Shown in pieces: positions 1 to 64,000 of a DNA stretch of 64,000 nucleotides. The stretch lies in contig JAAUZU010000029.1 in the NCBI GenBank assembly GCA_014804445.1, positions 1 to 64,000 on the forward strand. Direction: 5' to 3'. Each line of letters opens with the position of its first letter. Within the stretch, counting starts at the first letter, position 1. The translations under genes were made by a program, and so were the position numbers. The stretch comes from Lachnospiraceae bacterium (GTDB lineage: Bacteria; Bacillota; Clostridia; Lachnospirales; Lachnospiraceae). The notes beneath the pieces were generated by a model, which was given only the letters and a program-made list of their open reading frames with translations, ran no database searches and had not been told where the DNA came from.

Positions 1-1
1 A

Positions 2-196
2 TTATATAAGAATGCAACAAAAGGTATTGTGAGATGGGGATCTTCCGATGAAAGCTGGCTTGCAGCAGGAGATAGCCCTGAAATGCAAGCTGTAGAAAAG
101 AAATTAAAAGAAAGTTTAATAGAATTCGACGGATTGAATGCTAATCAAATTTGGGAGAATTTGAATTTATCTTATGAATGGAATAAATATAGGTGA
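2..196 (+). CDS. C-terminal fragment of an unidentified CDS (runs off the left edge)
   Basis: Frame 2 is open from the window edge (LYKNATKGIVRWGSSDESWLAAGDSPEMQAVEKK...SYEWNKYR) to TGA at 194-196. Confidence 0.5.
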   Translation, partial: LYKNATKGIVRWGSSDESWLAAGDSPEMQAVEKKLKESLIEFDGLNANQIWENLNLSYEWNKYR

Positions 197-269
197 GAAC
201 ACGACCAAAGCTATAATTTGCCTATATTCCGTGCTTTTTACAGATTGTGTCGCAGAGGAGACCTTTTGA

Positions 270-896
270 CTTGCGGCAGAAATCCGGGAACTTTCAGGGA
301 ACCTGTTTATTTTAAAAGAAAAGATAGGATTTCCCGATTGGACGAATGACTCCATTGATGAAAAACAGGCTATAAAGTGTATAGTTGAAAAACTAATAGC
401 GTCGTTAGGAGTAACCGATCCGGTTCATGTTTCTCATTTATCCGGGTTTAAGACCTCTGATATTCTGCCCATTTTTGAAGAGTTGGAATCCGAAAAGAGG
501 ATATCTCGGCTTTCATATAGAATCGGTCGTAAAAATTACTATATCCATTCTTCCAAAATACAACTTCTAAATGAAAAAGCAGCTGAGGACTTATGTGAAG
601 TTCGACTTATATCACCAATGGATACAATTGTAAGAGACAAAACTTGGCTTAAAACATTTTTTGATTATTCATTTTCCTTTGAATATTTCAAGAAAAAAGG
701 AATGAAATGGCCTCTATCAATTCTTGTAGGAAATCAATTTGTCGGTTATTTAGATTGTAAGATGGACTGGAGAAGCAAAAAATTTATCGTTAAAGAAAAA
801 AATATATTTAATCCCGATTTTACCGATAACAAAGGTATAGATGTTGCGATTGAAGAATTAGCTGCCTTCCATGGGGCTAAAGAAATTCAAATTTGA
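270..896 (+). pseudogene. 5'-truncated/frameshifted winged-helix (HTH_42, YcaQ/AlkZ-like) protein remnant
   Basis: The frame is open from 270 after a stop at 267-269 with no good start. It reads ...IVEKLIASLGVTDPVHVSHLSGFKTSDILPIFEELESEKRISRL...LISPMDTIVRDKTWLKTFFDYSFSFEYFKKKGMKWPLSILVGNQFVGYLDCKMDWRSKKF, which resembles the C-terminal part of YcaQ-like proteins. Confidence 0.55.
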
Positions 897-928
897 AAAG
901 ATGTTATCTGCATAGGAGGTTATAAATT

Positions 929-1261
929 ATGAAAAAATGGTGTGTGGAGGATTGGGAGTTTGAATTAACTGTTATTGATGGAAAAGCAGCTCATTGCAGA
1001 CTCGGTTTAGAAACGGGAGACAAATTTGTTTTTTCATATGAATGTCCGGCGGGGATTTGCCCCAGAGCAATGATGGAAATGTTTACATGGTGTGAGGTTA
1101 TCCGGTGCGGCGGCGACTTTACATATAGAGGTGAATCGAAAAAATATGAAATGGTTAGACCATGTCCTTGCGGATGTATTACATTTCATCTGAAAGCTGT
1201 TCCTATCAATAGAGATGAAAACGGAAAGAAAAAGCCTAATAATCCAAGACCGGAAGACTGA
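929..1261 (+). CDS. TIGR04076-like small Cys-rich protein
   Basis: 110 aa ORF with RBS aggagg; CPAGICPRAMMEMFTWC / CPCGCITFHLKAV pattern. Confidence 0.65.
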   Translation: MKKWCVEDWEFELTVIDGKAAHCRLGLETGDKFVFSYECPAGICPRAMMEMFTWCEVIRCGGDFTYRGESKKYEMVRPCPCGCITFHLKAVPINRDENGKKKPNNPRPED

Positions 1262-1601
1262 ATCGATATATTTTTTCCGTTTTCGTAATTGTGTCCCCGT
1301 TAAAAACAGCTTATAATTTCATTATGAATGTGATATGAAAGGCTCCCTGAATGCCGGTCTGGTACATAGGAGCGATGGTTCAGCCTTATACAGAAGATAA
1401 AAATATTCTGACAGTGACAGACTGGAACGGATTAAGAAAGCGAATAGAGGAATCATTGAAATGACAGAGATTAAATTGTATGAAAATATAGAGGATGAAC
1501 TGCTTAGATTTGCTGATAGCGAGTGAATATGCATTGAACTACAAGTTTTAAACAGTGGGAGCACTTTTACGAAAAGGGAATTATGTTATAGTCATGGGGA
1601 G

Positions 1602-2042
1602 TTGATATCGTTGATAGAATTAAGGACAATTACGGAAGATAATTTTGAACAGTGTTTCAACTTAAAGGCAAGCGTTGAAAAAGAAAGTTTTGTAGATTCA
1701 GTCACTTATTCTTTAGCGGAGGCATGGGTCTTTTATAAGGATACCAGACCATTTGCAATTTATGATGACGATAAAATGATTGGATTTGTTTCCATGTATG
1801 TCGGAGAGGAAAACTATCAAATCATAAATTTTTTGATTGATGATGCTTTTCAGAACAAGGGATTGGGAACAAAAGCCGCAAAAGCCTGCATTCATTTTTT
1901 GCAAAATGAGTATGGTGCAAAAAGAGTTTCCGTTCCGGTAGAAATGAAAAATATAGCTGCGCAAAGGTTTTGGGAAAAGTTAGGGTTTGTTTTTTCAGAT
2001 AATGTCGAAGACGGCTATATTTTTATGAGACTGATATTATAA
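1602..2042 (+). CDS. GNAT family N-acetyltransferase
   Basis: IIKNFLIDDAFQNKGLGTKAAKACIHFL-type acetyl-CoA motif and C-terminal FWEKLGFV. Confidence 0.85.
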   Translation: MISLIELRTITEDNFEQCFNLKASVEKESFVDSVTYSLAEAWVFYKDTRPFAIYDDDKMIGFVSMYVGEENYQIINFLIDDAFQNKGLGTKAAKACIHFLQNEYGAKRVSVPVEMKNIAAQRFWEKLGFVFSDNVEDGYIFMRLIL

Positions 2043-2088
2043 TAGCTGATTGCGGAATTCTCTTTTGCAAGTGACGGAAAGTTTAGAA

Positions 2089-2224
2089 TTGTACATATTG
2101 TGTATTCCATAAGCAGACCCTTGCCGGCCGTCGGTACTTAGCTGCCGTATTTTGGCAGCTTACGTACCGCTACGGCTGGCTCGGAGCGAAAGCGAGTCTG
2201 CGTTGGAATACACAATATGTACAA
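2089..2224 (-). repeat. Palindromic element copy A (type-1 core, reverse orientation)
   Basis: 21-bp perfect inverted arms TTGTACATATTGTGTATTCCA (2089-2109) / TGGAATACACAATATGTACAA (2204-2224). The internal core is homologous to copies B and F on the opposite strand. Confidence 0.9.
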
Positions 2225-2263
2225 TGACACTTGCTGCATAATGGGTTTGCAAACGCCTGCTAA

Positions 2264-2740
2264 ATGAACAAAGAAAAAGAGGAGAACCAAATGTCACGAA
2301 CAGAAAGGGTAGAGTTGACAGTCCTGTGCCTTGTGCGCAGTGGAGACGAATATTTATTGCAGGACAGGGTGAAAAAGGAGTGGCAGGGATTTACGCTGCC
2401 CGGAGGACATGTGGAGCAGGGCGAGTCGATTGTGGATGCGGTTGTTCGGGAGATGAAGGAGGAGACAGGTCTTACGGTTCTGAATCCGAAGCTGTGCGGC
2501 GTAAAGCAATTTCCGATAGAGCAGGGCAGGTATCTTGTGTTTTTGTTCTGTGCAGACCATTTTGAGGGCGAACTCACATCTTCGGAAGAGGGAGAAATGC
2601 ATTGGGTAAAAGCGTCAGAGTTGTCAAAAATAGCTACAGTGGATGATTTTACGGAATTGATGCAGGTTATGCTGGACGATAATTTCAATGAATTTCAGTA
2701 TGTGGTGGAAGGCGGCGAGTGGAAGATTGTGCTGAAATAG
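2264..2740 (+). CDS. NUDIX hydrolase (MutT/8-oxo-dGTPase type)
   Basis: Nudix box GGHVEQGESIVDAVVREMKEETGL; likely start 2291. Confidence 0.9.
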   Translation: MNKEKEENQMSRTERVELTVLCLVRSGDEYLLQDRVKKEWQGFTLPGGHVEQGESIVDAVVREMKEETGLTVLNPKLCGVKQFPIEQGRYLVFLFCADHFEGELTSSEEGEMHWVKASELSKIATVDDFTELMQVMLDDNFNEFQYVVEGGEWKIVLK

Positions 2741-2887
2741 CCGTTTGAAATTATGGTAAAATATGGTATGATTGCCTTGATAAAACTTTTGTTTTCCTAC
2801 ATAATATAAAAGAAAAATGCAAACGATTTTTGTAGTATGCTTGAATGGTTTCAGTGTAAAAAAGTAAATATAAAAAGGAGAAAAAAC

Positions 2888-3877
2888 ATGAATATATTAT
2901 TTTTCGGAACAAAGAGCTATGACAAGGAATTTTTTGAGATGCTTTTAAAGAGCGGCAGATATCATGATTTGGAGATTACCTTTATAGAGCCGAAGCTGGA
3001 GCCGGAAACCGCAAGGCTGGCGGACGGCTATGAGGCAGTCTGTGCGTTTGTCAATATGGACCTTTCGGAAAAAACGATACGCACCCTGGCTAAATGCGGC
3101 GTGAAGCTGGTGCTGATGCGCTGCGCGGGTTTTAATAATGTGGATTTGGATGTGGCGAAGGAGTGCGGCATAACCGTGATGCGTGTCCCGGGATATTCGC
3201 CTGAGGCCGTGGCGGAACACGCTATGGCATTGGTGCTGACGGCGGACAGGCATATGCACAAAGCATATATCAAATGTCGTGAAAACAATTTTAACCTTGC
3301 GGGTCTTATGGGCGTCAATCTCTATGGCAAGACGGCAGGCATTGTGGGAACCGGAAAAATCGGCGCGGCGATGGCAAAAATCTGCCATGGCTTCGGTATG
3401 CGGGTTATCGGCTATGACCTGTACCCCAATAAGAGCCTTAATTTTGTGGAATATGTAGATTTTGAGCATTTGCTTGCAGAGTCGGATTTGATTTCCCTGC
3501 ACTGCCCGCTGACAGAAGAAAATTACCACTTGATTAACGAGGATACCATAGGCAAAATGAAGGATGGCGTTATGCTGGTAAACACTTCAAGAGGCGCTCT
3601 GATCAAGACGGAAGATTTGATTCAGGGTATCAGGGACGGCAAGTTTTTTGCAGTGGGACTGGATGTGTATGAAGAGGAAACCGGAACGGTGTACGAGGAT
3701 ATGTCGGATACGATACTGGAACATTCCACTATGGCGAGACTGCTTTCCTTCCCCAACGTTATGGTGACTTCCCATCAGGGCTTCTTCACACAGGAAGCGT
3801 TGGAAGCAATCAGCCGGACGACGTTGGACAATGCGCTTGCCTTTGTGGAGGGCAAAAAGAACGGCAATGAACTGTAA
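2888..3877 (+). CDS. D-isomer 2-hydroxyacid dehydrogenase (D-lactate dehydrogenase-like)
   Basis: NAD-binding GIVGTGKIGAAMAKI; NTSRGALIKTEDL; RBS aaaaaggag upstream of ATG 2888. Confidence 0.9.
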   Translation: MNILFFGTKSYDKEFFEMLLKSGRYHDLEITFIEPKLEPETARLADGYEAVCAFVNMDLSEKTIRTLAKCGVKLVLMRCAGFNNVDLDVAKECGITVMRVPGYSPEAVAEHAMALVLTADRHMHKAYIKCRENNFNLAGLMGVNLYGKTAGIVGTGKIGAAMAKICHGFGMRVIGYDLYPNKSLNFVEYVDFEHLLAESDLISLHCPLTEENYHLINEDTIGKMKDGVMLVNTSRGALIKTEDLIQGIRDGKFFAVGLDVYEEETGTVYEDMSDTILEHSTMARLLSFPNVMVTSHQGFFTQEALEAISRTTLDNALAFVEGKKNGNEL

Positions 3878-3982
3878 GGCTCGTGGCGGCAGAAAAAATA
3901 GGAATGGGCTGTGAGGCGTGACAGGAAAAAAGACGGCAATTATAAAACGCCGGAATCTGAGATAGGAAAAAGAGGATAGGTT

Positions 3983-5686
3983 ATGAAAAATGCAGAGGAT
4001 TTACGGGCGCTTTTGGATAAGATAGACAGGAGGGGCTATCCGGCGTACAAGGATACCAAGGGCACATATGCTTTTGGAAAATATGTGTTGGGAATTGACC
4101 ACGTGCAGGGAGATCCCTTTGCGGCGCCCTCTAAGGTCAGTATCCATGTATCGGGAAAGACAGCCGGCTTTCCCGCTGCGCTTTACAATGAAAGACACAG
4201 ACGGATTGCTCTGCAGGATTACCTGCTCAGGCAGTTTGGCAGGCGGATAGACGATTATTCCTTTAAGGCGAGGGGCTCGGGAAAAAGCGGTCTGATGGGC
4301 GTCAGCCGTCCGGGACAGGAGATTCTGGAGCGAAGCGCCTGCAGGATTGAAGAGAAGACGGGCGATATCTGCGTGCGCATGGAAGTTGGTTTTCCGGCAA
4401 ATGGAAGGACTGTGAATGCAGGAGAACTGAAAAAGATATTGTTTGGTTTTTTGCCGGAGTGTGTGGAGAAATCCCTGCTCTACGCGTCGCTTCCTGCGGG
4501 TAAGCTGAGAGAAAATGCGGATTTGGCAGATGACCAGCAGTATATCAGAGAAAGGCTGACAGAGCAGAATTTGGTGGTATTTGTGGCAAACGGCGCCGTG
4601 CTGCCGAGAGAGTCGGGCGTGTCGGACAGACCGATGAAGGGAGCGGTGGTATTTTCTTCCCCCAAAACACTGGAAGTTACCCTAAAACTGCCCCACAGGG
4701 GAGAACTCAAGGGCATGGGCATACGGAAGGGCATTACCATGATAGCCGGAGGGGGTTATCACGGCAAGTCAACCCTGCTGGAAGCCATAGAGAGAGGCGT
4801 CTACAACCATATTGCCGGAGATGGCAGGGAGTATGTCATTACACAGGATACCGCGATGAAAATCCGTGCGGAGGATGGCAGAAGCGTGAAGAATGTGGAT
4901 ATTTCCATGTTTATCAGGGATTTGCCGAATGGCAAGGACACGAAGTCGTTTTACTCTGCGGATGCCAGCGGAAGTACCTCGCAGGCAGCAGGCGTGGTCG
5001 AGGCAATGGAGGCGGGTGCAGGGCTTCTTCTGATTGACGAGGATACCAGTGCGACCAACTTTATGATACGGGACGAACTGATGCAGCGGGTCGTAAACCG
5101 CAGCAAGGAGCCGATTATTCCTTTCATCGACAGGGTGAGGGAGCTTTACGAAAAAGAAGGTGTGTCCACCGTGCTTGTGGCGGGCAGCTCGGGCTCTTAT
5201 TTTTTCAAGGCAGACTGCATCATACAGATGGACAATTACTGCCCTGTGGATATCACGGAATTTGCCAAAAAGGAAGCGGAAGCATTTCGGGTGGAAGCAG
5301 GCGAAGCGCCCTCTTATGAGCGTCCCGCTTTTGCAAGATGTCCGAAGAGCGACAAGGCTGTGTGGGACAATGACCGGCTGAAAATCAAGACGATGGGGCT
5401 GGACGGTATTCTCTTCAATAAGGAAACTATTGATATGCGCTATGTGGAACAGCTTGTGGATGCGGAGCAGCTTGGCGCTCTGGGATATCTGCTAAAATAT
5501 GCGGAACTGCACCTTTTTGACGGCAGAAGAACCGTCAGGGAGGTGGTTGCCATGCTTTCCAAATTGATTGCAGAAAAGGGGATTGAGGCCGTCTGTGGCG
5601 GTACATATCTGCCGATTCATCTGGCAGTGCCGCGGGAGCAGGAAATTTATGCATGCTTTAACCGGTACCGTGGTTTACAGTTGTAG
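3983..5686 (+). CDS. ABC-class predicted ATPase (COG3044-like)
   Basis: 567 aa; Walker A GGGYHGKSTLLEAIERGVYNHIAGDGREYVI; LLLIDEDTSATNFMIRD. Confidence 0.85.
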   Translation: MKNAEDLRALLDKIDRRGYPAYKDTKGTYAFGKYVLGIDHVQGDPFAAPSKVSIHVSGKTAGFPAALYNERHRRIALQDYLLRQFGRRIDDYSFKARGSGKSGLMGVSRPGQEILERSACRIEEKTGDICVRMEVGFPANGRTVNAGELKKILFGFLPECVEKSLLYASLPAGKLRENADLADDQQYIRERLTEQNLVVFVANGAVLPRESGVSDRPMKGAVVFSSPKTLEVTLKLPHRGELKGMGIRKGITMIAGGGYHGKSTLLEAIERGVYNHIAGDGREYVITQDTAMKIRAEDGRSVKNVDISMFIRDLPNGKDTKSFYSADASGSTSQAAGVVEAMEAGAGLLLIDEDTSATNFMIRDELMQRVVNRSKEPIIPFIDRVRELYEKEGVSTVLVAGSSGSYFFKADCIIQMDNYCPVDITEFAKKEAEAFRVEAGEAPSYERPAFARCPKSDKAVWDNDRLKIKTMGLDGILFNKETIDMRYVEQLVDAEQLGALGYLLKYAELHLFDGRRTVREVVAMLSKLIAEKGIEAVCGGTYLPIHLAVPREQEIYACFNRYRGLQL

Positions 5687-5805
5687 AAAAAGCGTAAAAC
5701 AGAACGCGAAAATCTTGATTTTCTGTATTTTTAGAGGAAAATAGTGTTGACAATCCTACCGTGATACGTTACAATATCATTCGTCGGTGCAGTTTTGCAT
5801 CGTAT

Positions 5806-5879
<74 letters not shown>

Positions 5880-5903
5880 TTCGGAGTCCGGGATTCCGTA
5901 TAT

Positions 5904-5978
5904 GGTGGGTATAGCGCAGTTGGTTAGCGCGCCAGATTGTGGCTCTGGAGGTCAAGGGTTCGAATCCCTTTATCCACC
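5904..5978 (+). tRNA. tRNA-His (GTG)
   Basis: GTGGGTA/TATCCAC acceptor with the G-1:C73 arrangement; anticodon loop TTGTGGC. Confidence 0.95.
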
Positions 5979-6023
5979 TTTGTTATTTTCGGATGCGGGA
6001 AACCTAAGGTTGGCGTCATATGA

Positions 6024-6095
6024 TGGGCTATCGCCAAGCGGTAAGGCACAGGACTTTGACTCCTGCATTCGCTGGTTCGAATCCAGCTAGCCCAG
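6024..6095 (+). tRNA. tRNA-Gln (TTG)
   Basis: TGGGCTA/TAGCCCA acceptor; CAGGA-CTTTGAC-TCCTG. Confidence 0.95.
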
Positions 6096-6104
6096 TTTAA
6101 TTGC

Positions 6105-6177
6105 GGAGCACTAGCTCAGTCGGTAGAGCACCTGACTTTTAATCAGGTTGTCGGGGGTTCGAATCCCCCGTGCTTCA
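6105..6177 (+). tRNA. tRNA-Lys (TTT)
   Basis: GGAGCAC/GTGCTTC acceptor; CCTGA-CTTTTAA-TCAGG. Confidence 0.95.
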
Positions 6178-6254
6178 TTGAAGCGCAGTCGTTGAAACAA
6201 ATCGCCGTGCTTCATTGAGAAGCAGGGTCACTGATACAAATCGCCGTGCTTCAT
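6170..6254 (+). repeat. Three direct copies of the tRNA-Lys 3' tail (GTGCTTCATtga), period about 37-39 bp
   Basis: gtgcttcat at 6170, 6207 and 6246; the second and third are both preceded by acaaatcgcc. Confidence 0.8.
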
Positions 6255-6255
6255 C

Positions 6256-6277
6256 AGACCGAAAGGTCTTTTTTTGT
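6256..6277 (+). terminator. Rho-independent terminator of the tRNA cluster
   Basis: AGACC-GAAA-GGTCT followed by a T run. Confidence 0.85.
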
Positions 6278-6367
6278 GCGGAAATTTGATGTGTTTGCAA
6301 TGTGTTAATGGTGAAAAACAGATAGGGATGCATGGCTAAAAAGCCGTGTAGAACATGGAGGATTGTA

Positions 6368-7756
6368 ATGGAAACAAAAGAAGCAGTTGCAGAAGTAAAA
6401 GAAAATAAGATGGGAATTATGCCTGTCAATAAGCTGTTAATCAGTATGTCCCTGCCGATGATGATTTCCATGCTGGTGCAGGCGCTTTATAATATTGTGG
6501 ACAGTATTTTTGTGGCGCAGGTGGACGAGTATGCGGTGCGTGCGGTATCTCTTTCCTTTCCTGTGCAGAGCTTGATGATAGCGGTCGCAGTAGGTACTTC
6601 CGTGGGTGTCAATGCGCTGCTGTCAAGGTCGCTTGGCGAGAAGAATTTTGAAAAAGTAAACCGTGTGGCCGGAAACGGTGTCTTTTCCGTCATCGTCTGT
6701 TATCTGGTATTTCTGTTAATAGGACTGACGCTGGTAAGGCCCTTTATGGCGAGCCAGACGGATGTGGAGCAGGTGAGAAGCTATGGCGTGTCCTATCTGT
6801 CGATTTGCTGTATCTGTTCCGCAGGCATATTTATACAGACTATTTTTGAAAAAATGCTGCAGTCAACGGGAAAGACCATTTATACGATGTTCACGCAGGG
6901 AATCGGCGCAATTACTAATATTATTCTGGATCCGATTCTGATTTTCGGTATACCCGGCGTGATTCCCCGCATGGAGGCGGCGGGCGCGGCGGTTGCGACC
7001 GTGACGGGACAGATTATAGCGGCAGCGGCAGCCGTGTTCTGTCATTTCCGTTTTAATCATGAGGTCAAAATGAAAATAAAGGGTTTTAAACCGGAGCCTG
7101 CAATTATCAAGCAGATTTATGCGGTGGGAGCGCCCTCGATTGTGATGCAGGCAATCGGTTCGGTTATGACCTATGGCATGAATCTGATTTTGGCGGCGTA
7201 CGGCGTGGCGCAGACCGTATTCGGGTTGTATTTTAAATTGCAAAGCTTTGTCTTTATGCCTGTGTTCGGACTGAACAACGGTATGGTGCCGATTATTGCG
7301 TATAATTACGGCGCAGGCAGGCGGGACAGGGTAATCAAAACCATGAGGCTCAGTATCACTTATGCGGTGTCGATTATGCTGGCAGGGCTTGTGGTTCTGC
7401 AACTATTCCCTGCGCAGCTTCTTATGTTGTTTAATGCGACGGATGAACTTTTGGCAGTAGGTGTTCCTGCTCTTCGCACGATTTGCTTAAGCTTTTTGTT
7501 TGCCGGTTTTTGTATTGTGGTCGGAAGTGTATTTCAGGCATTGGGCAATGGCGTCTACAGCATGATTGTGTCCGTGGCAAGACAGCTTTTTGTACTGCTT
7601 CCGGTGGCATACCTTCTGTCCCTGACAGGAAAGGTTTCCAATATATGGTGGGCATTTCCTATTGCAGAGTTGATGTCAGTGGTAATGAGTATCTATTTCC
7701 TGATGCGGATATACAAAAAGATTATCCGGCATATCGGGGAGGAATCATTATCGTAA
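6368..7756 (+). CDS. MATE family efflux transporter
   Basis: Multi-TM; MPVNKLLISMSLPMMISMLVQALYNIVDSIFVAQ; NYGAGRRDRV. Confidence 0.92.
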   Translation: METKEAVAEVKENKMGIMPVNKLLISMSLPMMISMLVQALYNIVDSIFVAQVDEYAVRAVSLSFPVQSLMIAVAVGTSVGVNALLSRSLGEKNFEKVNRVAGNGVFSVIVCYLVFLLIGLTLVRPFMASQTDVEQVRSYGVSYLSICCICSAGIFIQTIFEKMLQSTGKTIYTMFTQGIGAITNIILDPILIFGIPGVIPRMEAAGAAVATVTGQIIAAAAAVFCHFRFNHEVKMKIKGFKPEPAIIKQIYAVGAPSIVMQAIGSVMTYGMNLILAAYGVAQTVFGLYFKLQSFVFMPVFGLNNGMVPIIAYNYGAGRRDRVIKTMRLSITYAVSIMLAGLVVLQLFPAQLLMLFNATDELLAVGVPALRTICLSFLFAGFCIVVGSVFQALGNGVYSMIVSVARQLFVLLPVAYLLSLTGKVSNIWWAFPIAELMSVVMSIYFLMRIYKKIIRHIGEESLS

Positions 7757-7839
7757 AACAGTTTCAGATAGTCAGAAGGGAATTTATGTGTTATACTAAA
7801 TAAGAAAATAATACATGCGATAAAAAGGAGAAATCTGTT

Positions 7840-9354
7840 ATGGAAGGAACATCCGCGAAGAAAGGCTTTTTTGAGAGAAATGATGAGGACGTATGTAAAA
7901 CCATTTGCAAAATCATGTTGTGGGCAACGCTTACGTTTCCGGTGCTTTTTCTTTTTTCCGCAATCAATGTGTTTCGTGTGACATTTCCGGAATTGTATCC
8001 GATTACCGCAATCGGAATTGTCTGTACACTGTCTCCGACCATTCTTCTGAAATGCAAAGCGCCGATCAATTTTATCAAAAACTACAGTATTGTGGCGCTT
8101 GCTGTTTTTATTGCACTGATGGCGAGCAATGCACATCTCGGCATTTATATGACTTATGTGCTTGCGCTTGCGTTGAGCTGCATGTATTTTGACAAAAAAT
8201 TCACCATTCGGACGGCTGTGATAGGGTATCTGTGTCTTGTTGCCGGCGTATATTTTCGTTCCGGAAGCGCGACTCTGGCAGAAGGAGAGACGCGGATGAA
8301 GTGGTTTATAGCATACTGTATGGGTTACACGATTGAGTATATTGCAATGTCTGCAGTATTTATTGCGCTGGCAAAGCGTGCAAGGAAGCTGTTGGAAAAT
8401 CTGCACAGCACGGAAAAGATAGAGGAGCTTCTGGAAAACTGCGGAACGGCATCCGGAAAGTTGTCTGACCTGTTGGTAAATCTGAAGCTGGCAATCCATG
8501 AAACCGTGGATAATAATCAAAAGATAGGATATGAGGCGGATAAGACAAGAGAGGGCTGCGAGAGTAATCTAAACCAGGTACAGGAAACCAGAGACAGTAT
8601 CCTGAACATGGATGAGAATATGCAGGTGATTTACAGCCAGACGGAGGAAATGTCCCAAATTTCAGCAGATTCCTATGAAAAGACGATGAACTATATCGGC
8701 ATTATGAATCAGGCGGTAGATTCCATGCGTCGTATCGAGTCTTCCAGCGACAAAATCCGGGAGAAGATTTCCCAAGTCGGAAACTGCTCTACGGAAATCG
8801 CTTCCTTTGCAGATACCATAGTGGGGATTGCAAACCAGACTAACATTTTGGCAATTAATGCGTCTATCGAGGCGGCGCGTGCAGGTGAGCAGGGGAAGGG
8901 GTTTGCTGTCGTGGCTTCTCAGGTAGGGCTGTTGGCGGAGCGTTGTAAGGAAGCGACACAGAGCATTACCGCACAGATACAGAAGATGAATGAAAATGTG
9001 GGGGCAGCATATGATTCCGTGGATGAAAACGGAGAAATCGTGCTGAGCGGCATTAAGGAAATTACGACGGCAAAAGAAGAAGCAGAAAAACTGCTTGCAG
9101 TACAGAAAACTACCGGGCAGAAAGTGAAGGAAGTAGAAGAGAATCTGGCAGAAAGCCTCCGGTATCAGAAGCGGGTGGCAGAGATGGCAGAAGAAATGAG
9201 TGATACGACAAACCGCTCCAGAGAACAGGTGGAAAATATAGGAAAAGCGATGGAACAGCAGACGGAACTTGCGAAGGGCATGGAGAAGGCGTTTGAGGAA
9301 GTGCAGAACATATCTGATACGCTGCTTAAAATCAGTCTGCAGCAGAATTCTTGA
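7840..9354 (+). CDS. Methyl-accepting chemotaxis protein
   Basis: N-terminal TM segments plus signaling hairpin IVGIANQTNILAINASIEAARAGEQGKGFAVVASQVGLLAERCKEAT. Confidence 0.93.
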   Translation: MEGTSAKKGFFERNDEDVCKTICKIMLWATLTFPVLFLFSAINVFRVTFPELYPITAIGIVCTLSPTILLKCKAPINFIKNYSIVALAVFIALMASNAHLGIYMTYVLALALSCMYFDKKFTIRTAVIGYLCLVAGVYFRSGSATLAEGETRMKWFIAYCMGYTIEYIAMSAVFIALAKRARKLLENLHSTEKIEELLENCGTASGKLSDLLVNLKLAIHETVDNNQKIGYEADKTREGCESNLNQVQETRDSILNMDENMQVIYSQTEEMSQISADSYEKTMNYIGIMNQAVDSMRRIESSSDKIREKISQVGNCSTEIASFADTIVGIANQTNILAINASIEAARAGEQGKGFAVVASQVGLLAERCKEATQSITAQIQKMNENVGAAYDSVDENGEIVLSGIKEITTAKEEAEKLLAVQKTTGQKVKEVEENLAESLRYQKRVAEMAEEMSDTTNRSREQVENIGKAMEQQTELAKGMEKAFEEVQNISDTLLKISLQQNS

Positions 9355-9409
9355 CAAACGCTTTGCAGAAAGGTTATACTGTATGCGTGTGCTTTTGCGG
9401 CATGCAAAT

Positions 9410-9491
9410 GCGGTTGTGATGGAATTGGCAGACATGTAAGATTTAGGTTCTTATGCCGAGAGGCGTGTGGGTTCGAGTCCCACCAACCGCA
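9410..9491 (+). tRNA. tRNA-Leu (TAG)
   Basis: GCGGTTG/CAACCGC acceptor; TAAGA-TTTAGGT-TCTTA; long variable arm. Confidence 0.95.
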
Positions 9492-9556
9492 TCCGATGGC
9501 GTGAAACGGAACAGATGTGTTCGGGTTTCGCGCCGTTTTTGTCATAGGAGAAAGTA

Positions 9557-12067
9557 GTGCGTATGAAAGCTTTTGCAAAAAAATTGAAAAATATTTATCT
9601 GCTTTCATTCTGTATTCCGTTTTTTGGAATTTTGGGTATTTTTATCTTCAGGGGAATTTACCCTTTTGGCACGCGAAGCTTTATGTTTTCGGATATGTAC
9701 CATCAGTACGTCCCTTTCCTGACGGAGTTTGCACGCAAGCTGCGGGAAGGAGAGAGTCTTGCCTATTCCTGGTATGTAGGGCTTGGCTCGGATTTTACTT
9801 CCATATATGCCTATTATCTGGCAAGTCCTGTTTACTGGTTTGCCGCTTTTTGTCCGCAGTCGCTTCTGATTGAGTATATGACGTTTTTCTGCGTGATTAA
9901 AATCGGGCTTTGCGGCGCGGCGTTTGCCTTTTATTTAAGCAGGCGTTTTCAGACAAAGGATTTGCGTATTGTGTGGTTTTCCGTATTTTATGCCATGTCA
10001 GGCTTTATTGCCGCATATAATTGGAATCACATGTGGCTGGATTGTCTGTGGCTGGCGCCCCTTGTCATTCTGGGGCTTGAGGAACTGGTAAAAAACGGAA
10101 GATATAAGCTGTACTGTATTTCTCTCTGTGCTTCGATTTTTACAAATTATTATCTGTCGATTATGCTTTGCATCTTTTTGGTGCTGTATTTTCTGCTCCA
10201 GCTTTTTACAAACGGGCTGACTTTCAGAAAAAAGCTGCAGGCGGTGCTGCGCTTTGGCGTCTTTTCCCTGTTGGCGGGCGGGATGGCAGGCGTGCTGTTG
10301 TTTCCGGTTATGAGCGCCATGCATGTGACAGAGTTTCACGACATCAGTTTTCCAAAGAAGCTGAAGGTATATTTTAATTTGCTGGAAGTGCTTGCGCGGC
10401 ATGTGGCAATGCTTCCCACGGAGCGAGGGCTTGACCATTGGCCAAACATTTACTGCGGCGTGCTGGCATTTGTGCTGGTTCCGATCTATTTCTTCCACAA
10501 AAAAATTCCGCTGAAGCAAAAAATAGGGCGTTTTCTTCTTTTGGCGGTTATGCTCTTTGGTTTTTCAGTCAATATGGCGGATTTTGTCTGGCATGGATTG
10601 AACTATCCGGATTCGCTTCCTGCAAGACAATCCTTTCTTTATATATTTGTGATTTTGTCCATGTGCTTTGAGGCGGTATACCGCAATGCGGAAAACAGCA
10701 GCGGGCGCAGGATTGTCGGCGCTTTCTGTGGTTTCTTACTGCTTGCCGCCTGCGGGCTCTTTGTGACGACGGATGGATTGACCGTTGAGGTCATGACTTG
10801 TACATGGATTTTCCTTGTGGGGTATCTTGTGCTGCACATGGTTTTCAGCCGGCATTTTCGAAAGCGTCTTCGCGGAAAGGAAGCGCTGAAAAAACTGACG
10901 GTTTACGGAAAGTGGGCGATTCTGGTTTTGGTGGCGGCGGAAGCGATACTGAATATGGAGGACACGAGTATCCGGACGGTGCAGAGAGCGTACTATGTGA
11001 ACCGCGCGGCGGAATACAGAGAGCTGGCAGATAGTATTGCAGAGCAGGATGACGGAATATACCGGTTTGAAAGTGCGAACCAGATGACGAAGAATGATGG
11101 GACGCTTGCTCGTTACCCTTCCGCTTCTGTATTTTCTTCTACAATAAATGGCAGTGTGAAGGATTATTATAAAGCGTTTGGTATGGGAGGGAACAAGGTT
11201 TCGTATTATTATAGAGGAGCCACGCCTTTCGTCGGTGCGCTTTTGGGTGTCAAATATACTTTTGCCGGAGCGGAGTTGGCTGACACAGCCCTATATGAGT
11301 TTGTTGACAGGAGTGGTGACACGTATGTCTACCGTAATCGGTACGCCCTGACGCTTGGATTTGTCCTGACGAGGGAATTGACAGAGGATTTGGAAGCTGC
11401 CTTTGATCATGCGGGAAATGCAATGGTATTGCAAAATAATATGGCAAAGCAATTATGCGGAAAAGCTTTGTTTTCCGTTATCAGCGGGCGGGAAATGGAG
11501 ACGGACGGAAAGCTTATCAAGGTAAGCGTGGAAGAAGACGGGCATTTGTACGGGATTGTATTACAAAAGCCGGATAGTGATTTTGTGCTGACACGCGGGG
11601 AGGAAACCACAGAGCTGAAAGGTGGTGATGACTATCTTTTGGATTTGGGCTATTTTACCGCAGGGGAGCAGTTTTCACTTGCCGCCGGAGAAGAGGAGAG
11701 CATCAGTGTCAGGCTTTACAGACTGCATACGGACGCGCTTGCAGAGGCGCTTGCGGTGCTGGGTGAGCAGCCCTTTTTGGCTGACACACGTATCGAGAAT
11801 GAATTGACCGGTACAGTCGATACAAAAGAGGATGGCATATTGATTTTGTCCGTGCCGGCAGAACCGGGCTGGAGTGTGTATGTGGACGATGCAGAGACAG
11901 AATATGAGAAATTTTTGGATTGCCTGATAGCAGTACCGGTGACACAGGGACAGCACACAATAAAGCTTCAATATACGGTGCGCGGTTTATGGCAGGGGAT
12001 ACTCTGCAGCCTGATTTGTCTGCTGGTGTTTGTTGGAATTGTTGCAAGAGATAGAAAGTGGAAATAA
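9557..12067 (+). CDS. YfhO family membrane protein (bacterial glycosyltransferase-like)
   Basis: 836 aa, many TMs, N-terminal GIYPFGTRSFMFSDMYHQYVPFL, C-terminal EPGWSVYVDD. Confidence 0.88.
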   Translation: MRMKAFAKKLKNIYLLSFCIPFFGILGIFIFRGIYPFGTRSFMFSDMYHQYVPFLTEFARKLREGESLAYSWYVGLGSDFTSIYAYYLASPVYWFAAFCPQSLLIEYMTFFCVIKIGLCGAAFAFYLSRRFQTKDLRIVWFSVFYAMSGFIAAYNWNHMWLDCLWLAPLVILGLEELVKNGRYKLYCISLCASIFTNYYLSIMLCIFLVLYFLLQLFTNGLTFRKKLQAVLRFGVFSLLAGGMAGVLLFPVMSAMHVTEFHDISFPKKLKVYFNLLEVLARHVAMLPTERGLDHWPNIYCGVLAFVLVPIYFFHKKIPLKQKIGRFLLLAVMLFGFSVNMADFVWHGLNYPDSLPARQSFLYIFVILSMCFEAVYRNAENSSGRRIVGAFCGFLLLAACGLFVTTDGLTVEVMTCTWIFLVGYLVLHMVFSRHFRKRLRGKEALKKLTVYGKWAILVLVAAEAILNMEDTSIRTVQRAYYVNRAAEYRELADSIAEQDDGIYRFESANQMTKNDGTLARYPSASVFSSTINGSVKDYYKAFGMGGNKVSYYYRGATPFVGALLGVKYTFAGAELADTALYEFVDRSGDTYVYRNRYALTLGFVLTRELTEDLEAAFDHAGNAMVLQNNMAKQLCGKALFSVISGREMETDGKLIKVSVEEDGHLYGIVLQKPDSDFVLTRGEETTELKGGDDYLLDLGYFTAGEQFSLAAGEEESISVRLYRLHTDALAEALAVLGEQPFLADTRIENELTGTVDTKEDGILILSVPAEPGWSVYVDDAETEYEKFLDCLIAVPVTQGQHTIKLQYTVRGLWQGILCSLICLLVFVGIVARDRKWK

Positions 12068-12086
12068 AAGAGAGGAAGAGAAGAAT

Positions 12087-13571
12087 ATGAGAAAGAGTGG
12101 TATTTTGCTGCCGGTGTCGAGCCTGCCTTCCCGATACGGTATCGGTACATTTTCAAGGGAGGCATATGAATTTGTGGATTTTCTGCGGGACGCAGGGCAG
12201 AAACTCTGGCAGATTCTGCCTTTGGGGGCGACCGGCTACGGGGATTCGCCCTATCAGTCCTTTTCCACCTTTGCGGGCAACCCCTACTATATAGATTTGG
12301 AAAAGTTTATAGAACAAGGCTGGCTGACAGAGGCGGAATGTGACGCCTGCGATTTCGGGGGCAGCGAGGAATATGTGGATTATGAAAAAATGTATTTTTC
12401 CCGCTTCGTGCTGCTGCGCAGGGCCTTTGAGAAAGCTTTCGCAGGAGGCTTTGGAGAAAATCCCGATTATCTTCGATTTGTGGAGGAAAATAAAGACTGG
12501 CTGGAGGATTATGCGCTGTTCATGACAGTGAAAAGCAGCTTTGACGGCGTAGCTTTCAGCGAGTGGGACGAGGATATCAGACTGCGGAAGCCGGAGGCTT
12601 TGCAGGCGTACAGGGAAAAATACGAGAAGGATTTGGCATATTACCGCTTTGAACAGTATCAGTTTTTTACACAGTGGAAGGCGTTAAAGGCATATGCCAA
12701 TCAAAACGGAATCGAGATTGTGGGGGATATTCCCATTTATGTTGCGTTTGACAGCGCAGACACATGGGCAAATCCGGAGCTGTTTCAGTTAGATGACAAA
12801 GGTATGCCGTCTGCGGTTGCGGGCTGTCCGCCGGATGCGTTTTCGGCGACCGGTCAGTTGTGGGGCAATCCACTGTACGACTGGACATACCATGAGAGCA
12901 CGGGTTTTGCGTGGTGGATGAAGCGGATAGCCTGCTGCTATGAACTCTATGATATTGTGAGAATCGACCATTTCAGGGGTTTTGACGAATATTGGGCAGT
13001 TCCTTATGGGGATGCGACGGCAGAACGGGGCAAGTGGTGTAAGGGTCCCGGCTATGCCCTGTTTGAGACGATGAAGCGGCAGCTTGGCGAAAAGCGGGTG
13101 ATTGCAGAGGACTTGGGATTTCTGACGCAGAGCGTGCTGGATTTGGTGGAGAAAACGGGTTATCCCGGTATGAAGGTTTTACAGTTTGCTTTTGAGTCGG
13201 GGCCGCATAATGACTATCTGCCCCACAATTACAAGAAAAACTGCGTGGTTTACACCGGTACGCACGACAACGATACGACGCTTGGCTGGTATGAATCTCT
13301 TCCCGACTGGGCGAAGGATTTTGCCAGTGAATATCTGAACATAAAAAAAGAGGAAACGGAGACCGGATGGATGTTTATCCGGGCGGCAATTTCCTCTGTG
13401 GCAGATACAGCCATTATTCCCCTGCAGGATTATCTGTGTCTCGGCAAGGCGGCGCGCATCAACACGCCGTCCACATTAGGTGATAACTGGAAGTGGCGGA
13501 TGCGGAAAGGCGTATGTACCGGCGCGCTTGCTGAGCGAATCGGCAGGCTGTGCAGACTGTACGGCAGATAG
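12087..13571 (+). CDS. malQ: 4-alpha-glucanotransferase
   Basis: RKSGILLPVSSLPSRYGIGTF; IVGDIPIYVAFDSADTWANPELF; IRIDHFRGFDEYWAVP-type motif; VYTGTHDNDT. Confidence 0.95.
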   Translation: MRKSGILLPVSSLPSRYGIGTFSREAYEFVDFLRDAGQKLWQILPLGATGYGDSPYQSFSTFAGNPYYIDLEKFIEQGWLTEAECDACDFGGSEEYVDYEKMYFSRFVLLRRAFEKAFAGGFGENPDYLRFVEENKDWLEDYALFMTVKSSFDGVAFSEWDEDIRLRKPEALQAYREKYEKDLAYYRFEQYQFFTQWKALKAYANQNGIEIVGDIPIYVAFDSADTWANPELFQLDDKGMPSAVAGCPPDAFSATGQLWGNPLYDWTYHESTGFAWWMKRIACCYELYDIVRIDHFRGFDEYWAVPYGDATAERGKWCKGPGYALFETMKRQLGEKRVIAEDLGFLTQSVLDLVEKTGYPGMKVLQFAFESGPHNDYLPHNYKKNCVVYTGTHDNDTTLGWYESLPDWAKDFASEYLNIKKEETETGWMFIRAAISSVADTAIIPLQDYLCLGKAARINTPSTLGDNWKWRMRKGVCTGALAERIGRLCRLYGR

Positions 13572-13619
13572 AACGCCGGTACAGGGTGCAGCCAAGTCGG
13601 ACGACTATATGGCGAATCA

Positions 13620-14111
13620 TTACAGTTTGCGCATACTTAAATACGAATTGTGATAGGAGGCGTTGTAGGTAACGTCCTCCTTGAACCAGTCGGGCGGCAG
13701 GAAAGTTTCTGCCGCATTTTTACTGCCAAATTCGACTTCGGCAAGAATCAGCGGCGCAAAGGGAGGTTCAAAAACATCCAGCTCAATGGTGAGGGAGTAA
13801 TCCTCGGGCGGTTTTGGTCCGCCTGCTGCAAACTGTGGGTGAAGCAGAGGAATCAAATACCTCTTTTTGGTGATGATATTGCCGTCTGCTTTGGTGAGAA
13901 GGTGGTAATAGGATTCCTTGTTGAGCGGAAGATTGTACTCCTCACGGGTCATCATGCCCTGTCCTTTGTAGGTCATATAAAACTCGTCGTCCTCTCTGCG
14001 GATACGGATGACGGGATCGGTATTCAGATAAGCCTGCTCGATGGTGTGAACAGGATAGAGATCAAGATTGTCAGGAAGCTGCTTTATTGTAAATTTGCGT
14101 TCGATTTCCAT
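13620..14111 (-). CDS. CYTH domain protein
   Basis: MEIERKFTIKQLP; IRIRREDDEFYMTYKG; LAEVEFGS. Confidence 0.9.
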   Translation of the reverse strand: MEIERKFTIKQLPDNLDLYPVHTIEQAYLNTDPVIRIRREDDEFYMTYKGQGMMTREEYNLPLNKESYYHLLTKADGNIITKKRYLIPLLHPQFAAGGPKPPEDYSLTIELDVFEPPFAPLILAEVEFGSKNAAETFLPPDWFKEDVTYNASYHNSYLSMRKL

Positions 14112-14278
14112 GGTGGTTCTCCTTTGCCAGTGTTTCTAATGTTATTATACAGCTTTTTTGCATGAAAACAAGAGAACGCCTGAAAAATTCATTTCATTTT
14201 AAGAGAAGCAGATGGACAAAAATGCCGGAGGGCGGTAAAATAAAAGCATTAAAATTCAGTATGGAGGTAGGACGGGAT

Positions 14279-14842
14279 ATGAGCAGAATAGCAGTATTTT
14301 TGGCGACAGGATTTGAGGAAATCGAAGGGCTTACAGTGGTGGATTTATGCCGGAGAGCGGGAATCGAAGTGGACACTGTGGCTGTCACAAAAGAGGACGG
14401 TGAGGGCGCCTGTTATGTGACCGGTTCCCACGGCATTACGGTGCGGGCGGATATGGCTTTGGACGAAGTAGACTTTGACGGGCTGGATATGATAGTACTG
14501 CCCGGTGGTATGCCGGGAACCCGCAATCTGGAGGCTTGCACACCGCTTATGGAGAAGCTGGATACCTTTTATAAGGCAGGCAAATGTATCAGTGCCATCT
14601 GTGCCGCTCCCAGCATATTCGGACACAGGGGATATCTGGAGGGCAGGAATGCCTGCGCCTATCCCGGCTTTGAAAAAGAGCTTGCCGGCGCAAAGGTAAG
14701 CGCGAGTCCGGTGGAAATTTCCGACCATATCACCACATCGAGAGGACTGGGCACAGCAATTCCCTTTGCCCTTGCCATTGTGGAACGCTTCTGCGGCAGC
14801 GACAAGGCGGAGGAACTGGCTAAGAGTGTGGTTTACAGGTGA
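14279..14842 (+). CDS. DJ-1/PfpI family protein
   Basis: MSRIAVFLATGFEEIEGLTVVDLCRRAG; LPGGMPGTRNL; ISAICAAPSIFG. Confidence 0.93.
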   Translation: MSRIAVFLATGFEEIEGLTVVDLCRRAGIEVDTVAVTKEDGEGACYVTGSHGITVRADMALDEVDFDGLDMIVLPGGMPGTRNLEACTPLMEKLDTFYKAGKCISAICAAPSIFGHRGYLEGRNACAYPGFEKELAGAKVSASPVEISDHITTSRGLGTAIPFALAIVERFCGSDKAEELAKSVVYR

Positions 14843-14872
14843 TTGCGAAGTTCAGGAACTATGAGGTTGTCA

Positions 14873-15024
14873 TTGTGCACATGGGATATGCCAATACAGA
14901 CACGCTCTCGCTCCGAGCTTACTGTAGCGGTACTAAGCTCGAAAATACCTCGCAAGTCATGCGGGGCATGACTTTGGTACCGACAGTAAGCAAGGGTCCG
15001 TATTGGCATATCCCATGTGCACAA
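14873..15024 (+). repeat. Palindromic element copy B (type-1 core); an outer semi-palindrome extends to about 14842-15054
   Basis: 25-bp perfect inverted arms TTGTGCACATGGGATATGCCAATAC (14873-14897) / GTATTGGCATATCCCATGTGCACAA (15000-15024); internal core CTCTCGCTCCGAG..TAGCGGTACTAAGCTCG..CTCGCAAGT. Confidence 0.93.
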
Positions 15025-15092
15025 TTCGAAACCGACAAATGTGAAGTTCGCAATTATTTGGCAGGGTAGAGAAGGAAGGGAAGAAACCTAAA

Positions 15093-15476
15093 ATGGCTGG
15101 AAGATATAAGAAATTGGTGGTCTTGTTTTTGGGCGCAATTCTGCTTTTGACGGGGTGTGCAGGCAACGGTCAGAAGGACAGCTTTACCGACAAAACCTAT
15201 TTATACGAGAAAGACGGCATTGGCGGAGATTTCACAATCCAGATTAAAAGCGATGGCACATTCTCTTATTACGAAGGATACCTAAGCAGTCATATCGGAA
15301 TGGGAGAATGGAAACAGGATGGTAGTACACTGATTCTGCTAGACAATACCATGGAGGAACATCCACTTATCAACTATTTTGAAATAGACGGAAACACTCT
15401 GATTTTTCGGGCAGAAGGTTCTGATAATTTTATCTACATCAAAGTCTCAGACGGAAAAAAATTTTTCGCAGAATAA
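15093..15476 (+). CDS. Putative small lipoprotein
   Basis: Signal peptide with lipobox LLLTGCAGN. Confidence 0.7.
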   Translation: MAGRYKKLVVLFLGAILLLTGCAGNGQKDSFTDKTYLYEKDGIGGDFTIQIKSDGTFSYYEGYLSSHIGMGEWKQDGSTLILLDNTMEEHPLINYFEIDGNTLIFRAEGSDNFIYIKVSDGKKFFAE

Positions 15477-15534
15477 TGCAGTTATTTCAGAAGCCGTCTC
15501 ATTGGCTGTTTAGGTATTTGCTACGTTCAGCCGA

Positions 15535-15662
15535 CAGTGGAGCCCTATGCCTGTGCAGACCGTATAAAAACGTTGGCGCTTGGCGAGGTATTTTACGAGC
15601 CTAGCGTCCATTACGTTTTTATCCGAGCGAGAGCGTGTCTGCACAGGCATAGGGCTCCACTG
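15535..15662 (-). repeat. Palindromic element copy C (type-2 core, reverse orientation)
   Basis: 26-bp perfect inverted arms CAGTGGAGCCCTATGCCTGTGCAGAC (15535-15560) / its reverse complement (15637-15662). Confidence 0.93.
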
Positions 15663-15863
15663 CCGGTGTCACTCGCCGCAAAACAATCACTAATATAATT
15701 CCAGAGAACATCAGCTCCTCTTCCATAAAACAATTGACAACCTTCTTCGATTACAATAAAATAGCATCATCTAAATCAATCTAAACTTCAAAACACTTCG
15801 GCTGTGTCAGCCTAATTTCAGTATTGCAGTCATAATCAAAAAAAATTATAATGGAGGTAGTGA

Positions 15864-16748
15864 ATGGAAAACAAAAGAGGAAAAGTAAACAGGACGTACA
15901 AAGACCGCTTATTTAAGCTGATTTTTAAGGAAAAGAAAGACTTGATGCAGCTTTATAACGCAATTAACAATACATGTTATGACAATCCTGATGAGATTGA
16001 AGTAAATACCATGGAAGATGTCGTATATATGGGAATGAAGAATGACGTCTCGTTTTTGATTAAAGATGTGTTGAACCTTTATGAACATCAGAGCACATAC
16101 AGTCCGAATTTACCGTTAAGAGGATTATTTTATTTTGCTGATTTGTATCGAAAAATGACGGAAGGTGACCGTGATATTTACAGCAGCAGGCAGATACAGC
16201 TTCCTTTTCCGCAGTTTGTCGTATTTTATAATGGTATGAAGGAAGAGCCGGAGCGGCAGATATTATATCTGCATGAGGCATTTTCAAAAAAGAACGATTG
16301 GGGCAAGGCGGCTTTAGACTGTCGTGCCATTATTTTAAATATTAATCTCGGACACAATAAGAAAATCATGCAGAAGTGCCGCAAACTGGAAGAATACGCT
16401 ATATTTATCGGAAAAATCAGAGAATACACAAATCAGAAGGTGTCGATTGAAACAGCGGTAGACAGGGCTGTGGACGAGTGTATTGAAGCCGGTATCTTAG
16501 AAGATATACTGCGAAAAAACCGTGAGGAGGTATGTTCTATGTTATTGACGGAATATAACGAGCAGCACCATATTGAGAGTGAAAGAGAGATAGCGAAAGA
16601 AGAGGGGCTGAGAGAGGGACAGGAGCAGGAGCAGCGCCGCCTGCGTACTTTGATTGCCAAAATGACGGCGGCTGGGGAGACGGACAAGTTAATCTGTCTG
16701 GCAGAGCCGGATTTTTTGCAGGATATGTTCCGGAAATATCATTTATAG
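15864..16748 (+). CDS. Rpn family recombination-promoting nuclease / putative transposase (PD-(D/E)XK)
   Basis: NRTYKDRLFKLIFKEKKDLMQLYNAINNTCY..DVSFLIKDVLNLYEHQSTYSPNLPLRGLFYFADLYRK, the characteristic N-terminus of the family. Confidence 0.88.
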   Translation: MENKRGKVNRTYKDRLFKLIFKEKKDLMQLYNAINNTCYDNPDEIEVNTMEDVVYMGMKNDVSFLIKDVLNLYEHQSTYSPNLPLRGLFYFADLYRKMTEGDRDIYSSRQIQLPFPQFVVFYNGMKEEPERQILYLHEAFSKKNDWGKAALDCRAIILNINLGHNKKIMQKCRKLEEYAIFIGKIREYTNQKVSIETAVDRAVDECIEAGILEDILRKNREEVCSMLLTEYNEQHHIESEREIAKEEGLREGQEQEQRRLRTLIAKMTAAGETDKLICLAEPDFLQDMFRKYHL

Positions 16749-16805
16749 GCTTTTTGTGGCGGGCGGCGCTTTTTATAAAATCACGGAGAGGATTGCAGCG
16801 GATTT

Positions 16806-17582
16806 ATGACAGGTACAGTTTCTTTTGATTACAGGCGTATAGCGGAAGGTTATGCGAAGGACAGACCGTTTCTGCATGGACAGGTGATGGAGCGGCTGAC
16901 AAAAAAGATACAAAAGCGTTATAAAAACGGCCTTGACGTGGGGTGCGGTGCCGGTTTGTCTACAAAGGCACTGCGGCAGGTCTGTGACAGGGTGACGGGC
17001 GCGGATATATCGGCGGAGATGGTGCGGGCAGCGTCTGCCCTGTATACGGAACCGGAATATTCTTTTGTGCAGGCAGGCGCAGAGGAAATTATGGCTCCGC
17101 CTGATACTTACGATATTGTGACGGCGGCGGGCGTTATCAACTGGATTGATGAAAAAAGATTTCTTCCCCAAATGGCGAGTATCATGAAAGAGGGTGGAAT
17201 CCTGCTGATATATGATTTCTGGATATCGGGCAGGATGGAGGGGAAACCTGCTTTTACAGAGTGGTATGAAAAAGAATATTTAAAGGAATTTCCAAAACCG
17301 CCCCGAAAAGAGAGGGTATGGACAAAGGAGGACACAGAAGCCTTTCAGTTTGAACTGCTCTGTCAGGAAACGTATTCCATGGACTGTGAAATGTCGCTGG
17401 AGCAGTTTGTCCGTTTTATGCTGCTGCAGTCCAATGTGATAGCACAGGTAGAGGAGAAGGGAAAGGACATTGAGGCGGTGCGGCAGTATTTTGAAGAAAG
17501 CGCATGGCCGTATTTTGCGTCCGGTATAAAAGAAAAACTGATATTTGACGGATATAGCTGGTATCTGAGATTGCAAAACTAA
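16806..17582 (+). CDS. Class I SAM-dependent methyltransferase
   Basis: GLDVGCGAGLSTKAL; VTGADISAEMVRAA. Confidence 0.9.
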   Translation: MTGTVSFDYRRIAEGYAKDRPFLHGQVMERLTKKIQKRYKNGLDVGCGAGLSTKALRQVCDRVTGADISAEMVRAASALYTEPEYSFVQAGAEEIMAPPDTYDIVTAAGVINWIDEKRFLPQMASIMKEGGILLIYDFWISGRMEGKPAFTEWYEKEYLKEFPKPPRKERVWTKEDTEAFQFELLCQETYSMDCEMSLEQFVRFMLLQSNVIAQVEEKGKDIEAVRQYFEESAWPYFASGIKEKLIFDGYSWYLRLQN

Positions 17583-17598
17583 AACATAAAATTTTCGG

Positions 17599-17627
17599 TT
17601 GACAAGTGTAGCATTAGTGTATATACT
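17599..17627 (+). promoter_or_regulatory. Sigma-A-like promoter for the gntR-ABC operon
   Basis: TTGACA (17599-17604), 17-bp spacer, TATACT (17622-17627), about 37 bp upstream of the start at 17664. Confidence 0.7.
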
Positions 17628-17663
17628 GAGTATGTACAGTAGAGAAAGCGAGAGGAGTACGGA

Positions 17664-18032
17664 ATGAGAATTCAAATTTCCATGCAAAGTGAAATTCCTA
17701 CCTACGAGCAAATCAAAAGGCAGATTAAGGCGCAGATTCTTTCGGGAGAGTTATCTGCTGACGAGCCGCTTACCTCAATACGCCAGCTTGCACGTGATTT
17801 GCAGGTAAGCATCATTACGACGACCCGCGCATATGGGGACCTGGAAGCGGAAGGTTTGATTTATATGGTGCAGGGACGGGGATGCTTTGTCAAAGGCGAT
17901 GCGGAGATAGTGCGCCGGCAGTATCTGCATGCTATTGATGAAGCGCTGCAGACTGCAGCGGACAAGGGTAAGGCGGCAGGCCTGACTCTTGGTGAATTAC
18001 AAAACAAACTGGAGGAAAAGTTTCATGGGTAA
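17664..18032 (+). CDS. GntR family (YtrA-like) transcriptional regulator
   Basis: IPTYEQIKRQIKAQILSGELSADEPLTSIRQLARDLQVSIITTTRAYGDLEAEGLI. Confidence 0.93.
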   Translation: MRIQISMQSEIPTYEQIKRQIKAQILSGELSADEPLTSIRQLARDLQVSIITTTRAYGDLEAEGLIYMVQGRGCFVKGDAEIVRRQYLHAIDEALQTAADKGKAAGLTLGELQNKLEEKFHG

Positions 18033-18873
18033 TGCAATTGAAATTCATAACTTATGTAAGGAATATCGGGGATTTGCACTGAACAATATCAGTTTTAGCG
18101 TTCCGGAAGGCTTGTGCTGCGGCTTTGTGGGTCCGAACGGCGCAGGAAAGACCACGGTGCTGAAGGCAATGGTGGGCATGATATTGAGAAGCAGCGGTGA
18201 AATTTCTCTGCTCGGTAAACCCAATGATGACCTGAATGTGAAAGAAGATATTGGAATTATGTTTGACCAGCCGTATTTTCAAGAGAACTGGACGCCGCTC
18301 GATATTGAGAGGGGCATGAAACCCTTCTATCATAATTGGGATGGCGGTGAATACAGAAAATATTTATCACGATTTGAACTTGACACTAAGAAAAAATTTA
18401 AGGATTTTTCCAGAGGCATGAAGATGAAACTGGCAATGGCAGTCCATCTTTCTCATAATGCCAGGCTTCTTTTGCTCGATGAGCCGACCGGCGGGCTTGA
18501 TCCGGCATCCCGTGATGAATTCATTGATATTATGCGGGAATATCTGGTGCAAGAAGGAAGAACAATCCTGTTTTCCACCCACATTGTCAGCGATTTGGAG
18601 CATATAGCGGACTTGGTTGCCTACATCAGTCAGGGAAGTTTATTGTTTTGCGGTGAAAAAGAGGAACTGACTACATCGTACTGCATGGTGCGGGGAGGAA
18701 AATTGCCGGAAGAAAAAAGAAAATTTGCCATTGGGCTGCGTGAGTATGATAGTGGTTATGAATGTCTTATGGAACTTGCGCATATTGGCGGTCTGCCCTT
18801 GGACACCGTTACGGAACGTGCCACCATTGATGATGTGATAGTGCACATGGAAAGGAAGAAAAAATATGCTTAA
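18025..18873 (+). CDS. ABC transporter ATP-binding protein
   Basis: GPNGAGKTTVLKAMVG; LLLLDEPTGGLDPASR; overlaps the gntR end by 8 bp. Confidence 0.95.
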   Translation: MGNAIEIHNLCKEYRGFALNNISFSVPEGLCCGFVGPNGAGKTTVLKAMVGMILRSSGEISLLGKPNDDLNVKEDIGIMFDQPYFQENWTPLDIERGMKPFYHNWDGGEYRKYLSRFELDTKKKFKDFSRGMKMKLAMAVHLSHNARLLLLDEPTGGLDPASRDEFIDIMREYLVQEGRTILFSTHIVSDLEHIADLVAYISQGSLLFCGEKEELTTSYCMVRGGKLPEEKRKFAIGLREYDSGYECLMELAHIGGLPLDTVTERATIDDVIVHMERKKKYA

Positions 18874-19528
18874 CATGATAAAAATGGATTGGTTTGCAAT
18901 CAAATATTATCAAAAGAGGGTTTTGGTAATCTGTATTCCTCTGTTTGCCATAGGGTATATTTCCCCGGTATTACTGATGCCTACGGCAGCGTTTTTGTTT
19001 TTCCTTTTTTCTCTCGATCCCTTTGCGGTGGAGGAAAAAGGCGATTTGAACAGACTCTATTTGACCCTGCCTGTAAAAAGAAATGATATTGTTGCCGGCA
19101 GATATGCGTTATCACTTATTATAGTGTTGTGCGGCATTTTGCTTGGGCTTGTATGCATGCCTCTTGCAAATCGTATTTCACTTTCAAAATGGTATCCCGA
19201 TTTAAAATGGATTTTGGCGCTCGCTGCGTTTAGCCTGCTTTTATATGCACTGATGAATCTCTTTATGTACCCGCTGCTTTTTAAGCTGGGTTATCAAAAA
19301 GGTAAGTTTTGGGGTATGTATGTGCCGCTTGGTGTATGTACCACGGCGTATGCCGTATTTTGGACATATACCCTGCTGCCGGGCAATGAAAAACTTGTTT
19401 TTAACATGCTTGTATATGCTTCGGAACATATGCTCTTGGTCAGCGGGGGAATGTTGGTTTTGGCAGCGGCACTTTTAATAGTTTCCTACCTGCTGTCTTT
19501 AAGAATATACTTAAAACGTGAATTTTGA
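18866..19528 (+). CDS. ABC-2 type transporter permease
   Basis: Multi-TM protein overlapping the ATPase gene end; GDLNRLYLTLPVKRNDIVAGRY. Confidence 0.88.
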   Translation: MLNMIKMDWFAIKYYQKRVLVICIPLFAIGYISPVLLMPTAAFLFFLFSLDPFAVEEKGDLNRLYLTLPVKRNDIVAGRYALSLIIVLCGILLGLVCMPLANRISLSKWYPDLKWILALAAFSLLLYALMNLFMYPLLFKLGYQKGKFWGMYVPLGVCTTAYAVFWTYTLLPGNEKLVFNMLVYASEHMLLVSGGMLVLAAALLIVSYLLSLRIYLKREF

Positions 19529-19541
19529 AAAGCAAAATGCA

Positions 19542-19568
19542 TGAGAGGCACCTTTTACAAAGTGCCTC
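19542..19568. terminator. Terminator hairpin between convergent genes
   Basis: GAGGCAC..cttttacaaa..GTGCCTC between the convergent ABC permease and SASP genes. Confidence 0.6.
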
Positions 19569-19619
19569 CCGATGCTTTTATTGATTATAGGATTTTCTAT
19601 CCTTCCGATTCAGGAATCC

Positions 19620-19820
19620 TTATTTCATGGATTCTTCCTGCTTCTTAATCATTCTACGAACCATCTCGCCACCGATAGAACCGGCTTCCTTAGAGGTCAG
19701 GTCACCATTGTAACCCTCCTTTAAGTTTACACCAAGCTCAGAAGCAACCTCGGTCTTAAAACGGTCAAGAGCTGCCTTAGCTTCAGGAACTTCTACTCTA
19801 TTAGTTTTGTTGCTTGCCAT
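19620..19820 (-). CDS. Alpha/beta-type small acid-soluble spore protein
   Basis: KAALDRFKTEVASELGVNL..GDLTSKEAGSIGGEMVRRMIKKQEE. Confidence 0.95.
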   Translation of the reverse strand: MASNKTNRVEVPEAKAALDRFKTEVASELGVNLKEGYNGDLTSKEAGSIGGEMVRRMIKKQEESMK

Positions 19821-20080
19821 TCTTTTTCACCTCCAAACACTTTTGATTTTTCACAAGAACTTTGCTTGCAATCTATCTTCAAGACAAGTGGATAATAACC
19901 ACTTATCCCGGAGATTGTTGCACAGCATTTTTCGTAAAAAAGATACTGTTTTCCGCATTAAGTGTGTTGTTATCACTTATCTTGATGTTAGTATTGGCAT
20001 AGAAATAAAAAATATTATGGTAAGTTTTTCAAGAATTTTTTGGGAGGCGGGCGTGAAGAGAAGCGAGAGAAGCGAGTGAC

Positions 20081-20216
20081 GCCGGGAGAGGAGCTGTATG
20101 TCTGTGCAGACGCGCTCTCGCTCGGATAAAAACGCAGCGGTACTAGGCTCGAGAGAACCTCGCCAAGTGCCGGCGTTTTTAAACGGTCTGCACAGACATA
20201 CAGCTCCTCTCCCGGC
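20081..20216 (+). repeat. Palindromic element copy D (type-2 core)
   Basis: 31-bp perfect inverted arms GCCGGGAGAGGAGCTGTATGTCTGTGCAGAC (20081-20111) / reverse complement (20186-20216). Confidence 0.95.
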
Positions 20217-20360
20217 TGCAAATCGCGAAATGCGCGCTTGCAAGCGGCAAAGGTATGATTCATGCCCGCAGGGATTTGGATGTAAGCGACAAAAGACCCG
20301 CTTACGCTATGCGGCGAGTTTACAACGCCGTCACGCCTGCGTTTTCAGTGGCGGTAATCA

Positions 20361-20495
20361 GCCCGTACAGCCATCTGTTCCCGAAGGAGCCCATTAAGAA
20401 ACGTCGGCACTTGGCGAGGTTTTTTCGAGCCTAGTACCGCTACGTTTCTTTCTGAGCGAGAGCGCGGCTCCTTGGGAACAGATGGCTGTACGGGC
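20361..20495 (-). repeat. Palindromic element copy E (type-2 core, reverse orientation)
   Basis: Arms GCCCGTACAGCCATCTGTTCCCGAAGGAGCC (20361-20391) / GGCTCCTTGGGAACAGATGGCTGTACGGGC (20466-20495), complementary with one bulged base. Confidence 0.93.
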
Positions 20496-20633
20496 GTGGC
20501 TCACCGAACAAATATGACTTGCCGAATAGATGTAACCGCCGCTTCCCCAATACATTGATTTCTGCATGTCCCCGTGCTAAAATAGTATCCGTCACCACGC
20601 ACCTGCGTGTTGACAGAAAGGTCCGGATAGACA

Positions 20634-22019
20634 ATGGAAGATACGCAGAAAATACAATTATTTGAAAAAATACCCGTTCCGCAGGCTGTCATGAAGCTGG
20701 CGGTGCCGACGATTATCAGTTCGCTTGTTATGGTGATTTATAATCTTGCGGATACTTATTTTGTGGGAATCTTAAACGACTCCGTACAAAATGCGGCGGT
20801 AACGCTGGCGGCTCCGGTGCTTCTGGCGTTTAATGCGGTAAACAATCTGTTTGGAGTTGGTTCTTCCAGTATGATGAGCCGTGCGCTGGGAAGGAAGGAT
20901 TATGATACGGTGTATCGCAGCTCGGCGTTTGGGTTTTACTGTGCCCTTGTCAGCGGCATTTTATTTTCGCTTTTTTTCACGCTGTTTCAGGTGCCGCTTC
21001 TTAAGATGCTGGGGGCGGACAGCGGGACGGTGGCTGCTACGGGAGAATATCTGAAATGGACAGTCAGCTTCGGCGCGGCGCCGGCAATTTTAAATGTAGT
21101 GATGGCGTATATGGTGCGTGCGGAAGGTGCGTCGCTCCATGCCAGTCTCGGCACCATGAGCGGGTGCCTCTTAAATATTGTGCTTGATCCCATCTTTATT
21201 CTGCCGTGGGGGCTGAATATGGGCGCAGCGGGAGCGGGGCTTGCCACCTTTTTGTCTAACTGTGTGGCCTGCGTTTACTTTTTCGTATTGCTGTTTGTAA
21301 AGAAGGGACGTACCTATGTCTGCATAAATCCTTCTAAATTTTCTTTTCAAAAAGCAATTTTGCTTGGCGTCTGCGGCGTGGGGATTCCGGCGGCAATTCA
21401 GAATCTGCTGAATGTGACAGGCATGACCGTGCTGAATAATTTTACGGCGTCATACAGTGCGGATGCGGTGGCAGCAATGGGAATTGTACAAAAAGTAAAT
21501 ATGGTACCCATGAACATTGCCATGGGATTTTCACAGGGTATTATGCCGTTGGTCAGCTATAACTATGCAAGCGGCAACAGCAAGCGCATGAAACAGACGA
21601 TTTTCTTTGCCTTAAAGCTGATTATCGGATTTTTGACAGTTATGACGCTTACGTTTTATCTGGGAGCCGGCGGGCTTACCAGAATGTTTATGAAAAATGA
21701 AGTGATTGTGGCTTACGGCACAAAATTTTTGCGGGGATTGTGTCTGGCACTGCCGTTTTTGGCAATGGATTTCCTTGCCGTCGGCGTATTTCAGGCGTGC
21801 GGCATGGGAAAGAAGGCGCTTATTTTTGCCGTGCTCAGAAAAATTGTTCTGGAGATTCCGGCGATTTATCTGTTAAATTACTTTTTCCCGCTGTATGGAC
21901 TTGCCTATGCGCAGTTCTGTGCAGAGGTGGTGCTGGCGGCGGCAGCAGTGTTGGTGCTTTTGCGGCTGTTTCAGAAAATAAATGCCGCGGCGTCTGAGAA
22001 GGAAAATTGCGGCATGTAA
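20634..22019 (+). CDS. MATE family efflux transporter
   Basis: KLAVPTIISSLVMVIYNLADTYFVGIL; GVGSSSMMSRALGRKD. Confidence 0.93.
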   Translation: MEDTQKIQLFEKIPVPQAVMKLAVPTIISSLVMVIYNLADTYFVGILNDSVQNAAVTLAAPVLLAFNAVNNLFGVGSSSMMSRALGRKDYDTVYRSSAFGFYCALVSGILFSLFFTLFQVPLLKMLGADSGTVAATGEYLKWTVSFGAAPAILNVVMAYMVRAEGASLHASLGTMSGCLLNIVLDPIFILPWGLNMGAAGAGLATFLSNCVACVYFFVLLFVKKGRTYVCINPSKFSFQKAILLGVCGVGIPAAIQNLLNVTGMTVLNNFTASYSADAVAAMGIVQKVNMVPMNIAMGFSQGIMPLVSYNYASGNSKRMKQTIFFALKLIIGFLTVMTLTFYLGAGGLTRMFMKNEVIVAYGTKFLRGLCLALPFLAMDFLAVGVFQACGMGKKALIFAVLRKIVLEIPAIYLLNYFFPLYGLAYAQFCAEVVLAAAAVLVLLRLFQKINAAASEKENCGM

Positions 22020-22045
22020 GTGGAAAACACAGGAGGGTTCAGGTT

Positions 22046-24847
22046 ATGCAGGAAGAAAAAAGGAGAGGAGCGCTGCGGGAACTGGCGCCCTTTTGCAGAA
22101 AGGCAGCGGCGGAAGGCGCTGTGTTATTAAAAAATGAAGGCGGTATGCTGCCGATTACCAAAGAGGACAAGGTGGCTGTTTTCGGCAGAAGCCAGATAAA
22201 CTACTACAAGAGCGGAATCGGTTCCGGCGGTCTGGTAAATGTGGAATATACCACCAATTTGATTGATGGCTTCCGGCAGTATCCCTGGGTGCAGTTAAAT
22301 GAAAATCTGGCTGCAGTTTATGAAACATGGACGGCGGCGCATCCTGTCTGTATGGGAGGCGACTGGGCGACAGAGCCGTGGCATCAGGACGAGATGCCGC
22401 TTGACGAGGCATTGGTAAAAGAAGCGGCAGTTGTTTCTAATAAGGCAGTTATCGTGCTGGGAAGGACGGCAGGGGAGGAAAGGGACAATGCAGATGCAGC
22501 GGGAAGTTACAGGCTGGCGGAAGATGAAATTGCCATGATTTCCCTTGTGACAGAATATTTTACCAATGTGGCGGTCGTTTTTAATGTATCCAATATTATC
22601 GACATGTCATGGACAACGGCAGATTGGTGCCACGGGTCTGTCAAAGCGCTGCTCTATACGTGGCACGGCGGTATGGAGGGCGGCAATGCGGCGGCGGATG
22701 TGCTTGTGGGGGCAGTATCGCCGTCGGGACATCTGACGGACACGATTGCCCGCTCCATAGAGGATTATCCTGCCCATGCCAATTATGGAAGCGATATACG
22801 CAATTTTTATGAGGAAGATATCTATGTGGGCTACCGCTATTTTGAAACCTTTTGTCCTGAAAAAGTGCTGTATCCATTTGGATTCGGTTTATCCTACACA
22901 ACCTTTTCGTGGGAGCCGACGGAAGCAGTGGTGACGGGAAATGCGGCGGAAAGCTGCGCGGAGTTTCAGGTAAAGGTAGAAAACACGGGCGCATATGCGG
23001 GCAGAGAAGTGATTCAGGTATACGTGGAGGCACCGCAGGGGCTGCTGGGAAAAGCAAGCAGGGTGTTGGCGGCGTTTGCCAAGACGAAGCTGCTTGCCGC
23101 AGGAGAGTCACAGGTGCTGGATTTTCACATTCCGGTAAAAAGATTTGCGTCCTATGATGACGGCGGCGTGACGGGGAATAAGTCCTGCTTCGTGTTGGAG
23201 GCGGGGACTTACCGTTTTTTTGCGGGCGAGGACTGCCGCGGGACAAAAGAGGTTTTTGGAAAAGACGGCAAGGCGCCTTTCGCACCGGAGAAGCTGCTTA
23301 TTACGGAGCGTCTGCATGAAGCGGCAGCGCCGGTGAGAAGTTTTCGCAGGATGAAGCCTGCTCTGCAGAAAGACGGAACCTATGAAGTGACATATGAGGA
23401 TGTGCCTCTGCGTACCATTGATTTGGAAAAAAGAATACTGGAAAATCTGCCTGATGAACTGCCGGCTGCAGGAGAAAAAGAGATTTTGTTCGGCGATGTC
23501 CTTGCGGGCAGGGCTTCTCTAGAGGCGTTTACTGCACAGCTTTCGCTGGAGGAGCTTGCGGTTATCGTGCGGGGTGAGGGTATGTGCAATGCCAGAGTGA
23601 CGTCCGGGACGGCGGCAGCCTTCGGCGGGGTGAGCGACGAGTTGGCGGCAAGAGGAATCCCCGCGGGCTGTGCGGCAGACGGTCCTTCCGGCATCCGCAT
23701 GGATACGGGAGAAAAGGCAACGCAGCTCCCGGGCGGTACGCTGCTCGCATGCAGCTTTGACGAGGCGCTGGTAGAAGAATTGTTTTATCTGGAAGGTCAG
23801 GAGCTTTGCCTGAACGAGGTGGACACACTGCTTGGCCCCGGGATGAATATTCACAGACATCCTTTAAACGGCAGGAATTTTGAATATTTTTCAGAAGACC
23901 CCTATGTGACGGGCGCGATTGCGGCGGCATGTGAGCGCGGCATGGGAAGAGCCGGCGTGACGGGAACCATGAAGCATTTTGCCTGCAACAATCAGGAACA
24001 GTCCCGCCATGTTGTAGATGCCGCGGTATCGGAAAGGGCGCTTCGAGAGATTTATTTAAAGGGCTTTGAGATGGCAGTCAAGGAGGGCGGCGGCAGAGCG
24101 GTGATGACCACCTACAATCCCATGAACGGCTACCAGAATGCTACAAATTATGATTTAAATACCGTTATTTTAAGGGAAGAATGGGGCTATACAGGGCTGG
24201 TGATGACGGACTGGTGGGCAGGCTTAAACGACGTGGTAAACGGCGGCGAGGCAAACCTGCTGGATATGCGTTCCATGGTGCGCGCCCGGAATGACGTCTA
24301 TATGGTAGTGAACAATAACGGTGCGGCGATTAACGCAAGGGGCGACAACACGCTGCGCGCAGTGGAGGAAGGAAACCTGACAAAAGGAGAACTGCAGCGC
24401 TGTGCCATGAATATTTTGCGTTTTCTGCTTGCTTCTCCGGCGGCAAAACGGGAAGTCAGAGTAGAGCAGCCTGCAGAGATAAAACCGCTTGGGACAGCGG
24501 AAGCGGCAGAAAAAGCATCTGTGCGGAAGGTGGAGGCTGTGCCCGGACTGATAGACCTTACCGGAGAGCGGGCGGAAAAAGAAAAAGTATTGATAGAGGT
24601 GAAATATGACGGCTTGTACGGCATCAATGTGACAATTATGTCGGATAAAAGCGACAGGACGCAAATGCTCTGCAAGCTCTGCTTAAACGGCGGGAAAGCG
24701 GGCATGATACAGACAAACGGTACCAGAGGAAACCGATATATGCAACGGATATGCAAGGCAGTGCTGTCTAAGGGCTTGTATGAACTGTCGGTGGAACATA
24801 TCAAGCCCGGTATTAACCTGCTGTCCGTGCAGCTTGTGAAGTTATAA
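22046..24847 (+). CDS. Glycoside hydrolase family 3 beta-glucosidase
   Basis: AAAEGAVLLKNEGGMLPI; LLGPGMNIHRHPLNGRNFEYFSEDPYVTG; GLVMTDWWAG. Confidence 0.93.
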   Translation: MQEEKRRGALRELAPFCRKAAAEGAVLLKNEGGMLPITKEDKVAVFGRSQINYYKSGIGSGGLVNVEYTTNLIDGFRQYPWVQLNENLAAVYETWTAAHPVCMGGDWATEPWHQDEMPLDEALVKEAAVVSNKAVIVLGRTAGEERDNADAAGSYRLAEDEIAMISLVTEYFTNVAVVFNVSNIIDMSWTTADWCHGSVKALLYTWHGGMEGGNAAADVLVGAVSPSGHLTDTIARSIEDYPAHANYGSDIRNFYEEDIYVGYRYFETFCPEKVLYPFGFGLSYTTFSWEPTEAVVTGNAAESCAEFQVKVENTGAYAGREVIQVYVEAPQGLLGKASRVLAAFAKTKLLAAGESQVLDFHIPVKRFASYDDGGVTGNKSCFVLEAGTYRFFAGEDCRGTKEVFGKDGKAPFAPEKLLITERLHEAAAPVRSFRRMKPALQKDGTYEVTYEDVPLRTIDLEKRILENLPDELPAAGEKEILFGDVLAGRASLEAFTAQLSLEELAVIVRGEGMCNARVTSGTAAAFGGVSDELAARGIPAGCAADGPSGIRMDTGEKATQLPGGTLLACSFDEALVEELFYLEGQELCLNEVDTLLGPGMNIHRHPLNGRNFEYFSEDPYVTGAIAAACERGMGRAGVTGTMKHFACNNQEQSRHVVDAAVSERALREIYLKGFEMAVKEGGGRAVMTTYNPMNGYQNATNYDLNTVILREEWGYTGLVMTDWWAGLNDVVNGGEANLLDMRSMVRARNDVYMVVNNNGAAINARGDNTLRAVEEGNLTKGELQRCAMNILRFLLASPAAKREVRVEQPAEIKPLGTAEAAEKASVRKVEAVPGLIDLTGERAEKEKVLIEVKYDGLYGINVTIMSDKSDRTQMLCKLCLNGGKAGMIQTNGTRGNRYMQRICKAVLSKGLYELSVEHIKPGINLLSVQLVKL

Positions 24848-24850
24848 AAT

Positions 24851-24893
24851 ATGGCAGGAAGACAGGCACAGAGGTGTGCCATGCCTGCAGGCT
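24851..24893. terminator. Nested hairpin between convergent genes
   Basis: ATGGCAGG...GGCACA-gag-GTGTGCC-atGCCTGC. Confidence 0.45.
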
Positions 24894-24921
24894 GGTGCAT
24901 TTCTGTGTAAAAGGACCGCGC

Positions 24922-26244
24922 TTACACCGCCTTTGGCTTTCCGATTTTTTTGAACAGTACCCAGAGGCAGAGGACATTCGGCAGGACCATAACGGCGTTG
25001 ATAAAGTCAGTAAAGCTCCATACAAGCTGCATGGGAATGATAGCGCCTATGTAAATCATGACGATATAAACGAGCTGATATGAGCGGATGCCTGATTCCC
25101 CGAACAGGTAGACCGCTCCTTTTTCGCCCAAATAGCACCATCCCACCAGAGTGGCAAGGGCAAAGGCAATCAGGGCGAGCGTTAAAAAGGTATTTCCCCC
25201 GAAAGGCAGGAAGGCGAAGGCGGCGCTTGTAAGTCCGGCATCGGTATAGCCCTTTGTGCTGCCGGGGTGCGCCAGTATGCTGCTGATGATGGTGAAGCCG
25301 GTCAGCGTGCACATCACAATGGTATCCCAGAATACGGCGGTCATGGAGACAAGCGCCTGTTTGGCAGGATTTTGCACATTGGAAGAGCCGGCTGCAATGG
25401 CGGCAGTTCCGATTCCCGCCTCGTTGGTGAACAGTCCCCTTGCGATGCCGAAACGCGCCGCCACCAAAAAGGTACTTCCTACAAAACCGCCGGCGGCAGC
25501 ACGTCCGGTGAAGGCGGCGGAAAGGACAAGGGAGAAGGAGGGCACAAGGAAAGCGCGGTTCTGCCACAGAAGATAAAGGCAGGCGCCCATATAGAGGAAG
25601 CTTAAGGGCGGCACCATACGGGTGCAGAAGCTGCCGATGCTGCCAACGCCGCCGAGTATGACCATTCCGGTCAACACAGCCGCTGCCATGCCGATGATAT
25701 GAGGGGAAAGATGCCAGGTAGAGTAGGCGGCATCTGCGATGGCGGAGGACTGGGTGGTGCAGCCTGCGCCGATGGCAGCGCACACGATGCAGAAGGCGTA
25801 AAATTTCCCAAGCAGTCTGCTTTTCAGTCCCTGCTCCAGCACATACATGGGACCGCCCGCTGCGGTTCCGTCAGATTGTCTTTTCCGGTAGAGACAGCTT
25901 AAATAACATTCTGCATAGGCGGTTGCCATGCCGAAAAGTCCGGTCAAAAAGCACCAGAAGAGAGCGCCGGGACCGCCCAAAGCAATGGCGGTGGAGATGC
26001 CGACGATATTGCCGGTGCCGAGCGTTGCCGCCAGCGTGGTCGCCAGTGTGGCAAAGCCGCTCATGCCTTTTTCCCCGGTTTTCTTTCCGGAAGAAACAGA
26101 AGCGCGTATGGCCCGGAAGGTCAGCCGCTGCGGAAACAGCCGGGCGGTAAAAAAAAGATGGGTTGCCGCAAGAAGCAGAATGATGGGACCATTCCACAGA
26201 AAAGCGTTTATTTTTTCTAAAAATGCAAAAAGGGAAGCAGCCAT
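24922..26244 (-). CDS. Sodium:alanine (AGCS) symporter family protein
   Basis: ATTLAATLGTGNIVGISTAIALGGPGALFWCFLTGLFGMATAYAE; FTNEAGIGTA. Confidence 0.93.
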   Translation of the reverse strand: MAASLFAFLEKINAFLWNGPIILLLAATHLFFTARLFPQRLTFRAIRASVSSGKKTGEKGMSGFATLATTLAATLGTGNIVGISTAIALGGPGALFWCFLTGLFGMATAYAECYLSCLYRKRQSDGTAAGGPMYVLEQGLKSRLLGKFYAFCIVCAAIGAGCTTQSSAIADAAYSTWHLSPHIIGMAAAVLTGMVILGGVGSIGSFCTRMVPPLSFLYMGACLYLLWQNRAFLVPSFSLVLSAAFTGRAAAGGFVGSTFLVAARFGIARGLFTNEAGIGTAAIAAGSSNVQNPAKQALVSMTAVFWDTIVMCTLTGFTIISSILAHPGSTKGYTDAGLTSAAFAFLPFGGNTFLTLALIAFALATLVGWCYLGEKGAVYLFGESGIRSYQLVYIVMIYIGAIIPMQLVWSFTDFINAVMVLPNVLCLWVLFKKIGKPKAV

Positions 26245-26317
26245 GCATAACCTCGGTTTTTTGCGGATTACTATAATATATAGAGTAAAGTTTTAGAAAA
26301 TGTTTATAATTTTCTTA

Positions 26318-26345
26318 TTGCATTTGTTGTTCTCTGTGTTATAGT
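26318..26345 (+). promoter_or_regulatory. Putative clpB promoter
   Basis: TTGCAT (26318-26323), 16 bp, TATAGT (26340-26345), upstream of the RBS aaaggagg. Confidence 0.4.
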
Positions 26346-26376
26346 ATCAATAGAACAAGGAAAGGAGGCTATTACA

Positions 26377-28959
26377 ATGAATATTTCAAAATTCACGCAG
26401 AAGTCCATGGAAGCCGTGGAGGGCTGCCAGAAGCTGGCTTATGAATATGGGAATCAGGAAATAGAACAGGAGCATTTGCTCTATAGCCTTTTAACCATAG
26501 AAGACAGTCTGATTTTAAAACTGATTGAAAAAATGGAGATTCATAAGGAGCACTTTCTCGGACGTGTCGAGGAAGCGCTGCAAAAGAGGGTCAAGGTGCA
26601 GGGCGGCGAGCTGCATGTGGGCGCTGATTTAAACAAGGCGCTTTTGTCCGCTGAGGATGAAGCGAAGCGGCTGGGGGACGAGTATGTCTCCGTAGAGCAT
26701 CTTTTCCTTTCCATGCTGCAGAATCCGAATAAAGCCATCAAGGAAATTTTCCGGGAGTACGGTATCACCAGAGAGCGTTTTCTGCAGGCTCTTTCCACAG
26801 TGAGGGGCAATCAGAGAGTCACCAGTGACAATCCCGAGGCGACCTACGACACGCTGGCAAAATACGGACAGGAGCTTGTGGAAAAGGCAAGGGAGCAGAA
26901 GCTTGACCCCGTGATTGGGCGCGACGGCGAAATCCGCAACATTATCCGCATCCTCTCCCGAAAGACCAAAAACAATCCGGTGCTCATCGGTGAACCGGGC
27001 GTCGGCAAAACGGCGGTGGTAGAGGGACTGGCGCAGCGTATTGTGCGGGGCGACGTGCCGCAGGGACTGAAGGACAAAAAGATTTTTGCGCTGGATATGG
27101 GCGCACTGGTTGCAGGCGCCAAGTATCGGGGTGAATTTGAAGAACGTTTAAAGGCGGTGCTGGAGGAGGTCAAAAAGAGTGACGGACAGATTATCCTCTT
27201 TATAGACGAGCTGCATACCATTGTGGGCGCGGGCAAGACCGACGGCGCACTGGATGCCGGCAATATGTTAAAGCCCATGCTGGCAAGGGGTGAGCTGCAC
27301 TGCATCGGTGCGACCACTCTGGACGAGTATCGGCAGTATATTGAAAAGGATGCGGCATTGGAGCGGCGTTTTCAGCCGGTTATGGTGGATGAGCCTACCG
27401 TGGAGGACACGGTTTCCATTCTGCGCGGTTTAAAGGAGCGGTACGAGGTATACCACGGCGTGAAAATCATGGACAATGCCCTTGTGAGCGCCGCCATTTT
27501 ATCCAACCGCTATATCACGGACCGTTTTCTGCCGGACAAAGCGATTGATTTGGTGGACGAGGCCTGCGCCTTGATTAAGACGGAGCTTGACTCCATGCCC
27601 ACCGAGCTGGATGAGCTGCAGAGGAAAATTATGCAGCTTGAGATAGAAGAAGCCGCGCTGAAAAAGGAAGATGACCGTCTCAGTCAAGATCGATTGGGCA
27701 GCCTGCAGAAGGAGCTTGCGGAGTTGAAGGAAGCGTTTGCAGGCAAAAAAGCACAGTGGGACAATGAAAAGGCTTCCGTAGACAGGCTTTCCAAGCTGCG
27801 TGAGGAGATAGAAGAAATAAACGGGCAGATTCAGATTGCACAGCGGGAGGGCAATCTGGAAAAGGCGGCAGAGCTTTCCTACGGAAAGATGCCGGCGTTG
27901 AAAAAGCAGTTGGAGACGGAAGAAGAGCAGATAAGAAGCACGGAGCTTTCTCTTGTACATGAGAGTGTATCGGAGGAGGAAATTGCCCGCATTGTATCCC
28001 GCTGGACAGGGATTCCCGTGACAAAGCTGACGGAGAGCGAGAGGAACAAGACGTTGCACCTGGACGCAGAGCTGCACAGAAGTGTCGTGGGACAGGACGA
28101 GGGCGTGACAAAGGTGTCAGAAGCGATTATACGTTCCAAGGCGGGGATTAAAGATCCGTCAAAACCGATTGGCTCCTTCCTGTTTTTAGGGCCTACCGGC
28201 GTGGGCAAGACAGAGCTTGCCAAGTCCCTTGCCAGAGCGCTCTTTGATGATGAAAACAATATGGTGCGTATCGATATGAGTGAATATATGGAGAAATACG
28301 CGGTATCCCGCCTGATTGGAGCGCCTCCCGGATATGTGGGCTATGAGGAGGGCGGACAATTGACTGAAGCAGTCAGAAGAAAGCCTTACTCAGTTGTACT
28401 GTTTGATGAGATTGAAAAGGCGCATCCCGATGTGTTTAACGTGCTCTTACAGGTATTGGACGACGGGCGTATCACGGACTCGCAGGGGCGCACTGTGGAT
28501 TTCAAGAATACAATCCTCATTATGACCTCCAATATCGGTGCACAGTATCTGCTGGACGGCATCAGCGGGGACGGCAGCATTCTGCCGCAGGCAGAGGAGC
28601 GGGTGATGGAGGACTTGCGCAGATCCTTCCGCCCTGAATTTTTAAACCGTCTCGATGAGACCATACTCTTTAAGCCGCTGACGAAGGACAATATCGGCAG
28701 CATCGTAAATCTGATTATGGCGGATTTAAACAGGCGGCTGTCCGACAGAGAACTGCATGTGGTTTTAAGCGACGATGCAAAGCAGTTTATTGTGGACAAT
28801 GCCTATGAACCGGTTTATGGCGCAAGACCGTTGAAGCGCTATATCCAGAAGTATGTAGAGACGCTCTCTGCCAAGCTGATTCTTGCCGGCGAGGTGGGCG
28901 AGGGCGATACGATACGGATAGAGCTTGCGGACGGCGTTCTCACTGCGCGAGCAGAATAG
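26377..28959 (+). CDS. clpB: ATP-dependent chaperone ClpB
   Basis: Two AAA+ modules ([35 protein letters not shown]), Clp_N repeat, coiled-coil middle domain. Confidence 0.96.
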
Positions 28960-29833
28960 AAACGCCGATGCCACAAGCGCCTACGCCGACATGGCAGGCG
29001 ATGCTGCAGGAAAGAGGAGCATAATATACGGAGGCATGGGGAAATTCAGACTGAACCAGGCTGCGCCATGCCTCCGCTTCCTCTGCTGTTTCAAAGGTGC
29101 CGGCGGTTGCAAAGCGAAGCCTGTCTGCAGGTACATCCGCAAAGCGTGTTGCGATATCCTGCTTTAGCGCTTCTATCATTTTTCTCTCACTCTGTTTCAT
29201 GCCTCTTACTTTCGCAAACAAATCCAGTTTGTCGCCCTGAATTGTCAGTACAGGTTTAATATTCAAGATGCCTGCGATTGCGGCGGCTGAGGCGGTGATG
29301 CGTCCGCTTTTCTTTAGATATTCCAGAGAATTGACTGTAATATAAATACTTGCGTCATAGGAGGAAGCCTCTAGCCGCGCCTTGATTTCTTTGGCAGGGA
29401 TGCCGCTGTCTGCAAGTCTTTTGGCGTCATACACAGATTCCATCAATGTGACGGAAATCCGGTGATTGTCTACGACCAGTACTTTCCCGTTATAGTCTGT
29501 GGCAAGCTGCATGGCGTTTTCACAGGAGCCGCTCAGGCTGCTTGACATGGGAATATAGACAATTTCATCATATCCGTCCTGAAAAACGGTATCCCAAAGG
29601 CTGATGATGCTGCCGGGGGAGGGTTGAGAGGACGAAACCTCCCTGTGGTTATTCAGCGCTTCGTATAATTCGGCATTGGTGATATCCTCACCTTCCAGAT
29701 AACAATTATCTTCTACAATGACGGGCATCGGGAGCACATAAATCCCCTTTTTCTTGCCTTCTTCTACCGTGATTCCACTGTTGGTATCTGTTACAACTGC
29801 TGTTCTCATAAATGTATTGGTTCCTTTCGGCAT
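28940..29833 (-). CDS. DegV family protein
   Basis: [52 protein letters not shown]. Confidence 0.93.
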
Positions 29834-29877
29834 CGATTACTTAGACAATTGAGAAATTCAAAAAGCATACGGTCGTC

Positions 29878-30033
29878 ATTGCGTACATTGTATATTCCAA
29901 CGCAAACGCACTTTCCCTCCAAGCCAGCCGTAGCGGTACATAAGCTGCCAGAATGCGGCGCAAGTCATGCGGGCATGACTTTGGTGCCGACGGCTGGCAA
30001 GGGTTTGCTTATGGAATATACAATGTACGCAAT
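29878..30033 (+). repeat. Palindromic element copy F (type-1 core)
   Basis: 22-bp perfect inverted arms ATTGCGTACATTGTATATTCCA (29878-29899) / TGGAATATACAATGTACGCAAT (30012-30033). Core is nearly identical to the reverse complement of copy A. Confidence 0.93.
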
Positions 30034-30083
30034 TCGGAACCGACAAACGGGAATTTCATAAATGCCTAATCAATTACTTGGTA

Positions 30084-30276
30084 AAAAACAACGTGAAACA
30101 ACTGTATCACATCAGAAGAAAACTGGCAAGGGGCGTACATGATACAAAAAACCTTGTTTTGTATCATATTTAATAAGATTACATTTTTACTCTGCACAGA
30201 TAGTAACATGAATATTGTCAGGATTGACAAAGTTCCGGAAGCATGTTAAAAACAATGTGAAACAACTGTATCATAT
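30084..30276 (+). repeat. 29-bp direct repeat pair upstream of the tetR-like gene
   Basis: AAAAACAACGTGAAACAACTGTATCACAT (30084-30112) and AAAAACAATGTGAAACAACTGTATCATAT (30248-30276), 27/29 identical. Confidence 0.75.
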
Positions 30277-30339
30277 GTGAATGCAGGAGTTGATTTATAA
30301 GCATTTCACAGTGTAAATATTGCAGAAAGGAAAGTAGAT

Positions 30340-30906
30340 ATGGATAAGCGGAAGGAAGAGAATATTCGGGTCAAAAAAAGTATCACGGAGGCTTTGTTTA
30401 AGTTGATGCATGAGAAAAGCTTTTCGGATATTTCCATTACGGAAATTATCCGTTCCGCAAAGGTGGCAAGAGCGTCTTTCTATCGAAATTATGACTCCAA
30501 AGAGAATGTGCTTTTGACGCTGATTGAAAATATACTGGAGCAGTTTCGTTCCGGCATTGACTGCAATGAGGACAATTATTATACCTATCAGAACGTCTAC
30601 AACAGCTTTGCCTACTTTAAAAAGTACGGGAATTTTCTGGTGGATTTGTATTTGTTCGGTTACGGCTCCATCCTGTTGGAAAAGCTGAACCAGTTCCACG
30701 AAGAGGTCGCGGGCACCATGCCAAATAGTTCGATTGAGCGGTACAAGCTTTATATGTACATGGGCGCCCTGTTTAACACGGCGATTATATGGATTCAGAA
30801 CGGCGCGAAGGAGAGTATTGAGGATATCACGGATATCTTCTGCAGGACATGCGGTATCCCTGCCATCAATACTCCTCACGCAGCAAAAAATCCGCCAGAT
30901 GCATGA
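30340..30906 (+). CDS. TetR/AcrR family transcriptional regulator
   Basis: RVKKSITEALFKLMHEKSFSDISITEIIRSAKVARASFYRNYDSKENVL. Confidence 0.93.
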   Translation: MDKRKEENIRVKKSITEALFKLMHEKSFSDISITEIIRSAKVARASFYRNYDSKENVLLTLIENILEQFRSGIDCNEDNYYTYQNVYNSFAYFKKYGNFLVDLYLFGYGSILLEKLNQFHEEVAGTMPNSSIERYKLYMYMGALFNTAIIWIQNGAKESIEDITDIFCRTCGIPAINTPHAAKNPPDA

Positions 30907-32065
30907 TTTTGATGCCGTTAATGTTGCCTGCGGCAAGTTCGTCAAGCGTTACAATATACTTGGGGTAGTGGTCCTTGATTGCGAGCAGATTGGCGGCTTC
31001 ACGGTCGGATTCCTCCGGCAGATTGCGGCACACCTGCACATAAATACGCTCGTCACGCCGCACAGCCACAAAGTCAATTTCTTTCGTTTCATTTTTTCCG
31101 ATATAAACTTCATAGCCCTTTCTGCGAAGCTCAAAGTAGACAATGTTTTCGAGCATGGCGGCGACAGACTTCGGATTAAAGCCCATTATGCAGTATTTGA
31201 GGGATGCGTCTGCAAGATAAAACTTCTCCTGCGTTTTCAGCACGGATTTGCCCTGTAAATCGTATCGCTGGCAGCGGTAGATTACAAAGGCTTTTTCCAG
31301 CCATTCCAGATAGTTATAGACTGCTTCCACTGAGAGAGAACGCCCCTCGCTTTTCAGAAACTTTACAATGGCGTTAGCGGAAAAGGTCTTGCCCACATTT
31401 TCCACTATATATTTTACTACTCGGTTGAACAGGTCAAAGTTTGTGATATTGTGTCGCTTTGCAATATCGCTTGTGATAACAGAATGATAGATACCCTCAA
31501 CAATCTGATACGCTGCATCCTCATCAAAACTGCCAAGCGCAACAATAGGGAACCCGCCCATCCGAATGTATTCATTCAAAAGCTCCTTGGGCGTGCGGCC
31601 GTCCGTTTTTTTGAAATCCATATATTCGGCAAAGGACAGCGTAAACACAGGAATAGATAGATAGCGCCCTGTCAGATAGGTGGATATTTCACTTGACATC
31701 AGCTTGGAATTGGAGCCTGTCACATAAATATCCGTATTGGCGTTTTCAAGCAGACTGTTGACGGCTTTTTCCCAGCCGAAGATTTCCTGTACTTCGTCTA
31801 GCAAGAGATAATAACGCCCACCATCAGCCATTTTTTCTTTGATGCCGTTATACATGTCCTTATCGGTCATGCCATCGTCAAAATCTTCCGCGGTATAGCG
31901 CATATAGATAATGTGGTCTTCGGCAACGCCGCTCTTTACCAAATCATTGCGCAGCATTTCTAAAATCGTGGATTTACCGCATCGGCGGATACCTGCCAGT
32001 ATTTTTACCAACGGTACATCGCGATAGGTTTTCAAGGTATTCATATAGTGAGGTCTGATAATCAT
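30866..32065 (-). CDS. AAA ATPase with DUF4143-type C-terminus
   Basis: MIIRPHYMNTLKTYRDVPLVKILAGIRRCGKSTIL; YYLLLDEVQEIFGWEKAVNSLLENANTDIYVTGSNSKLMSSEISTYLTGRY; the ORF extends to 32137. Confidence 0.93.
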   Translation of the reverse strand: MIIRPHYMNTLKTYRDVPLVKILAGIRRCGKSTILEMLRNDLVKSGVAEDHIIYMRYTAEDFDDGMTDKDMYNGIKEKMADGGRYYLLLDEVQEIFGWEKAVNSLLENANTDIYVTGSNSKLMSSEISTYLTGRYLSIPVFTLSFAEYMDFKKTDGRTPKELLNEYIRMGGFPIVALGSFDEDAAYQIVEGIYHSVITSDIAKRHNITNFDLFNRVVKYIVENVGKTFSANAIVKFLKSEGRSLSVEAVYNYLEWLEKAFVIYRCQRYDLQGKSVLKTQEKFYLADASLKYCIMGFNPKSVAAMLENIVYFELRRKGYEVYIGKNETKEIDFVAVRRDERIYVQVCRNLPEESDREAANLLAIKDHYPKYIVTLDELAAGNINGIKIMHLADFLLREEY

Positions 32066-32310
32066 AATAAGGTCTCCTTTTACCATTAGTATATCCAAAA
32101 ACTTGAAAATAGTAAATAGTTTTTGCTTTAATACCATAAAAACTTTACATTTTTATATTGTTTTTTTGAAAAGCCGACATGATTTCATCAATGGTTCCAT
32201 AGAACCGGCAAAGAAGGAAAACGGCTGAAAAAGCCTTGAATCCATTACGCCTTAAGTCTATAATGATGATACAGTTCCACTTAAGGAGCGACTGGAAAGG
32301 AAAAAACATT

Positions 32311-32484
32311 ATGGTGCCAAAGGACCCGGTGATGCTGCTCAGCTTTGTGAATATGAAGCTGCGGGATTTTTATCAGGATGTGGACGAGCTGTGCAGCCAG
32401 CTTGATATTGACAGAAAAGAACTGGAAGAGAAACTGGCGGGGATAGATTATCATTATGACGGAGAAACCAACCAATTTGTTTAA
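32311..32484 (+). CDS. DUF4250-like small protein
   Basis: VPKDPVMLLSFVNMKLRDFYQDVDELCSQLDID. Confidence 0.8.
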   Translation: MVPKDPVMLLSFVNMKLRDFYQDVDELCSQLDIDRKELEEKLAGIDYHYDGETNQFV

Positions 32485-33823
32485 AACGGGCAGCCGGTGC
32501 CGGATTTGTACAGGCTGTGGAAAATGCTTTGGAAAAAAGAAGATGGATGCGGTCAGCACTTTTCGCGGCGGATTGGCAGAGGAAACAGAAGACGCAAAAA
32601 ACGATACCATGGGTGAGTGTGCGCCGGTTCAAGAGTCCGGTGATGCCCCCAAAACGTGGGAAAGTGGCAATTATCTGGCAACGGTGGATATCGGGACGAC
32701 GACCGTGGCGATGCAGCTTAGAAGTCTGCAGGACGGGAGCATCCTGGATACCTTTACCTGTCTGAACCCGCAGGGAAAATATGGTGCAGACGTGCTCTCC
32801 CGTATCGAGGCGGCGGGAAATCCGCAGATAAAGGAAGCCATGTGCAGAGAAATCAGGGAAGTGCTGCAGGTGGGAATCACCCGGTTCGGGGAAACGCTTG
32901 CAAGAACATCGTCCAATCTTGATTTGAGGGACAAAAATGCTGAGATTTCAGGCATCGTCATCGCGGCGAATACCACGATGGTGCATCTTTTGATGGATTT
33001 GGATGTGAGCCTGCTCGGGCGGTATCCCTTTCAGCCGGAGACGCTCTCGGAGCTTCGGACAAATCTGTTTGGGATTCCTGCGGTGATTTTGCCGGGGATT
33101 TCTGCCTTTGTCGGTGCGGATATTTTTGCCGGAATCTATGCGCTGTCCATGCATAAGCGGCAGGAAATCACTCTGCTCTTGGATTTGGGAACCAACGGGG
33201 AGATGGTTTTGGGAAACAGAGAGCGGCTGATGGCAACGGCGACGGCGGCAGGACCGGCGTTTGAAGGCAGTGCCGACTGCTACGGAACGGATTTGATGGC
33301 GCTTGCCGCGAGACTTCTGGATGAGGGGCTTCTGGATGAAACCGGGCTTCTGGCAGACCCTTATTTTGAAGAGGGCATCGATATCGGCGGCGTGCGCCTG
33401 ACACAAAACTATGTCAGGCAGCTTCAGATGGCAAAAGCCGCCATCTGTACAGGCATCCGCATTTTGTGTGAAAAATACGGTTTACAGACACTTTCTCAGA
33501 TAGATAAGGTCTTTCTGGCAGGGGGAATGGGCTATTATCTAAGTCCCAAGGCGGCGGCACGTATCGGACTGCTTCCGGTCGAGCTTGCCCCAAAAATGGT
33601 GGCGGTGGGAAACGCTGCGCTGGAAGGTGCCTTTTTGTATGGAAAGAGGATTTCGTGGTCTGAGGTGGAGGGGGCTGGCGGTGTGCTGCCGCCTCAAAGT
33701 GAGACGAGTTCTGTCTCCGCCGTGGGTAAACTGCCGATACAAGTGGAGGTGTTTAATTTGGCGGAGGAGCCGCAGTTTTCGGAGCGTTATATTCAGGAGA
33801 TGAATTTTCCGGCGGAGGGGTAG
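32456..33823 (+). CDS. ASKHA domain protein (DUF4445/RACo C-terminal-like) with N-terminal Cys cluster
   Basis: YLATVDIGTTTVAMQL; GADVLSRIEAAG; LLLDLGTNGEMVLG; CRICTGCGKC at the N-terminus. Confidence 0.85.
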   Translation: MTEKPTNLFKTGSRCRICTGCGKCFGKKKMDAVSTFRGGLAEETEDAKNDTMGECAPVQESGDAPKTWESGNYLATVDIGTTTVAMQLRSLQDGSILDTFTCLNPQGKYGADVLSRIEAAGNPQIKEAMCREIREVLQVGITRFGETLARTSSNLDLRDKNAEISGIVIAANTTMVHLLMDLDVSLLGRYPFQPETLSELRTNLFGIPAVILPGISAFVGADIFAGIYALSMHKRQEITLLLDLGTNGEMVLGNRERLMATATAAGPAFEGSADCYGTDLMALAARLLDEGLLDETGLLADPYFEEGIDIGGVRLTQNYVRQLQMAKAAICTGIRILCEKYGLQTLSQIDKVFLAGGMGYYLSPKAAARIGLLPVELAPKMVAVGNAALEGAFLYGKRISWSEVEGAGGVLPPQSETSSVSAVGKLPIQVEVFNLAEEPQFSERYIQEMNFPAEG

Positions 33824-33826
33824 AGA

Positions 33827-35191
33827 ATGAAAAAAATTACTTTAGCGCTTGCTGCTGTGCTGTTTCTTTTGGCGGCTTGCGGCAGTTCTTCCACGGAAAA
33901 CGAGGCGGGAGAATGGCAGACCAAGCAGCAGTCGGAGGAAAGTCTTGATGTGTATGCAGTGATACAAGATTTTGATTTCTCTGTACAGGAATATCCCATT
34001 GACACGGCATTGTATACGGCTGAAGTGGACAAAGAATTTAAAAACGCTTTTTGGGAAGCAATTTCCAATCAGGTTCCCATGGAATATGAAGCGGAGGGAG
34101 CGGTCTATTTCAGGGACTGGTTCAGAGGTGTTGCTTATGAAAGCGACGTGGAGCTTATAGAATCCCTGCAAAAGGCGAAGTATCGTTTTATAGACATGGA
34201 CGGGGATGGGCTGCCGGAGCTTGCCATGCAATGGGCATGGAACCTTTGTATACTTCGGTATGACATAGATGAAAAAAGAGTAAAAGGATATTTTGGACCG
34301 GCGGAGGGCTGGGTGCTGCTCGGCTCAGACCGGCTTGGCATTCACAATACGGGAAGTCCCCATCTGGAGCGAAACGAGTACCGTTTTCTGGGCGGGCGTG
34401 ACGGGATAAGACAGGTATTTGACTTTGAGAGGGATACTATGTATGAAACTCTGTGCACGGTTACTGCAAGCGGAGAGATTAACGTGGGTGCCGCGGTCAG
34501 TGAAGAGGAATGGGAGGAACTGGCAGCGGACTTTTTCTATGCAATGGAACATCCGGTTGCATTTGTTTCTTTCGAGGAGGCCTTTGGGGGAGTGCCTGAC
34601 AGGAAAATGGTGTCAGCAGAGGACGTGGAGGAAGCATATCGGGCATACGAGGAATTTCTTGCAGGCGAAAGAAGCGTGGGCAGCGAGGATATTTATGACC
34701 TGATAACGCCGACGGGAGAGCCTGATAAGAGATATAATGCGAGTTACTGTATATGGGATGTGGACGGAGACGGGGTTCCCGAACTGCATATTTTGTCGGG
34801 GCGTGAATATACGATTTATTCCTATGAAGATGGGGAAATGGTTTGGTTTCAGGCATTTTTTTCAAGACCCTGGGAGTATGTCCTTTTGGAAAGCGGTGCG
34901 TTTCTCAATTTGGATTACCAGGGATATGAAGACGGTGAAATCTGCTATTACTATTATTTTGAACTGGATGAAAATGGAAATGAAGTAAACGCGCTTCGAT
35001 TTGAGTGGAAGGACACAAACAGAAACAATGTCTGTGACGAAGAAGATGCGTTTCGATTTGCGGATTCTCCCTGTACACCGGAAGAATGGCTGGCAAAAAC
35101 GGATAAGTACCTCTATGTAACGGAAGAAGGCGGGGTAGAGGTCAAAAATCCGGTGGCGTGGACAGCTTATGTTGAACAGGAATGGAGATAG
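33827..35191 (+). CDS. Putative lipoprotein with DxDGDGxPEL motifs
   Basis: Lipobox LLAACGSSS; IDMDGDGLPELAMQW, WDVDGDGVPELHIL. Confidence 0.75.
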   Translation: MKKITLALAAVLFLLAACGSSSTENEAGEWQTKQQSEESLDVYAVIQDFDFSVQEYPIDTALYTAEVDKEFKNAFWEAISNQVPMEYEAEGAVYFRDWFRGVAYESDVELIESLQKAKYRFIDMDGDGLPELAMQWAWNLCILRYDIDEKRVKGYFGPAEGWVLLGSDRLGIHNTGSPHLERNEYRFLGGRDGIRQVFDFERDTMYETLCTVTASGEINVGAAVSEEEWEELAADFFYAMEHPVAFVSFEEAFGGVPDRKMVSAEDVEEAYRAYEEFLAGERSVGSEDIYDLITPTGEPDKRYNASYCIWDVDGDGVPELHILSGREYTIYSYEDGEMVWFQAFFSRPWEYVLLESGAFLNLDYQGYEDGEICYYYYFELDENGNEVNALRFEWKDTNRNNVCDEEDAFRFADSPCTPEEWLAKTDKYLYVTEEGGVEVKNPVAWTAYVEQEWR

Positions 35192-35282
35192 ACCGCTAAA
35201 GTAACAATTCTCTTTTGAGGAAGGCTATAAAACAATACATTTTAATATTTTCCGGTACTTGAAGGAGTGACACAAAGGATTT

Positions 35283-36053
35283 ATGAAAAAAATATACCTA
35301 TTCATTCTTGCCATAACCATCTTATTGGCAGGACTATTTTTCACAACAAAAAAACGGCTGAATAGTAGTGGTTACCAAATAACGGAATCACAGTATACAC
35401 TTGAAAACGGATATTCCTTTGCTGCTATTCAGGTGCGCGGAATGAAAGATTCCGAATTAGAAGAAAGAATAAATGAGAGTTTATGCAGCTGCTTTTTTAT
35501 ATTAGAAAAGCCATGGTTTGTACAATCAAACATAGAAAGTGAAGATCCGGTGGTTCATTGCCGGACAGAACAATATCTGAGTATAGAGTATAGATTCCGG
35601 TATCTGCCGTCGGATACAGTGGAAGGAAATCTTTTCGTTTGTGTTACTGTAGATATGCAGACAGGACAAGTGGTTTTTTTGGATGATCTGATTGAAGTGG
35701 ATGAGGACTTTGCGTTACTTGTGAAAGAAGAAGCAATACTAAATTGTGAAGGAACAATACAGCAAGATTTTACAAAAGAAGAGGCAACAAAATATCTGAA
35801 TGATAATTGGAGTAAGAAAGAAACATCATATATATTACGGTATTTCAGAGGATTTACAAAAGATAAACTATATGGAAAATGGTATTGGGACAATAATTAT
35901 GACTATAAAGCTCTGAATACTGATATCTTTACCACATATTTTTATCTTGAAGAAGGGAGAATTTGCTTTTCCGGAGGAAGTTCGGATCCCGGTTGGATGA
36001 ACTGGATTATGATAGATGATATTGAAAATTATTTGAAAGTTCCTAAATGGTGA
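35283..36053 (+). CDS. Membrane-anchored/secreted hypothetical protein
   Basis: N-terminal hydrophobic segment MKKIYLFILAITILLAGLFF; 256 aa. Confidence 0.65.
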   Translation: MKKIYLFILAITILLAGLFFTTKKRLNSSGYQITESQYTLENGYSFAAIQVRGMKDSELEERINESLCSCFFILEKPWFVQSNIESEDPVVHCRTEQYLSIEYRFRYLPSDTVEGNLFVCVTVDMQTGQVVFLDDLIEVDEDFALLVKEEAILNCEGTIQQDFTKEEATKYLNDNWSKKETSYILRYFRGFTKDKLYGKWYWDNNYDYKALNTDIFTTYFYLEEGRICFSGGSSDPGWMNWIMIDDIENYLKVPKW

Positions 36054-36100
36054 TTTCGCATTTTGGAAAATATTAGAGTAATTCGAGGGATGAAAAATCA

Positions 36101-36984
36101 ATGGGGAAAAATAAACGTATTATAGTAGTTGCATATGTGACATGCTGTGTTGCAATGACGGATGCAGTGGCAATAAGGATAACAACCTGAATGGGTTATG
36201 TAAGATTTCCAAAGAACAAACAGAGGAGCAAAATGCTGAAAATGAGCAAAATGAGGTGAATTCCGAAGAGAGTGAGGATAATGAAACGGCACCGGATGCT
36301 CCAGGAGACATGAATTATCATTATTATTGTTTAGAGGCGGATGATCCGGTTGTGCAGGAACTTATTGCCGATAGCGATTGGGGCTTTACGAGCCGTGTAT
36401 TTATTAAAGGTTTAATAGGTTATACACCCAATAGTGATATATCCGGAATGCTGGAAAGTTATTATAAGGATGATGAAATTATCATAAAAGAAAATCCGGA
36501 GCTATTTCCGTCAGAACGGCTTGCAGAGGTTAAGGAATTTTATTTAAATATCATGATGGATATCATTCGCAAGCGGGGAGAGAATGTTGATGATTATCAG
36601 AAGTATTTTGCAGAAGAGGCTATGTTGGAACAGATAAGAAATTATTTAAAAACGGAGCTGGAGGAAGACTGGTTGCTTCTTGAATCATTTTACCTTTCTG
36701 ATTACGCAGGAAATGCAGAAGAAATTGCATGGTACAGTAACAGTGAAACGATATGGGAGGATGAGGAAAATGGAGTAACCCATAGAAAGACGGAAACGGA
36801 CACTGCATATTGCTTTGAATTCCTGTTTTATGCCGATTATAAGACAATGAATTACGGAGAAAGGGACAAAGCGGCAGCACTTGCCATAAACTGTGAACTC
36901 TCTAAGGAGACCGGACTGATAGAAGAAATCGGAATCAGCAAGTGGTATATTGCCAGAGAAGATTTTGAAACAAGCCGCTGGTAG
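36101..36984 (+). pseudogene. Hypothetical lipoprotein with an apparent N-terminal frameshift near 36160
   Basis: ATG 36101 begins the signal-like MGKNKRIIVVAYVTCCVAMT. A shift is needed to join ..CSGNKDNN.., the frame of the 36142-36984 ORF. Confidence 0.5.
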
Positions 36985-37062
36985 CTTAGCGTGATTCAGC
37001 AGGTGGAATTTCTTGCATAGAATACGAATTGGTAAGAGTGATTACATATTTGAAAGAGGAAA

Positions 37063-37986
37063 GTGAATTTGAGAATTAATCAAAAAAAGGAAAATAGAAA
37101 ATATATATTAATTACAATAATCATTGCTTATACGTTCGTATGCGCATCGTGCGGAAATAAGAAATTTATTTTAGAGACGGATAAGAAAAAAAGTTATATT
37201 TCGGGTAATTGCTCATATGAATCTTGGCTGGATTTTTCAGAAAAATACGATTTGCCATATGCCGGTGAAGAGATTTTTGAAGCAATCAAAACGGCTTACA
37301 AAGAGGTGGATTTTTTAGGGGAGTTTAGAGAAGGAGATTTAGAGACCTATGAAGAATATAAGAGGATATTTTTTGAGTTACTTCAGGGTACCATTCCGGT
37401 AGTTAATAGGCAGACAAATGAAGAAAAATATATGGGAGAATATGAGATTTTTTGGGGTGAATATAATCCCAATCATAATAGCTATTATTTCTTTGATGCA
37501 GACGGAGATGGGTTTCCGGAATTAGGAGTAGAATATAACACACGGAGGTACATTTTTAAGTACGACTTCAAAGAAGAAGAAATTATTTTGTGGTACCCAA
37601 ATGAGAGGGACATCTGGATTGGCACTGGAAAAGTGCAATGGCATGGAAATGATCAATATTTTGGATTTTATCAGTTGAATGAAGATGGAGAGAAAGTGTG
37701 CAGTACATTTCTCTTTAGTTCATGGTACAATGCAGAAACTAGTTTATATATGGTGATGCTGCCAAAGTATGCAGATGCAAATAAAGAAGTAGATATAACG
37801 GAAGAAATGAAAATGACCGGAGTATATGCGCAAATGAGTGAGCAATGGTTCTTCCGAATAACAGAGGAACAATATGAAGAATTAATGGCTCCTTACTGGG
37901 AAGCATATTTCCAAGCCCAAGAAGAAATAAAAAAAGTAACCTATACCTATGAAGAACTGTTCGATGCACTGACAACATCGCAGTAA
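37063..37986 (+). CDS. Putative lipoprotein with a DADGDGFPEL motif
   Basis: Lipobox VCASCGNKK; YYFFDADGDGFPELGVEYN; related in layout to 33827-35191. Confidence 0.7.
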   Translation: MNLRINQKKENRKYILITIIIAYTFVCASCGNKKFILETDKKKSYISGNCSYESWLDFSEKYDLPYAGEEIFEAIKTAYKEVDFLGEFREGDLETYEEYKRIFFELLQGTIPVVNRQTNEEKYMGEYEIFWGEYNPNHNSYYFFDADGDGFPELGVEYNTRRYIFKYDFKEEEIILWYPNERDIWIGTGKVQWHGNDQYFGFYQLNEDGEKVCSTFLFSSWYNAETSLYMVMLPKYADANKEVDITEEMKMTGVYAQMSEQWFFRITEEQYEELMAPYWEAYFQAQEEIKKVTYTYEELFDALTTSQ

Positions 37987-38030
37987 TAAGGAGGACGCAC
38001 TATATTTCCGCCTGCCGTTTTTAAATCAAT

Positions 38031-38213
38031 ATGGGAAACCGCTTTATTCATATGGAGGAACCGGATGCCCGAATTACCTTGTTTATGCAGAATGCAGGAT
38101 ATCGTATAGCGCTTTGCAAAGATGGGACTGTATGGAGTTGGGGCAATAACGATGGAGGGAAATTAGGTATTGCTGCGAGTGTTGTTCAGAATCCCCCGCG
38201 GCGGTTGATATGA
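38031..38213 (+). pseudogene. RCC1-repeat protein fragment
   Basis: YRIALCKDGTVWSWGNNDGGKLGI is a single RCC1 blade; only 60 aa remain. Confidence 0.55.
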
Positions 38214-38330
38214 GGAAAAATATTCCGGTAGCAGGCATGAGAAAAGCCGCTGCGCCATATGATTTATCAAGAAACATAGGCGTGGCTTGTAACAATGCTT
38301 TGCCTGCCATGCCGAAAGAGAGATGTCATG

Positions 38331-38546
38331 CGTATAAAGCATAAAAAAAGATGGTTGGGAGGAGTCAGCATTTGTCTGCTTCTCCTTTTTTTGTGGGAAA
38401 GCGGACAGGTATTTTGGCAGCAAAGAGCGGTTTCTTCAGCGGAAGCGGAAGCAGAGGTGGAGGTAAAAAAAATCGCGCTGACCTTTGATGATGAGGATAT
38501 AATAGGAAGTAGTCAGAGAGATGCTGTAAAAAAGCGGTTTCTGTGA
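38331..38546 (+). pseudogene. Truncated N-terminus of a polysaccharide deacetylase-like protein
   Basis: TM anchor followed by KKIALTFDD (NodB start motif), then the homology is lost and a stop follows. Confidence 0.5.
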
Positions 38547-38673
38547 TTTAGTCCTAGTATATCACTCTTTGTTGGAGTAGTAAATAGGGCAGCGCTGTGA
38601 AATTGAAAATCTGATAAAAAGTGAATAATCGGAATCTGTCAATAAAGGGTTATTGGCATATTCTGTTGTACCC

Positions 38674-38728
38674 AAAACAGGGCTGAATCGGAACTTTATG
38701 CAAGTAAGGTAACGGACAGCCCTGTTTT
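38674..38728. other. Inverted repeat near the ICE left flank
   Basis: AAAACAGGGCTG (38674-38685) / CAGCCCTGTTTT (38717-38728), 12-bp perfect. Confidence 0.7.
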
Positions 38729-38809
38729 AATATGACACGAGAGGAGGCAAGTGTATAACCCTGTTTTTTATCCGACCGCTGAAGCTTGGCGGTAAATGGG
38801 CAGCCGTCA

Positions 38810-38843
38810 GGACAGGACAAGCCTGTCCGGGCATTGCCCGTAT
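38810..38843. promoter_or_regulatory. Tandem small hairpins upstream of parA
   Basis: GGACAGG-acaag-CCTGTCC followed by CGGGCattGCCCG. Confidence 0.45.
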
Positions 38844-38901
38844 GAAAGCCAGATGAAACCATATAACAACAGATTCAACACAGAGAAAGGAAAATGAGAG
38901 C

Positions 38902-39726
38902 ATGGGAAAAGTGTGGGGCATTGTGAACAGGAAAGGCGGCGTGGGTAAGACCACAACCGCAACGACGCTTTCCTACCTGCTGTCAAAGGAAGGCTACAGG
39001 GTGGCATTGATTGACTTTGACGGGCAGCGCCATTCAACAGTTTTAAGCGGTGTGGGGTCACCGGAACAGCTTCCGGTGACAATCTATGATATACTGAAAG
39101 CCATTGCGATGGAGGAGACGATACCGCCGAAAGAGGAATATATCATTGCTTTGGAGAGCGGTGTAGAACTGATACCTGCTAACAACAGGCTGGACAACTT
39201 TGAAAAAATGATGGCTGATGCAGATTTTGCGGAGTATAAGCTAAAAGAGTTTGTGGATACCATCAAGAATAGTTACGACTATATTTTGATCGACTGCATG
39301 CCGAAGATGGGCATGCCTATGATAAATGTAATGATATGCTGCGACGGGCTGATTGTGCCGGTGCAGTCGGAACCGCTGGCAGTGGAGGGCATGGGACAGT
39401 TTTTTGGTGCATTCCACAAGATTAAGAAGAGCGCCAACAGGGACTTGGAGATTATCGGCATATTGATTACCATGGATAGCAGACGTACCAGAATATCCAA
39501 AAAGGTCAAGGCTCGTCTGCAAGAGACGCTGGGGGAGAAAGTGCGCATATTCACAAGTTGCATTCCCAGAAGCACTCGTGTGCCGGATGCTGAGGATGAA
39601 TGCATGACAATCTGCGAGTTTGAGCCGGACAACCCGGCGGCAGCCGCATACCAGAATTTTGCAAAGGAGTTGATGGAGAATGGCAGCGAGGACGCCAAAG
39701 ATACCGGCAAGGAATTCATTGCTTAG
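38902..39726 (+). CDS. ParA/Soj family ATPase (ICE)
   Basis: IVNRKGGVGKTTTATTLSYLLSKEGYRVALIDFDGQ. Confidence 0.95.
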   Translation: MGKVWGIVNRKGGVGKTTTATTLSYLLSKEGYRVALIDFDGQRHSTVLSGVGSPEQLPVTIYDILKAIAMEETIPPKEEYIIALESGVELIPANNRLDNFEKMMADADFAEYKLKEFVDTIKNSYDYILIDCMPKMGMPMINVMICCDGLIVPVQSEPLAVEGMGQFFGAFHKIKKSANRDLEIIGILITMDSRRTRISKKVKARLQETLGEKVRIFTSCIPRSTRVPDAEDECMTICEFEPDNPAAAAYQNFAKELMENGSEDAKDTGKEFIA

Positions 39727-40750
39727 TGCCAGTTTAAATGATTCGGACGATATTTTCTGCTTCAGAGAAAAAGAAGCACCCGGACAGGCGGTGGGGAACG
39801 AGGGGCTGCCGGAACATACAAGGCGGCAGGCTGTCATGAAGTTTGATAACATGGAAAGCTTTCCCGAACACAAATTCAAGCCCTATTCCGGAAAGAGACT
39901 GCAGGACATGGTGGAGAGCATTAGGGAGTTTGGCATTCTGGAGCCAATCATTCTCTGGAAAAAGGGCGGAAAGCATATTATACTGAGCGGACATAACCGC
40001 AAATATGCGGGGATGCTTGCGGGGCTTTTGGAAGCACCGGTGGTTATTAGGGAGGATCTTTCCTATGAGGAGGCAGTGCTGATTGTGACGGAGACAAACC
40101 TCCGGCAGAGATCCTTTGGAGATCTGAGCCATTCTGAGCGGGCTTACTGCTTGAAGCAGCACTATGAGGCAATGAAGAGCCAGGGCAGGAGAAATGATCT
40201 GTTAAAGGAGCTTGAAGAGCTCTTAAACCCGCATGAAATCAGGGAAAACCAGACTTTGTCTGAAAACCCGACGAGGTTGCGGACAGACGAAAAACTGGGG
40301 GAGGAATACAACTTAGGGAAAGACAAGGTGGCGAAATACATCCGTATTGCGGACATGGTATTGCCGCTCTTAAAGTGTCTGGACGACAGAAAACTTTCTT
40401 TCGAGGCCGCCTACGACCTATCCTTTATCAGAGAAGAATCCATGCAGCTTGCAATAGCGGACATAATAGAGAAAGATGGATGCCGGATTGACACAAAGAT
40501 GTCAGGAATTATCCATGGCTATGCCAAAAACGGGAAAATTACCATGGATCTGGTGCGGCAGATTGTGGCGGGCGAAAAGCGGCGGAAACCGAAAGACGGG
40601 TCGTCAAAGCCGGTCAGAGTGAGGGAGGCGGTAATCAATAGGTATTTCACAGGCGGGCAGAGCAGGAAGGAAATCGAGGATACGATAGAGAAAGCGCTGG
40701 AATTGTACTTTTTACAGAATGGTACGGAAAAGGAGCCGTCAGTTGGGTAA
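39680..40750 (+). CDS. ParB/RepB/Spo0J family partition protein (ICE); internal start 39836 possible
   Basis: FKPYSGKRLQDMVESIREFGILEPIILWKKGGKHIILSGHNRKYA; HTH-like LGEEYNLGKDKVAKYIRIADM. Confidence 0.93.
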   Translation: MAARTPKIPARNSLLSASLNDSDDIFCFREKEAPGQAVGNEGLPEHTRRQAVMKFDNMESFPEHKFKPYSGKRLQDMVESIREFGILEPIILWKKGGKHIILSGHNRKYAGMLAGLLEAPVVIREDLSYEEAVLIVTETNLRQRSFGDLSHSERAYCLKQHYEAMKSQGRRNDLLKELEELLNPHEIRENQTLSENPTRLRTDEKLGEEYNLGKDKVAKYIRIADMVLPLLKCLDDRKLSFEAAYDLSFIREESMQLAIADIIEKDGCRIDTKMSGIIHGYAKNGKITMDLVRQIVAGEKRRKPKDGSSKPVRVREAVINRYFTGGQSRKEIEDTIEKALELYFLQNGTEKEPSVG

Positions 40751-43700
40751 AGCAGCCAGCCTTGCGGATTTGTACCGCAGGTCAGTACATATGCTCACAA
40801 AGAGCAGAGCGGAGTGGATGGGGCTTTTATCCAGTGCCTCAAAATACTATAAACTGTCTTTTGATAAAAATGTGTTAATCTATGTGCAGAGACCGGATGC
40901 AGGGCTTCTCGCAACAAAGACCGGCTGGGAAAGGCAGACGGGCAGAAGCCTGAAAGCCGGTTCCAAAGGAATTGGTGTCGTGGATATGGACAGCCCTAAT
41001 GCTACACTAGCGTTTTATTTTGACTTTGCGGACACTCGTGGGGACGATGCATCTTTCCGAAAGGCTATGGGCTTTGTGTGGGAATTAGAAAAACAGTACC
41101 AGCCGGAAATACGCAGGCGTTTCCATGAGCGGTTTGGAACGGATGCAGAGAGCATGGAAAATTGTCTGTGCCAGCTTGCAAAAATGCATGTTGCCGCCCT
41201 GATTGCGGGGCATCCTGCAGACGTGGGAACGGCGGATGAGGGAAGTGTGCTGCACGGACTGCCGGAAGAGGCGGTAAAGGAAGAATTTATTCAACTTGCT
41301 GCTGATAGTGCAGCCTATATCATCTTTAAGAAATGTGGTATGCCTACGGATATTTTTGAAGAGGAGCAGGCATTTGAAAACATCAGGCATTTCGGTAGCC
41401 TTAAGCTGTTCATGGAACTGGGGTGTTATGCGATGGCGGCGGCAAAGCCTGTTTTAACAGAGATTCGCCGCCAGATTGAGGAAATAAAGGAAGAGAGGAG
41501 TATTGCATATGGACATGAAGCCGTTAGCGAAGCTGGAATACAAGTCAGGGGAGGACGGGATGTTGTATCCGGATCTTCAGATATCAGCGGACCAAGAATA
41601 CGATGGGAGACAGCCCCGGATATTCGGCAGGAGATGGAAGGATTATATGAAAGAGCATCATCCACAGAGGCTGTCCCTGCTGGTGGCAGAGGGGAGGATC
41701 AACGAGATGATCTGCAGGGTAGACGAGGAGGCAGAGGAAAAGAAAGAAAAAGTGATTCAGAGGCTCCTTCAGGTTCAGCCAATGCCGGAGGCAGAGGATT
41801 TACTGGAGAGGGCAGCTCACATGGAGATGATAACCCGGCAGGCGGAGGAAATCATACTGCACGAGGTGGTGTATCAGCTTCGGTAGCGCCGGAGAGCGGA
41901 AAAGAGTATAGCGAGGAGAAGAAAGGGGAGCCCCCGGCAGAAAATACTGCAGGGGGTTCCCCTTTTATTATCCGTGAGTCGGCGACGAAGGAGAATGTCG
42001 GGGAACACCCAGACTGGAATTCGATACGGAGCCTTTTGACGGATACGGAAGTATATCCGGCAGAATTGTATGGCACTATCAGCGAGGTGTTTCGTGACAG
42101 TGCAACCATACAGGAAAGGCAGGAATTTGTCCGTGACATTTACCGGAATTATGGCTTCAGAAAGAGCAGTAATGGGAAGCGGGGCATTGTGCCGGGAAAA
42201 GATGTGGCAGATTTCTTTTTCCCAGAGGATGGATTTGTGCGCCTGTCGTGGGAGGTGATTGTCCATGTAATAGGCACGTTGATAAAAGCTGGCGAGTATG
42301 TATCCTCTGTCATTGCGCCGGAAGAAGCAGCAGAGGAACCGATTCCGCTGAATGATCCGGAAATGGCAGGGCATGGTGATGGGCAGATCAGTCTGTTTGA
42401 AGTATTTCAAAATCCGTTTGCGGAAGGCAGTGGGCAGGAAGATAACATAATCGCTGAAACGGAAGAGGCGGATACGAATACTGGTACACAGCTTTTTCTG
42501 GCAAATTATTGTTTTTCCCCGGAGCATCACCTATATGACGGAGGTCCCAAGGCAAAATTCCGCAATAATGTGGAAGCAATCCGGCTATTAAAGCAGCTGC
42601 AGAAAAAACAGCGTCAGGCATCCATGGAAGAGCAGGTCACCCTTGCAAAATTTGTGGGATGGGGAGGGCTTGCCGATGCGCTGACACCGGGAAAGGCAGG
42701 CTGGGAAAAGGAATACGAAGAAATCAAAGAGCTTCTGACGGAGGAGGAAATGCAGGCGGCAGCCATGTCCACGCTTACATCATACTATACCGATCAGGGT
42801 ATTGTCAGTTATATCTATCGGGCACTGGAGCAGTTCGGTTTCCGGTCCGGCAATATTCTTGATCCTGCCATGGGAACGGGGAATTTCTACTCCGTGCTGC
42901 CGGAATGCATGAAAAATTCCAGCCTGTATGGGGTAGAAATTGACCCGATTGCAGGAGGCATATCTCAAAAGCTGTATCCTAATGCACACATTATGGTAAA
43001 AGACTTTGAGAAGGCAGAATTTCCTGACAGTTTTTTCGATGTAGTGTTGGGAAATGTGCCTTTTGGGAAAATCAGCATGAATGACAAGCGGTATGCCAGA
43101 TACGATTTCAGAATTCATGACTATTTTATAGCCAAGAGCTTGGACAAGCTGCGTTCCGGCGGCATACTTGCAGTGATAACCAGCAAGTTTACCATGGATA
43201 AGGAAAATCCTTCCATACGGAAATATATTGCGCAGCGGGCAGAATTGATAGGCGCTATCCGACTGCCTGAAAATGCCTTTAAAGAAGTGGCAGGAACGGA
43301 TGCCACAGCGGATATTCTCTTTCTGAAAAAGCGGTGGCAGGAAATTATTCCCAACGTGGATAACAGCCCCTGGTTATCTGTGGAAAGAAATGAGGCGGGC
43401 ATTCCGTATAACAGTTATTTTATCGACCATCCGGAAATGGTTCTGGGGATTATGGCACAGGAGCCCGGCATGTATGGGGACAAAGAATTTGTTACCTGTA
43501 AGCCTTTTACGGACAGGGAACTGCCGGAACTGCTGAAGGAAGCGGTGGGCAGGCTGCATGCCTCCTATGAAGAACCGGCAGGCATATGGGAGGGTGAAAA
43601 CGAGACAGAGGACAGGGAGTGGATTCCTGCCATGCCGGACGTAAAAAATTTCAGCTACACACTGGCACATGGGCAGCTTTATTATCGGGAAAATTCCATA

Positions 43701-46700
43701 ATGTATCGGCAGGACTTAGGTTGGAAGAAAGCTGGCAGAATCAAGGGGATGTTGGAGGTACGGGACGCTCTCAGGGGGCTGATTGCTTATCAGATGCAGG
43801 AGGAACTGCCAGCAGGCATATCCTATGAGGATGGGCTGGGAGAGCATCTGCGGCTGCTGAATGAAGCTTATGACAAGTTTGTAGAAGAAAACGGGTACCT
43901 CAACACGGTCTCCAATGTCACGGCATTCTCCAAAGACAGCGATGCGCCCCTGCTTAGATCCATTGAAAGTGAGGCAAGGGATGAAAACGGGAAGAAGATA
44001 AAGGGCGAATATGTGAAGGCTACAGTATTCTTTAAGGCAACGGTCAAGCCAAAGACAATTCCAAAGCAGGCGGACAGCGCAGAGGAAGCCTTAAAGATTT
44101 CCCTGAACATGAAAGGCAAAATTGACTTGGATTATATGCAGGAGCTTTGCAGCTGGGAAGGACAGACAGCAAACAAGGAAGCCCTCATAAAAGAACTGGG
44201 CGGCCGGATATACCAGAACCCGGATGGTTGGTGGGCTGCTGCGCCGGACAGCGGCTGGGAGCTGGCGGAAACCTACCTAAGCGGACATGTGAAAGACAAG
44301 TTGGCGCAGGCGGTTTTGGCGGCAGAGCGGTATCCGGAACGCTTTACGAGGAACGTGGAGGCACTCAGGCAGGTACAGCCCGAACCGCTGAAACCGGAGG
44401 ATATCAGTTTTGTACTTGGTACTACATGGATACCGGTGCAGTGCTACCAGCAGTTTATGTATGAGAAATTCGCTACAAATGACTATTTAAAGAAGGGCAT
44501 AATCCATCTGGAGTTTGCAGAATGTACGGGAACATACTATGTTTCCAACAAGAACGGTGAACCGCAGTCTGTTATGGTCAACAGCGTCTATGGAACAAGC
44601 CGCATGAACGCTTATGAGATTTTTGAGGCATCGCTGAATCTGCGATCCGTGGAAGTGCGGGATCGGGATGAATATAAGGACCCGGTGACAGGCGAAAAGA
44701 AAGTGCGGTATGTGCTTAATAGGAAGGAAACGCTGCTGGCAAGGGAGAAACAGGCGCAGATAAAGCTGGAATTTGAAAGCTGGCTGTTTGCAGAGCCGGA
44801 AAGGGGCGCAGCCCTGACAGAGCTTTACAATGACCGTTTCAATAATATCCGTCCATGTGAGTTTAACGGGGATGACCTGATGCTGCCGGGTATAAACCAT
44901 TCCATTACTTTGCGGAAACACCAGCGTGATGTAGTGGCAAAGGGCATTTACGGGGACGGAAACCTGCTGATAGCTCATGAGGTGGGCGCCGGAAAGACTA
45001 TAAGCGCCTGTGTCATCGCTTATGAACGGAAACGGCTGGGAATCTGCAGCAAACCACTGATTGCCGTGCCGAACCATACGCTGGATCAGTGGGCAAGTGA
45101 ATTTATGAGGTTATACCCTACTGCTAATATTCTGGTAGCTACCCAGAAGGATTTGGAGAAAAAGAAGCGCAGGCAGTTTGTAAGCCGTGTTGCCACCGGC
45201 GATTATGACTGTATAATCATGCCACACAGTTCTTTTGAATTGATTGCTCTGTCCCGTGAAAGGCAGCTGTCGGCCATGGAAGCGGAGATCACAGAAATCA
45301 CAAACCGCATCAGTGCCATGAAAGCATCGTCTGGAAAAGGATGGACGCTGAAGCAGATGCAACTGTTCAAAAAGAATCTTCAGACACGTTATGACCGCCT
45401 TTATAATGCAGAGAAAAAGGATGATACCATCTCCTTTGAGGAAATGGGCGTGGATAATCTTATTGTGGATGAGGCGCATGCCTATAAGAACAATTACAGT
45501 TATACTAAAATGCAGCGGGTAGCAGGGGTAGGCGGGCAGAGCAGCCAGCGTGCCATGGATATGCATATGAAATGCCAGTATATCAATGAGATTACCAATG
45601 AGCACGGAGTAGTGTATTTGACAGGCACACCTGTAGCCAATTCCATGTCAGAACTGTATGTCATGCAGAAAACCCTGCAGCCGAAAGAAATGGCAAGGAG
45701 AGGGCTGTTAATGTTTGACGCATGGGCAAGTACATTCGGCAGAGTGGAATCTGCGTTGGAGATCAAACCGGAAGGTTCAGGATACCAGATGAAGACACGG
45801 TTTGCCAAGTTTCACAATCTGCCGGAACTGATGAATATGTTTTCCATGGTGGCAGACGTAAAGACTGCCGACATGCTTTCTCTGCCCACTCCTGCCCTAA
45901 AGACAGGGGCAGTGCAGGTGGTAAAGACGCCTATTACGCCGGATCAGAAGGACATGATGGAGGAACTGGCAGAACGTGCAGAGGCGATCAGGGACAGAAA
46001 AGTAAACAGCACGGAGGATAATTTTCTAAAGCTGACAAATGAGGCGAGACTGCTGGCGGTGGACCCAAGAATTCTTGACGGTAGCCTGTCAAGTGATCCG
46101 GATACCAAGCTCAATGCCTGCGCCAGAAATGCGGCACAGATTTATCATGATACTGCGGCTGCACAATCCACGCAGCTTATTTTCTGCGATAAGGGGACAC
46201 CAAAGAACAACGGACAGTTTGACTTTTATCATGCTATGCAGGAAGAACTGGAGAGAAACGGAGTGAAACCGGAGGAGATTGCTTTTATCCACGATGCGGA
46301 TACGGATGCCAGACGTGCAATGCTGCTGGAGCAGGTTCGTGAGGGAAAAGTAAGGCTGTTGATGGGCAGCACCGACAAGATGGGAACGGGGTTGAACGTG
46401 CAGGACAAGCTGATTGCCCTTCATCATCTGGATGCGCCGTGGAGACCGGCTGACCTGACCCAGCGCAATGGCAGGATTTTGAGGCAGGGCAATGGGAATA
46501 GTGAGGTATCCATTTATAATTATATCACGGAGCAGACCTTTGACGCTTACTTATGGCAGATTCTGGAGCAGAAGCAGCGGTATATCAGTCAGATTATGAC
46601 GAGGCGGTCGGCGGCGAGAAGCTGCGAAGATATAGACGAGGTAGTACTGCAGTATGCGGAATTTAAGGCGCTTGCGGTATCTGACCCTCAGATAAAGCGG

Positions 46701-47750
46701 AAGATGGAGGTGGACAATGAGATATACCGACTGCAGACCCTAAAATCTGCATGGAAAACAGAGCATGCCACGCTGCAGCAGAACATAATGGTGCATTATC
46801 CTGACAAGATACAAAAGCTGTCTGCCATGCTGGAACGGCAGGAGAAAGATACGCAGACATATGAGAGCAGGAAATCGGCAGAATTTAGTATTACGTTGAA
46901 CAACCGCCCGTTTGAAGAGCGTTCAAAGGCAGGTGAGTACTTAAAACTGTTGCTACAGACATTGGGCAGGGAAGAGGGCAGTATTCTGAAGCTTGGGGAT
47001 TACGCCGGATTTTCTGTGTCGGCAAAAAGGGAATACGGACAGGGAGTCAGCCTGTATCTGGAAGGCCGCAGCAGATATTCAATAGATGCAGGAGATTCTG
47101 CTATTGGGAATATCACAAGGCTGGAAAATCTGGCGGGAAAGATAGAATCCTACAAAGACAACACCAGAAAGGAGCTGGAAGAGGTTAAAACACAATTAGA
47201 GGCAGCAAGAGAGCAGGCGGGGAAACCTTTTGCAGAGGAGGAAAGTCTGGCGGAACTGCTACAGGAACAGGTGGCGCTCAATCTTGAACTGGAATTTAGC
47301 AGCACAGGAAAGAAAAGAGCGGCAAAGGGCGCAGGCATTTATCGAAAATTGCGCAGATTGGTGCCGGAATTGTTAGCGGGAAGATACACTTATATGAAAT
47401 TCAGGACGGAATGTTTTGATGATCTGGTAATGGAACGAATCGGGGATGGGGAATACAGTATGGCACACTATTACATGCAGGAAGGGGACTGTATGCGTGA
47501 CCCGGAGATTACGTTTAAGGTGGACTTGGACAGCCGGGAGGCTATTCCTCTATCCTATCAGCAGGATAACATGGGGATATATTACAGAACCTGTGACCGC
47601 AGCGAGGAAGAGAATAATGATCTGATGGATTTCTGGAACCAGTGGCTGACAAACATCAGAGAGCAGGGCTTTGATTTGTATGCTGCACATGGTGAGAAAG
47701 AAGAATTCCATCAAAAGGAAAGCATAATGGAAGAGGCGGCTGAAAGATAG
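40719..47750 (+). CDS. Large N6-DNA-methylase/SNF2-helicase fusion (ICE)
   Basis: 2343 aa; methylase motifs LDPAMGTGNFYSVLPE and VVLGNVPFGK; helicase AHEVGAGKTISA, VDEAHAYKN, QRNGRILRQGN. Confidence 0.93.
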   Translation: MVRKRSRQLGKAASLADLYRRSVHMLTKSRAEWMGLLSSASKYYKLSFDKNVLIYVQRPDAGLLATKTGWERQTGRSLKAGSKGIGVVDMDSPNATLAFYFDFADTRGDDASFRKAMGFVWELEKQYQPEIRRRFHERFGTDAESMENCLCQLAKMHVAALIAGHPADVGTADEGSVLHGLPEEAVKEEFIQLAADSAAYIIFKKCGMPTDIFEEEQAFENIRHFGSLKLFMELGCYAMAAAKPVLTEIRRQIEEIKEERSIAYGHEAVSEAGIQVRGGRDVVSGSSDISGPRIRWETAPDIRQEMEGLYERASSTEAVPAGGRGEDQRDDLQGRRGGRGKERKSDSEAPSGSANAGGRGFTGEGSSHGDDNPAGGGNHTARGGVSASVAPESGKEYSEEKKGEPPAENTAGGSPFIIRESATKENVGEHPDWNSIRSLLTDTEVYPAELYGTISEVFRDSATIQERQEFVRDIYRNYGFRKSSNGKRGIVPGKDVADFFFPEDGFVRLSWEVIVHVIGTLIKAGEYVSSVIAPEEAAEEPIPLNDPEMAGHGDGQISLFEVFQNPFAEGSGQEDNIIAETEEADTNTGTQLFLANYCFSPEHHLYDGGPKAKFRNNVEAIRLLKQLQKKQRQASMEEQVTLAKFVGWGGLADALTPGKAGWEKEYEEIKELLTEEEMQAAAMSTLTSYYTDQGIVSYIYRALEQFGFRSGNILDPAMGTGNFYSVLPECMKNSSLYGVEIDPIAGGISQKLYPNAHIMVKDFEKAEFPDSFFDVVLGNVPFGKISMNDKRYARYDFRIHDYFIAKSLDKLRSGGILAVITSKFTMDKENPSIRKYIAQRAELIGAIRLPENAFKEVAGTDATADILFLKKRWQEIIPNVDNSPWLSVERNEAGIPYNSYFIDHPEMVLGIMAQEPGMYGDKEFVTCKPFTDRELPELLKEAVGRLHASYEEPAGIWEGENETEDREWIPAMPDVKNFSYTLAHGQLYYRENSIMYRQDLGWKKAGRIKGMLEVRDALRGLIAYQMQEELPAGISYEDGLGEHLRLLNEAYDKFVEENGYLNTVSNVTAFSKDSDAPLLRSIESEARDENGKKIKGEYVKATVFFKATVKPKTIPKQADSAEEALKISLNMKGKIDLDYMQELCSWEGQTANKEALIKELGGRIYQNPDGWWAAAPDSGWELAETYLSGHVKDKLAQAVLAAERYPERFTRNVEALRQVQPEPLKPEDISFVLGTTWIPVQCYQQFMYEKFATNDYLKKGIIHLEFAECTGTYYVSNKNGEPQSVMVNSVYGTSRMNAYEIFEASLNLRSVEVRDRDEYKDPVTGEKKVRYVLNRKETLLAREKQAQIKLEFESWLFAEPERGAALTELYNDRFNNIRPCEFNGDDLMLPGINHSITLRKHQRDVVAKGIYGDGNLLIAHEVGAGKTISACVIAYERKRLGICSKPLIAVPNHTLDQWASEFMRLYPTANILVATQKDLEKKKRRQFVSRVATGDYDCIIMPHSSFELIALSRERQLSAMEAEITEITNRISAMKASSGKGWTLKQMQLFKKNLQTRYDRLYNAEKKDDTISFEEMGVDNLIVDEAHAYKNNYSYTKMQRVAGVGGQSSQRAMDMHMKCQYINEITNEHGVVYLTGTPVANSMSELYVMQKTLQPKEMARRGLLMFDAWASTFGRVESALEIKPEGSGYQMKTRFAKFHNLPELMNMFSMVADVKTADMLSLPTPALKTGAVQVVKTPITPDQKDMMEELAERAEAIRDRKVNSTEDNFLKLTNEARLLAVDPRILDGSLSSDPDTKLNACARNAAQIYHDTAAAQSTQLIFCDKGTPKNNGQFDFYHAMQEELERNGVKPEEIAFIHDADTDARRAMLLEQVREGKVRLLMGSTDKMGTGLNVQDKLIALHHLDAPWRPADLTQRNGRILRQGNGNSEVSIYNYITEQTFDAYLWQILEQKQRYISQIMTRRSAARSCEDIDEVVLQYAEFKALAVSDPQIKRKMEVDNEIYRLQTLKSAWKTEHATLQQNIMVHYPDKIQKLSAMLERQEKDTQTYESRKSAEFSITLNNRPFEERSKAGEYLKLLLQTLGREEGSILKLGDYAGFSVSAKREYGQGVSLYLEGRSRYSIDAGDSAIGNITRLENLAGKIESYKDNTRKELEEVKTQLEAAREQAGKPFAEEESLAELLQEQVALNLELEFSSTGKKRAAKGAGIYRKLRRLVPELLAGRYTYMKFRTECFDDLVMERIGDGEYSMAHYYMQEGDCMRDPEITFKVDLDSREAIPLSYQQDNMGIYYRTCDRSEEENNDLMDFWNQWLTNIREQGFDLYAAHGEKEEFHQKESIMEEAAER
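41509..41886 (+). CDS. TnpV-like protein overprinted in the +1 frame of the helicase gene (candidate)
   Basis: ATG 41509 is preceded by aagagaggag. MDMKPLAKLEYKSGEDGMLYPDLQ...GRRWKDYMKEHHPQRLSLLVAEGRINEMICRVDEEAEEKKEKVIQRL..HMEMITRQAEEIILHEVVYQ resembles TnpV-type small transposon proteins. Confidence 0.55.
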   Translation: MDMKPLAKLEYKSGEDGMLYPDLQISADQEYDGRQPRIFGRRWKDYMKEHHPQRLSLLVAEGRINEMICRVDEEAEEKKEKVIQRLLQVQPMPEAEDLLERAAHMEMITRQAEEIILHEVVYQLR

Positions 47751-47761
47751 GAGGTGGTTTT

Positions 47762-48781
47762 ATGCCGCAGCAGGCAGGGAGGCGCATCATGCCATTTACA
47801 GAGGAGCAGATGCGCCAGATCTATAATACTAACATAATAGATTTTGCCATAGCGCAGGGATTTGAGGTGGAGAAAGGCGACAGGGCCACGGTACATGTAA
47901 AAAACAGCGGAGGATTATATCTGTTTAAGCATGGCCGTGGCTTTTACTGTTTTGCGGAGGAAAAAGGCGGCGACATAGTGGATTTTGCCATGCGCTATCT
48001 GGGACTGGAGAAAATAGGCGCTATGGAAGCGGTGCTGGGAAGCAGGGCCTATGAACTGACTGCTCATGCAGTACCTATACAGGAAAAATCCCCCAGAGGG
48101 GATCTGGTTCTGCCACCCAGAGACAGGGACGACAGGAGAGTGTTTGCCTATCTGACAAAGACAAGGCGGATTGATCCTGAGATTGTAGGGGAGATGATGA
48201 GACAGGGAAGGGTGTATCAGTCCCGGCAGGAAATAAATGGGAAAATCCGGTGCAACTGTGCGTTTGTAGGGTATGACGGGGATGGAAAACCAAGATACTG
48301 CGCACTGCGGGGACCCGGCGCAGGCAGTAAGTTCAGACAGGATGTGGAACATTCCGACAAGACCTATGGCTTTACCATGGAGGGCAGAAGCCGACGGGTA
48401 TATGAATTCGAGGCGCCCATAGATGCCATGAGCCATGCTACCCTTTGCAAGATGCAGGGGATTGACTGGCGAAAAGATTACCGTGTGTCGGAGGGATGTC
48501 TCTCCAGCAGGGCGCTGAAACATTTTTTGGAAACACATCCGGAAGTAAGGGAGATTGTGTTTTGCTACGACAATGACACAGACGGAAAACTTGCGGACGG
48601 CACACCCCACAATCATGGGCAGGAGCGGGCAAAGCAGGAAAAGGCATATTTTGATTCTCTTGGCTTTGTTACGTACATACAGACGCCGACGGAAAAGGAT
48701 TTTAACAAAATGCTGACAAGTCTGTATGAGCAGCCGGAACTGAAAAAGGAGGCATGTGAAGATGCAGGGCAGGAACTGTGA
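47762..48781 (+). CDS. DUF3991/TOPRIM primase-like protein (ICE)
   Basis: GRGFYCFAEEKGGDIVDFAMRYLG; EFEAPIDAMSHATLCK; REIVFCYDNDTDGK. Confidence 0.9.
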   Translation: MPQQAGRRIMPFTEEQMRQIYNTNIIDFAIAQGFEVEKGDRATVHVKNSGGLYLFKHGRGFYCFAEEKGGDIVDFAMRYLGLEKIGAMEAVLGSRAYELTAHAVPIQEKSPRGDLVLPPRDRDDRRVFAYLTKTRRIDPEIVGEMMRQGRVYQSRQEINGKIRCNCAFVGYDGDGKPRYCALRGPGAGSKFRQDVEHSDKTYGFTMEGRSRRVYEFEAPIDAMSHATLCKMQGIDWRKDYRVSEGCLSSRALKHFLETHPEVREIVFCYDNDTDGKLADGTPHNHGQERAKQEKAYFDSLGFVTYIQTPTEKDFNKMLTSLYEQPELKKEACEDAGQEL

Positions 48782-49121
48782 GGAAGCCGGACGCAGGGGA
48801 CCGGTATTTATCTGCCAGCTGCCGGATTCCATGCAGGAAGAAATCCGTGGCATACTGGAGCGGATTCTGCTGTATTACTGTGGGGACAGAGTAAAGGCGG
48901 AGACATATTTTGGCATGGGACTGGAGGAGGCAGTGCAGAACGGGATGGATTCCAAAGTGCCGGACTTGAGCTGCGTCACGGAACCTCTTTTAAGGGGCGG
49001 GGAACTGGATGAGGACATTCCGGCAGAAGTGAGAGAAGATGCCCAGCGCCTATGGGCAGTGTTAGGCGAAGCGGGCAGTATGGAGGCAGAGAGCAGTATG
49101 GAGGAGGGGCTGGAGAGATGA
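48756..49121 (+). CDS. ICE-associated hypothetical protein
   Basis: 121 aa ORF overlapping the TOPRIM gene end, typical operon packing. Confidence 0.6.
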   Translation: MKMQGRNCEEAGRRGPVFICQLPDSMQEEIRGILERILLYYCGDRVKAETYFGMGLEEAVQNGMDSKVPDLSCVTEPLLRGGELDEDIPAEVREDAQRLWAVLGEAGSMEAESSMEEGLER

Positions 49122-49139
49122 TTCTCGTCTCGCTTTTAT

Positions 49140-49323
49140 GCGTCCAGAGGACGCTGGAGAAAGGGCGCTCTGCGGCCGGGCGTACCGTGGGACGCCTGCC
49201 TTAACGCAGGAACTCCCTGCGGTTAAGGCAGGAATAGGCGGGTTCCACCCAACCGCAGAACAGCTTACAGGCAAAGCCTGTAACGGGGTTCCCATAGGGG
49301 AGCAAGGGTTCTGTGGGGAACCC
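49140..49323 (+). ncRNA. Multi-hairpin intergenic block (candidate structured RNA, leader or origin)
   Basis: GCGTCC-aga-GGACGC (49140-49154); CCTGCCTTAACgCAGG-aactc-CCTGcgGTTAAGGCAGG (49195-49232); TTACAGGC-aaa-GCCTGTAA (49265-49283); GGGTTCCC(49286-49293)/GGGAACCC(49316-49323). Confidence 0.5.
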
Positions 49324-49432
49324 ATGGCATTAAAAGCTGCAGGAGCGCAAAGCGTAAAGAGGTGACAGGAACCGTGAAAGGAGGGAGACATTTACGGGAA
49401 CACAGAAACGCTCTATTAATTTTCCGGAAGAG

Positions 49433-49858
49433 ATGCTGGAAACGCTGGATAAACTGGCCGTAAAGCAGCATACAACCACAGCGGGGCTGGTGCGTGGGTA
49501 TGTGGAAAAGGGGTTGTGTGTGGAGGGATGCAAGGAGGATGTTGATTTTATTGCGCAGATTATCCGTCAGGAACTTACAGCCGTCTATCATGTGGACGAA
49601 ATCAAGGCAATCGTTGACCACGATGCGGATAGGCTGGCGAAAATGCTGATGAAAGTCGGTAAAGTGAGCGGCGCTATGTTTTTTCTGCTGCTCAAGGTCC
49701 TGATGAGTTTGGCCGCCGAGGGCAGCGAGGACAATTTTGACTGCATGCTGACGGAGGCAGTCAAGCTGGGAGTGGATTATATGCAGAAAAAAGATTTCCA
49801 GATTAACAGTTTTTTGGAGGATACGGGGAATTTGAGGAAGCTGGCTGACAGACTTTAG
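49433..49858 (+). CDS. RHH/CopG-like small ICE protein; true start probably a little upstream (non-ATG)
   Basis: The frame continues upstream as GTQKRSINFPEEMLETLDKLAVKQHTTTAGLVRGYVEKGL; strong SD aaaggaggg at about 49377. Confidence 0.6.
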   Translation: MLETLDKLAVKQHTTTAGLVRGYVEKGLCVEGCKEDVDFIAQIIRQELTAVYHVDEIKAIVDHDADRLAKMLMKVGKVSGAMFFLLLKVLMSLAAEGSEDNFDCMLTEAVKLGVDYMQKKDFQINSFLEDTGNLRKLADRL

Positions 49859-49901
49859 GAAAACATGTTGAGCCGCTAAAGCGGCAGAAAGAGAGGATAC
49901 A

Positions 49902-50957
49902 TTGACATTTGAAAAATTTGTGGAACAGGTAAAGGAACAGATACGAGCCTTTATGCCGGAGAAATATGCGGATGCACTGGTGGATGTCCAGGAGGTGGAA
50001 AAACCGAATGACAGGAAGCTGCATGCGCTTCAGATCAGATGCAGTGCGGAGCGCATTTCCCCCAGCATCTATTTGGAAGGGTATTATCGGATGCACAAAC
50101 AGGGTGATAGCATGGGGAAAATCCTATCAACGCTGGCAGATGAATACACAAAGGCGATAGAACAAATTGACGGTTTGGACATACAGGATTTCAACAATTT
50201 TGAGAACATTAAAGACAGACTTTGTGTAGCGGTGATGAATAAGCACAGGCATACAGAATATCTGAAAGAAGCCATATGTAAGGACATGCAGGGGACGGAT
50301 CTTGTATCTGTGGTACGGATTCAGGCTGATACCGGACAGGGAAAAATGAGCCTGCTTGTAAAGGAAGGGATGTTAAAGCAGTGGGGGCTTACTGCGGAGA
50401 AGGTGTATGAAATGGCATTTGAAAATACTGTCAGGCTTTTTTTGCCAAGCCTGACTCCCATGGAGGAAATGTTATATTCCCTTGCTTTTAAGGAGGAAGC
50501 AACGGCCATGGACAGGGAGTCTCTGGCAGAGCTGTTTGGGACAGACAAAGAGAGGAAGGACCCCATGCAGGAAATGTTTATTCTGACTAACCTTGCCAAC
50601 TATAATGGTGCTGTTACCCTATTTTACCCGGGGCTTCTGGAAAAAATCGGGGAGGCCCTTCGGAGTAATTTAATTATTCTGCCCAGCAGTGTGCATGAAA
50701 CAATTCTTGTGAAAGAAAGAGAGGGAAACAGTATAGAGGAGTTACAGAGCATAGTAATGGAAATTAACCGGCAGCATGTAGCGCCGGATGAAGTGCTGTC
50801 AGACGAGGTATACCGTTATGACTATAAAGAGCGGAAATTGGTGATGGCGACAGATCCTAAGAGAACGGCAGAGATAGCCGCAGACATGAAGGATTTAACC
50901 TATAATTATGACGACTGGGGCCGCCCGCTGGAGGAACAGGAGGAAGAGGAAAGGTAA
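49902..50957 (+). CDS. DUF5688-like ICE protein
   Basis: FEKFVEQVKEQIRAFMPEKYADALVDVQEVEKPNDRKLHALQI...GNSIEELQSIVMEINRQHVAPDEVLSDEVYRYD; TTG start. Confidence 0.8.
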   Translation: MTFEKFVEQVKEQIRAFMPEKYADALVDVQEVEKPNDRKLHALQIRCSAERISPSIYLEGYYRMHKQGDSMGKILSTLADEYTKAIEQIDGLDIQDFNNFENIKDRLCVAVMNKHRHTEYLKEAICKDMQGTDLVSVVRIQADTGQGKMSLLVKEGMLKQWGLTAEKVYEMAFENTVRLFLPSLTPMEEMLYSLAFKEEATAMDRESLAELFGTDKERKDPMQEMFILTNLANYNGAVTLFYPGLLEKIGEALRSNLIILPSSVHETILVKEREGNSIEELQSIVMEINRQHVAPDEVLSDEVYRYDYKERKLVMATDPKRTAEIAADMKDLTYNYDDWGRPLEEQEEEER

Positions 50958-50958
50958 C

Positions 50959-52170
50959 ATGTCTGTTCTGATCTACAAGCAGCGCCACCGCCATCCCAAC
51001 AGGAAAGACACGCCGGGGGCAAACTATGCCCATGTGCGATATATTGCCACCAGACCGGGCGTGATGAAGAACAACTGCATGGAGCATGGTCTGTTCGGAA
51101 AAATGCAGCCAGGCGGGCTGGAATGTTTTTCAGATTGGCGGGATGTTGCAAAGAAAGCCTATGCCGCAGCAAAGCAGGGTCATATCATGTACCGGAGTGT
51201 GGTGTCCTTTGCCCGGCAGACGGCGAAGGAACTCCTGCTTGAGGATCAGAAAAGCTGGCAGAAGTATATAGAGAACCATATCCTAACCATTGCCGGAAAA
51301 AACAATATTCGTAGAGAGGACTTAAAATGGGCTGCCGCAGTGCATGATGAGAAAGCCCATCCACATATCCATGTGGTATTTTGGGACAGTTCTAGCAGGG
51401 TGCGCAGCCCTTTTACGCCGCCTCAGATACCGGATGCCATAAGGAAACAGATGATAAAGGATACTTTTTCGGAAAAAATACTGGCATTTGCACAGGAAAA
51501 GGGTGCGGCAGTCAGGGAACTTCGTCAAATCACGGACGAATTTGTGGCGCAGTTTGAAAATGTGCTGCGGTGTAGGATTTTGGGAAAATACAGGAATACA
51601 GGGCGTGAACTGGGTGAGGAGCTGGAGACCGATGTAGCTTTTTCGGAGGAAATGCTGCAGGAATTTGCCCGGCGCATGGAATCGTTTAGACGGGGGCTGC
51701 CGGAGCATGGACGGCTATCCTACCAGCTTCTGGCACCGCAGGATAAGGCAAGGACGGATGAACTGGCAGAATTCCTGCTGGCAGAGGTGCCGGAGCTGAG
51801 ATATTACTTTGACCGGTATGTGGAGGCGAAGTGTAAAATGGCATCCTTATATGCTTCCGACGGGGCGGCTCACGAGAAACAGGGGGAGAGGTTTATGCAG
51901 GAAGCTAAAAAGATTCTGGGCAATCGTGTGCTTGCCGGGGTGAAAATGCTAAACCGCTTGGAGCAGGAAGCGAAAACGGCAGAATACAGGGAGAGCCGCA
52001 GGGAATATTATGCTTCCATAATCCTGATGGAAGCGCTGGATATGCTGGCACAGGCAGCCCGTAGGGAAGAGGATGGTTATTCTGCATGTGTGGACAATAA
52101 AGGGGAATTATCAAGGGATGCCAGAAAAGAACTGTTTTTGAAAAATCAGGATAAAGGGTATGAACATTAA
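50959..52170 (+). CDS. Relaxase (MobP3/MobL-like)
   Basis: NYAHVRYIATRPGVMKNNCMEHGLFG; histidine motif HDEKAHPHIHVVFWD. Confidence 0.88.
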   Translation: MSVLIYKQRHRHPNRKDTPGANYAHVRYIATRPGVMKNNCMEHGLFGKMQPGGLECFSDWRDVAKKAYAAAKQGHIMYRSVVSFARQTAKELLLEDQKSWQKYIENHILTIAGKNNIRREDLKWAAAVHDEKAHPHIHVVFWDSSSRVRSPFTPPQIPDAIRKQMIKDTFSEKILAFAQEKGAAVRELRQITDEFVAQFENVLRCRILGKYRNTGRELGEELETDVAFSEEMLQEFARRMESFRRGLPEHGRLSYQLLAPQDKARTDELAEFLLAEVPELRYYFDRYVEAKCKMASLYASDGAAHEKQGERFMQEAKKILGNRVLAGVKMLNRLEQEAKTAEYRESRREYYASIILMEALDMLAQAARREEDGYSACVDNKGELSRDARKELFLKNQDKGYEH

Positions 52171-52207
52171 AACTTTCCACGATTTGAACAGACAGGAAGG
52201 AGAGTGT

Positions 52208-52333
52208 ATGAAGCTTGAAGCATATTTTGGCAGTGATATTGCGACAATTAATCTGGAAGAAGCCATCAGTGAGTATAACCGGAACCGGCGTCCCATAGCG
52301 AGGCTGGATAACGAGTACGAAGAGGAGCGATAG
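52208..52333 (+). CDS. 41-aa ICE protein
   Basis: RBS aggaaggag; MKLEAYFGSDIATINLEEAISEYNRNRRPIARLDNEYEEER. Confidence 0.6.
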   Translation: MKLEAYFGSDIATINLEEAISEYNRNRRPIARLDNEYEEER

Positions 52334-52336
52334 AGA

Positions 52337-53026
52337 ATGAAATCAAAGGTAGAATTTTATGGTGCATTTTTTGAGGAGCTGGAGAAGAAAGGGTTTGGAG
52401 TGGCACCACCTTCTTCCCCTGATTATGTGGCGGACATTCTGTTCAAAGGAAAGCCCGTTGCATTTTATACCAAGAATGACATGATTGAGAAGAATCCCTT
52501 TGTGGAGACACAGGAAAAACAGATGGAGCGGCTTTGGGATATTGCAAAAGCAACGGCCAGCCTGTGCGGTATATGCAGTGACCAGCCTTATGATGAACAA
52601 AAAGCCATCAAGATGGCAAATGGTGTGGTAAAGATTAATGAGCATGACGGGACAGTCCTTGCCTGCAAGCATCATCCGTTGTTAGGCTATGTGTTATCCA
52701 CTTACAGACAGGAAATGCCGGATGGAAAACCCGTCCAGAGACAGTTTTTTTATAACAAGGATGAGGCTTTTGAGAGTTTTGCAACCAGAAGCGGGCTGGT
52801 TGACGCAAGAAAGCTGTTCAGTGAAACACAGATGCGGTTTATTCATGCGGGACTTGTAAAACTGCGCACACAGGACGAGGAGTTTTCTGAGGAGGATTTA
52901 AAAGAGATCGGGAAACTTGTGGACAGAGTGGAGGAACTTATGCCGGAGTTGCACAAGGGAGAAAAGATATTTGATTTCAAGCGTATTCTGGATATCTTTT
53001 CCATGGGCAGCGGCATGGAACGTTAG
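52337..53026 (+). CDS. ICE hypothetical protein
   Basis: 229 aa, tightly packed in the ICE operon. Confidence 0.7.
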   Translation: MKSKVEFYGAFFEELEKKGFGVAPPSSPDYVADILFKGKPVAFYTKNDMIEKNPFVETQEKQMERLWDIAKATASLCGICSDQPYDEQKAIKMANGVVKINEHDGTVLACKHHPLLGYVLSTYRQEMPDGKPVQRQFFYNKDEAFESFATRSGLVDARKLFSETQMRFIHAGLVKLRTQDEEFSEEDLKEIGKLVDRVEELMPELHKGEKIFDFKRILDIFSMGSGMER

Positions 53027-53064
53027 CTGTGATACAGTAAAAGAAAAGGAACAGGGAGGAAAAA

Positions 53065-53877
53065 ATGCGGCCACAGGGCGAATCTATCTGGGGTAATATC
53101 AACTTATGTATTGAGATTGCCTTTAACATTTATTATATCTGTGCAGATAAAGGGGCGGGAGTAGTAATTCCCAAGGATTATGCTTCAGAATTTTTTTCAG
53201 AAAAAACGATGGCGGCCGGAAAGGAATCAGATGGTTACCTATACTATGGGGAAAAGGAAAGCATGGATTTGCCTATGTATGAAATCATGCAAAAGCGGGC
53301 GTCCAGAGCAAGAAAAGTACAGGCTGAGGCAGCCAGACAGATGCAGATTATCAGCGAGGGAGGGCAGTTGCAGGAGACGGATTATCTGGCAGACATTGCG
53401 GCACCGGATCATGGACAAATGATCCAGAACGGCATTTATCTGGTAGAAGGGGAACCGGTGGGGATTGCCGTTCAGGAGCAGGTGGCAGAGTATTTTATGA
53501 CAGTTTATGCCTGCGAGTTTGGCAGGCATGAGGGAGGATACCTTTATTATGATTCAGCTTCCAGTGCTATTCCTCTGTATGAATTGCAGCAGGTATTTCC
53601 GGAAGTGAAAAAAATGATAGTGTCGGAAGAAAGCCTGTATGCTACCCTGTGCCAGCAATATCCGGTATATCGGGAATGGTATAACCAGTTAGTGGAAGAA
53701 GGGGATCAAATTCCACATACAGACACTCCTGTTTGCCTGTTTTTAAAAGAACAGCTTGAGGTGGAAAAGAAGCGGCAGGAACAGGCAGTAGGAGAAGGGC
53801 AGGCGTTCTGCTTGGATTTTGGGGAAAATGAGGAGGATGCCTATGGAGAGCAGGTGGAGTATGGCTTAGAGGCGTGA
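53065..53877 (+). CDS. ICE hypothetical protein with internal repeats (YLYYGEKES.PMYE / YLYYDSASSAIPLYE)
   Basis: 270 aa; duplicated segment visible in the translation. Confidence 0.65.
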   Translation: MRPQGESIWGNINLCIEIAFNIYYICADKGAGVVIPKDYASEFFSEKTMAAGKESDGYLYYGEKESMDLPMYEIMQKRASRARKVQAEAARQMQIISEGGQLQETDYLADIAAPDHGQMIQNGIYLVEGEPVGIAVQEQVAEYFMTVYACEFGRHEGGYLYYDSASSAIPLYELQQVFPEVKKMIVSEESLYATLCQQYPVYREWYNQLVEEGDQIPHTDTPVCLFLKEQLEVEKKRQEQAVGEGQAFCLDFGENEEDAYGEQVEYGLEA

Positions 53878-53906
53878 AAAATCTTGGAAGGGAAAGGAGA
53901 ATACCC

Positions 53907-54590
53907 ATGAAGCTGGTATATATTGCAAGCCCTCTCAGGGGTGATTATGAAAAAAATATCAAAAATGCAGCAGAATACTGTCAAAGAGCCTGTGAGATGG
54001 GTGTGCTTGCCTTTGCGCCGCATCTGTATTTTACCCAGTTTTATAATGACACCATACCGGAGCAGCGGGAAAAAGGGCTGGAGATGGGGCTTGCCATGCT
54101 GGAAAAATGTGATGAACTGTGGGTCATGGGAACACATATCAGCGTAGGGATGCGTGGGGAAATTGCCCATGCCAGGGAACTGGATAAACCCATCTACATA
54201 GTGGAACATCCGAAAGAGGAAGCGTATTATCCGGTCAGTACGGACGGAAAGCAGCTTCTGTCAGGGAATTCCTGCCTTGACGGGAGCACGGGCATGGACT
54301 ACACGGGACAGGTGCTTGTGATGAAATATGACGTGCTAAAGCCAGAATACCGGAACCGTCCAAACCAACTGTGGCAGGCAGAGGGGGGATTTGGCTGCAG
54401 CCCGTCTGCCAGAGGACGCAGGGTATATGCCACGAGCCTGTACGATGGGGAACGCACCAGCTTTTACCGTCAGGACTTTGCGGGAATTGTCAAGCCTGAA
54501 GTGCTGGAAGAAGTACAGTCTCAATATGGTCTTTTCATGCAAGAGCAGGAAATAGGAATTCACAAGGAAACGGAGGGAGTGGAGCCATAA
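53907..54590 (+). CDS. DUF4406/nucleoside 2-deoxyribosyltransferase-like protein
   Basis: KLVYIASPLRGDYEKNIKNAAEYCQRACEMGVLAFAPHLYFTQFYND..LEKCDELWVMG..SVGMRGEIAHARELDKPIYIV. Confidence 0.85.
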   Translation: MKLVYIASPLRGDYEKNIKNAAEYCQRACEMGVLAFAPHLYFTQFYNDTIPEQREKGLEMGLAMLEKCDELWVMGTHISVGMRGEIAHARELDKPIYIVEHPKEEAYYPVSTDGKQLLSGNSCLDGSTGMDYTGQVLVMKYDVLKPEYRNRPNQLWQAEGGFGCSPSARGRRVYATSLYDGERTSFYRQDFAGIVKPEVLEEVQSQYGLFMQEQEIGIHKETEGVEP

Positions 54591-54610
54591 AGCGGAGAGA
54601 AAAACTGATA

Positions 54611-56890
54611 TTGGGTATCATAATGGCAGGGATAGGAACTCTGCTTAATCTGTTTTTTACTGCCGCCCTGCATCAGATGCTGTCGGGGGAGGCGCAGGAT
54701 TTTATTCTGATTTCAATATCTCAATGTATTAGGAGTCTGTTCGGAAACCAGAGGCATAGGCTGTTGTTTCTTTCCTTTGAAGGATTTATAGTCGTCCTCT
54801 GTGTACTGTTTTTTACCCAAAACAGTAGAAGCTATCAATCAAAGCTGATGAGGGTTACGGAGGATATTGAGACACCTGTACCTGTGGGACAGTATCAGCA
54901 TGGTTCCTCACGCTGGATGGGAGAGCAGGAAAAGGACAGGGTGTTTTCTTACTGTATAATAAGTCCTTCACAGCCGGTTATTCGGAAACTTCTGGATAGC
55001 GGTTATGAAGGACTTGATTTTCTTACTGTCAGGGACAATGGGGATACCGGGCGAGAAGGGATGCCAGAGAACAGCAGGGTGCCTGAATTGACCGATCCAA
55101 TAAAAATCGAGGAGGCAGAAGAGGAGACGGACAGAAAGGAGGATAAAAGGGAGACAGGGGAAAAAGAAGGTTTTGAAAATGTGGATTATGAGTTTAGCGA
55201 GGAGAATACTGGTGAAAGGAAAGAACCGGCTAAAACAGCTGGATCGGAAGCGGAAAAGCAGGGGGAGGTAAACTCTGACAGACAATCGGTTTTCGTCAAA
55301 GAGCAGTCAAGGAGGGATCGCTTTAAACTATTAGAGGAGGGCGGTGTAGCCATTGGTATGCACCGATGTGGAAACAAGGAGAAAATTCATTACATAGCTG
55401 ACGATACCCACACCCTGACGATTGGTGCCACTCGTTCCGGTAAAACCAGAACACTGGTGCTGCAGTCCATATGCCTTATGGCACTTGCGGCAGAAAGCCT
55501 TGTCATCAGTGATCCAAAAGCAGAACTGTACCAGTATACGGCTTGTTTTCTGGAAAAATTGGGCTACGGTGTTATCTGCCTTGATTTCAAAAACCCGGAA
55601 AAGAGTAGCAGGTACAATCTGCTGCAGCCCATTATTGATGCGGTAAACAATGGGGAGACGGACAAGGCGGAGATGTATGCGTGGGATATCACCAACATTT
55701 TGGTGGGTGATAACACCAGCAACGAAAAAATCTGGGAAAACGGAGAGAAATCAATTATAGCAGCAGCGATTCTCTGCGTTGTGGTTGATAATGTGAGGCG
55801 GCCGGAGTATCAGAACCTCACCAATGTATATTGGTTCGTGGCAGAGATGTGTAAAGCGGTGGGGAACAAGACGCCTATGCAGGAATATGTCAGAAAGCTG
55901 AAGCCGGGGCATCCGGCGAGAGCGCTGCTCTCCATATCGGATGTGGCACCCAGCAGAACAAAAGGAAGCTTTTACACTTCTGCCCTGACGACCTTGCGGC
56001 TGTTTACATCCAGAGCGGTTCACTCCATTACCCACAAAAGCGATTATGACATTGCGGATATTGGACGTAGGAAGCTGGCACTGTTCTTTATCCTGCCAGA
56101 CGAAAAAACCACCTATTACCCCATAGCAAGTCTGATGGTGTCGCAGCTTTACGAGCTTTTAGTACGCCAGTCGGACGAGCGGGGCGGCAGGCTGGAAAGG
56201 CGTGTGAACTTTGTGTTGGAGGAATTCGGTAATTTTACCAAGATTAATGACCTAACTAATAAGCTGACTGTGGCAGGAGGCAGGGGCATGCGTTTCCATT
56301 TCTTTTTACAGAGCTTTGAGCAGCTTTCGGAAAAATATAGCAAGGAGACGGCATCCATTGTGAAATCCAACTGCCAGAGCTGGATTTACCTTCAGGCAGA
56401 CGATAGGGAAACTCTGACAGAGATATGTGAAAAGCTGGGGAAATACACCTGTTCCGCTTACCAGCTTTCCAGCCAGCATGGGAAGTATGTTAATCCCTCG
56501 TCAAGCAGTTCTGTCAGCCTTGTGGCAAGGGAGCTTCTGACAACAGACGAGATACGGCGTGTGTCAAGACCCTACCAGATCGTGGTGTCACGTTCCCATC
56601 CGGCCATGATGGTATCCCCAGATTTATCAAAGTGGTATTTCAACCGTATGCTGGGGCTGGGGGACAAGGAACATAACCGCAGACTGAGGGAGGAGCGGGA
56701 GCGGAAGCGCCCGGTTCTCACGGACAGCAGCGGGAAAATCCCTCTCTGGAATATTTGGGTCTACTACATCAAAGACCTTCAGATGAAAGAGGAGAGGCAG
56801 AGCCAGCCGGGGATGCCGATGCATGCGGCTTCCCTGTTTTCAGAAAAATTCATGCGGAGAGGAGTGGAAAAAAGCAATGAAGATGATTAA
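54611..56890 (+). CDS. VirD4/TraG-type coupling protein (T4CP)
   Basis: TIGATRSGKTRTLVLQSICLMALAAESLVISDPKAELYQYT; FVLEEFGNFTKI. Confidence 0.93.
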   Translation: MGIIMAGIGTLLNLFFTAALHQMLSGEAQDFILISISQCIRSLFGNQRHRLLFLSFEGFIVVLCVLFFTQNSRSYQSKLMRVTEDIETPVPVGQYQHGSSRWMGEQEKDRVFSYCIISPSQPVIRKLLDSGYEGLDFLTVRDNGDTGREGMPENSRVPELTDPIKIEEAEEETDRKEDKRETGEKEGFENVDYEFSEENTGERKEPAKTAGSEAEKQGEVNSDRQSVFVKEQSRRDRFKLLEEGGVAIGMHRCGNKEKIHYIADDTHTLTIGATRSGKTRTLVLQSICLMALAAESLVISDPKAELYQYTACFLEKLGYGVICLDFKNPEKSSRYNLLQPIIDAVNNGETDKAEMYAWDITNILVGDNTSNEKIWENGEKSIIAAAILCVVVDNVRRPEYQNLTNVYWFVAEMCKAVGNKTPMQEYVRKLKPGHPARALLSISDVAPSRTKGSFYTSALTTLRLFTSRAVHSITHKSDYDIADIGRRKLALFFILPDEKTTYYPIASLMVSQLYELLVRQSDERGGRLERRVNFVLEEFGNFTKINDLTNKLTVAGGRGMRFHFFLQSFEQLSEKYSKETASIVKSNCQSWIYLQADDRETLTEICEKLGKYTCSAYQLSSQHGKYVNPSSSSSVSLVARELLTTDEIRRVSRPYQIVVSRSHPAMMVSPDLSKWYFNRMLGLGDKEHNRRLREERERKRPVLTDSSGKIPLWNIWVYYIKDLQMKEERQSQPGMPMHAASLFSEKFMRRGVEKSNEDD

Positions 56891-57239
56891 GGAAAAGAGA
56901 GGGCAGTGGAAAAAAAGGGTGAAAGCGGCAGTGCAGACAGTGCTTGCCGCTTTCACTTTCTTTATGCTGCAGGCGAACACCGTTTATGCAACCGGCATAA
57001 AGGACAGCAATCTGGCGAAAGGCACGGAGAATCTGGTAAAAGACGCCACCACATGGCTTATGATACTTGCGCCGGTGGTAGCAGGCCTGCTTATTATTTA
57101 CTTTTGTATTCGCAGAAGTGCAGCTGACGAGATGGATCAGAAGAAGTGGAACAACCGTATTGTGGTGGCAATCGTATCCTGCATTGGTGCAGTAATCGGC
57201 AGCGCCACGCTGAACATCATCATCGGCTACTACAAGTAA
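56877..57239 (+). CDS. VirB2-like/Maff2-like small membrane protein
   Basis: Signal-like N-terminus plus two TMs; ATTWLMILAPVVAGLLIIYFCIRRSAADEMDQKKWNNRIVVAIVSCIGAVIGSATLNIIIGYYK. Confidence 0.7.
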   Translation: MKMIKEKRGQWKKRVKAAVQTVLAAFTFFMLQANTVYATGIKDSNLAKGTENLVKDATTWLMILAPVVAGLLIIYFCIRRSAADEMDQKKWNNRIVVAIVSCIGAVIGSATLNIIIGYYK

Positions 57240-57295
57240 ACCGATAAGTGCAAACGCATTTATCATAAAAATTCAATTAATGGAGGGAAACATCT

Positions 57296-57547
57296 ATGAG
57301 AAAAATCAACGACACTGTAAACCGTTTGTTTGTATCTGCCCGTGTAAAAGGAGAAAGGGCAATGCGCCGCATTGGAGGTATACTCCGGAGAAACGAGGGC
57401 GAGGGCTTTGTGGATACTGCTCTGAAGATCCTGATTTCCGTGGTGGTGGGTGCTCTGTTGCTGGCAGGGCTTTATGCGCTGTTTAAGGATACAATTCTGC
57501 CTACGTTGACGCAGAAGGTTACGAATTTGTTTAATTATCAAGGGTAA
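57296..57547 (+). CDS. DUF6133-like single-TM ICE protein
   Basis: NEGEGFVDTALKILISVVVGALLLAGLYALFKDTILPTLTQKVTNLFNY. Confidence 0.75.
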   Translation: MRKINDTVNRLFVSARVKGERAMRRIGGILRRNEGEGFVDTALKILISVVVGALLLAGLYALFKDTILPTLTQKVTNLFNYQG

Positions 57548-57580
57548 GGAGCCTCTTTTTTCATAATTAGGTGTCTTTTC

Positions 57581-57623
57581 TGCCCAAGTGACCTCGAACA
57601 AAAATTTTGGTGTCACTTGGGCA
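57581..57623 (+). terminator. Hairpin (terminator/attenuator-like) after the DUF6133 gene
   Basis: 12-bp perfect stem TGCCCAAGTGAC / GTCACTTGGGCA. Confidence 0.55.
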
Positions 57624-57784
57624 AATTGCAAGATGCAAATTGATATAAATATAAGACATAAAAACACATAAAAATAATTGTTCATAAAAAATTTACAAAA
57701 AATTTACAATTTGTTCGTACATGTTCGAGTATGCTTTATGTATAATAACGCATATGGATTAAACATTTAGGAGACAATGGTGTT

Positions 57785-58243
57785 GTGGGGAATAGGAAAA
57801 GTACTTCAGATAATTATAACATGATTTCCAATATTATTCAAATCATTCTAAATTACTTTTTAGTTTATGTTTTGAAACTTGCTGTATTTATATTTATAAA
57901 TTTTACAATTTTTATTAAATGGGAAGGAACGGAAGAAATTCCACAATCTGTATTTATAAGTTGTTTAGCTTTTGTTACTACTGTACTTATTGATGTTTTT
58001 GTTTTATCTAAAAGCGTAAAAGTTAAGGGCATGATTAATGCTATACTTTTAGCGTATGTATTTTTGCTGTTGCTTGGTGATGGTTTTATCTTGTTAATTA
58101 TAGCTAGATTATCACCTGTATCGTTGCTCTCCGTTTGCTTATGCGATTTTATAAATATTTTCTGTTGTGTCAGTCCTGTTTTGGAGTTGATATATGGAGT
58201 TATATCGCATATGCAAGTTGAAAGAACGAGAGAGTATGTCTAA
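57785..58243 (+). CDS. AT-rich cargo: 4-TM hypothetical membrane protein
   Basis: 152 aa, GTG start, hydrophobic segments. Confidence 0.65.
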   Translation: MGNRKSTSDNYNMISNIIQIILNYFLVYVLKLAVFIFINFTIFIKWEGTEEIPQSVFISCLAFVTTVLIDVFVLSKSVKVKGMINAILLAYVFLLLLGDGFILLIIARLSPVSLLSVCLCDFINIFCCVSPVLELIYGVISHMQVERTREYV

Positions 58244-58481
58244 AATATTTAAGCGTGAGGTGATAATGATGATAAAATTAATAATATTTTTGGGTATTGT
58301 ATTTGCAGGAATTGTATCTCTCTTATTGTATTTTGCTATTAGAGAAATGTTTTGTAAGTATCGGAATCCTGATCCTTTATTTTGTAATGGGGATAAAAGG
58401 TTCAAAGAAATTATAGAAAATAAAGATAAAGATTATAAAACTCGTTCTTTTTTAAAGGATATATACTATGACCAAAAGTGA
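58236..58481 (+). CDS. AT-rich cargo: single-TM hypothetical protein
   Basis: ATG overlaps the upstream stop by 8 bp (ATGTCTAA). Confidence 0.6.
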   Translation: MSKIFKREVIMMIKLIIFLGIVFAGIVSLLLYFAIREMFCKYRNPDPLFCNGDKRFKEIIENKDKDYKTRSFLKDIYYDQK

Positions 58482-59025
58482 TTTTGATTTTTTCGTGAAT
58501 AATGTCATTAAAGAGTTTTATGGCGAGATAAAGAAAATAGATGAAGAAAAGTATAGTGGTAAAGTATTAGACTTTAGAGAAAGCAAGCTATATTGTATTT
58601 TCAATTACTACGAGTCATTTAGGAAAGATATGCGAAGATTGTATATGGCAGAAGAGTCTAAACCGATGGATAGGCATAAAATTGCTGCTAATATGATGAT
58701 TGCTATATTAAAGGCTCGCCCAATTAAAATCAATTTAATGATTCCTAATCTTCCTTTGGAGTTATTGTTAGCTAATGAATATCTAAGTTTTTGTTGTGCG
58801 CTTGATATTGTAGAAATATATAGGAGAGATGCAGGGAACGAGAAATTTTCATTAATTTTACCAGGAACCTATATTGAAGAGGAAGATGATAGAACGTCGT
58901 ATATACAAAACATATGTAAAGCTTTGTATTATATTCATAAACCATCATTGAGTGATACATTGGCGTATGCAAATATTTTGTTCATGATTGAAAAATATAC
59001 AGATACAATATATGCAAATGAATAA
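58468..59025 (+). CDS. AT-rich cargo: soluble hypothetical protein
   Basis: 185 aa; ATG overlaps the upstream stop by 14 bp. Confidence 0.7.
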   Translation: MTKSDFDFFVNNVIKEFYGEIKKIDEEKYSGKVLDFRESKLYCIFNYYESFRKDMRRLYMAEESKPMDRHKIAANMMIAILKARPIKINLMIPNLPLELLLANEYLSFCCALDIVEIYRRDAGNEKFSLILPGTYIEEEDDRTSYIQNICKALYYIHKPSLSDTLAYANILFMIEKYTDTIYANE

Positions 59026-59063
59026 AAGTTTTGCAAGAAGAAAGAGAATGAAAAAAGTCAATA

Positions 59064-59096
59064 AAAGCCCGAGGCAATTGTCTCGGACTTTTTTAT
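59064..59096 (+). terminator. Rho-independent terminator of the cargo operon
   Basis: CCGAGgcaattgtCTCGG followed by ACTTTTTTATT. Confidence 0.8.
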
Positions 59097-59279
59097 TGCA
59101 GGGCAATCTTTAATAAACCATCTGCTATGCAGGTGGGATAACAGCACTTTACCTTACAGTAAAAAACCTCTGTGATTTTCCAAGAGGGTAGTGGTAACAT
59201 GAATTATTTATTGTATCAACTTGATTTTTGGCATTATATAAAGGAAAATATTGACAATCTGATGAAGGAGGTGATTTGA

Positions 59280-59558
59280 TTGAAAGTAACAGCAAAAATC
59301 ACAAAGCACTTCACCGAAGCGGGTAAGCTGAGAGCATTTGCCACTATATGTCTGGCAGATGCTTTTTTAATTACCGGGGTACGTGTGGTGGAGTGCGAGA
59401 AGGGGATGACCGTGTTCATGCCCAGCATGAAAGACAAGGAAGATGAGTACAGGGATGTATGTTTTCCTATCAAGCCGGAGCTTCGCAGCCAGATTAACAC
59501 GGCTGTACTGAACGCTTATGACGCTGGTATGAAAGAAAACGAATCAGAAGAGGGGTAG
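59280..59558 (+). CDS. SpoVG family protein (ICE-encoded)
   Basis: KITKHFTEAGKLRAFATICLADAFLITGVRVVECEKGMTVFMPSMKDKEDEYRDVCFPIKPELRSQINTAVLNAY follows the SpoVG pattern; TTG start. Confidence 0.8.
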   Translation: MKVTAKITKHFTEAGKLRAFATICLADAFLITGVRVVECEKGMTVFMPSMKDKEDEYRDVCFPIKPELRSQINTAVLNAYDAGMKENESEEG

Positions 59559-59593
59559 GCCATGCCTGCCTCTGTGGTTGGAGGTGAGGAATA

Positions 59594-60436
59594 TTGGAAG
59601 TGATATTGGTGCTGCTGATCTTGGCACTATTGAACGGGGCAATCGCTTTCATTGACGAGATGCTTCAGGAACTGGTTTCCATGACGCTGTACGCAGACCG
59701 CTACATGCTTTCAGCCGGAGGGAACAGCATGGTGGGTACCTTGTTTGACATCATGTTAGGATTTGGGGTATCTCTGATAATCCTAAAGTTTCTAAAGAAA
59801 GGTTTTGCATGCTATGTCATGTGGACGGAAGGCGATCCGGACACGGAACCATCAGGGCTGGTGCTGCGCTTTGTCGAGGCAGTAGTGGTGGCGGTATGTT
59901 TCCCCACCCTGTACCGATGGCTGGCAGAAGTGACAGAGGAGATTATTGACCAACTCATGGCTGCTATAGGGGTATCTACAAACTATGACTGGCAGGCATG
60001 GGTTAATGGCATTTCCTCGCTGGGACTGGTAACTGCCATATTCGGTCTGGTGTTTATCATCTGTTATTTCATGTTGTATTTCCAGTTTCTGATGAGGGGG
60101 TTGGAGATTACCATTTTGCGGATCGGGCTGCCCATGGCATGTGTAGGGCTTCTGGATAATGACAAGGGAGTATTCAAGGCGTATATGAACAAGTTTTTTC
60201 AGAGCACCTTTGCGGTTGTGATACAGATATGCCTGTGCAAGCTGGGAGTAGGAATGATGCTGAATATAGGGTTCAACATGAACATGTTCTGGGGAGTTGC
60301 CTGTATAGTGCTTGCGATCAAGACGCCAGCGTTTTTGAGGGACTTTTTGGTTCCCACGGGAGGCGGTGGCGGAGCCATCAACAACATCTACCATTCTGTG
60401 CGTTTAGTTGGAATGGCTAAAAGTATGGCGAAATAA
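59594..60436 (+). CDS. VirB6/TrbL-like conjugal transfer membrane protein
   Basis: 280 aa polytopic; conserved ICE position; VPTGGGGGAINNIYHSVRL C-terminus. Confidence 0.8.
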   Translation: MEVILVLLILALLNGAIAFIDEMLQELVSMTLYADRYMLSAGGNSMVGTLFDIMLGFGVSLIILKFLKKGFACYVMWTEGDPDTEPSGLVLRFVEAVVVAVCFPTLYRWLAEVTEEIIDQLMAAIGVSTNYDWQAWVNGISSLGLVTAIFGLVFIICYFMLYFQFLMRGLEITILRIGLPMACVGLLDNDKGVFKAYMNKFFQSTFAVVIQICLCKLGVGMMLNIGFNMNMFWGVACIVLAIKTPAFLRDFLVPTGGGGGAINNIYHSVRLVGMAKSMAK

Positions 60437-60446
60437 AGGGGGCAGC

Positions 60447-60656
60447 ATGAAGATTGACGACATATCCATAGCCATCATCAGTCTGATACGACTGGGGGTG
60501 GCATTTCGTTTTGTCTATTGCATGGTGCGTCTGCAGGGGGCGGAAGAGGAAGCAGCACAGTTTCGTAAGAGGGTGAAAAATACCGTGATGTTTTATATCA
60601 TTGCAGAGAGCATTTGGCAGATCAAGGACATTGTGATGTATTACTATGGGGGATGA
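60447..60656 (+). CDS. Small ICE membrane protein
   Basis: MKIDDISIAIISLIRLGVAFRFVYCMVRLQGAEEEAAQFRKRVKNTVMFYIIAESIWQIKDIVMYYYGG. Confidence 0.7.
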   Translation: MKIDDISIAIISLIRLGVAFRFVYCMVRLQGAEEEAAQFRKRVKNTVMFYIIAESIWQIKDIVMYYYGG

Positions 60657-60701
60657 CCCGGTCTAAAGGGCGGAAAGGAGGAAAATACGGAGGAAAAAGG
60701 C

Positions 60702-61010
60702 ATGGCGCTTTATATCCCCAGCGGGATAAAAGCGGAAAATGAATTATTTAATGGTTTTGGAAAAAGAGAGCTGATGCAAAGTGCAGTAGGTTCTCTGATT
60801 GGAGGTGCCGTTGCTGCCGTGATCTGGCTGTGTTCAGGGAATGTGGCGTTCACGGTGGTTGCAGTGCTTGCCAGCATTTTTGGTTCAGTGATGATGTGTA
60901 CAAAAGATCAGAACAACCAAAGTGTGGTGGATCAGATAAGCAGCATGGTGAGGTTCGCCAGAAGCCAGCAGATATACCCCTACCGGGCGATGAGCGAGTG
61001 GGGAGAGTAG
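60702..61010 (+). CDS. PrgI/VirB3-like protein
   Basis: YIPSGIKAENELFNGFGKRELMQSAVGSLIGGAVAAVIW, two TMs, synteny. Confidence 0.7.
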   Translation: MALYIPSGIKAENELFNGFGKRELMQSAVGSLIGGAVAAVIWLCSGNVAFTVVAVLASIFGSVMMCTKDQNNQSVVDQISSMVRFARSQQIYPYRAMSEWGE

Positions 61011-61027
61011 GATGCAGTCATAAATAC

Positions 61028-62506
61028 GTGGATTTTGGAAGCAAGTCTAAGGCCAGGCGAAAGGATTTCGTAATTACCTCTCATATCAAACCGGAGGATG
61101 GTTTGGAATTTTTAGATTTATTTTCAGGAATAGGCGGCTTCAGGAGGGGACTGGAACGGAGTGGCCATAAGTGCATCGGGCATGTGGAAATTGATAAATA
61201 TGCAAATATCAGCTACATGGCGATGTACGGTCTCTCATACTGTCAAAATGGTAAAGATGCCGGGGATGGCAATAGCTGCAGAATATACAGGACAAAGGAG
61301 GGAGAATATTATGGCGGAGCAAAAGAGAAGGGCGAGATATCAAGCGAATGGTTCGCAAAAGACATTAAACTGCTTACAGCAGGAGAAATACCAAAAGCTG
61401 AAATCTGGACTTTCGGATTTCCTTGTCAGGACATCTCCCTCTCAGGAAAACGGGTTGGACTTACCGGAAAACGAAGTGGATTATTTTTTACGGTTATTGG
61501 CCTGCTCAAAGGCACAGCACCCGAAAATAAACCCCGAATCCTTATCATTGAGAACGTTAAGCATCTTTTGTCAAGCGGCAGCGGAAGGGATTTTACCACC
61601 GTTCTCCTTAACTTATGGGAAGCTGGGTATGATGCAGAATGGCAGTGTGTCAATTCAAAAAATTTCGGAGTGCCGCAGAACAGGGAACGAGTGTACATTG
61701 TTGGATATCTTGGAGGAAGACGTGGACGAAAAGTATTTCCTCTCGGCGGAGCAAACGGAGCGGATGTTGAAGAAATTATAGGGGGAAATCAGGGGGAAAG
61801 GGTTTATTCTTCCCATGGGCTGTCTGTCACGCTGACGGCACAGGGAGGTGGCGCTGGGGGAAAGACCGGCCTGTATTTATGTGACACGAAAGACACTGAG
61901 AAATGGATGAACTGCCTGAAAGAGCAGGAAGCAGAAGGATGTGGTGCAAGACCGTATGGGGATAGTTCCGGTGTACTGACTTGCAGGGCTTGTGGCAGGG
62001 AGTGTGTGCAGGCACAGGCAGCGCTGACTCCAGAGAGGGAGAATAAGCGGCAGGGCGGAAGAAGGTTTAAGGAGCCGGGGGAACCGAGCTTTACCCTGAC
62101 TGCCATGGATCGTCATGGAGTAATGTTGACACAATGTCCCTGCCATTTGGGGCTGCCCGTAAGGGATGCGTCAAAGCAGGGCTATGTGCTGGCAAGACAT
62201 GGGGACTGCATCAACCTGATTTACCCAAACAGCACAGTCCGTAAAGGGCGGGTAGGCAGACAGTGTTCCCATACCCTGCTTACGGACGGATGCATGGGTG
62301 TGATGGTTTATTGCCGGATCAGGCGGCTTACGCCCAGAGAATGTTTCCGTCTGCAGGCATTTGAGGATTTCCTGTTTGACAGGGCAAGAGCGGCAGGCGT
62401 CAGCGATGCCCAGCTTTACCGACAGGCGGGGAACTCCGTGACGGTGAATATTGTGTATGAGATTGGGAAAAGGCTTGCGGAAATGGAGGAAAAAGGTGCG
62501 ATTTAA
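61028..62506 (+). CDS. DNA (cytosine-5)-methyltransferase (ICE)
   Basis: FLDLFSGIGGFRRGLERSGHKCIGHVEIDKYA; FGFPCQDISLSGKR; IIENVKHLL; NFGVPQNRERVYIVGYLGG; QAGNSVTVNIV. Start uncertain (GTG 61028 suggested). Confidence 0.92.
   Translation: MDFGSKSKARRKDFVITSHIKPEDGLEFLDLFSGIGGFRRGLERSGHKCIGHVEIDKYANISYMAMYGLSYCQNGKDAGDGNSCRIYRTKEGEYYGGAKEKGEISSEWFAKDIKLLTAGEIPKAEIWTFGFPCQDISLSGKRVGLTGKRSGLFFTVIGLLKGTAPENKPRILIIENVKHLLSSGSGRDFTTVLLNLWEAGYDAEWQCVNSKNFGVPQNRERVYIVGYLGGRRGRKVFPLGGANGADVEEIIGGNQGERVYSSHGLSVTLTAQGGGAGGKTGLYLCDTKDTEKWMNCLKEQEAEGCGARPYGDSSGVLTCRACGRECVQAQAALTPERENKRQGGRRFKEPGEPSFTLTAMDRHGVMLTQCPCHLGLPVRDASKQGYVLARHGDCINLIYPNSTVRKGRVGRQCSHTLLTDGCMGVMVYCRIRRLTPRECFRLQAFEDFLFDRARAAGVSDAQLYRQAGNSVTVNIVYEIGKRLAEMEEKGAI
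61311..61781 (+). CDS. Overprinted +1-frame ORF within the C5 methyltransferase gene (candidate)
   Basis: AAAGGAGGGagaatattATG at 61311; 156 aa with no stops, ending ..CTLLDILEEDVDEKYFLSAEQTERMLKKL. Confidence 0.4.
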   Translation: MAEQKRRARYQANGSQKTLNCLQQEKYQKLKSGLSDFLVRTSPSQENGLDLPENEVDYFLRLLACSKAQHPKINPESLSLRTLSIFCQAAAEGILPPFSLTYGKLGMMQNGSVSIQKISECRRTGNECTLLDILEEDVDEKYFLSAEQTERMLKKL

Positions 62507-63089
62507 CATTCTTTATGTGGACCCGCCTTGGCAGTATGAGCAGAACCGCCTTTCGGGGGTAGCGGAGAAACATTATAGGACATTGACAGATGAGGAAATA
62601 TATAGGCTGCCGGTGGGGGATATTGCGGCGGATAACTGTATCCTGTTCTTGTGGGTTACCGGTCCGAAGCTGCCGGAGGCACTTACGGCGATCAAAAGCT
62701 GGGGATTTGATTACAGGACAGTGGGATTTGTCTGGGCAAAACAGAACAGGAAGTCCCCCACATGGTTTTTCGGATTGGGATTCTGGACAAGGGGCAGTAC
62801 GGAGGCATGTCTGCTTGCGGTAAAAGGAAAGCCGAGACGGATATCGGCAAGCGTCAGCCAGCTGGTGGTCAGTCCACTGGAGGAGCACAGCAAGAAACCC
62901 GACATTGTGCGGGACAGGATTGTGGAGTTGATAGGGGATCTGCCGAGGGCAGAGCTGTTTGCCCGAAGGAAATATCAGGGATGGATTTGCGTTGGTGACG
63001 AGGTGGATGGCATGGATATCCGGGACAGCATTGCCAGACTGAAAGAGATGCAGGAGGAAGAAGATGGCAGGGAACCTTGCACTTCTTAA
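62496..63089 (+). CDS. MT-A70 family adenine methyltransferase
   Basis: YVDPPWQYEQ (DPPW motif); FLWVTGPKLPEALTAIKSWGFDYRTVGFVWAKQN; GTG start overlapping the C5-MTase stop. Confidence 0.9.
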   Translation: MRFNILYVDPPWQYEQNRLSGVAEKHYRTLTDEEIYRLPVGDIAADNCILFLWVTGPKLPEALTAIKSWGFDYRTVGFVWAKQNRKSPTWFFGLGFWTRGSTEACLLAVKGKPRRISASVSQLVVSPLEEHSKKPDIVRDRIVELIGDLPRAELFARRKYQGWICVGDEVDGMDIRDSIARLKEMQEEEDGREPCTS

Positions 63090-63636
63090 GGCAGCATTGT
63101 GTCTGGCGGCGGCATTAATCTGGGGATTGCTGATGGGGAAGCTGTTAAGGAAGGCGGCAGGTGTGAAAAATGGCTATACAGTGCTTTTGTCCATGGCAGT
63201 GACCGGGCTGTGCATTATGGTTTATGGAATAGGGTGGGAGGCGCTTCCCCGGTTTTTTTACGGGCAGGCGCTTCTTTTTGCGGCAGAACATGATTACGTC
63301 ACCCATACAGTGCCGGATTATGTGCCTGTGTGTATCCTTGCCATCGGGCTGGCAGATTTGCAGCCAGTCCCGGCATTGCTGGGGATGGCACTGGTTCCCC
63401 TGCCTCTTTTGGTGGCGGCTCTGGCAAAAGAGGGCTGCATCGGAGGGGCGGACATCAAGATTATGGGAGCATGCGGATTTGTGCTGGGGACTGCCAAGGG
63501 ATGTCTGGCATTAATGGTAGGACTGCTTTTAGCGGTACTGATTGAAGGGCGGGCAGGACATGGGAAGAATGAGCCGTTTGCTCTGATACCATATCTTGCA
63601 GCAGGCTGTCTGATTGCGGGCATGCCGCTAGGTTAA
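63064..63636 (+). CDS. A24 prepilin peptidase-like membrane protein
   Basis: GGADIKIMGACGFVLG peptidase motif; polytopic. Confidence 0.85.
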   Translation: MAGNLALLKAALCLAAALIWGLLMGKLLRKAAGVKNGYTVLLSMAVTGLCIMVYGIGWEALPRFFYGQALLFAAEHDYVTHTVPDYVPVCILAIGLADLQPVPALLGMALVPLPLLVAALAKEGCIGGADIKIMGACGFVLGTAKGCLALMVGLLLAVLIEGRAGHGKNEPFALIPYLAAGCLIAGMPLG

Positions 63637-63749
63637 GTAGGGGCAACTTCATATGTGTTCAACAAAAGAGGAACAGAAAAAAGGAAGAGCTTTGTGCGGC
63701 AGGCGGCACAGAATATGTTATGAAAGAAGCCTGCAGAAAAGAGGAAAAT

Positions 63750-64000
63750 ATGAAAAATATGATGAAGAACCGGATTGTGATAGGGTTGGCATGTATTGTC
63801 CTGTCATTAGTGATCTGCTTCGGGCTTACCCCGATGTTTAACAATGCTTTGAAGTCAAAAGTCACGATTGTGCGTGTAAACGTGGATATTGGCAAGGGAG
63901 AGCAGATCACGGAAAAAATGCTTGCCGTTGTGGAAGTGGGAGGCTATAACCTGCCAACTGGCGTAGTAAGCCGTATGGAAGATGTGGTGGGCAGATATGC
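63750..64000 (+). CDS. CpaB/SAF domain protein (partial, runs off the right edge)
   Basis: N-terminal TM then VNVDIGKGEQITEKMLAVVEVGGYNLPTGVVSRMEDVVGRYA. Confidence 0.8.
   Translation, partial: MKNMMKNRIVIGLACIVLSLVICFGLTPMFNNALKSKVTIVRVNVDIGKGEQITEKMLAVVEVGGYNLPTGVVSRMEDVVGRY

What the first reader, a model, noticed from the sequence alone, without database searches (positions are those of the whole stretch)
57720..59100. AT-rich three-gene cargo operon inserted in the transfer region
A 12-bp hairpin precedes the block and a clear terminator ends it. Inside are a 4-TM protein, a 1-TM protein and a 185-aa soluble protein, coupled by 8-bp and 14-bp start/stop overlaps. Base composition is strikingly AT-rich relative to the flanking T4SS genes, and none match families I recognise. 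Membrane plus soluble effector layout would fit exclusion, immunity or anti-phage cargo (inference).
Basis: partly seen in the sequence, partly recalled or inferred. Interest (0 to 1): 0.72.

Follow-up and report, generated by a model that had tools for sequence, protein, structure and literature searches.

The report
Toxin-antitoxin-like three-gene cassette, new fold
A gut bacterium's transferable DNA element carries a small, foreign three-gene cassette that recurs singly in many unrelated genomes and whose first gene is sometimes replaced by an RNA-modifying toxin, so it is probably an undescribed toxin-control (likely anti-phage) system built on a protein with no known structural relative.

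Summary
Window 57785-59025 is an AT-rich (28.6% GC; flanks 49%) three-gene operon: a four-helix membrane protein, a small one-helix protein and a 185-aa soluble protein. It is an insertion. The closest syntenic conjugative elements lack it, and one relative carries a different cargo gene at the same spot. The hairpin belongs to the element's backbone, because relatives without the cassette have one there too.

The 185-aa protein founds a family with an invariant Asp-Arg-His-Lys motif ("DRHK"). I found 54 distinct loci, mostly Clostridia, with MAG hits from Spirochaetes, Fibrobacterota, Actinobacteria and Chloroflexi. AlphaFold gives a confident all-helical fold (pLDDT 93.6) with no PDB or viral match. 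About 36 loci keep the order 4TM / small protein / DRHK, in unrelated surroundings. In three, the first gene is an ADP-ribosyltransferase, in two clearly homologous to CmdT of the anti-phage system CmdTAC, with DRHK in the slot of CmdTAC's SecB-like chaperone. The middle proteins share a C-terminal motif.

Best explanation: a TAC-like (toxin, antitoxin, chaperone/sensor) module with a membrane toxin and a non-SecB third component. Anatomy, insertion and effector swap are shown; toxicity, neutralisation and phage defence are inferred. A role in conjugation or entry exclusion is unlikely.

The parts
57296..57547 (+). DUF6133 gene of the T4SS operon (left flank, backbone)
   Evidence: PF19629 E=2e-27; conserved next to SpoVG-like/TrbL in cassette-less relatives
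57581..57623 (+). 12-bp stem hairpin; backbone feature after DUF6133, not part of the cassette
   Evidence: -29 kcal/mol, z=-5.2; other hairpins at the same place in L010 and L013, which lack the cassette
57741..57746 (+). possible -10 box (TATAAT) of the cassette promoter; unproven
   Evidence: direct reading; promoter scan found no excess over shuffles
57785..58243 (+). gene 1: four-helix membrane protein, proposed toxin/effector
   Evidence: comparable four-helix proteins at the same position in about 36 distinct loci
58236..58481 (+). gene 2: small one-TM protein with C-terminal motif N-G-D-K-R-F-K-E, proposed antitoxin/adaptor (alternative start 58266)
58468..59025 (+). gene 3: 185-aa all-helical DRHK-family protein, proposed chaperone/sensor
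59069..59095 (+). intrinsic terminator of the cassette
   Evidence: stem 59069-59086, then T run
59280..59558 (+). SpoVG-like gene (right flank, backbone)
   Evidence: PF04026 E=1e-23
59594..60436 (+). TrbL_4 conjugal transfer protein (right flank, backbone)
   Evidence: PF19597 E=3e-115

Best explanation
The block is a self-contained, horizontally spread three-gene module that works like a toxin-antitoxin-chaperone (TAC) system. Gene 1 (four-helix membrane protein) is the toxin and would act on the cell membrane. Gene 2 is a small membrane-anchored antitoxin/adaptor that restrains gene 1. Its C-terminal tail carries a short motif, N-x-[DE]-x-x-[ILVF]-x-[DE], held by gene 3. Gene 3 (DRHK protein) is a helical chaperone/sensor that keeps gene 2 active. 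When a phage product captures or displaces gene 3, gene 2 fails, gene 1 is freed and the infected cell stops or dies. Shown: the module, its insertion, its recurrence, the swap of gene 1 for a CmdT-like ADP-ribosyltransferase, the shared tail motif and a natural fusion of a 4TM gene to a DRHK gene. Inferred: which part is toxic, neutralisation, binding of the tail to gene 3, phage triggering.
For: Recurrent order 4TM / small / DRHK in about 36 of 54 distinct loci in unrelated contexts. In L063, L064 and L059 gene 1 is an ADP-ribosyltransferase. L063 and L064 match PADLOC PD-T4-9_A (CmdT; E 1.6e-5 and 8e-4), and L063 is 31% identical over 162 aa to the ART of an ordinary ART/antitoxin/SecB-like triplet, L101. 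Eight CmdT-like ART genes were found, most with a SecB-like protein (recognised by reading) in the third slot, where L063/L064 have DRHK. The ART trio is nested with 98% SH-aLRT inside a clade of 4TM loci, so the effector was swapped while DRHK stayed. The tail motif occurs in 40 of 50 middle proteins (shuffles 8.7, maximum 17), strict form 25 of 50 (shuffles 1.2, maximum 6). A 4TM region is fused to DRHK in one 433-aa ORF in L055. CmdTAC is an experimentally proven anti-phage TAC system (PMC9519451, PMC11618068).
Against: No experiment. DRHK is not SecB-like: its confident model finds no PDB match. Ten loci have only a small motif protein plus DRHK with no effector found, so the core may be two genes. 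Fusion of a toxin to its antitoxin's chaperone (L055) would be unusual. Gene 2 lacks the ...AA-like C terminus seen in the SecB-type antitoxins. N-terminal homology between the ART-associated middle proteins and CmdA-like antitoxins is not significant. The four strictly invariant polar residues might point to an enzyme.
Confidence: 0.5

Rival explanations
1. Sensor-effector defence: the DRHK protein directly senses infection and opens or activates the membrane effector, with gene 2 as a scaffold; no antitoxin or chaperone logic.
For: 4TM fused to DRHK in L055; interchangeable effectors on a constant DRHK partner.
Against: The ART variants sit in the gene order and slot pattern of CmdTAC, where toxin, antitoxin and chaperone roles are proven; gene 2 is retained almost everywhere.
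Confidence: 0.2
2. DRHK itself is the active part (enzyme or toxin with invariant D-R-H-K) and the small motif protein is its antitoxin; the 4TM and ART genes are accessories.
For: Ten loci carry only the small motif protein plus DRHK; D68 R69 H70 K71 and P132 are invariant in 39 divergent sequences.
Against: No fold or sequence relation to any enzyme; the ART partner is plausibly a complete toxin in itself; 4TM is broken in L039, L045 and L062 while DRHK is retained, as would fit a costly gene 1 (frameshifts may be MAG errors).
Confidence: 0.17
3. Entry/surface exclusion or a conjugation accessory of the element.
For: Position inside the T4SS operon; membrane proteins.
Against: Absent from the closest syntenic elements; most homologous cassettes examined are not next to conjugation genes.
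Confidence: 0.04
4. Nucleotide-signalling defence (CBASS/Pycsar-like) using a small TM effector.
For: Four-helix membrane effectors exist in such systems (general knowledge).
Against: No cyclase gene recognised in the window operon or next to the relatives; DRHK is all-helical and unlike nucleotidyltransferases; no PADLOC match for the window genes.
Confidence: 0.03

Closest known systems
CmdTAC (PD-T4-9), toxin-antitoxin-chaperone anti-phage system
   Same: Three adjacent genes in the order toxin / small partner / third protein; the ART variants L063 and L064 have a CmdT-homologous first gene; small partner with a distinctive C-terminal tail.
   Different: The window has a four-helix membrane protein in place of the ART; the third protein is all-helical DRHK, not SecB-like; the tail motif and C terminus differ; no activity tested.
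Classical TAC modules (M. tuberculosis TAC, MqsRAC)
   Same: Three-part logic with an antitoxin depending on a third protein through its C-terminal tail (proposed here).
   Different: Those use ribonuclease-type toxins and SecB-like chaperones (PMC5105189, PMC9098466, PMC9519451); none of these domains was detected here.
4TM effectors of CBASS/Pycsar
   Same: Small four-helix membrane protein encoded beside a soluble protein (general knowledge).
   Different: No cyclase and no match to PADLOC models for the window genes.

Membership tests
CmdTAC / PD-T4-9 | CmdT-like ADP-ribosyltransferase as first gene | tested here: not met
   Window gene 1 is a four-helix membrane protein with no PADLOC match. 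Met only in the relatives L063 and L064.
CmdTAC / PD-T4-9 | SecB-like chaperone as third gene | tested here: not met
   DRHK: all-helical, pLDDT 93.6, no PDB fold match; no Pfam/NCBIfam match.
CmdTAC / PD-T4-9 | Toxin / small partner / third-component gene order | tested here: met
   (order only; functions inferred).
TAC systems in general | Antitoxin with C-terminal extension recognised by the third protein | tested here: inconclusive
   Shared C-terminal motif in 40/50 middle proteins; binding not testable here.
TAC systems in general | Toxicity of gene 1 relieved by genes 2 and 3; phage protection | not testable with these tools
   Needs expression and plaque assays.
CBASS/Pycsar | Nucleotide cyclase in the operon | tested here: not met
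   None among the window genes; none recognised beside the relatives.
T4SS entry exclusion | Restricted to and conserved in conjugative elements | tested here: not met
   Missing from the nearest syntenic elements; relatives mostly outside them.

The most novel reading that the evidence does not exclude
A widespread, undescribed class of three-part immune modules in which a chaperone/sensor of a new fold (the DRHK protein, unrelated to SecB) controls interchangeable toxins, a membrane-acting four-helix protein or an RNA-targeting ADP-ribosyltransferase, through a short motif in the antitoxin's tail.
Probability: 0.42. Interest if true: 0.85.

Novelty: new variant of a known kind. Interest (0 to 1): 0.7.

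Why it matters
TAC systems are described as having a SecB-related chaperone (PMC11618068). A second, structurally unrelated third component that pairs with both a membrane protein and a CmdT-like toxin would show that chaperone-type control of toxins evolved more than once or was re-plugged, and would add a membrane-acting branch. It gives a new protein family, a likely new fold and a clear recognition motif to test, in dominant gut Clostridia where few defence systems have been tested. The DRHK profile can be used to find more members.

Tried and rejected
Single-sequence searches of the 185-aa protein in plasmids, phages, viral contigs and 85k genomes found nothing; only the family-level genome search revealed relatives. 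Sixteen- and six-row alignments were too divergent for pattern search of the genomes; a five-row alignment worked. Foldseek of both models gave nothing below E = 0.2; weak all-helical dUTPase/HD-domain hits (E > 2) were rejected. Cassette ends: blastn of flanks found no terminal repeat shared across the family, so how the cassette moves is unknown. The automatic alignment of the empty site gave no meaningful junction, so exact insertion points are not claimed. Rfam had nothing significant at the window block (rli42 E = 0.036, far below threshold). Full-text searches found no paper describing such a module; only open-licence papers are covered, so this is weak evidence of novelty.

Full report
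WHAT IS THERE. Window 57785-59025 holds three co-directional genes: a 152-aa four-helix membrane protein (57785-58243), a small protein with one hydrophobic helix (58236- or 58266-58481) and a 185-aa soluble protein (58468-59025), closed by an intrinsic terminator at 59069-59095. The block has 28.6% GC against about 49% around it, lower than every other stretch of that length in the 64 kb; its GC3 is about half that of its neighbours, and ORFs of this length do not arise in shuffles. It lies between a DUF6133 gene and a SpoVG-like gene, followed by TrbL_4, in a MobL/VirD4(CD1115)/TrbL-type conjugation operon. None of the three proteins has a convincing match in Pfam, NCBIfam, PHROGs or PADLOC.

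IT IS AN INSERTION. The DUF6133-to-SpoVG distance is 1732 bp in the window. In the closest syntenic elements it is 164 bp (G433: TrbL 80%, SpoVG-like 87% identical), about 64 bp (G445) and about 22 bp (G046), with no cassette. More distant relatives also lack it, and L018 has a SAM-methyltransferase gene (PF13649) at the same place, so the spot takes cargo.

A FAMILY OF CASSETTES. Searching Lachnospiraceae-level family genomes with the 185-aa protein gave 8 of 397 genomes; a profile search gave 13 of 392 in the order and, apart from the window's own genome, none among 300 genomes spread over the phylum. A pattern search of 85,462 genomes gave 40 loci, mostly Clostridia, with MAG hits from Spirochaetes, Fibrobacterota, Actinobacteria and Dehalococcoidia, and one viral contig was found. 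MAG assignments may include contamination. Thirty-nine aligned members share an invariant D-R-H-K, an invariant proline and nearly invariant Y48, N103 and E175. AlphaFold predicts a mostly helical domain with mean pLDDT 93.6 and pTM 0.89, and Foldseek finds no relative in the PDB or in predicted viral structures.

GENE ORDER. Of 54 distinct loci (58 examined, four seen twice), about 36 have an intact gene with three or more hydrophobic helices two genes upstream, with a small protein between; three have broken copies of it (L039, L045, L062); one fuses it to DRHK in one ORF (L055); three have an ADP-ribosyltransferase instead; ten have only a small protein plus DRHK; one is a fragment (L054, which the script counted as 4TM, has a host transporter upstream and was moved by hand). 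Surroundings differ: for example, beside elongation factor Tu, polynucleotide phosphorylase, a MATE transporter or a histidine kinase (recognised by reading). The nearest relative (55% identical, same genus) is in such an unrelated place.

THE LINK TO KNOWN BIOLOGY. The first genes of L063 and L064 match PADLOC's PD-T4-9_A (CmdT) at E 1.6e-5 and 8e-4, and Pfam's PARP catalytic domain weakly. A search for that family in the phylum found eight ART genes, most followed by a small gene and a roughly 145-aa protein that reads as SecB-like. The ART of L063 aligns over its whole length with one of these (31% over 162 aa). L063 and L064 therefore have the CmdTAC gene order with DRHK where the SecB-like chaperone should be. 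In the DRHK tree the three ART loci are nested (98% SH-aLRT) in a clade of 4TM loci, so the effector was exchanged while DRHK stayed. L059 is the weakest of the three: it aligns with L063 and L064 but does not itself reach PADLOC's CmdT model.

THE MIDDLE GENE. It varies in its N-terminal part (membrane helix, soluble, ART partner) but in 40 of 50 loci holds N-x-[DE]-x-x-[ILVF], usually 20-35 residues from its end (shuffles 8.7, maximum 17; strict form with -x-[DE] 25 of 50 against 1.2, maximum 6). Shuffles do not remove shared ancestry, so close relatives inflate the count. A conserved tail on a variable body is what a partner-binding motif would look like, as in the chaperone-addiction tails of TAC antitoxins (PMC9519451).

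MECHANISM. By analogy with CmdTAC, where a capsid protein takes the chaperone away from the antitoxin and the antitoxin is degraded (PMC11618068), I propose: gene 1 = membrane toxin, gene 2 = anchored antitoxin/adaptor, gene 3 = chaperone/sensor holding the gene 2 tail. Toxicity, neutralisation, binding and phage trigger are not shown. The two-gene loci and the L055 fusion leave room for DRHK as an enzyme or as a direct sensor.

MEMBERSHIP AND NOVELTY. The window module is not a member of CmdTAC: it lacks the ART and the SecB-like protein. It may work like one. I rate it a new variant of a known kind; if the third protein proves to be the control element, it is a separate class with a new fold.

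Noticed in passing
L038:2990-3270, L039:5065-5300, L040:5020-5260, L045:5010-5260, L066:5099-5344, L042:75-304: About 200-bp conserved noncoding leader upstream of the 4TM gene (two promoter-like -35/-10 pairs, the first with a Spo0A-box-like TTGTCGAA, then a structured ~115-nt leader ending in a terminator). It is 71-78% identical between L066 and the others although their DRHK proteins are only 27-29% identical, and occurs once per genome. No Rfam match there; absent from the window.
   Followed up: partly
L018:381-1136: A related conjugative element carries an AT-rich SAM-methyltransferase gene at the same cargo site between the pilin and SpoVG-like genes.
   Followed up: partly
L063:1033-2464 and L064:5188-6651: CmdT-like ADP-ribosyltransferase operons with a DRHK protein instead of a SecB-like chaperone, in a Dehalococcoidia and a Spirochaetia assembly.
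   Followed up: yes
L096-L103: The small partners of CmdT-like ARTs in Firmicutes nearly all end in ...AA...VA or similar, reminiscent of the ClpXP degron of CmdA; DRHK-type middle proteins do not.
   Followed up: no
window 60830-63089: A C5-cytosine DNA methyltransferase (PF00145) and an MT-A70 methyltransferase (PF05063) sit inside the transfer operon.
   Followed up: no
window 35283-37986: Second AT-rich stretch (35-38% GC) of three lipoprotein-like ORFs; the one tested (36142-36984) has no Pfam match.
   Followed up: no
window 59280-59558: A SpoVG-like gene is part of the transfer operon and is retained in the closest relatives.
   Followed up: no
L033:5932-6540: A DRHK protein with a 59-aa motif partner lies on a viral contig (IMG/VR) near an XRE-like regulator.
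   Followed up: no
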